From positions 1-20,415 of the IMG/VR virus record IMGVR_UViG_3300013133_000087: a stretch of 20,415 nt of DNA. One strand, 5' to 3'. This DNA is from a virus. The notes beneath the pieces were generated by a model. The model saw only the letters and a program-made list of their open reading frames with translations, searched no databases and was not told the DNA's origin. The position numbers and the translations under genes were made by a program. Positions 1-20,415 of the stretch are shown here, piece by piece; the first letter of the stretch is position 1; each line of letters starts with the position of its first letter.

Positions 1-172
1 AATCTGCCACAATTTGCAAGACCGGCTCTTTAGCCGTATTGCTATTCACATAAAGATTATAAGCAGAAATTAGGTTCTCTTTAATAGGAACCATCACATC
101 TGATAAACTAGATGCTTCAGATTTCAAATCGTACTTCATCTCGAAGAAGCTCGCTAGTCTAATAATTTTCAT
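1..172 (-). CDS. Partial gene of unknown function (N-terminal 57 codons)
   Basis: An open frame starts at ATG 172 and runs off the left edge of the window. It begins MKIIRLASFFEMKYDLKSEA and continues with helical, mixed-charge sequence and no motif I recognise. The start lies three bases after the stop of the upstream 535-residue gene, so the two are probably cotranscribed and translationally linked. I infer a real gene from the spacing and the absence of stops; function unknown. Confidence 0.6.
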   Translation of the reverse strand, partial: MKIIRLASFFEMKYDLKSEASSLSDVMVPIKENLISAYNLYVNSNTAKEPVLQIVAD

Positions 173-175
173 ACA

Positions 176-1783
176 TTATCCGAAAATCTTGTGATTATTG
201 AAGACAGCACCTTCATATGTTTCGGCCATGCCTCTACGATATAGAGGTCGGCAATTGCCATCTTTGTCTTGGTAAATTTTATGAACTGGTAATCCTGTGT
301 GTGAGCAAATCTCGTATTGGCTGGTGCTGTTTTTAATAGCATGTGCACATTTAACAGTAGCTCCTGCTTCTTTCTTAGCAGACAAGCCGTTCAAATAAAT
401 ATGCATTCCCATTGCATGAGCCTTGGCATCTCCACAATGAGCTAATACATTTAATGCATCCTCAGCTTTCAAATAGTTTTCTTCAGCCAAAGCTACTCTG
501 AGATTGTTCAATACTTCACTTGGCTTTTGACCAGAGAATGAAGAAGCTCCAGCCGCAGCTCTAAAATCAGAGTGATTCTTGACATATAGCGCATTAATTC
601 CTTCTCGATTAAAGGAATTGACGGAACCATTGCATAACATAATTGATGGAGCCATCACCTTGCCGCCAGCAATCTTAACTGGTACCACAAATCCCACTCG
701 ACCCGCATCTAATGAGACATTATAGAACACAGTTTGGTGATCGCTCTTGCTGAGTACAACTTGAGGGTTCTTGTGGCCGTAGCTAACTAACTCACGAAGA
801 ATGCTGTCTCTGGCAATTTTTACCTTGTCAGCGCCAAAGTGCCATGAAGCTTGGCCTTGAGCTGATGTAAATTTCTCTTCGAAAGAAATAAATTCATCAG
901 ACTTGTCTAATTGAACATCGGGGCGGGCTTCTTCAGCTACCTTTTGTCCAATAATAGAATTTTGGAAAAAGTCAGACTTTCCTTGACGAGAAGCAGTTAA
1001 TTTGGTGAGCGCAATTTCTGCGTCACTCACTTCTCGGTTTTCGGAAGCGGCAGTGGTTAACACAGACAAAATGCTGGTTCCATTGATTTTTAACTTGGAA
1101 CCGGCATAATTGGTGAGGTAAGACTTAATGGCAGTATGATTGAGTTCTTGCGGCCCAACATTACCCATAAAAACAGAAGCTTCCACAATCTTATCATTGG
1201 GAGTTTCAACTGGAATAAAGAGGCTGGTCAATCCCTTAGGAGTCTCGTAATCAGCTTTAATGACTAAGAATTTTTCATTCCCATCATCAACTGTCAAAAA
1301 AACTGGCTTAAGATTCCAGGCATCTAAGCTAGATGAAACGGATCTTAAAGCTTGATTGGCCAATTTTTGTGAATACATCTTGACTGGAATACTCTTGTCA
1401 AAGACGCTGTTGAGCGCATTAGCCAAGACACCATCGGCTACTTCATATGAGCTAATCGTTTTAGCATCGTCTCTCTCCATGACTTTTGGAGTTGGAAGAT
1501 GTGAGGTTAATCCTAATTCATCTTTAAATAATTCCGCAAATTTACTATTGCGAGAATAGAGCTTATTGGCAAGAGCCTTTAAATCAGCTTTGCGAATAAA
1601 AACATTATTGTTTTCTACCATCGCACTGATCACTCTTGACATCGAGCCAATTGTTTGATCACCAGGATAGGCTTCACAAGCTCTAGCTAATTTTGTGGCA
1701 AGTAATGGTGTAGCCACTCTCTCATTATCTTCTAATGATTTGGCAAGAGAACCTACTAATTTATGTAATTTATCAAAGCTCAT
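176..1783 (-). CDS. Phage protein of unknown function, 535 aa
   Basis: A long open frame beginning MSFDKLHKLVGSLAKSL. The ATG is preceded by AGGTG at a normal distance. The N-terminal ~90 residues look helical and soluble; the middle is rich in beta-prone segments; the C-terminal ~60 residues carry several Cys and His (around CAHAIKNSTSQYEICSHTG) that could bind a metal, which is inference. No signal peptide or membrane segment is seen. It is followed within three bases by the partial gene at the left edge and preceded by the 152-residue gene, so the three probably form one operon. It could be a virion or a host-takeover protein; the sequence does not decide. Confidence 0.85.
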   Translation of the reverse strand: MSFDKLHKLVGSLAKSLEDNERVATPLLATKLARACEAYPGDQTIGSMSRVISAMVENNNVFIRKADLKALANKLYSRNSKFAELFKDELGLTSHLPTPKVMERDDAKTISSYEVADGVLANALNSVFDKSIPVKMYSQKLANQALRSVSSSLDAWNLKPVFLTVDDGNEKFLVIKADYETPKGLTSLFIPVETPNDKIVEASVFMGNVGPQELNHTAIKSYLTNYAGSKLKINGTSILSVLTTAASENREVSDAEIALTKLTASRQGKSDFFQNSIIGQKVAEEARPDVQLDKSDEFISFEEKFTSAQGQASWHFGADKVKIARDSILRELVSYGHKNPQVVLSKSDHQTVFYNVSLDAGRVGFVVPVKIAGGKVMAPSIMLCNGSVNSFNREGINALYVKNHSDFRAAAGASSFSGQKPSEVLNNLRVALAEENYLKAEDALNVLAHCGDAKAHAMGMHIYLNGLSAKKEAGATVKCAHAIKNSTSQYEICSHTGLPVHKIYQDKDGNCRPLYRRGMAETYEGAVFNNHKIFG

Positions 1784-1806
1784 TTGTGAACACCTATGCT
1801 GTGAGA

Positions 1807-2265
1807 TTAAGCTAATATTTCTGGATATTTACTTAGAATTTCTTTTTTAGTTGATTCGGGTAAACCATTGAGGAGAGCGACAACTAACTTTTTGTTATTA
1901 GCCAATTTAGCTGGCAAATATCCCTGAACCTTGGGGAGTTCGGCAGGCGGGATTCCTAACTTATCAGAGGCAACTTTAAAAATAGGATCGCCCTTGTAAG
2001 AAATATGAAGCATGCTGGCTGTTTTACTGTAAACTACATCCCAAGAAGCAGTCTTTACTTCCTCTTCTGGTTGATACAAAGCAACAATATAGTCTCCATC
2101 TTCCGCATTTTGTACTTGCCATAAATCAGCACTCTTATCACTATCTTTAAAACGAACAATATCAAAAGCGACAGTTTGAAGCTGATCTCTGACTTCGCTC
2201 AATTTATAAGCTTTCTTATAAATTTTGTTTCCCAAACTAGAGTAATCTATCTCAAATTTTGACAT
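1807..2265 (-). CDS. Phage protein of unknown function, 152 aa
   Basis: I chose the ATG at 2265 (MSKFEIDYSSLGNK) because GGAG lies five bases upstream; an in-frame ATG at 2277 would add MGDV but has no ribosome site. The N-terminal half is alpha/beta with a stretch like a small beta-barrel (DLWQVQNAEDGDYIVALYQ); the C-terminal half is Leu/Pro/Lys-rich and ends EILSKYPEILA. It directly precedes the 535-residue gene and is probably cotranscribed with it. No family recognised. Confidence 0.8.
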   Translation of the reverse strand: MSKFEIDYSSLGNKIYKKAYKLSEVRDQLQTVAFDIVRFKDSDKSADLWQVQNAEDGDYIVALYQPEEEVKTASWDVVYSKTASMLHISYKGDPIFKVASDKLGIPPAELPKVQGYLPAKLANNKKLVVALLNGLPESTKKEILSKYPEILA

Positions 2266-2465
2266 TACGTCTCCCATACCTAGATTTTTTAAAGGAATCC
2301 AGCCTCTTCTTCAAAACTATTCCTTCTTGATTTTCTTGTCTACTGCACAATACCAATAAACAAAACACGCACTTTAAGTATACTTATATTCTGTAGTATA
2401 GATAGAATCTATTCACCAATTCAATAATTTCTTGTGCTTAACAATCAACTTTCAATTAGTACCGC
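2266..2465 (-). promoter_or_regulatory. Intergenic region with a possible phage late-type promoter
   Basis: About 200 bases without a gene separate the HNH endonuclease from the 152-residue gene. On the minus strand, near 2375-2390, it reads GAATATAAGTATACTTAAAG, which contains TATAAGTA, one base from the T4-type late promoter TATAAATA, inside a short palindrome (AAGTATACTT). A sigma-like gene lies just upstream in the window. The promoter call is inference from one short match. Confidence 0.25.
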
Positions 2466-3380
2466 CTATTTTTCTATCACAACTGACTGCGTTTTCTGAA
2501 AAGCTCTTCTTTTTCTCTTATATTCAATAAAACATTCCTTACAATAGGTATCATATCCTGAAGAAGTTTTCTTATTAATCCGAAAGGTTAAAAGATCTTT
2601 GATTTGATAACATAGACCACATTCCTTAGAATTAGCCACTAAATCGTAAAATAACTCTCTCCGCTGATGTGGCTGAGCCCGCCGGACATGATATTTCTTA
2701 TCCCTTTGCTCAAGAATCGATTTTCTACGATGACATAGCGCGCAAAGAACCTGGCACTTATCAAGTTCACTTCTTAATTTTTCTAACTTGCAACTTTTTA
2801 AAGTACAAACATCATAAAGCTTAGTCGCTGGATCAATATGATCTATTTGCATATTACAAATATCATATTTCTGATGACAAAATGTACAGGTAGTATTCTT
2901 AAACCGATTGATTAAATCAATATTTCGCTGTTGATGTGGTCGATATTTCCTATGATCTCCTAAAGTTTCATTAAACCTAATATATGTTCTTTTATTATGG
3001 CATAATAAACAAACCAAATCACATTTATTAATTTCTTCTAATATTTTATCTTTAGGAACATTATCCATGACCATTCGTGAAACACTTTTAATTTTAGACC
3101 CTTTATTGGGAAGATGGTCATAATCCATACAATAAGGCTCATAAGTTTGCCCGCAATCCACACACTTCTGATGCGCTTTCAGTTGTTGAAGCCATTGAAT
3201 GCGGGCGGCTCGTCGGGCATTGGTTTTATTTCGCTTTTTTTCTAAGTTTTCCTGATACTTGGCCCTATTATATTGATTGGTACAAGATTTACACCAATTT
3301 GATAGTTCATCAGGTGACTTCTTCTGCTTATTAAATTGGTGATGCCCCTGTAATTCTCGACATCTCGTACAAACCTTCAT
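2466..3380 (-). CDS. Tandem-HNH homing-type endonuclease flanked by zinc ribbons, 304 aa
   Basis: Two HNH-like units follow each other. The first (about residues 70-130) has CVDCGQTY, MDYDHLP and later CDLVCLLCHNKR. The second (about 165-225) has CTFCHQKYD, MQIDHIDP and CQVLCALCHRRKS. Each has the CxxC...DH...CxxCH layout of zinc-stabilised HNH nucleases. The N terminus (CTRC...CKSC) and the C terminus (CGLC...CKEC) each add a further zinc ribbon, giving ribbon-HNH-HNH-ribbon. Such proteins are usually free-standing homing endonucleases in phages. It sits just downstream of the sigma-like gene, which has a GIY-YIG endonuclease on its other side. The ribosome site is weak, as is common for homing genes. 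Confidence 0.85.
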   Translation of the reverse strand: MKVCTRCRELQGHHQFNKQKKSPDELSNWCKSCTNQYNRAKYQENLEKKRNKTNARRAARIQWLQQLKAHQKCVDCGQTYEPYCMDYDHLPNKGSKIKSVSRMVMDNVPKDKILEEINKCDLVCLLCHNKRTYIRFNETLGDHRKYRPHQQRNIDLINRFKNTTCTFCHQKYDICNMQIDHIDPATKLYDVCTLKSCKLEKLRSELDKCQVLCALCHRRKSILEQRDKKYHVRRAQPHQRRELFYDLVANSKECGLCYQIKDLLTFRINKKTSSGYDTYCKECFIEYKRKRRAFQKTQSVVIEK

Positions 3381-3409
3381 CGTAATAATTATATCAAATT
3401 ATTTGATCT
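3381..3409 (-). promoter_or_regulatory. Short palindrome and -10-like box before the HNH gene
   Basis: Between the sigma-like gene and the HNH gene the minus strand reads ATCAAATAATTTGAT, a near-perfect inverted repeat, running into TATAAT at -10-like spacing from the HNH start. No convincing -35 box is seen. It may be a private promoter or operator for the endonuclease; this is inference. Confidence 0.25.
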
Positions 3410-3850
3410 TTACCACTTCTCATCTCTAACTTGTTGTATTTTTTGAAGAATATCTTTGATCGCCTGATCATTTTCGATTATTTTTCGAATTTTTTTGGTG
3501 GCCCCACCATAAATCTTCTTACCATTCTTATAGTCCACGTTACCATTTAGGCTCTTCGTAATAGAGCTTTGGTTAACATTAAGCATTTTAGCAATTTCCA
3601 TTTGGGTATAGCCATCACCATACAATCGAATCACTTCTCGTTGTCTTGGTGTCAAGAGAGTATCGACAACTCGCCAAAACTCTTTTTTCAATTGTTCCTC
3701 TAACTCAATTAGATCTTCACTATATTCAAATGGATTTAAACGAGCAGAGATACTATCTTCATTGCAAAATGACTCTAGCATTTCGTTAGAGCAGGCGGTT
3801 TCGAGCAAAACCCATTGATAATGGTCTGAGCGGTTCTTTCTTTTTTCCAT
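3410..3850 (-). CDS. Sigma-70 region-4-type protein, likely phage sigma factor, 146 aa
   Basis: Residues about 66-101 (LTPRQREVIRLYGDGYTQME followed by IAKMLNVNQSSITKSL) are a clear sigma region-4 helix-turn-helix, followed by an NGNVDYKNGKKIYGG insert seen in phage relatives and a basic tail. The N-terminal ~60 residues are acidic and lack recognisable regions 1-2, so this is a reduced sigma factor of the size of phage late sigma proteins such as T4 gp55, although homology to gp55 is not shown here. GAGG seven bases before ATG 3850 sets the start. It would redirect host RNA polymerase to phage promoters. Homing endonuclease genes lie on both sides. Confidence 0.75.
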   Translation of the reverse strand: MEKRKNRSDHYQWVLLETACSNEMLESFCNEDSISARLNPFEYSEDLIELEEQLKKEFWRVVDTLLTPRQREVIRLYGDGYTQMEIAKMLNVNQSSITKSLNGNVDYKNGKKIYGGATKKIRKIIENDQAIKDILQKIQQVRDEKW

Positions 3851-3852
3851 AA

Positions 3853-4566
3853 TTAAACCTCACTGTGATATGTGTATCGGTGAACAATATTAAAAATACA
3901 ATCCTGTGAGAGACCATATTTTAACCCCAATTGTTTTTGGGTATAAGAACCGCTTTCATATTCTCTTCTTATTTGCTCAGCTTGTTCAAAAGTTAACTTT
4001 CTATTAACTGGAATCTGTCCTTGATGACTTTCCGAAAGCTTCTTCTTATGTTCCTCTGACAGAACTCTTCCTGTCAATGAGCCAGAGATCCGCTTTCGAT
4101 GTTCATCGGAAAACTTTTTACCTAAATTGGTCCCAATTTTACCAAGAGAGGCTTTTGAGATATTTTCCTTCCATTCTTTGGGTAGTTTTTTTTCCTTCAG
4201 CCAGCCAGGATGGCTCTGATAGTGCTTTTTTAAACTTTCCGTAATCTTTTTCTGAATTTCCGGAGTGCGTGGCGTGCTATTCCCACCCGCTGAAATATTA
4301 TAACCATTTAATGGATTACGTGACTGAAATTGTTCAATAATATTTTCCTCTGCTTGATCGGCAGCCTCTTGATCTAAGCAGGTCGCAATAATCTCAAAAT
4401 GAAAATTATCAATATGATATTTGGCCATGGCTTTGGTGATGATTTGCCTGCCACGACTATATTTGGCACTCGACTTATGTTGAGACCATCTTAAATTTGG
4501 ATTGTTGGTTTGCCCAATATAGATTTTTTGATTTATATTGTTGCTGATTTTGTAGATAAAATGCAT
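3853..4566 (-). CDS. GIY-YIG homing endonuclease with NUMOD3 motifs, 237 aa
   Basis: The N terminus has the GIY-YIG pair in the form FIYKI (residues 3-7) and KIYIGQT (14-20), the conserved Arg near residue 26, and the Glu region AEENIIEQF, ending NGYNISAGGN. After residue ~100 come three NUMOD3-type DNA-contact motifs (one beginning TPEIQKKITESLKKH, then KKFSDEHRKRISGSLTG and LSEEHKKKLSESHQG), then a C-terminal helix-turn-helix (FEQAEQIRREYESGSYTQKQ). This is the T4 SegA/I-TevI-like arrangement of a free-standing homing nuclease. Its stop is two bases from the sigma-like gene's start, and its ribosome site is weak. Confidence 0.92.
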   Translation of the reverse strand: MHFIYKISNNINQKIYIGQTNNPNLRWSQHKSSAKYSRGRQIITKAMAKYHIDNFHFEIIATCLDQEAADQAEENIIEQFQSRNPLNGYNISAGGNSTPRTPEIQKKITESLKKHYQSHPGWLKEKKLPKEWKENISKASLGKIGTNLGKKFSDEHRKRISGSLTGRVLSEEHKKKLSESHQGQIPVNRKLTFEQAEQIRREYESGSYTQKQLGLKYGLSQDCIFNIVHRYTYHSEV

Positions 4567-4627
4567 ATCAAAAGTGTCTTGAGATGCAGTAATATATAAC
4601 GAACAGCTACATTAATTATCAAGAATC

Positions 4628-5386
4628 CTAATCTTTCACCAACAATGAAATAGTTCCTTCTCCGGATAAAGAGAAGTAATCATCGATATCCTTATATGGA
4701 TCTGGCAAATAAAAATTCTGAATGTTGGCAAACTCACCGAACTTATTGGTAATCATTTTTCTGCCCTTCTCTCCGGCAGAGTCATTGTCAAGTAGTAAGA
4801 AGAAATTATTGGTATATCGACTTAAGATTGCAAATTGATAACTTGACATACTGGATGTTCCCAACCCAACAATATTCTTAAATCCCTTCTCCACCGCCTT
4901 AATAACATCAAACTGACCTTCGACAATATAAACACAGTTCTGCTCAATAATGTCTTTTTTATTTTCATATAATCCAAATAAGAATTGATTCTTCTTAAAA
5001 TCTTTTGTATATTTATATTTAGAAATACCTTTGGCTGATCTTTCACTCTCATTTAACAGAGTGCGACCAATTAAACCGGCAACTCGCCCATAGGTATCTC
5101 GAAATGGAATAATTAATGGATAATCTTCAAAGTAACAAAAATTGACGGAGCGCGGACCCAAAGAGTCCTCAATCATCTTAGAGTAGATGAGATGATTATT
5201 TTGAAGATAATGCTCTCCAACCAGATCGGTTAAGACTTGAAGGTTATTGACGGATGGGAAATAACCAAAGCCAAACCTCTCTTGACTTTCTTGATTAACT
5301 CTAGAGTTTAGATAATCTCGGCAAGGCTCGGCATCTGGGAAATGATGCAACAGATAGTTGCACGAATCAACAATTTGATCTAACAT
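4628..5386 (-). CDS. DNA primase catalytic core (Toprim), 252 aa
   Basis: The protein has a DnaG-type RNA-polymerase core: PFRD at residues 94-97 and GRVAGLIGRTL around 100-110, then a Toprim fold with the catalytic Glu in VEGQFD (E156, D160) and the metal-binding pair in LLLDNDSAG (D200, D202). It would make RNA primers for lagging-strand synthesis. It is short: the N-terminal zinc-binding domain and the C-terminal helicase-interaction domain of bacterial DnaG are missing. The gene immediately upstream encodes a separate protein with two zinc ribbons. AGAAAG precedes ATG 5386. Confidence 0.9.
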   Translation of the reverse strand: MLDQIVDSCNYLLHHFPDAEPCRDYLNSRVNQESQERFGFGYFPSVNNLQVLTDLVGEHYLQNNHLIYSKMIEDSLGPRSVNFCYFEDYPLIIPFRDTYGRVAGLIGRTLLNESERSAKGISKYKYTKDFKKNQFLFGLYENKKDIIEQNCVYIVEGQFDVIKAVEKGFKNIVGLGTSSMSSYQFAILSRYTNNFFLLLDNDSAGEKGRKMITNKFGEFANIQNFYLPDPYKDIDDYFSLSGEGTISLLVKD

Positions 5387-5396
5387 AGATAACTTT

Positions 5397-5735
5397 CTAA
5401 ATATCTTTGTTTGCTAACTTCAGCTTTTCTTTTAACATATTCTTGAAGATTGGGGATAGATTATTCAATGGCCCCGAGCAGTGACCACAGACAACTTCAC
5501 CATTGACTATTTTGGGACGCTCTTCTCTTCCACAAACATTGCATTTAACAGCAAAGGAAGTATTGCTTTTTTGCTTAAACTGCTTCGAACTTTTCATTTG
5601 CATCTTAGCAAAATGCGTCAGATTAGAAATCTCTCCATGACAAAGAGAACAGTAAACCTTATCATTTTGAGGATCGATATAAGGTTCTTGAATTTTTCCG
5701 CAACCTTTATTATTACAATGTGTTGAAAAAGCCAT
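5397..5735 (-). CDS. Double zinc-ribbon protein, 112 aa
   Basis: Two zinc ribbons are visible: HCNNKGCGK with YCSLCHGE, and KCNVCGREERP with VCGHCSGP. Between them is a basic linker, and a Lys-rich helix ends the protein. AAGG six bases before ATG 5735 sets the start. The stop is ten bases from the primase start. Because that primase lacks its zinc domain, this protein could supply the DNA-reading zinc module in trans; that is inference from position and composition. It could instead be an unrelated small zinc protein. Confidence 0.8.
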   Translation of the reverse strand: MAFSTHCNNKGCGKIQEPYIDPQNDKVYCSLCHGEISNLTHFAKMQMKSSKQFKQKSNTSFAVKCNVCGREERPKIVNGEVVCGHCSGPLNNLSPIFKNMLKEKLKLANKDI

Positions 5736-5743
5736 GATAAACC

Positions 5744-6709
5744 TTAATTTGATAAGTAGTTAATGAGCTGGTCTAACTGTTGAGGATATTCAACATTCAG
5801 AATGACTCGATGATTTCCCATGCCATTCACTCCTGACTTAGGGATAGTTACTTCATCTTTATTTTTAGATGCGGGTTTAATGTCAATTGACTTTGGACCG
5901 AGCACTGTATTAACCGATTTCGTACATCCTTGCAAAGCTTCCAACAAAGAAATTTTGGTTTCAGAAACTACATTCTGACCATCTAATGACATTTCTGGGT
6001 CTGAATCTACGTTCAGGTGGAGATGGGCATCTGTATATTGATCGATAGGTCCGAAGCAGGAAACAAAGTTCCCCATTCCACTTAATCTTAAGATATTATT
6101 GTTCTGAACGCCGCCTGGAATATTAACACTGACTGAGCTTTCAGCATCTAATGTTCCTTTCGATTGGCATTTTTGACAATTTTGAGATTGGGTGGCGCCT
6201 CGACATTTGCTGCAAGTGCTAACAAACATCATGTTACCTTGCCGACCAACGACCTTCCCTTTTCCCTGACAAACATCGCAACCATTTGAGATCGCAAATT
6301 TTCCATTCCCATTGCAATCTTGGCATTTAACTTTTCTATTGAATTTGAGTTCTCTTTTAGTCCCTAAGATAGATTCTTTAAATGAGATTTGAGTAAAGAG
6401 AGTGACTGGCTCAGCGGGATGAATCATCTGCTGACGACCTGCACCGAACTGATCATTGAATCCAGAAAAGATATCTTGATTAAATCCAGAGAATGGATTA
6501 AAGTCCGGCTGTTCTTCCCGATCGGTGCTCTTGCCGGAAGAAACAATTTGATAAGCTTCATTAATCTTTTTGAACTGATCTTCCGCTCCTGGGTCTTTGT
6601 TTCTGTCAGGATGAAACTCCATCGTTAATTTACGATATTGTTTCTTGGCCTCTTCTGGGGTAGCTGAGGGTGAGATTCCTAAAACGCTATAAGCTTCATT
6701 TAATTTCAT
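5744..6709 (-). CDS. dnaJ: DnaJ-type Hsp40 co-chaperone, 321 aa
   Basis: A full type I DnaJ layout is present: J domain with HPD at residues 33-35; a Gly/Phe-rich stretch at about 70-95; a zinc domain with four CxxC units (CQDCNGNGK, CDVCQGKGK, CSKCRGATQ, CQKCQSKGT); and a C-terminal substrate-binding region. It stimulates DnaK ATPase. It is somewhat shorter than bacterial DnaJ (about 370-380 residues). In phages such proteins may remodel replication complexes or help virion assembly; position among replication genes favours the former, which is inference. Its ATG overlaps the stop of the RuvC gene (ATGA), so the two are translationally coupled. Confidence 0.95.
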   Translation of the reverse strand: MKLNEAYSVLGISPSATPEEAKKQYRKLTMEFHPDRNKDPGAEDQFKKINEAYQIVSSGKSTDREEQPDFNPFSGFNQDIFSGFNDQFGAGRQQMIHPAEPVTLFTQISFKESILGTKRELKFNRKVKCQDCNGNGKFAISNGCDVCQGKGKVVGRQGNMMFVSTCSKCRGATQSQNCQKCQSKGTLDAESSVSVNIPGGVQNNNILRLSGMGNFVSCFGPIDQYTDAHLHLNVDSDPEMSLDGQNVVSETKISLLEALQGCTKSVNTVLGPKSIDIKPASKNKDEVTIPKSGVNGMGNHRVILNVEYPQQLDQLINYLSN

Positions 6710-7266
6710 TTTTTCTTTCTCTTGATACGATTGGTCAGGACCATCGCATAATAAAGTGAAACGGCAATCCCATCAGCTATATCGTAGCTTTCGACTTTAA
6801 TGGCGCCCTTTTTCTTGCCCTTCGCAGTCCACTCATAGGGAAAGGTAATATTTAGATGTTTCGCGACAAGCTCTGGCATATCTTCTTTTTTTGGAAGATT
6901 TTTTTGCATTTTTAAGCCATGCCGAATTGACATGACATTGAACAACTCGGGTGAATGTTTTAAATAATCAAAGGCACATAAACAAACCATTCGATTAAAA
7001 GTAGTAAGCATAATAATAGTTTTGGCCGAACTCTTTCCTTGCATAAATTGAATAATATCTTCAATTCCAATATAATTGGGCTGATATGTTTCAATGATAT
7101 TCTTGACGTGATCTCTCGTATCAACAATTCTTTCAATTAAAGAACCTTTTTTAATCGGCTTTAAGAAGCCGGCCTTAACGAGAGAGATGTTTTTATCATC
7201 ATCAATATCTAAAACTGAGTATCCAATGCAAGATGAAGAAATATCAAATCCTAAAACTCTTTTCAT
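6706..7266 (-). CDS. RuvC-like Holliday junction resolvase, 186 aa
   Basis: The RNase H-like fold of RuvC is recognisable from its acidic residues: D8 in LGFDISSSCIGYSVLD, E69 in YIGIEDI, and the pair D162/D165 in YDIADGIAVS. The C terminus is very basic (NRIKRKKK). It would cleave branched recombination intermediates before packaging. It lies just downstream of a strong terminator that separates it from the ssDNA-binding protein gene and is coupled to the DnaJ gene by a four-base overlap. Confidence 0.9.
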   Translation of the reverse strand: MKRVLGFDISSSCIGYSVLDIDDDKNISLVKAGFLKPIKKGSLIERIVDTRDHVKNIIETYQPNYIGIEDIIQFMQGKSSAKTIIMLTTFNRMVCLCAFDYLKHSPELFNVMSIRHGLKMQKNLPKKEDMPELVAKHLNITFPYEWTAKGKKKGAIKVESYDIADGIAVSLYYAMVLTNRIKRKKK

Positions 7267-7302
7267 ATTTTTTTGGTTAAATATTAGTATTCTAGCGGAA
7301 AC

Positions 7303-7331
7303 AAAAAAGGTGAGTTATTAACTCACCTTTT
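7303..7331 (-). terminator. Rho-independent terminator after the ssDNA-binding protein gene
   Basis: On the minus strand AAAGGTGAGTT, loop AAT, AACTCACCTTT form a perfect hairpin followed by a T run (TTTTTTG). The arms also carry A/T tracts on the other side, so it may work in both directions. It lies between the ssDNA-binding protein stop and the RuvC start and probably lets the abundant binding protein be expressed apart from the genes downstream. Confidence 0.88.
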
Positions 7332-7354
7332 ATCGTGCTATTTACTGCATTGTT

Positions 7355-8080
7355 TTACTGAGAGTCATCACTGTATGATGGGAATGATTCATCCATATCC
7401 TCATCATCAGTCATGCTAACAGCTGGAGCTTTAGCGGCAACCTTTGGAGCTGGTTTTTTAGCAGCATTGGCTGGGCCGGCTGGGGCGGCTGGGGCGGCTC
7501 CTTCGCCAACTCCATTAATCTTATCCATTCTCTTTTGGACGAGATCAGCAGTTGGTGGGGTGACACGACGCTTCAAGTCATCAAAGTCAACATTGTCTTT
7601 GATTTGTTGTTCAGCGGCTGAGAGCGGTTCTTTAGAAATTGGTTGTACTGAGTAGTAACCAGTCGCTCCACCGTTCTTATCAACAATGATATCAATGTCG
7701 TATTTAGTTGGGTCTCCCCAACGTTGAGTATTTCGTGCTAACTTTCTAATTTGAGAGAAGACGGCATATGAAACGTCTAAAATCTTATATGCTCCACCCT
7801 TTCTAGAAATTACGCCGAGTAACCAGCGAGGCTTTGCTTTGTCTCCCATTTCACACAATGGGCAGCTGCCATGAATCGATGAACAAAGAACTTTCTGTCC
7901 GTATCCAGGATCTCCCTCTTTCTTATACTTATGGACAAGATATTGAAATGGCTGGGTAATTAAGCGCATTTCATTGGATCCTTCTTCTAAACGAAGAAAT
8001 AAATCTTTGCTATTTGTATTTTTCTTGGTATCGCCACCAAAAACGTCATCATTCCAACCGATTTCACCGAATGTAGTCAT
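7355..8080 (-). CDS. gp32-like single-stranded DNA-binding protein, 241 aa
   Basis: The N-terminal basic/acidic segment leads into an OB-fold-like core containing a zinc knuckle (LCSSIHGSCPLCEMG, residues about 65-79: C66, H70, C73, C76). A linker rich in Ala, Pro and Lys begins near residue 195, and the last ~20 residues are strongly acidic (TDDEDMDESF). That is the plan of T4 gp32: cooperative ssDNA binding plus an acidic tail that recruits replication and recombination partners. AAGGAG before ATG 8080 is a strong ribosome site, in keeping with high expression. A terminator follows the gene. Confidence 0.9.
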   Translation of the reverse strand: MTTFGEIGWNDDVFGGDTKKNTNSKDLFLRLEEGSNEMRLITQPFQYLVHKYKKEGDPGYGQKVLCSSIHGSCPLCEMGDKAKPRWLLGVISRKGGAYKILDVSYAVFSQIRKLARNTQRWGDPTKYDIDIIVDKNGGATGYYSVQPISKEPLSAAEQQIKDNVDFDDLKRRVTPPTADLVQKRMDKINGVGEGAAPAAPAGPANAAKKPAPKVAAKAPAVSMTDDEDMDESFPSYSDDSQ

Positions 8081-8159
8081 ATTTTTCTCCTTGTTTTTTA
8101 TCTACTGTACACTATGTACTTTTTCTTTTAACAAAATCTGACTATGATATTATCTCTTT
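8081..8159 (-). promoter_or_regulatory. Leader of the ssDNA-binding protein gene with a small palindrome
   Basis: The 79-base gap holds AAGGAG before the start codon and, further up, GTACATAGTGTAC, a five-base inverted repeat around TAG that could be an operator. No clear -35/-10 pair is seen. Autoregulation by the encoded protein, as in T4 gene 32, is possible but unsupported here. Confidence 0.25.
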
Positions 8160-8456
8160 TTACGAATTTTTTAGTGAAAATTTCACTAATCTAGTTCTAT
8201 TTCGATCTGTCGCTCTACTAAACTTGACGCTAATCCCTCGATTACGAAGACGATTAACTACCCGATTAATAACTACTCGAAGAGCAGATGAGCTTCTAGG
8301 CATAAAAGTTCTAGTTTCTCTATTCATACTAACACGTAATGCTGAGCTTAACCCAGTCATTGTTCCAGTCCAACTTCTCCTTGTACTAACAAAGGCAGAA
8401 ATGCCGTTAAAAATTAATTCATCAGAAGTCGATTCTTTCTTACTATTAAATGTCAT
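8160..8456 (-). CDS. Small basic phage protein of unknown function, 98 aa
   Basis: The protein begins MTFNSKKESTSDELIFNG and becomes very Arg-rich, with two similar segments (SSALRVSMNRE and SSALRVVINRVVNRLRNRG) that look like an internal duplication. It could bind nucleic acid; that is inference from charge. Start choice is unusual: the leader contains AAAGGGAATAACATG directly followed by AAAGGGAATAATATG, so there are two equivalent ribosome sites and starts (8471 and 8456), differing by five residues. It lies between the recombinase operon and the ssDNA-binding protein gene. Confidence 0.65.
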   Translation of the reverse strand: MTFNSKKESTSDELIFNGISAFVSTRRSWTGTMTGLSSALRVSMNRETRTFMPRSSSALRVVINRVVNRLRNRGISVKFSRATDRNRTRLVKFSLKNS

Positions 8457-8487
8457 ATTATTCCCTTTCATGTTATTCCCTTTTATG
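8457..8487 (-). repeat. Tandemly duplicated ribosome-binding site
   Basis: A 15-base unit, AAAGGGAATAACATG, is repeated head to tail with one change; a third partial unit (AACATAA) precedes it. Each full copy carries a Shine-Dalgarno core and an ATG in the same frame. Confidence 0.7.
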
Positions 8488-8829
8488 TTATTTATTTAAA
8501 GAAGACGGTTTATTTGCGTTAAATACCAAACTACGAATACTATATACTCGATTACATGGTAACAGTAAATCTAAAATAGATTCTTTTGGAGTACTAGATA
8601 ACAAGTCATTGAATCCTTTAACTAGCTCGTCTTCTGCTAAGCTAGTATAAACTCCTTTGACTTGGATGAAACCATTAAGTAAGTCGGGCTTATCAATTGC
8701 TAAGAATTGAATTAGATTCTTACTTTTGCCAGTACTATCTACTAATGAAACTAGATAGCATGGTTTTTTGCTGATATTTCCGACCACTGGTAAACCAACT
8801 GCACCAATTGCAAAATCTTTTTCAGACAT
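8488..8829 (-). CDS. Phage protein of unknown function, 113 aa
   Basis: The ATG overlaps the stop codon of the recombinase gene (TAATG), so translation is probably coupled. The protein begins MSEKDFAIGAVGLPVVGNIS and looks like a compact alpha/beta domain with a central beta-rich part (KPCYLVSLVDSTGKS); no catalytic motif is seen. Its position directly after a RecA-type recombinase suggests an accessory role in recombination, but I do not recognise a UvsY- or mediator-like sequence. Confidence 0.75.
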   Translation of the reverse strand: MSEKDFAIGAVGLPVVGNISKKPCYLVSLVDSTGKSKNLIQFLAIDKPDLLNGFIQVKGVYTSLAEDELVKGFNDLLSSTPKESILDLLLPCNRVYSIRSLVFNANKPSSLNK

Positions 8830-9977
8830 TATTCTTTGCCTTTCTTACCTTTCTTTGTATTTTCTACTTTTTTAGTTTCTTGCTCTAATCTTTTTTCTTC
8901 TAGCTTGGCGTTTCTGGCTTCCACAATTTTAGCTAGCAGCTCATCACCAAGCGCCTTATCTGATTCAATGGCTTCACAGAACTTTGGGAAGCCAACCCAT
9001 TTCTTATCGCCATACTCATGAGTAACAGTGGATGTCTTTTGAACAATTCCATAATCCAAAGCAAGTGCGGCAATCTCTTCATGTCGATCAATGACGCCAA
9101 CTCCGAAATTGACTTTAAACTCACACTTCCTGGGCCATGGGCCAAATTTAGATTTTTCGACAGTAGCATACATGACATGCCCAATCTTTTGCTCTTTTTC
9201 GTCTAGAATTTGCTTATCTTTTGCATTGGCTGCGGTAAAGTAAATATTAGCCGACAAGAAGTGAGTATAAGTGTTTCCTCCAGAATAAGTATGGTCAGCG
9301 CCATACGGATCCATAGAATCCTTTTTGTGATTGATAAAAATAAATGGAACTTGAGCCCTCTTTGCTTCCAAAGAAAGCTTGCGAAGAGTGGTGGTAAGGA
9401 ATCTCGCTAACAATGAGATATTCATCTTACCAACCCTCGATACATCTTCTCCTGGTGGGATGATCGCTCCCAACGAATCCACCACCACCATATTGACGTT
9501 CATTTCTTTAGAAATGACTAAGCCTAGTAAACCCTCTTTGGTCTTACCAACTAATTCATGAGTTCTCTTATCTTCTTTGGGAACTCCTAAAATCATTTCG
9601 AAACATTTTCGACCGACAACTGCGGTTTCCTGCTCAACTAAGATTAGTCGGGAAGTATCTACTCCGAGAGACTCTGCCCAATTAGGATCAAAAGTACCTT
9701 CCGCATCAATCCACATTTGTTTTGATTCTGGTTCGCTGAGTTGAGCTTCTTTGACAGCTAACATTGCCATCAATGTCTTACCGCTACCTGATGGACCGTA
9801 AAACTGGAAGATTCTACCTTTTGGTAAGCCGCCTGCTGACAAGGCTTCATCGAGGAGAAGGGAGCCGGTTGAGGTTCCTTCTAAATTCTTACCAACGGTT
9901 TCATTGGCCATTTTGAAATCCAACTGATCATCTGACTCTGAATAACTTTTAAAAAATGCTTCTATTTTATTTGACAT
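8829..9977 (-). CDS. RecA/UvsX-family recombinase, 382 aa
   Basis: The Walker A loop GPSGSGKT is at residues 61-68, the catalytic Glu lies in WIDAEGTFD (E93), and Walker B is NMVVVDSLGAI (D167). L1/L2-type DNA-binding loops lie between, with FIFINHKKDSMDPYG and SGGNTYTHF following. The tail is Lys/Glu-rich (ENTKKGKKGKE). It would form filaments on ssDNA and drive strand exchange in recombination-dependent replication. I chose ATG 9977 (MSNKIEAFF), preceded by GCGAGAAAAT; an in-frame ATG at 10001 would add MVREQREN without a good ribosome site. It heads the replication operon. Confidence 0.93.
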   Translation of the reverse strand: MSNKIEAFFKSYSESDDQLDFKMANETVGKNLEGTSTGSLLLDEALSAGGLPKGRIFQFYGPSGSGKTLMAMLAVKEAQLSEPESKQMWIDAEGTFDPNWAESLGVDTSRLILVEQETAVVGRKCFEMILGVPKEDKRTHELVGKTKEGLLGLVISKEMNVNMVVVDSLGAIIPPGEDVSRVGKMNISLLARFLTTTLRKLSLEAKRAQVPFIFINHKKDSMDPYGADHTYSGGNTYTHFLSANIYFTAANAKDKQILDEKEQKIGHVMYATVEKSKFGPWPRKCEFKVNFGVGVIDRHEEIAALALDYGIVQKTSTVTHEYGDKKWVGFPKFCEAIESDKALGDELLAKIVEARNAKLEEKRLEQETKKVENTKKGKKGKE

Positions 9978-10062
9978 ATTTTCTCGCTGTTCCCTCACCA
10001 TCTATATCGATAGCCGTGACACTGGTGAAAGTTATTTAATTGGCTCTATTTATTAGAATTGG

Positions 10063-10392
10063 CTACCAAAAAGCTTTTAATTTTATATATCGTTCAAATT
10101 CTTCTTGAGAGGAAACATTTAGTTGTTTCCCTTTAATCCACCACTGTTGAGTTCCATTAGCACATTCTACCGCTGGACCATCTTCTCGATGACAATTTCC
10201 ATGTTGATACCACCATTTATTTCCATTAGCACTCTCAATTGCCGGACCATCTACTCGATGAAGTTTTCCTTGTTGATACCAATGTTTAGTTCCATTAGCA
10301 AATTCAACCGCTGGACCAGCCTCTCGGTGGAATTGGTCTTGATCATTATACCAAATTTTAGTTCCAAACTGATTAATTATCGACTGATTCAT
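10063..10392 (-). CDS. MORN-like repeat protein, 109 aa
   Basis: An N-terminal cap (MNQSIINQFGTKIWYNDQDQ) is followed by repeats of about 23 residues with the pattern WYQxGxxHRxDGPAxExANGxK, then a C-terminal cap (GKQLNVSSQEEFERYIKLKA ending FW). This is the MORN-variant type of beta-hairpin repeat common in phages and giant viruses; its job is not known, and protein-protein interaction is only a guess. The same caps recur in the genes at 15.7 kb and 18.5-20.4 kb. Its start overlaps the end of a 30-residue reading frame. Confidence 0.88.
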   Translation of the reverse strand: MNQSIINQFGTKIWYNDQDQFHREAGPAVEFANGTKHWYQQGKLHRVDGPAIESANGNKWWYQHGNCHREDGPAVECANGTQQWWIKGKQLNVSSQEEFERYIKLKAFW

Positions 10393-10465
10393 CTTTTACC
10401 AAAATGCCTTTAACTTTATCAGTCCATTTTTTTGATCCATCAGGAAAAGTTTTGCATTTAATCAT
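10373..10465 (-). CDS. Short MORN-like reading frame, 30 aa
   Basis: ATG 10465 follows GGTGA and opens a 30-residue frame beginning MIKCKTFPDGSKKWTDKVKG, which contains one MORN-like half repeat (FPDGSKKW). It overlaps the first codons of the next MORN gene in another frame. It may be a decayed MORN gene or a small real one. Confidence 0.35.
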   Translation of the reverse strand: MIKCKTFPDGSKKWTDKVKGILVKDESVDN

Positions 10466-10469
10466 ATGT

Positions 10470-10511
10470 TCACCAGAAAGGCTTTAACTTCAAATATCGA
10501 ATGAACTCTTC
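10470..10511 (-). pseudogene. Severed C-terminal cap of a MORN-like gene
   Basis: The minus strand encodes EEFIRYLKLKPFW and a stop, matching the C-terminal cap of the complete MORN proteins (EEFERYLKLKAFW). The repeats that should precede it are missing; instead the first 12-nt intergenic element begins at the very next base (10512). I read this as the left junction of the G+C-richer cassette, inserted into or replacing a MORN gene. Confidence 0.7.
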
Positions 10512-10523
10512 TTAGTCGCTAGG
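10512..10523 (-). repeat. 12-nt intergenic element, copy 1
   Basis: Leftmost copy; its TAA ends the 42-residue membrane peptide, and the MORN C-terminal remnant starts at the next base. No gene with its own start follows it directly. Confidence 0.85.
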
Positions 10524-10640
10524 TGCGCCGATCTTGTGTCCTAGGACGGTAAACCCGCTGGTCCAAGCTTGTGGAATGAACATGTTGATCAGCATCATCA
10601 TTCCTAGCATTCCTGCCACAACTACAAGAATCTTTCCCAT
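10512..10640 (-). CDS. Small membrane peptide, truncated paralogue, 42 aa
   Basis: GGAAGG precedes ATG 10640. The peptide starts MGKILVVVAGMLGMMMLINM, one hydrophobic helix, and continues to VLGHKI. Up to there it is almost identical to the 56-residue peptide at 14770-14940. The second membrane helix of that paralogue is absent: after GHKI the frame runs GAPSD and stops at the TAA inside copy 1 of the 12-nt element. I infer duplication followed by recombination at the element. Confidence 0.65.
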   Translation of the reverse strand: MGKILVVVAGMLGMMMLINMFIPQAWTSGFTVLGHKIGAPSD

Positions 10641-10675
10641 TGTCCTTCCTTTTTACCTAGGTTGAGCTTCTACTC

Positions 10676-11044
10676 TCAAGCGCCCATCATTCTTTCAAGT
10701 TTCTGAATATGAAGAGAATCGAGACGTTCCTTTTCTTGGAGATCCCAAGCTTGCAATGCACGCACATCTTTGCAAGCAGATCGATCGATGACATCGATCA
10801 CATTCAATCCACGACAAAGGGGACAGACAACATTGAACATATCCCCATGAAAGTATTCATACCTCTCTTCTTCGTCAAAAGTCTCTCGAAACTCTTCGAG
10901 AGTAAAGTCAAGATGACGAAGTCCACCACAAAGAACCTTGCCCTCTCCTTTACAATTAGGACAAACTTCTTTTTTGCTAGGAAAAGAATGGATCTCTTCC
11001 TCCCCAGAATCAGTGTAATCACCACTGATGGTAACTTCAATCAT
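10676..11044 (-). CDS. Phage zinc-motif protein with two CxxC pairs, 122 aa
   Basis: A perfect AGGAGG lies before ATG 11044 (MIEVTISGDYTD), so I do not use the in-frame start nine codons upstream. CPNCKGEGKV and CPLCRGLNVI are two DnaJ-like zinc half-sites, separated by an acidic segment (LTLEEF-like, then EEERYEYFHGDMF). This matches a family of small phage zinc proteins found beside morphogenesis or replication genes; the function is unknown. The C-terminal third is a charged helix ending LERMMGA. Confidence 0.8.
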   Translation of the reverse strand: MIEVTISGDYTDSGEEEIHSFPSKKEVCPNCKGEGKVLCGGLRHLDFTLEEFRETFDEEERYEYFHGDMFNVVCPLCRGLNVIDVIDRSACKDVRALQAWDLQEKERLDSLHIQKLERMMGA

Positions 11045-11071
11045 CACAATCCTCCTGTTGTTGGTACTCAA

Positions 11072-11149
11072 AGGTTCTGCTTCTAGGTTCTGCTTCTACT
11101 CTTACGCCTCAACCTTTTGAGACGCAAGCGTTGACTCAGAAGTGCGTTT
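11072..11149 (-). repeat. Tandem 13-bp repeat in intergenic region
   Basis: Within this gene-free stretch GGTTCTGCTTCTA occurs twice head to tail (about 11071-11096), followed by a small hairpin around CTCAA...TTGAG. I see no promoter. Confidence 0.5.
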
Positions 11150-11188
11150 CTACTTGCGCCGATTCAGAAACTCTTCTTCGGTTAACTG

Positions 11189-11377
11189 TTAACCATGGAT
11201 CCAATATGTTTTGGATCCATCATCAGCATATTCAATCGCAGGACCCTCTTCTCGATGGTACTCACCTTTCTCATCATACCAAAACTTGGAGCCAGCGTGG
11301 TCAATCACGCACGTACCACCATTCTCCAATTGCTGTCTTTTACCTTTTTCATTATCCCAATAATCCCAATAATTCAT
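11189..11377 (-). CDS. MORN-like protein truncated by an in-frame TAA, 62 aa
   Basis: ATG 11377 overlaps the stop of the 37-residue gene (ATGA). After an unusual N terminus (MNYWDYWDNEKGKRQQ) comes one cap unit (GSKFWYDEKGEYHREEGPAI) and a final KTYWIHG, then TAA at 11189-11191. Beyond the TAA the same frame continues QLTEEEFLNRRK to a TAG at 11150, matching the C-terminal cap of the MORN gene at 15663 (KLTQEEFLSRRA). So a Lys- or Glu-type codon appears to have become TAA, removing the cap. It may be a pseudogene, a readthrough product or still active when short. Confidence 0.6.
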   Translation of the reverse strand: MNYWDYWDNEKGKRQQLENGGTCVIDHAGSKFWYDEKGEYHREEGPAIEYADDGSKTYWIHG

Positions 11378-11487
11378 GGCATTTTGGTCCTTGGTTCCAT
11401 CAGCACACTCTCCCTTGCTTGAGATAGCACCAAGGGTAAATGCTCGACTATTTTTTGAATGGCCGCCCGACTCTCGCCGGCAGCCAT
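11374..11487 (-). CDS. Small protein of unknown function, 37 aa
   Basis: The frame opens at ATG 11487 (MAAGESRAAIQKIVEHLPLV) and ends with a TGA overlapping the start of the MORN-like gene. It reads as one amphipathic helix. The ribosome site is weak. The four-base overlap and clean frame favour a real gene. Odd: the +1 frame here encodes ECADGTK, a MORN-like piece in frame with the next gene, so the 5' part of that gene may once have extended through this one. Confidence 0.45.
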   Translation of the reverse strand: MAAGESRAAIQKIVEHLPLVLSQARESVLMEPRTKMP

Positions 11488-11514
11488 TGACAAAAAAGAA
11501 TCCGACTCATGGAT

Positions 11515-12126
11515 TCATCCGTGCGAGAACTTGGCATGAGACGGGCGAGACTTGACTCCCCAGCCCAACTTCCCACTGCTTTTGGACGAAGACTTAACCG
11601 CCGGACCACTCTTCTTAGAAAGAATCCGAGCAATCGAATCCTGACGAAGAATCGTCGTGCTCAGCAATTCCCCATGCTTATTCAGCTGCGTGGCATGCTG
11701 AACGACCGCAAACCAATCCGATTCCCCATCGAACAATCGTCGGTCAGCCCAACGATCCGCATCCTGAGGCTTCTCGAATTCCTCCTGGAGATCCAAAGAC
11801 TTTCCATCCTTCTGAACCGAAACCATCTCCCCGTCACCATTGAAAATCGTCACCACCCAGTGACGATAAACACGTGGAGCTGCCTCCACAAATGCCTTAT
11901 CCTGCTGACTCGCCAGCAGATGAGCCAAAACCACCTGCTTAATCTGTTCCAATCCAGGTGTCGGCATCACTTCCAGGGAATCAATCTTCGCCAGAATCGG
12001 TCCCGTCAAAGGTGCCAATTCCCCAGTCGAGAGAAACTCTCGGTGCGCCTGTAGGAAAGCAGAAGCCGAAGCAGCCGCTTTCGTATTGCTCTTATTCAGA
12101 AACCCACGGCTCGTCATCGACTTCAT
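11515..12126 (-). CDS. Phage protein of unknown function, 203 aa
   Basis: AAGGAAGG precedes ATG 12126; an in-frame ATG three codons later (MTSRGFLNKSNTKAA) is an alternative. The N-terminal ~90 residues are helical (ASASAFLQAHREFLSTGELA); the middle (YRHWVVTIFNGDGEMVSVQK) looks like a small beta domain; the last 40 residues are Ser/Lys/Gly-rich and probably disordered, ending SHAKFSHG. Copy 2 of the 12-nt element lies 30 bases upstream. No family recognised. Confidence 0.8.
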   Translation of the reverse strand: MKSMTSRGFLNKSNTKAAASASAFLQAHREFLSTGELAPLTGPILAKIDSLEVMPTPGLEQIKQVVLAHLLASQQDKAFVEAAPRVYRHWVVTIFNGDGEMVSVQKDGKSLDLQEEFEKPQDADRWADRRLFDGESDWFAVVQHATQLNKHGELLSTTILRQDSIARILSKKSGPAVKSSSKSSGKLGWGVKSRPSHAKFSHG

Positions 12127-12157
12127 TATGATGATCCTTCCTTCTAGAACACTACGA

Positions 12158-12169
12158 TTCGTCGCTAGG
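12158..12169 (-). repeat. 12-nt intergenic element, copy 2 (variant)
   Basis: One base differs from the core. Its TAG is the stop of the 80-residue gene upstream, and the 203-residue gene starts 31 bases downstream. Confidence 0.75.
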
Positions 12170-12407
12170 TGCCAATCTCACTCAGCAGAACCATTTCTGC
12201 TTCGACACTCTCACTTTCACCTACATCTAGATAAGTAATCCAGACTTCAGTGGGGTACTCGAATTGATAGAGGGAATATTCCACTGGGCGACCTCGATAG
12301 GTTCCTTGGAAGTATTCCAGCCCATTCGGGACAGGACCACACACCACTTTGGTTCCCGTGTGATCACTCATCCACTTAGACGCCATTCTGGTTTTCGGGA
12401 GACTCAT
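12165..12407 (-). CDS. Phage protein of unknown function, 80 aa
   Basis: ATG 12407 overlaps the stop of the helix-turn-helix gene (ATGA), so the two are coupled. The protein begins MSLPKTRMASKWMSDHTG and is a small beta-rich domain (YRGRPVEYSLYQFEYPTEVW) with an acidic C terminus (GESESVEAEMVLLSEIGT). The stop is the TAG inside copy 2 of the 12-nt element. Coupling to a regulator suggests a partner role, which is inference. Confidence 0.75.
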   Translation of the reverse strand: MSLPKTRMASKWMSDHTGTKVVCGPVPNGLEYFQGTYRGRPVEYSLYQFEYPTEVWITYLDVGESESVEAEMVLLSEIGT

Positions 12408-12643
12408 GAGAGAGTATACTCCAGTTTCTCAGGCAACGGCACCGATTCAATCAATTGAATCAACTTGGGAATGATGAATCGATGCGGGAGATTCTTTCCT
12501 TCTGCCCAATGGCCAATCGTGGACTGACTGACAGTGCAAACCACTGACAATTGCTGGACACTCATGTAGGTCAATGCATACTTGACCCGTGCCACAAAGA
12601 GTCGTTCCTGAAAACTTTCTTTCTCGCTTTTCTTCTCGTTCAT
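12404..12643 (-). CDS. Helix-turn-helix (Cro/CI-like) regulator, 79 aa
   Basis: Residues about 25-65 (MSVQQLSVVCTVSQSTIGHW followed by AEGKNLPHRF) form an XRE-type helix-turn-helix, with the recognition helix around SQSTIGHWAEG. A charged N-terminal stretch (MNEKKSEKESFQER) precedes it. A short C-terminal helix follows. GGGAAAG from the spacer of copy 3 serves as ribosome site for ATG 12643. It could regulate genes of this cassette; there is no direct evidence of its operator. Confidence 0.82.
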   Translation of the reverse strand: MNEKKSEKESFQERLFVARVKYALTYMSVQQLSVVCTVSQSTIGHWAEGKNLPHRFIIPKLIQLIESVPLPEKLEYTLS

Positions 12644-12657
12644 AGCGCTTTCCCATG

Positions 12658-12669
12658 TTAGTCGCTAGG
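12658..12669 (-). repeat. 12-nt intergenic element, copy 3
   Basis: Exact core. Its TAG ends an 8-residue micro-frame; GGGAAAG just after it leads to the helix-turn-helix gene 14 bases away. Confidence 0.9.
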
Positions 12670-12741
12670 ACTGGTGAGCATTCCCATTCATGACAGTTTC
12701 CCAGGAATGGCGGGCTTTCCTATGCACTCAGAACCGCCCAC
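12665..12741 (-). other. Two overlapping micro-reading frames (17 and 8 codons)
   Basis: After copy 4, GGAAAAGGAAAGG is followed by GTG 12741 opening VGGSECIGKPAIPGKLS, whose TGA (12688-12690) overlaps ATG 12691 of MNGNAHQS, which ends at the TAG of copy 3. The SD-start-overlap-stop order is that of real genes here, but the products are tiny. They may be decayed genes or leader peptides of the regulator. Confidence 0.25.
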
Positions 12742-12757
12742 CTTTCCTTTTCCCGTG

Positions 12758-12769
12758 TTAGTCGCTAGG
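12758..12769 (-). repeat. 12-nt intergenic element, copy 4
   Basis: Exact core. Its TAG ends the 46-residue gene upstream. Confidence 0.9.
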
Positions 12770-12905
12770 ACTTGGACTGATGAACCTTTTGAAGCATGTG
12801 CGCACCCAACAGATTCAAGTAACCAATCGGATTCACGATTCGGCGCAAAGATTGCGCCCTGACTTCAAAGGTCTTTCCTAAGTCCCCACGATACACAATA
12901 ATCAA
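12765..12905 (-). CDS. Small protein of unknown function, 46 aa
   Basis: The frame starts at TTG 12905 directly after the TAA of the 48-residue gene, and ends at the TAG in copy 4. It would read (M)IIVYRGDLGKTFEVRAQSLR, then RIVNPIGYLNLLGAHMLQKV. A downstream GTG is an alternative start. Abutting stop and start suggests coupling. No motif recognised. Confidence 0.5.
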   Translation of the reverse strand: MIIVYRGDLGKTFEVRAQSLRRIVNPIGYLNLLGAHMLQKVHQSKS

Positions 12906-13052
12906 TTACGTGGTCCCATCTAGGGACACAACTATCAGCAATTTCTCAATATGGTAGGCAATCACCACCGGGTCACCTATGTCAACTTCATAGAAGTCGC
13001 CATACATAGCAAAGAGATCACTGACTTGATCGAAGAATCCAGAATCACTCAT
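12906..13052 (-). CDS. Small acidic protein of unknown function, 48 aa
   Basis: AAAGGG lies seven bases before ATG 13052, in the unit that follows copy 5. The protein begins MSDSGFFDQVSDLFAMYGDF and ends VVSLDGTT; it is acidic with a beta-prone second half (DPVVIAYHIEKLLIVVS). It fits the size class of the surrounding cassette genes. Function unknown. Confidence 0.65.
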   Translation of the reverse strand: MSDSGFFDQVSDLFAMYGDFYEVDIGDPVVIAYHIEKLLIVVSLDGTT

Positions 13053-13087
13053 GCTCAGACCCTTTCGTGTTGATACGCTTTCTTGCG

Positions 13088-13099
13088 TTAGTCGCTAGG
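13088..13099 (-). repeat. 12-nt intergenic element, copy 5
   Basis: Exact core. It abuts the 3' end of the first tRNA-like element; the 48-residue gene follows. Confidence 0.9.
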
Positions 13100-13161
13100 C
13101 CCCCCCAAGATTCGAACTTGGATGTGAACGTTTATTCACACTGAACCACATTCTGAGAGAG
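13100..13161 (-). ncRNA. tRNA-like element 1 (shortened)
   Basis: On the minus strand a T arm CCAAG-TTCGAAT-CTTGG (13105-13121) has a canonical T loop. Before it is a hairpin TGTGAA/TTCACA with a 6-nt loop in the anticodon-arm place, and before that GAA-TGTGG-TTC in the D-arm place. CTCTC can pair with the G run after the T arm as a weak acceptor stem using G-T pairs. There is no 7-nt anticodon loop and no CCA, so a working tRNA is doubtful. Confidence 0.45.
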
Positions 13162-13171
13162 TTTCAATTAG

Positions 13172-13235
13172 ACCCCAATCTAGGTCTCGAACCTAGCTCC
13201 AGAGACTAATCTGGAGTTTCCACATACAATTGAGG
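13172..13235 (-). ncRNA. tRNA-like element 2 (shortened)
   Basis: Acceptor strands CCTCAAT and ATTGGGG pair over 7 bp with one G-T; the T arm is CTAGG-TTCGAGA-CCTAG (13180-13196). The only other arm is CTCCAGA/TCTGGAG with a 6-nt loop (TTAGTC). A D arm is missing and the anticodon cannot be assigned. Total length about 64 nt. Confidence 0.5.
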
Positions 13236-13282
13236 TATCCAGCCCTACTCACACTTACTAATCAGTAGTCTCCCCGATTATG

Positions 13283-13310
13283 CAGGAAGTTAGGTGCACC
13301 TAACTTCCTG
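13283..13310. repeat. 28-bp perfect palindrome
   Basis: CAGGAAGTTAGGTG and its exact complement abut with no spacer. It lies just 3' of the ribozyme in the transcribed direction. As RNA it forms a long hairpin that must leave a few bases unpaired in the loop; as DNA it could bind a dimeric protein. Confidence 0.85.
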
Positions 13311-13327
13311 GTCTCGTAGATAACCGC

Positions 13328-13374
13328 AGGCTCATCAGTAAGCGCTTCACGCTTAGACCACGAAGGTTTCGCCT
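13328..13374 (-). ncRNA. Type II hammerhead self-cleaving ribozyme
   Basis: All hammerhead core bases are present in type II order on the minus strand. Stem II 5' strand AGGC (13371-13374); then GAA (G12-A13-A14); stem III ACC-TTCGT-GGT including the A15.1-U16.1 pair (13357-13367); cleavage base C17 at 13356, giving a GUC site; stem I TAAGCG-TGAAG-CGCTTA (13339-13355, a perfect 6-bp stem); the CTGATGA box (13332-13338); and stem II 3' strand GCCT (13328-13331), pairing fully with AGGC. Stem II can continue after an internal loop (ATAA with TTAT). Cleavage is predicted between 13356 and 13355. Type II hammerheads are known from phage and bacterial genomes. It lies in a gene-free stretch between copies 5 and 6 of the 12-nt element, with tRNA-like elements downstream. 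Confidence 0.87.
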
Positions 13375-13388
13375 TTATTGTCGCGTTC

Positions 13389-13421
13389 ACTCATGGGAGA
13401 CAACTAGTATCTCCCATGAGT
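13389..13421. repeat. 12-bp inverted repeat (hairpin) next to copy 6
   Basis: ACTCATGGGAGA and TCTCCCATGAGT flank a 9-base loop. In the minus-strand transcript it lies between copy 6 and the ribozyme. There is no T run, so it is not an obvious terminator. Confidence 0.8.
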
Positions 13422-13432
13422 TAGTCGCTAGG
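13421..13432 (-). repeat. 12-nt intergenic element, copy 6
   Basis: Exact core. The 140-residue gene stops with TGA three bases before it; the ribozyme/tRNA-like unit follows rather than a coding gene. Confidence 0.9.
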
Positions 13433-13434
13433 AA

Positions 13435-13857
13435 TCACTCGCTGGTGGGAACGTCCGACCAGCGCGAAACACCACTGGAATCACCACGACCACGCTTGAT
13501 TCGGAACGTTCGAGTGCGGGGCGGCTCACCAGCCTGAAGCAGAGCCCCAGTCTTGCGATCCTTCTTCTCCGGCTGATCCGCATTCTGCTGGATGTAGGCG
13601 TGAATCTTCTTTTCCAGCGTCATGTAGTTAGCAGGCTGCGCTCCAAGCCCCTGGAGAGTGAAAGAGATGAGAGCAGGCATGTTGAGAGAAGCCCCAGCAT
13701 ACCGATCGAAAACCGCGTGAACGGCATTCCCGATAGACTCCTCCTCCAAGAGACGCTCAGCCTTGAAGACCTCCATGTTATCCTTGAAGGCCTGGACAGA
13801 GCGCTCCTCATCGATGGAGCCGTCGGTGTGGAAACAGAGAACAGTGTTGATATTCAT
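13435..13857 (-). CDS. Phage protein of unknown function, 140 aa
   Basis: AAAGG precedes ATG 13857. The protein begins MNINTVLCFHTDGSIDEERS; the middle is helical (YMTLEKKIHAYIQQNADQPE), and the C-terminal 35 residues are basic and Arg/Thr/Gly-rich (RTRTFRIKRGRGDSSG), probably a flexible nucleic-acid-binding tail by inference. It ends DVPTSE with TGA. Its leader has a 20-bp tandem repeat. No family recognised. Confidence 0.78.
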   Translation of the reverse strand: MNINTVLCFHTDGSIDEERSVQAFKDNMEVFKAERLLEEESIGNAVHAVFDRYAGASLNMPALISFTLQGLGAQPANYMTLEKKIHAYIQQNADQPEKKDRKTGALLQAGEPPRTRTFRIKRGRGDSSGVSRWSDVPTSE

Positions 13858-13880
13858 GATTGTTGATACCTTTATTGAGA

Positions 13881-13920
13881 GTTGAAAGAAATGTTGTTGA
13901 ATTGAAAGAAACGTTATTGA
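13881..13920 (-). repeat. 20-bp tandem repeat in the leader of the 140-residue gene
   Basis: GTTGAAAGAAATGTTGTTGA and ATTGAAAGAAACGTTATTGA lie head to tail (17 of 20 bases equal). The AT-rich, T/C-tract leader contrasts with the surrounding G+C-richer cassette and could be an operator or unstructured ribosome landing region. Confidence 0.6.
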
Positions 13921-13967
13921 TTAGTTAGATTGTTAAGTTACTTCATTCGATTGACTGTATCGTCAAC

Positions 13968-14270
13968 CTACCGCTTTCTCGTGTTAGTCGCTAGGTGCGC
14001 CGCTTGCGCTTCCAGTGACTCATACTCGTGGTCGAAACCACACGTTGCACACACTTCGTAATCTTCTGGCATGTTGCCAGACTTACGAACAAGACCTTGA
14101 TAGATGTCCCTGCCATTCTCCGAGAGAGAAGAGAAACTCAGATTAGGCGCTGGGCGAAACTTAATTCGCTCCAATCGACCGAAGATCCGATATTCCTGAC
14201 TCCACTGGCCACCATGTCAATGGGATGCATACAGATAGTATGCCTCGCAGATGTCGAAACGGTCAAACAT
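13968..14270 (-). pseudogene. Conserved phage protein frame interrupted by in-frame TGA, 101 codons
   Basis: AAAAGGAG precedes ATG 14270. The frame reads MFDRFDICEAYYLYASH, then TGA at 14217-14219, then continues HGGQWSQEYRIFGRLERIKF, RPAPNLSFSSLSENG and DIYQGLVRKSGN. Both sides of the TGA belong to one phage family I recognise by the pattern FDICEAYY...HxGQxS...RL...FxPxP...LSxNGxxIY; its function is unknown. A CxxC follows (YEVCATCGFDHE). The 3' end reads through copy 7 in its open frame (HLATNTRKR) and stops at 13968. The TGA may be a point mutation splitting the gene (the second part could start at TTG 14174), or be read through. Other genes here use TGA as stop. Confidence 0.65.
13984..13995 (-). 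repeat. 12-nt intergenic element, copy 7
   Basis: Exact core. It is read in the one frame without a stop (LATN) by the interrupted conserved gene, which ends 14 bases further on. The 140-residue gene follows after a long leader. Confidence 0.9.
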
Positions 14271-14295
14271 ACCTACTCCTTTTGGTGAGAGTAAT

Positions 14296-14358
14296 TGGGC
14301 TTCAATCCAAGAGTCGAACTTGGATCCCTACGCATAGGCTGGGCCGGTCCCATTGAAG
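14296..14358 (-). ncRNA. tRNA-like element 3, with encoded CCA (shortened)
   Basis: Acceptor strands CTTCAAT (14352-14358) and ATTGAAG (14300-14306) pair perfectly over 7 bp, followed by discriminator C and CCA. The T arm is CCAAG-TTCGACT-CTTGG (14307-14323). The middle is 28 nt instead of about 43: GGG-ACCGG-CCC in the D place and CCTA-TGCG-TAGG in the anticodon place, so no standard anticodon loop. The same DNA also holds a 26-codon frame (MGPAQPMRRDPSSTLGLKPN) after GAGGAAAG; its relative at 16081 encodes MGIGPYPSSSLGLKPEGPSD, so a peptide-coding reading remains possible. Confidence 0.5.
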
Positions 14359-14460
14359 CTTTCCTCGATGCAGATTATTGCCAAGTGTCTTGGGGAAAAG
14401 CACTCACTTGGCTAGAGATAACGCCGTGTCTGAATCATTATGTTTCACACCTTTCCACGA
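14359..14460 (-). other. Hairpin-bearing leader between copy 8 and tRNA-like element 3
   Basis: GCCAAGTG and CACTTGGC (14390-14412) form a perfect 8-bp stem with a 7-nt loop. After copy 8, GGAAAGG leads to an 8-codon micro-frame (MIQTRRYL). No longer gene is seen. Confidence 0.5.
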
Positions 14461-14472
14461 TTAGTCGCTAGG
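14461..14472 (-). repeat. 12-nt intergenic element, copy 8
   Basis: Exact core. Its TAA ends the 59-residue gene, whose last codons (RPSD) are the element itself. Confidence 0.9.
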
Positions 14473-14640
14473 TCGTTGGAAGGGGTCGTGCTCCTTCAGT
14501 TTCGAGAAGAACACACGTTCAGTTTCGACCGAATTGGTGCAAGGCCATTCCAGAACCAATCGACTTTGAGTCAGCAAGGTTTCATCGCACCTTGCTCGGT
14601 TCGGATAGGAGACCACGAGACGTACTTGATTCTTGGCCAT
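14461..14640 (-). CDS. Small protein of unknown function, 59 aa
   Basis: AAAAGGAG six bases before ATG 14640 makes the start clear (MAKNQVRLVVSYPNRARCDE). It is a mixed alpha/beta peptide with two Cys; the last residues PSD and the TAA are encoded by copy 8. Upstream lies a 130-base region of nested hairpins that could regulate it. No family recognised. Confidence 0.7.
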   Translation of the reverse strand: MAKNQVRLVVSYPNRARCDETLLTQSRLVLEWPCTNSVETERVFFSKLKEHDPFQRPSD

Positions 14641-14654
14641 GTTTCTCCTTTTGC

Positions 14655-14772
14655 ATGGTCGCAATCCAGTTGTCACGCTGGAATTGTGCGACCATCATAA
14701 TTGCTGATGGTAAAGACAAGTTTCTGACTTGTCCTTTCACTTGCCCGTATTGATAGTGTACCGTATACACTA
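14655..14772 (-). ncRNA. Cluster of four consecutive hairpins
   Basis: In transcribed order: TAGTGTA/TACACTA (14754-14772, loop 5); GACAAGT/ACTTGTC (14715-14733, loop 5); ACCATCA/TGATGGT (14691-14711, loop 7); and ATGGTCGCA/TGCGACCAT (14655-14695) with an inner TCCAG/CTGGA arm. The last two share GGT-containing strands and exclude each other, as in a two-state leader. They sit between the 56-residue membrane peptide and the ribosome site of the 59-residue gene. A regulatory leader is inference. Confidence 0.5.
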
Positions 14773-14940
14773 TGACTTGAGACCCCAGGCAATGTAGAGG
14801 AATCCGACCATCAGGACCAGACCCCAAACGATCTTGTGTCCTAGAATGGTAAAACCGCTGTTCCAAGCTTGGGGAATGAACATGTTGATCAACATCAGCA
14901 TTCCGAGCATTCCGGCCACGACCACTAGAATCTTTCCCAT
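14770..14940 (-). CDS. Small two-helix membrane protein, 56 aa
   Basis: The protein starts MGKILVVVAGMLGMLMLINM (first membrane helix), then FIPQAWNSGFTILGHK, then a second helix VWGLVLMVGFLYIAWGL ending KS. A GGATAAG-like weak ribosome site precedes ATG 14940. It is the full-length paralogue of the truncated peptide at 10512-10640. A holin-like or membrane-anchoring role is conceivable from size and topology but not shown. Confidence 0.7.
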   Translation of the reverse strand: MGKILVVVAGMLGMLMLINMFIPQAWNSGFTILGHKIVWGLVLMVGFLYIAWGLKS

Positions 14941-14966
14941 TGTCTTATCCTTTCACGTTACCATGA

Positions 14967-14978
14967 TTAGACGCTAGG
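14967..14978 (-). repeat. 12-nt intergenic element, copy 9 (variant)
   Basis: One base differs (CCTAGCGTCTAA). It precedes the 56-residue membrane protein gene by 26 bases. Confidence 0.8.
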
Positions 14979-15022
14979 GAGCACGTTCACTCACCTTGTC
15001 TCACAGTAACCGCTTTCTCGTG

Positions 15023-15034
15023 TCAGTCGCTAGG
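15023..15034 (-). repeat. 12-nt intergenic element, copy 10 (variant)
   Basis: The TAA has become TGA, so its stop function is kept. Confidence 0.85.
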
Positions 15035-15068
15035 TTGAATCGTTGTCTCAACCATTCGCTTTCTCGTG

Positions 15069-15080
15069 TTAGTCGCTAGG
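15069..15080 (-). repeat. 12-nt intergenic element, copy 11
   Basis: Exact core with the full spacer ACGAGAAAGCG, then ATG of a 10-codon frame. Confidence 0.9.
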
Positions 15081-15123
15081 TGCGTTGTTTCGTTCGCACC
15101 GTTCATCGACTCGCTTTCCCGTG

Positions 15124-15135
15124 TTAGTCGCTAGG
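15124..15135 (-). repeat. 12-nt intergenic element, copy 12
   Basis: Exact core, followed by ACGGGAAAGCG and an ATG eight bases further on. Confidence 0.9.
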
Positions 15136-15229
15136 AGTAACGTTGCGTCACTTTCTAGTCATACTCGCAAGCTAGGCGATATGTGAGGCGCCGTTCGTTG
15201 CGTGACTTGCGTTTATCTGCTTTCTCGTG

Positions 15230-15241
15230 TTAGTCGCTAGG
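15230..15241 (-). repeat. 12-nt intergenic element, copy 13
   Basis: Part of the first copy of the 47-bp exact duplication. Confidence 0.9.
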
Positions 15242-15320
15242 AATCGCTTTCGACTTGGCACGCAACGTGCTTTCCCCTTCCCGTTGCGTTGCGTGACTTG
15301 CGTTTATCTGCTTTCTCGTG

Positions 15321-15332
15321 TTAGTCGCTAGG
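15321..15332 (-). repeat. 12-nt intergenic element, copy 14
   Basis: Part of the second copy of the 47-bp exact duplication. Confidence 0.9.
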
Positions 15333-15346
15333 AGTAACTTTGGCCA

Positions 15347-15400
15347 TGGCATTATTCTTGCAATGGCATGACTTTTGCTACGCGCGTCATGCGCGCGCAG
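15347..15400 (+). promoter_or_regulatory. Two sigma-54-like promoters followed by a GC-rich hairpin
   Basis: TGGCATTATTCTTGCA (15347-15362) and TGGCATGACTTTTGCT (15364-15379) both have GG and GC ten bases apart, the hallmark of -24/-12 elements. Directly after the second is CTACGCGCG with a hairpin of alternating GC (to about 15400). The same order occurs at 16724. They point right, against the genes. Confidence 0.5.
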
Positions 15401-15436
15401 ATTAGGAGAGCGAAGCGTGGCATGTAATCTGCTTTT

Positions 15437-15452
15437 AGCAAAAACCGTGCCA
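15437..15452 (-). promoter_or_regulatory. Sigma-54-like promoter, consensus match
   Basis: Minus strand TGGCACGGTTTTTGCT fits the sigma-54 consensus TGGCACG-N4-TTGCW at every defined base. It points towards the micro-unit array and the membrane peptide. Confidence 0.65.
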
Positions 15453-15580
15453 AGCAAGTGCGCTCGACATAGAACAGAGCCAGAGAAGAATCCTCCCTGG
15501 CATCATTCTTGAATATTGCAAACCTTAGACCAGCGGTTTGATTAGCAAACAGGTTTCTGGTTTCGTGTGAGTTAGTGGGT

Positions 15581-15615
15581 TGGCATATCTTCTGCATCTT
15601 GCAAAAACCGTGCCA
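15581..15615. promoter_or_regulatory. Converging sigma-54-like promoters
   Basis: TGGCATATCTTCTGCA on the plus strand (15581-15596) and TGGCACGGTTTTTGCA on the minus strand (15600-15615) face each other four bases apart. The minus copy matches the consensus fully and shares TGGCACGGTTTTTGC with that at 15437. Confidence 0.55.
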
Positions 15616-15636
15616 ACTCGATTCGAGAAAAGCAAA

Positions 15637-15655
15637 AGCCAGCTTTTGGCTGGCT
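15637..15655 (-). terminator. Terminator after the MORN-like gene
   Basis: Minus strand AGCCAGC-CAAAA-GCTGGCT is followed by TTTGCTTTT, a 7-bp GC-rich stem and imperfect T run, eight bases after the MORN gene stop. The rest of the gene-free stretch 15333-15662 holds the sigma-54-like sites. Confidence 0.6.
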
Positions 15656-15662
15656 CTGTACG

Positions 15663-15962
15663 TCACGCACGTCTGCTCAGAAACTCTTCTTGCGTCAACT
15701 TTTCGCCTCGAATCCAATATTCTTTGGACCCATCAGCCCATTCGATCGCCGGGCCATCTTCTCGATGAAGTTTATCATGTTGATACCACTTCACCCCTCC
15801 ATTGGCATATTCAATGGCCGGTCCATTTTCTCGATGAAGCTTGTCATGTTGGAGCCAATATTTGGCTCCATCAGCACACTCAATGGCAGGCGCATCATGA
15901 ATAGGTGTGAGACTGACCGCTTTGGTACCAAAAGGTGGTACAATCAACAAGGTCAGTATCAT
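15663..15962 (-). CDS. MORN-like protein with inverted N-terminal segment, 99 aa
   Basis: AAGGGA lies before ATG 15962, which overlaps the stop of the 29-residue gene (ATGA). From residue ~23 on it is a normal MORN protein (HDAPAIECADGAKYWLQHDK, two more repeats, cap GEKLTQEEFLSRRA). The first ~22 residues (MILTLLIVPPFGTKAVSLTP) are unlike any MORN cap, yet the plus strand at the same place encodes MNRCETDRFGTKRWYNQQGQ followed by YHRD, a perfect MORN N-terminal cap. So the 5' end has been inverted in place while the frame stayed open. Confidence 0.78.
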   Translation of the reverse strand: MILTLLIVPPFGTKAVSLTPIHDAPAIECADGAKYWLQHDKLHRENGPAIEYANGGVKWYQHDKLHREDGPAIEWADGSKEYWIRGEKLTQEEFLSRRA

Positions 15963-15967
15963 CGAGA
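15895..15967. other. 73-bp inverted segment at a MORN gene start
   Basis: Reversing this segment in silico gives AAGGGATC-ATG, the cap MNRCETDRFGTKRWYNQQGQ, then YHRDAPAIE in frame, and restores an ATGA overlap with the upstream gene. In the present orientation there is also an ATG in the same frame with ATGA overlap. The ends share only a few bases (TCTCG... and TCATG...). Either a one-off inversion or a switch. Confidence 0.7.
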
Positions 15968-16048
15968 TCCCTTCAAGATGTTGCTGCCATGAGTGACAAC
16001 CGACTTCATCACTTGACCAATCAAGCTCTCAAAGACGCGCGTTCCCAT
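15959..16048 (-). CDS. Small protein of unknown function, 29 aa
   Basis: GGAGG precedes ATG 16048, right after copy 15. It reads MGTRVFESLIGQVMKSVVTH then GSNILKGSR and stops by overlap with the MORN start. It looks like one amphipathic helix. In the restored orientation of the inversion its end would be ILKGS. Function unknown. Confidence 0.5.
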   Translation of the reverse strand: MGTRVFESLIGQVMKSVVTHGSNILKGSR

Positions 16049-16060
16049 TCTTTCCTCCGA

Positions 16061-16072
16061 TTAGTCGCTAGG
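16061..16072 (-). repeat. 12-nt intergenic element, copy 15
   Basis: Exact core; it follows tRNA-like element 4 by eight bases and precedes the 29-residue gene (GGAGGAAAGAATG). Confidence 0.9.
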
Positions 16073-16080
16073 TCCCTCGG

Positions 16081-16128
16081 GCTTCAATCCAAGACTCGAA
16101 CTTGGGTATGGGCCAATCCCCATTGAAG
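16081..16128 (-). ncRNA. tRNA-like element 4 (minimal)
   Basis: CTTCAAT (16122-16128) pairs with ATTGAAG (16082-16088) over 7 bp; T arm CCAAG-TTCGAGT-CTTGG (16089-16105); one further hairpin TGGG-GATTGG-CCCA replaces both D and anticodon arms. Acceptor and T arm are almost the same as in element 3, so the two are related. About 48 nt, no CCA (CCG). The overlapping 20-codon frame MGIGPYPSSSLGLKPEGPSD, ending in copy 15's TAA, is the alternative reading. Confidence 0.5.
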
Positions 16129-16240
16129 CTGTCATACACTACCCTATCCTACATGACACTACATGACACTACCCTCGGTTGAAAGGTTCACTGCGCCATA
16201 GTACAAAGGAGAGCCAGTTAAAGCATTAGATGCCTCACTT
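16129..16240 (-). other. Gene-free stretch with short direct repeats
   Basis: ACATGACACT occurs twice in tandem and CACTACCCT twice around it (about 16136-16173). No gene or clear promoter is seen. Confidence 0.5.
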
Positions 16241-16402
16241 TCAAAAAGGAACCTCTAGGTGTGCTGTGCACTTGGGAATGGACCAGTCAGTCTGACAGAG
16301 GGCTCGCCTTGGATCTTGCTGGCGCAATTCATCAGCAAGTGCTTCCTCTTCTAGTTCGGCACCCATGAGAGCACACTCATATTCCCAATCAGAGTCAGTC
16401 AT
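16241..16402 (-). CDS. Small acidic protein of unknown function, 53 aa
   Basis: AGGGAAAG in the spacer of copy 16 stands nine bases before ATG 16402. The protein reads MTDSDWEYECALMGAELEEE, then ALADELRQQDPRRAL and CQTDWSIPKCTAHLEVPF. It is acidic and helical in the first half, with three Cys. A longer frame upstream would have to translate the element and is not favoured. Confidence 0.7.
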   Translation of the reverse strand: MTDSDWEYECALMGAELEEEALADELRQQDPRRALCQTDWSIPKCTAHLEVPF

Positions 16403-16421
16403 GCTCACCAACTTTCCCTGG

Positions 16422-16433
16422 TTAGTCGCTAGG
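16422..16433 (-). repeat. 12-nt intergenic element, copy 16
   Basis: Exact core. Its TAG ends the 87-residue gene; the 53-residue gene starts 19 bases later. Confidence 0.9.
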
Positions 16434-16692
16434 ACCTTTCTGCGAGGTACCCAACTACCTCGTTCAGTCGTACCTCGTGCGCCTTCTGGAATGGATCTTG
16501 CCACTCCAAGAATTCCGATAGGTTTGAATCACTGTGCGAACGCGTTTCGCGCTTCCCGGCCTTTTGCTTCAAGAGCTTCAGCACTTCTCGCCACGAAAGA
16601 ACATCGCAGGCACCAAACATTCCCTCCGATTCCGTGAAGCTTTGACCATCCCACCAGATCCATTGCAGAAACAATGGCCCAGGTAGGTTCAC
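16429..16692 (-). CDS. Protein of unknown function, about 87 aa
   Basis: The frame ends at the TAG of copy 16. It contains FLQWIWWDGQSFTESEGMFG, SWREVLKLLKQKAGKRETRS and NLSEFLEWQDPFQKAHEVRL. The start is uncertain: GTG 16692 sits immediately after AAGG of the copy 17 spacer, closer than usual; a TTG seven codons later is an alternative. Trp-rich N terminus and helical body; no family recognised. Confidence 0.55.
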   Translation of the reverse strand: MNLPGPLFLQWIWWDGQSFTESEGMFGACDVLSWREVLKLLKQKAGKRETRSHSDSNLSEFLEWQDPFQKAHEVRLNEVVGYLAERS

Positions 16693-16697
16693 CCTTG

Positions 16698-16709
16698 TTA
16701 GTCGCTAGG
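16698..16709 (-). repeat. 12-nt intergenic element, copy 17
   Basis: Exact core with spacer AAGGGTG, preceding the 87-residue gene. Confidence 0.9.
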
Positions 16710-16723
16710 GCCGACTCTCGCCT

Positions 16724-16760
16724 TGGCACAAGTCTTGCTACGCGTGCAACGCACGCAGTG
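16724..16760 (+). promoter_or_regulatory. Sigma-54-like promoter followed by a hairpin
   Basis: TGGCACAAGTCTTGCT (16724-16739) matches the -24/-12 consensus closely. Next comes CTACGCGTGC-AAC-GCACGCAG, a perfect 6-bp hairpin. The layout repeats that at 15364-15400. It points right, into the 3' end of the minus-strand 219-residue gene. Confidence 0.55.
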
Positions 16761-16779
16761 GATGGTTGGCTCTCAAGGT

Positions 16780-17439
16780 TCACTCGCCAGAATTGAGATC
16801 CGCTCGGATATGCTCCAAGCGCTCGCGCTCGGCATTCGCCAGCATGCGAGAAACACTCCGATCCTGGTCGTTAGTCGCGACCATCGAAGCATGCTCGTGC
16901 TCGATAATCGCATCCACCGCAAGCCGCTCGCGAGCCAGAAAGTTGTTCTGACGAACGCCAGCCCGATCGGGCATCCCAGCCACGAACCCCGAAAGGTTCG
17001 CATTGAATCGGCGAACTTCCGCACGAGACGGAGCAGTGGACCTTTCGCCCCGAGCCTGCCGAATCTCGAAAGACGCTTTGCTGATCGCGTTCAGCTCTTG
17101 CGAGCCAAAGTTTCCCTTGGAATCGAACCCAACGAAGGCTTCGATCGCAGCGATCTTGTCGGACCGTTCCAGGGAATGATCGAAAACCCCGTTGCGGTAA
17201 CCTGCGGATTGCATGCGAGACGTGAAAGTTACCGCATCGATCTTGACGATCGCGATCGGTGCCGCAATGGCAACGGCCGTTGCATCATTGACCACAGCGC
17301 GCACTTTGCGACCCCGAACGTTAGGGATCGAGACACCTTGGGCAAGATTCGCAGACTTCTCGGGCGCAACTTGGGCCGGAGACTCTTTGGGAAGGTAGGC
17401 AGAAAGCATACGATTGATCACGAGATCAGTGTAATCCAT
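16780..17439 (-). CDS. Phage protein of unknown function, 219 aa
   Basis: I chose ATG 17439 (MDYTDLVINRMLSAYLPKES), preceded by GAAAGGAAAAGG; a GTG nine codons upstream has no ribosome site. The first 60 residues are polar; the middle carries Ala/Ile-rich beta segments (ATAVAIAAPIAIVKIDAVTF); the C-terminal half is Arg/Glu-rich helix (RMLANAERERLEHIRADLNS). High G+C and Arg/Ala codon use distinguish it from the AT-rich flanks. It is the first gene downstream of the minus-strand sigma-54-like cluster. No family recognised. Confidence 0.75.
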   Translation of the reverse strand: MDYTDLVINRMLSAYLPKESPAQVAPEKSANLAQGVSIPNVRGRKVRAVVNDATAVAIAAPIAIVKIDAVTFTSRMQSAGYRNGVFDHSLERSDKIAAIEAFVGFDSKGNFGSQELNAISKASFEIRQARGERSTAPSRAEVRRFNANLSGFVAGMPDRAGVRQNNFLARERLAVDAIIEHEHASMVATNDQDRSVSRMLANAERERLEHIRADLNSGE

Positions 17440-17494
17440 GGCCTTTTCCTTTCGGGCGACTTGCACTCACTGTGCATTGATCGGAAACCCCTTG

Positions 17495-17506
17495 TTAGGC
17501 GCTAGG
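17495..17506 (-). repeat. 12-nt intergenic element, copy 18 (variant)
   Basis: One base differs (CCTAGCGCCTAA). It lies 55 bases before the 219-residue gene. Confidence 0.8.
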
Positions 17507-17580
17507 AGCGCGCTCAACGGAAACCCGTTTCTTGTCGATTCGTCCAGTGCACTCACGGTGCGACTAGTGGGTTTCCCTTG

Positions 17581-17592
17581 TTAGTCGCTAGG
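17581..17592 (-). repeat. 12-nt intergenic element, copy 19
   Basis: Exact core and the rightmost copy; immediately to its right begins the sigma-54-like array. Confidence 0.9.
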
Positions 17593-17606
17593 AACGGATC
17601 GTTGCC

Positions 17607-17660
17607 TGGTATGTAACTTGCTAATGGCAAGTCTTTTGCCACCTTGGCACCTTTCTTGCA
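17607..17660 (+). promoter_or_regulatory. Cluster of three sigma-54-like sites, plus strand
   Basis: TGGTATGTAACTTGCT (17607-17622), TGGCAAGTCTTTTGCC (17625-17640, with an offset match on the minus strand at 17626-17641) and TGGCACCTTTCTTGCA (17645-17660). Spacing between sites is 18-20 bases, so the sites lie on nearly the same or a slowly rotating helix face. Confidence 0.55.
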
Positions 17661-17690
17661 TAGTAGGTCCGGAGTCTGTCAATTGCTATT

Positions 17691-17898
17691 AGCAAAGAGG
17701 ATGCCAATTAACCCTAATTCAATAGGGGAATGGTATTAGAATTGCTAGTTAGCAAAGGTAATACCAACTAGATATTAAAAAAAGAAAAGCAAAGAGCATA
17801 CCAAAAAGAATAATAAGCAAGAATGATGCCAAGATTATTAATTAATAATTAAAGAAAGGAAGTGGTCTAAAGATTGAAAGATTGCAAGAGTTAAGCCA
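17691..17898 (-). promoter_or_regulatory. Array of sigma-54-like promoters, mainly minus strand
   Basis: Minus strand: TGGCATCCTCTTTGCT (17691-17706), TGGTATTACCTTTGCT (17751-17766), TGGTATGCTCTTTGCT (17788-17803), TGGCATCATTCTTGCT (17816-17831), TGGCTTAACTCTTGCA (17883-17898). Plus strand: TGGTATTAGAATTGCT (17731-17746). All keep TGG, ten bases, GC; most keep YTTGCT at -12 while the centre varies, which is how promoters rather than copied iterons behave. Minus-strand sites would drive the cassette from the 219-residue gene leftward. I see no other explanation for the conservation, but iterons of a replication origin are the alternative. Confidence 0.6.
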
Positions 17899-17940
17899 TT
17901 AGGGTTTGGTGGGCAAAAAAGATGGGGGAGAGTGGGGTGT

Positions 17941-18120
17941 TGGCCCGGTTCTTGCCCCCCAAATCGAACTAAATAAAGCTAAATGAAACCAAATAAAGCT
18001 AAATAGAACCAAATAGGGGCTTTAAATCGAACCAAATAAAGCTAAATAGAACCAAATAGGGGCTTTAAATGAAGTTAAATGGAACCAAATGAAACTAAAT
18101 AGGAGCTTTGAAGGGGGAAC
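17941..18120. repeat. Phased A-tract tandem repeat region (probable bent DNA)
   Basis: AAAT tracts recur about every 10 bases (units such as CTAAATAGAAC, CAAATAAAG), and a ~43-bp unit beginning ATCGAACCAAATAAAGC and ending GGGGCTTTAAAT is repeated. Tracts in phase with the helix bend DNA. A further sigma-54-like match, TGGCCCGGTTCTTGCC, is at 17941-17956 on the plus strand. A bend next to -24/-12 promoters would suit an enhancer region; an origin is also possible. Confidence 0.6.
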
Positions 18121-18474
18121 TAAAAACAGGCATGATTGGTTTAAGTGAGTTCAATCTACAATCCAATTAATGCATCAGGTATCTAATCACAAGAATGACT
18201 ATGAGTGACAATACTATCCGATACAAGTCATGTCTTTTCGCGGCAAAAGAGAGTTACAATCCTATTGATTACTAGTTAGAATGGTAGATTAATTCTAACT
18301 CATTGATCATAGATTGTTGGGGGCGGTTTGATTGATTTAAGATTTCTTTGAGTCTCTTGGTAGATAGCATCTCTCATGATTGCTGGTCTGATTTACCACT
18401 TTAACCCACTTTTCACCATTTTTGGGTTAATAAGCATCTTTTGCGGGAAAATAGCTTTAAAATGAAGGGAGGCA
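18121..18474. other. Gene-free AT-rich stretch with two inverted repeats
   Basis: AGTTAGAAT/ATTCTAACT (18274-18300, 9-bp arms, 9-base loop) and TTAACCC/GGGTTAA (about 18401-18430) are the only structures seen. Neither has a T run. I see no gene here. Confidence 0.6.
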
Positions 18475-19077
18475 TCACCAAAAGGGTCTTAATTTGAGAT
18501 ATCTTTCGAAATCTAATTGGGAGGAAACCTTGATCTGTTTTCCTTGGAAGTACCAATCTTTAGTACCATCCGGCCATTCAACGGCAGGACCGTCTACTCG
18601 GTGTAATTGATTATGTTGCAACCATTCTTTAGTTCCATTGAAAAGTTCAATCGCTGGACCATCTTCTCGATGAAGTTGGCCATGTTGAATCCAATATTTA
18701 TCTCCATTAGCATATTCTATGGATGGTCCATCTTCTCGATGACGTTTTCCATGTTGAAACCATTCTTTAGTTCCATCAGCATACTCAATGGCTGGACCGT
18801 CTACTCTGTGTAATTGACCATGTTGGTACCATTTTTTAGCTCCATCAGCTAACTCGACAGCTGGACTGTCTACTCGATGCAAGTGACCATGTTGATACCA
18901 CCATTTATTTCCATTAGCATCTTCAGCTGCCGGACCATCTTCTCGATGTTTTTTACCATGTTGATACCATTCTTTAGCTCCATTAGCATATTCAATGGCA
19001 GGGCCATCGTCTCGGTGGAATTGATGTTGATCATTAAGCCAGTATTTATTACCATCTTTATCAATTTGGGGATTCAT
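18475..19077 (-). CDS. MORN-like repeat protein, 200 aa
   Basis: N-terminal cap MNPQIDKDGNKYWLNDQHQF, then seven repeats of 23 residues (WYQHGxxHRxDGPAxExAxGxK with changes such as WFQHGKRHREDG and WLQHNQLHRVDG), then cap GKQIKVSSQLDFERYLKLRP ending FW and TGA. It is the longest complete member of the array. Repeat number differs between members, as expected from unequal recombination. Role unknown; repeats of this kind usually form a beta-hairpin solenoid for binding. Confidence 0.9.
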   Translation of the reverse strand: MNPQIDKDGNKYWLNDQHQFHRDDGPAIEYANGAKEWYQHGKKHREDGPAAEDANGNKWWYQHGHLHRVDSPAVELADGAKKWYQHGQLHRVDGPAIEYADGTKEWFQHGKRHREDGPSIEYANGDKYWIQHGQLHREDGPAIELFNGTKEWLQHNQLHRVDGPAVEWPDGTKDWYFQGKQIKVSSQLDFERYLKLRPFW

Positions 19078-19081
19078 TGTT

Positions 19082-19408
19082 TCACCAGAAGGCTTTCAGT
19101 TTGAGGAGTCGTTCAAATTCTAATTGGGAGGAGACCTCGATATATTTTCCTTGGAAGTGCCAATATTGCAGGCCATCATCATAGATGGTGGCAGGACCAT
19201 CTACTCGATGACGTTTTCCATGTTGATACCAGAATTTATCTCCATCAGCATCTTCAATCGCTGGGCCATCTTCTCGATGAAGATTGCCATGTTGATACCA
19301 CCACTTATCTCCATTAGCCCATTCAACCGCTGGGCCATCCTCTTGATTTAGTAGGTCTTGGTCATTGTACCAGAATTTGTTGCCAAGGCGATCAGTTTTA
19401 GTATACAT
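19082..19408 (-). CDS. MORN-like repeat protein, 108 aa
   Basis: Cap MYTKTDRLGNKFWYNDQDLL, three repeats (WYQHGNLHREDG, WYQHGKRHRVDG among them), cap GKYIEVSSQLEFERLLKLKA ending FW, TGA. It lies four bases before the 200-residue member. The conserved last codons TTC-TGG-TGA supply GGTGA as ribosome site for the next gene, so the array can be translated in series. Its cap is nearly the same as that of the next copy upstream. Confidence 0.88.
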   Translation of the reverse strand: MYTKTDRLGNKFWYNDQDLLNQEDGPAVEWANGDKWWYQHGNLHREDGPAIEDADGDKFWYQHGKRHRVDGPATIYDDGLQYWHFQGKYIEVSSQLEFERLLKLKAFW

Positions 19409-19412
19409 AGTT

Positions 19413-19739
19413 TTACCAGAAAGCTTTTAGTTTGAGATAGCGTTCAAATTCTTGTTGTGATTTGACGTTGATTAATTGTCCTTGCAAGAACCATTCTTTA
19501 GATCCATTAGCATATTCAACCGCTGGACCATCTTCTCGATGCAATTTATCATATTGATACCAAAATTTATCCCCACTAGCCAATTCTACCGCTGGACCAT
19601 CTTCTCGATGACATTGATCATGTTGATACCAAGCTTTAGATCCAACAGAATATTCAATGGCTGGGCCATCGTCTTGGTGGAGCTGTTGTTGGTCATTATA
19701 ATATCTTTTGTTACCATTTTGGTCAGTTTTGGTGTACAT
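19413..19739 (-). CDS. MORN-like repeat protein, 108 aa
   Basis: Cap MYTKTDQNGNKRYYNDQQQL, three repeats (WYQHDQCHREDG, WYQYDKLHREDG), then WFLQGQLINVKSQQEFERYL ending KLKAFW and TAA. Same length as its downstream neighbour, from which it differs mostly at repeat positions facing outwards in such solenoids (inference). Confidence 0.88.
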   Translation of the reverse strand: MYTKTDQNGNKRYYNDQQQLHQDDGPAIEYSVGSKAWYQHDQCHREDGPAVELASGDKFWYQYDKLHREDGPAVEYANGSKEWFLQGQLINVKSQQEFERYLKLKAFW

Positions 19740-19743
19740 CTTT

Positions 19744-20415
19744 TTACCAGAAAGCTTTTAGTTTGAGATATCTTTCGAATTCTTGTTGGGATTTAACATT
19801 AATTTGTTTTCCTCTGATGTACCATTCTTGGTCACCATTAGAATGAATCATGGCTGGACCATTATCTCGATGTCGTTTGCCATGTTGATACCAATGTTTA
19901 GTTCCATTAGTCCATTCATGGGAGGATACCTCGATCTGTTTTCCTTGGAAGTACCAATATAGGTTATTATTAGGATGGATGATAGCGGGACCATCTAATC
20001 GATGTAATTGACCATGTTGGTACCATTCTTTGGTTCCATCAGCATGCTCAACTGCTGGGCCATCATCTCGATGTAGTTCTCCATGTTGAAGCCATTCTTT
20101 AGATCCATTAGCTTCTTCAACCGCTGGACCATCTACTCGATGATATTGATCATGTTGATACCATTCTTTGGTTCCATCAGCATCTTCAATTGCTGGACCA
20201 TCATCTCGATGACGTTTACCATCTTGATACCAAATTTTAGTTCCATTAGCATCTTCAATCGCTGGGCCATCTTCTCGATGACGTTTTCCATGTTGATACC
20301 AATATTTATCTCCATTAGCATCTTCAACAGCAGGGCCATCTTCTCGATGAAGTTTGCCATGTTGATACCACTCTTTAGATCCATCAGCATACTCAATGGC
20401 TGGACCCTCTTCTCG
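19744..20415 (-). CDS. MORN-like repeat protein, partial, with internal fusion scar
   Basis: An open frame of 224 codons runs from the right edge to TAA 19744. It holds at least six regular repeats, then YWYFQGKQIEVSSH, which is the start of a C-terminal cap, but instead of ending it continues EWTNGTKHWYQHGKRHRDNG and a second, complete cap GKQINVKSQQEFERYLKLKA ending FW. I read this as two MORN genes fused by deletion inside the first cap. The start lies outside the window. Confidence 0.85.
   Translation of the reverse strand, partial: REEGPAIEYADGSKEWYQHGKLHREDGPAVEDANGDKYWYQHGKRHREDGPAIEDANGTKIWYQDGKRHRDDGPAIEDADGTKEWYQHDQYHRVDGPAVEEANGSKEWLQHGELHRDDGPAVEHADGTKEWYQHGQLHRLDGPAIIHPNNNLYWYFQGKQIEVSSHEWTNGTKHWYQHGKRHRDNGPAMIHSNGDQEWYIRGKQINVKSQQEFERYLKLKAFW

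Follow-up and report, generated by a model that had tools for sequence, protein, structure and literature searches.

A probable cis-cleaving hammerhead ribozyme of a compact type II subfamily upstream of tRNA-like folds in an uncultivated phage genome

Introduction

Hammerhead ribozymes situated beside genes are already known in phages and prophages; those of prophages border single genes or short blocks of genes and have been suggested to break long transcripts up into shorter mRNAs (Perreault et al. 2011, PMC3088659). The type II permutation is represented in Rfam by the Hammerhead_II family (RF02276), and the published acceptance rules ask for intact core bases and for core-flanking pairs free of any mispair (PMC3088659). 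The locus described here lies in a stretch of 20,415 nucleotides of viral DNA, analysed in full and referred to as the window, and adds a well-supported ribozyme to an uncultivated phage with RecA relatives on contigs as large as 480 kb. The kind of hammerhead is thus a known one, and the window ribozyme is an additional member in an unusual setting; its added interest is that Rfam overlooks most of the compact subfamily to which it belongs and that tRNA-like RNA, not a gene, is predicted downstream.

Anatomy of the ribozyme

The motif occupies 13328..13374 on the minus strand, is 47 bases long and intergenic, and shares its strand with the genes of the window that encode recognisable proteins. 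From 13374 to 13328 it reads AGGC-GAA-ACC(UUCGU)GGU-C/UAAGCG(UGAAG)CGCUUA-CUGAUGA-GCCU, with the predicted cut at the slash. Specifically, the outer strands form stem II (AGGC/GCCU, 4 bp, 13371-13374 with 13328-13331), which encloses the GAA core segment (13368-13370), the 11-nt stem III hairpin (ACC/GGU, 3 bp, five-base loop UUCGU, 13357-13367), the 17-nt stem I hairpin (UAAGCG/CGCUUA, 6 bp, 13339-13355), whose UGAAG loop permits an extra U-G pair, and the CUGAUGA core box (13332-13338). Stem II is open and stems I and III are closed by loops, which is the type II order. The cleavage site is predicted between C13356 and U13355 from the H17 position of the aligned motif. By the rules of PMC3088659, the scanner and the covariance alignment both find the whole invariant core (CUGANGA, GAA, A15.1-U16.1 and H17), and in the model alignment the core-adjacent pairs 10.1-11.1 (G-C), 1.1-2.1 (U-A) and 15.1-16.1 (A-U) are intact with zero mispairs, in agreement with the published acceptance rules. 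The preliminary description of a complete type II hammerhead located in intergenic phage DNA therefore stands for every core base and stem that it named, on the minus strand, and its cut at 13356/13355 and stem lengths of 6, 4 and 3 bp (stems I, II and III) agree with the sequence read above. Cleavage by hammerheads leaves a 2',3'-cyclic phosphate, which would here be carried by C13356, and a 5'-OH, here that of U13355. Complementarity for a pseudoknot between loop I and the 3' tail is absent in the window hammerhead.

Chance, coding sequence and the type III alternative

A scanner covering all three hammerhead types finds this motif as the sole hammerhead of any type in the window, and a type II match of any quality appears in 53 of 19,285 dinucleotide-preserving shuffled windows (0.27%). 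Moreover, a covariance model trained on 37 other phage hammerheads with the window excluded (R1) scores the motif at 53.7 bits (E = 6e-15; full model, filters off) and the second-best site in the window at 13.6 bits. The fixed pattern GGCGAAACC-N3-7-GGTC-N12-24-CTGATGAGCC occurs in six IMG/VR stretches only, five of which fold as real type II hammerheads. The sixth (L011) has the core and lacks stem I, and as a decoy it reaches 24.4 bits against R1, so that about 29 of the 53.7 bits of the window motif derive from features outside the fixed search pattern. The decoy itself is set down to chance, since stem I pairing is absent and the match falls where a coding frame of an unrelated phage ends, despite its agreement with both the hammerhead pattern and the repeated element described below. 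A search with the exact hammerhead half GGCGAAACCTTCGTGGTC returned a single match (L054), which is likewise judged to be chance. An origin by chance, called very unlikely in the preliminary description, is excluded in view of the shuffles and of the R1 score, and the motif is, as far as sequence comparison can tell, almost certainly a genuine element of the hammerhead family.

A minus-strand open frame, from a GTG at 13390 to a TGA at 13262 (MNATIKAKPSWSKREALTDEPAVIYETRKLGAPNFLHNRGDY), spans the whole motif, which could accordingly be a coding stretch that resembles a hammerhead by accident. Its 42 codons are open and give a plausible-looking peptide, but frames of this length are common by chance, it matches no Pfam family and has no credible relative, and its codon score (-0.166) is lower than the 10th percentile (0.024) for segments read in frame from the neighbouring genes and resembles that of an out-of-frame reading. 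Coding would also leave the paired stems and the loop signature unexplained, so that a coding origin is highly improbable and the frame is regarded as accidental.

Within 13306-13365 (minus strand), UGGUCU of the cleavage-site strand is complementary to an AGACCA just 3' of the ribozyme; this pairing would compete with the hammerhead, and a palindrome at 13284-13309 competes for part of it. The same complementarity would serve a type III hammerhead employing the downstream GAGACC (13306-13311) in place of the upstream GAAACC, and with more flanking sequence the Rfam Hammerhead_3 model (RF00008) indeed matches 13363-13306 at 20.8 bits, the top-scoring Rfam match. This score is far under the cut-off of 48.5, the alignment has a stem II of one pair, and CGAGAC carries a G at the invariant A14 of GAA, whereas the type II reading requires no exception; the type III reading is rejected on account of the replaced A14 and has hardly any probability left.

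The compact subfamily and its detection

A looser pattern run against IMG/VR matches more than 119 phage stretches among the matches listed, and at least 212 distinct type II hammerheads were extracted from them. Among these listed matches the hammerheads form two groups by the length of the stem I hairpin, a long-loop group of 19-24 nt and a compact group of 17-18 nt. Pairing between loop I and the tail after stem II is possible in 90 of 137 long-loop members versus 10 of 65 compact ones. Within the same matches, compact 17-nt stem I hairpins have a recurrent signature, U7 in 44/47 and G11 in 41/47, and an A immediately before stem II is found in 61 of the 65 compact forms (17 or 18 nt). The window hammerhead carries the complete signature of the compact subfamily (17-nt stem I hairpin, U7, G11, A before stem II and a 4-bp stem II), and its stem I loop fits U-N-A-N-G. 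When 37 compact members are aligned, 98.3% of the cells are paired, 13 of 17 pairs have changed on both sides, and the covariation score is 0.754 versus 0.183 in shuffles; as the search for the relatives imposed GGC/GCC and the core, the evidence resides in the unfixed pairs, mainly those of stem I and inner stem III.

Several phage contigs carry very many type II hammerheads each (L141, L069, L097, L060, L162 and other IMG/VR contigs): L162 has 7 within 5.4 kb, L141 more than 10. In addition, a TCATCAG-like string, complementary to the core CUGAUGA, lies 3' of several compact hammerheads (L061, L078, L083, L123, L150 and others); this may reflect an anti-ribozyme switch or be a coincidence.

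Rfam responds poorly to this subfamily. At the gathering thresholds nothing is reported for the window, and a whole-window search with E-values up to 1 returns no match, because these values are multiplied by the window size and by the number of families. In a narrow search, Hammerhead_II scores the motif at 18.9 bits, below the gathering cut-off of 37, which is a detection limit and not a biological feature. Across 16 loci, Rfam recovers 1 of 28 compact type II hammerheads and misses the other 27, and a threshold passed by just one of 28 clear relatives is too strict for the compact form, which the low score of the window motif reflects. The Rfam covariance check put forward with the preliminary description is thus a nominal failure (18.9 bits versus 37) against a threshold that nearly all relatives fail as well. 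It follows that counts of phage ribozymes made at this threshold are too low, since the compact, pseudoknot-free subfamily is largely invisible to it.

Folding, conservation and possible decay

The hammerhead fold of the window has a computed energy of -12.1 kcal/mol, equalled by an alternative fold; for most relatives the values range from -18 to -27. For longer transcripts the computed minimum-energy fold lacks the hammerhead, in a computation that includes neither co-transcriptional folding nor tertiary contacts. The stem III hairpin measures 11 nt, against 13 nt for the shortest of the 212 relatives among the matches listed; the window hairpin thus falls short of a length of at least 13 nt that is the range observed in the compact subfamily and no requirement. 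Furthermore, none of 37 IMG/VR records with a close RecA relative contains a hammerhead, records of up to 480 kb included, and the ribozyme is consequently no fixed ancestral trait of the lineage; two weak matches in these records (18.1 and 12.2 bits) are devoid of the stems.

A stem III hairpin shorter than any other in the set, the weakest fold energy together with the competing folds, and the lack of conservation among the RecA relatives are all compatible with decay of a hammerhead that was inherited or came from other phages; it would still be recognisable, with a stem III so eroded that the RNA no longer cuts in the cell. Conversely, all core bases and core-adjacent pairs are intact, stems I and II are perfectly paired and the loop signature outside the core is kept; under random decay, some of these features would have been damaged. 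Decay is therefore considered unlikely, and a ribozyme that retains its activity is the preferred reading: the native RNA likely cleaves, as judged from its sequence.

The surrounding unit

Upstream of the ribozyme, on the minus strand, lies an ORF of 140 aa (13435..13857) with no Pfam match and no relative found. It is followed at once by a minus-strand copy of a repeated intergenic element, CCTAGCGACTAA(C), here written CCTAGCGACTAAC (about 13420..13432), and then by a perfect 11-bp hairpin, CTCATGGGAGA/TCTCCCATGAG (13390..13420, minus strand), placed between the stop codon of the 140-aa gene and the ribozyme; this hairpin is a possible protector of the 3' end of the upstream RNA after cleavage. 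On the 3' side of the ribozyme, a 26-nt palindrome, AGGAAGTTAGGTGCACCTAACTTCCT (13284..13309, minus strand), forms a 12-bp hairpin in the predicted fold. The tRNA-like folds come next, and the unit ends at another minus-strand copy of the element (13088..13099). The earlier view of a unit bounded by two intergenic elements is consequently upheld by the copies at 13421-13432 and 13088-13099, and that of tRNA-like RNAs after the ribozyme by predicted folds at 13236-13172 and, more weakly, at about 13161-13100.

The element CCTAGCGACTAA is present in 19 copies (15 exact) between 10523 and 17592 of the window, all on the minus strand, usually extended by C-ACGRGAAAGC and spaced from 46 bp to more than 1 kb. 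Several ORFs terminate in the TAG of the copy that follows them, and the element could act as a promoter or mark the boundary of a cassette. With its tail it is found nowhere else in IMG/VR, and the RecA-relative records do not contain it. As a clue to its nature, a T7-type RNA polymerase was searched for, with no match in the large relatives and none in control genomes either, so that the result is not evidence of absence. Many ORFs built from repeats of the WYQHGKLHREDGPAVEYANG type are located at 10063-11377, 15663-15962 and 18475-20396, and one that was tested matches DUF6745. The start of a small ORF (MGKILVVVAGMLGML...) is near-identical at 14820-14940 and 10524-10640 on the minus strand; a copy of the element CCTAGCGACTAA breaks up the latter.

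The first tRNA-like fold, predicted at 13172..13236 on the minus strand and resembling mascRNA, has an 8-bp acceptor, a 5-bp T arm with a TTCGAGA loop and one more hairpin, and is devoid of a D arm. ARAGORN reports no tRNA in it and the tRNA family model does not recognise it. It scores 18.1 bits against the mascRNA-menRNA family (RF01684), below the threshold of 42.5; the likeness lies in an acceptor and a T arm without a normal anticodon arm, and homology is not claimed, mascRNA belonging to a mammalian lncRNA context and fold 1 to a phage. The second fold (about 13162-13095, minus strand) is weaker, with a poor acceptor and a T arm at 13105-13121, and abuts the next element. In the window, three minus-strand folds have an acceptor of at least 7 bp (13172-13236, 14299-14359 and 16081-16129), and all three combine the acceptor stem with a T arm, lack the normal anticodon arm and go unrecognised as tRNAs. 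The acceptor GCTTCAA/TTGAAGC is common to two of them. In 704 kb of DNA from the RecA relatives there is no fold of this sort with an acceptor of at least 7 bp. Another 1.04 Mb of DNA that bears hammerheads has three, all resembling ordinary tRNA genes, and an exact-match search of IMG/VR for the tRNA-like fold found none. The folds at 14359-14299 and 16129-16081 have no hammerhead, which indicates that the ribozyme is not generally required for such RNAs.

Proposed function

Among the relatives, intergenic hammerheads end a median of 26 nt before an ORF of the same strand (53 clean cases); in the wider count of ORF contexts, 167 of 237 sites overlap some ORF, a figure distorted by long antisense ORFs in high-GC contigs. 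The typical position just 5' of a protein-coding gene suggests generic transcript processing, a role that on balance is also favoured for the window hammerhead. From its sequence, structure, family membership and position, a course of transcription and cleavage, and a purpose, may be proposed. Specifically, minus-strand transcripts through 13374-13328 would fold into the hammerhead and cut themselves in cis between C13356 and U13355, dividing the transcript into the 140-aa gene's mRNA and, 3' of it, a non-coding RNA. The mRNA would then end shortly after the strong hairpin with a 2',3'-cyclic phosphate, and the non-coding RNA would start with a 5'-OH and comprise the palindromic hairpin and the two tRNA-like folds. 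Taken as a whole, the locus is, with good probability, a genuine cis-cleaving compact phage type II hammerhead that separates the 140-aa mRNA from non-coding RNA.

Cleavage possibly frees the tRNA-like part, as its putative role. More specifically, the hammerhead might release tRNA mimics that lack an anticodon and start at a defined 5' end, the self-cutting RNA and host tRNA-processing enzymes acting jointly in the maturation of phage tRNA-like RNAs, a speculative and rather doubtful extension. The setting before tRNA-like folds makes the locus a testable case of a ribozyme that matures a phage non-coding RNA.

Comparison with known type II hammerheads

The window hammerhead shares with RF02276 Hammerhead_II (Perreault et al. 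2011, PMC3088659) the permutation, the core, the GGC/GCC of stem II, the GUC cleavage site and an intergenic position in phages. It differs in its stem I hairpin (17 nt against about 21-24 nt), in the 3-bp stem III, in the missing pseudoknot between loop I and the 3' tail, which is common and not universal in type II, in its score below the Rfam threshold, and in having non-coding RNA, not a gene, downstream. Closer counterparts are the compact phage hammerheads of L150, L094, L123 and L162, which have the same 17-nt stem I hairpin, U7, G11, 4-bp stem II and A before stem II, and are equally free of a pseudoknot. In these compact relatives stem III usually has at least 5 bp, in contrast to 3 bp in the window, and several of their contigs carry many hammerheads, whereas the window carries one. 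Lastly, where they can be placed, the compact relatives are mostly directly 5' of ORFs, whereas the window hammerhead precedes a predicted non-coding RNA.
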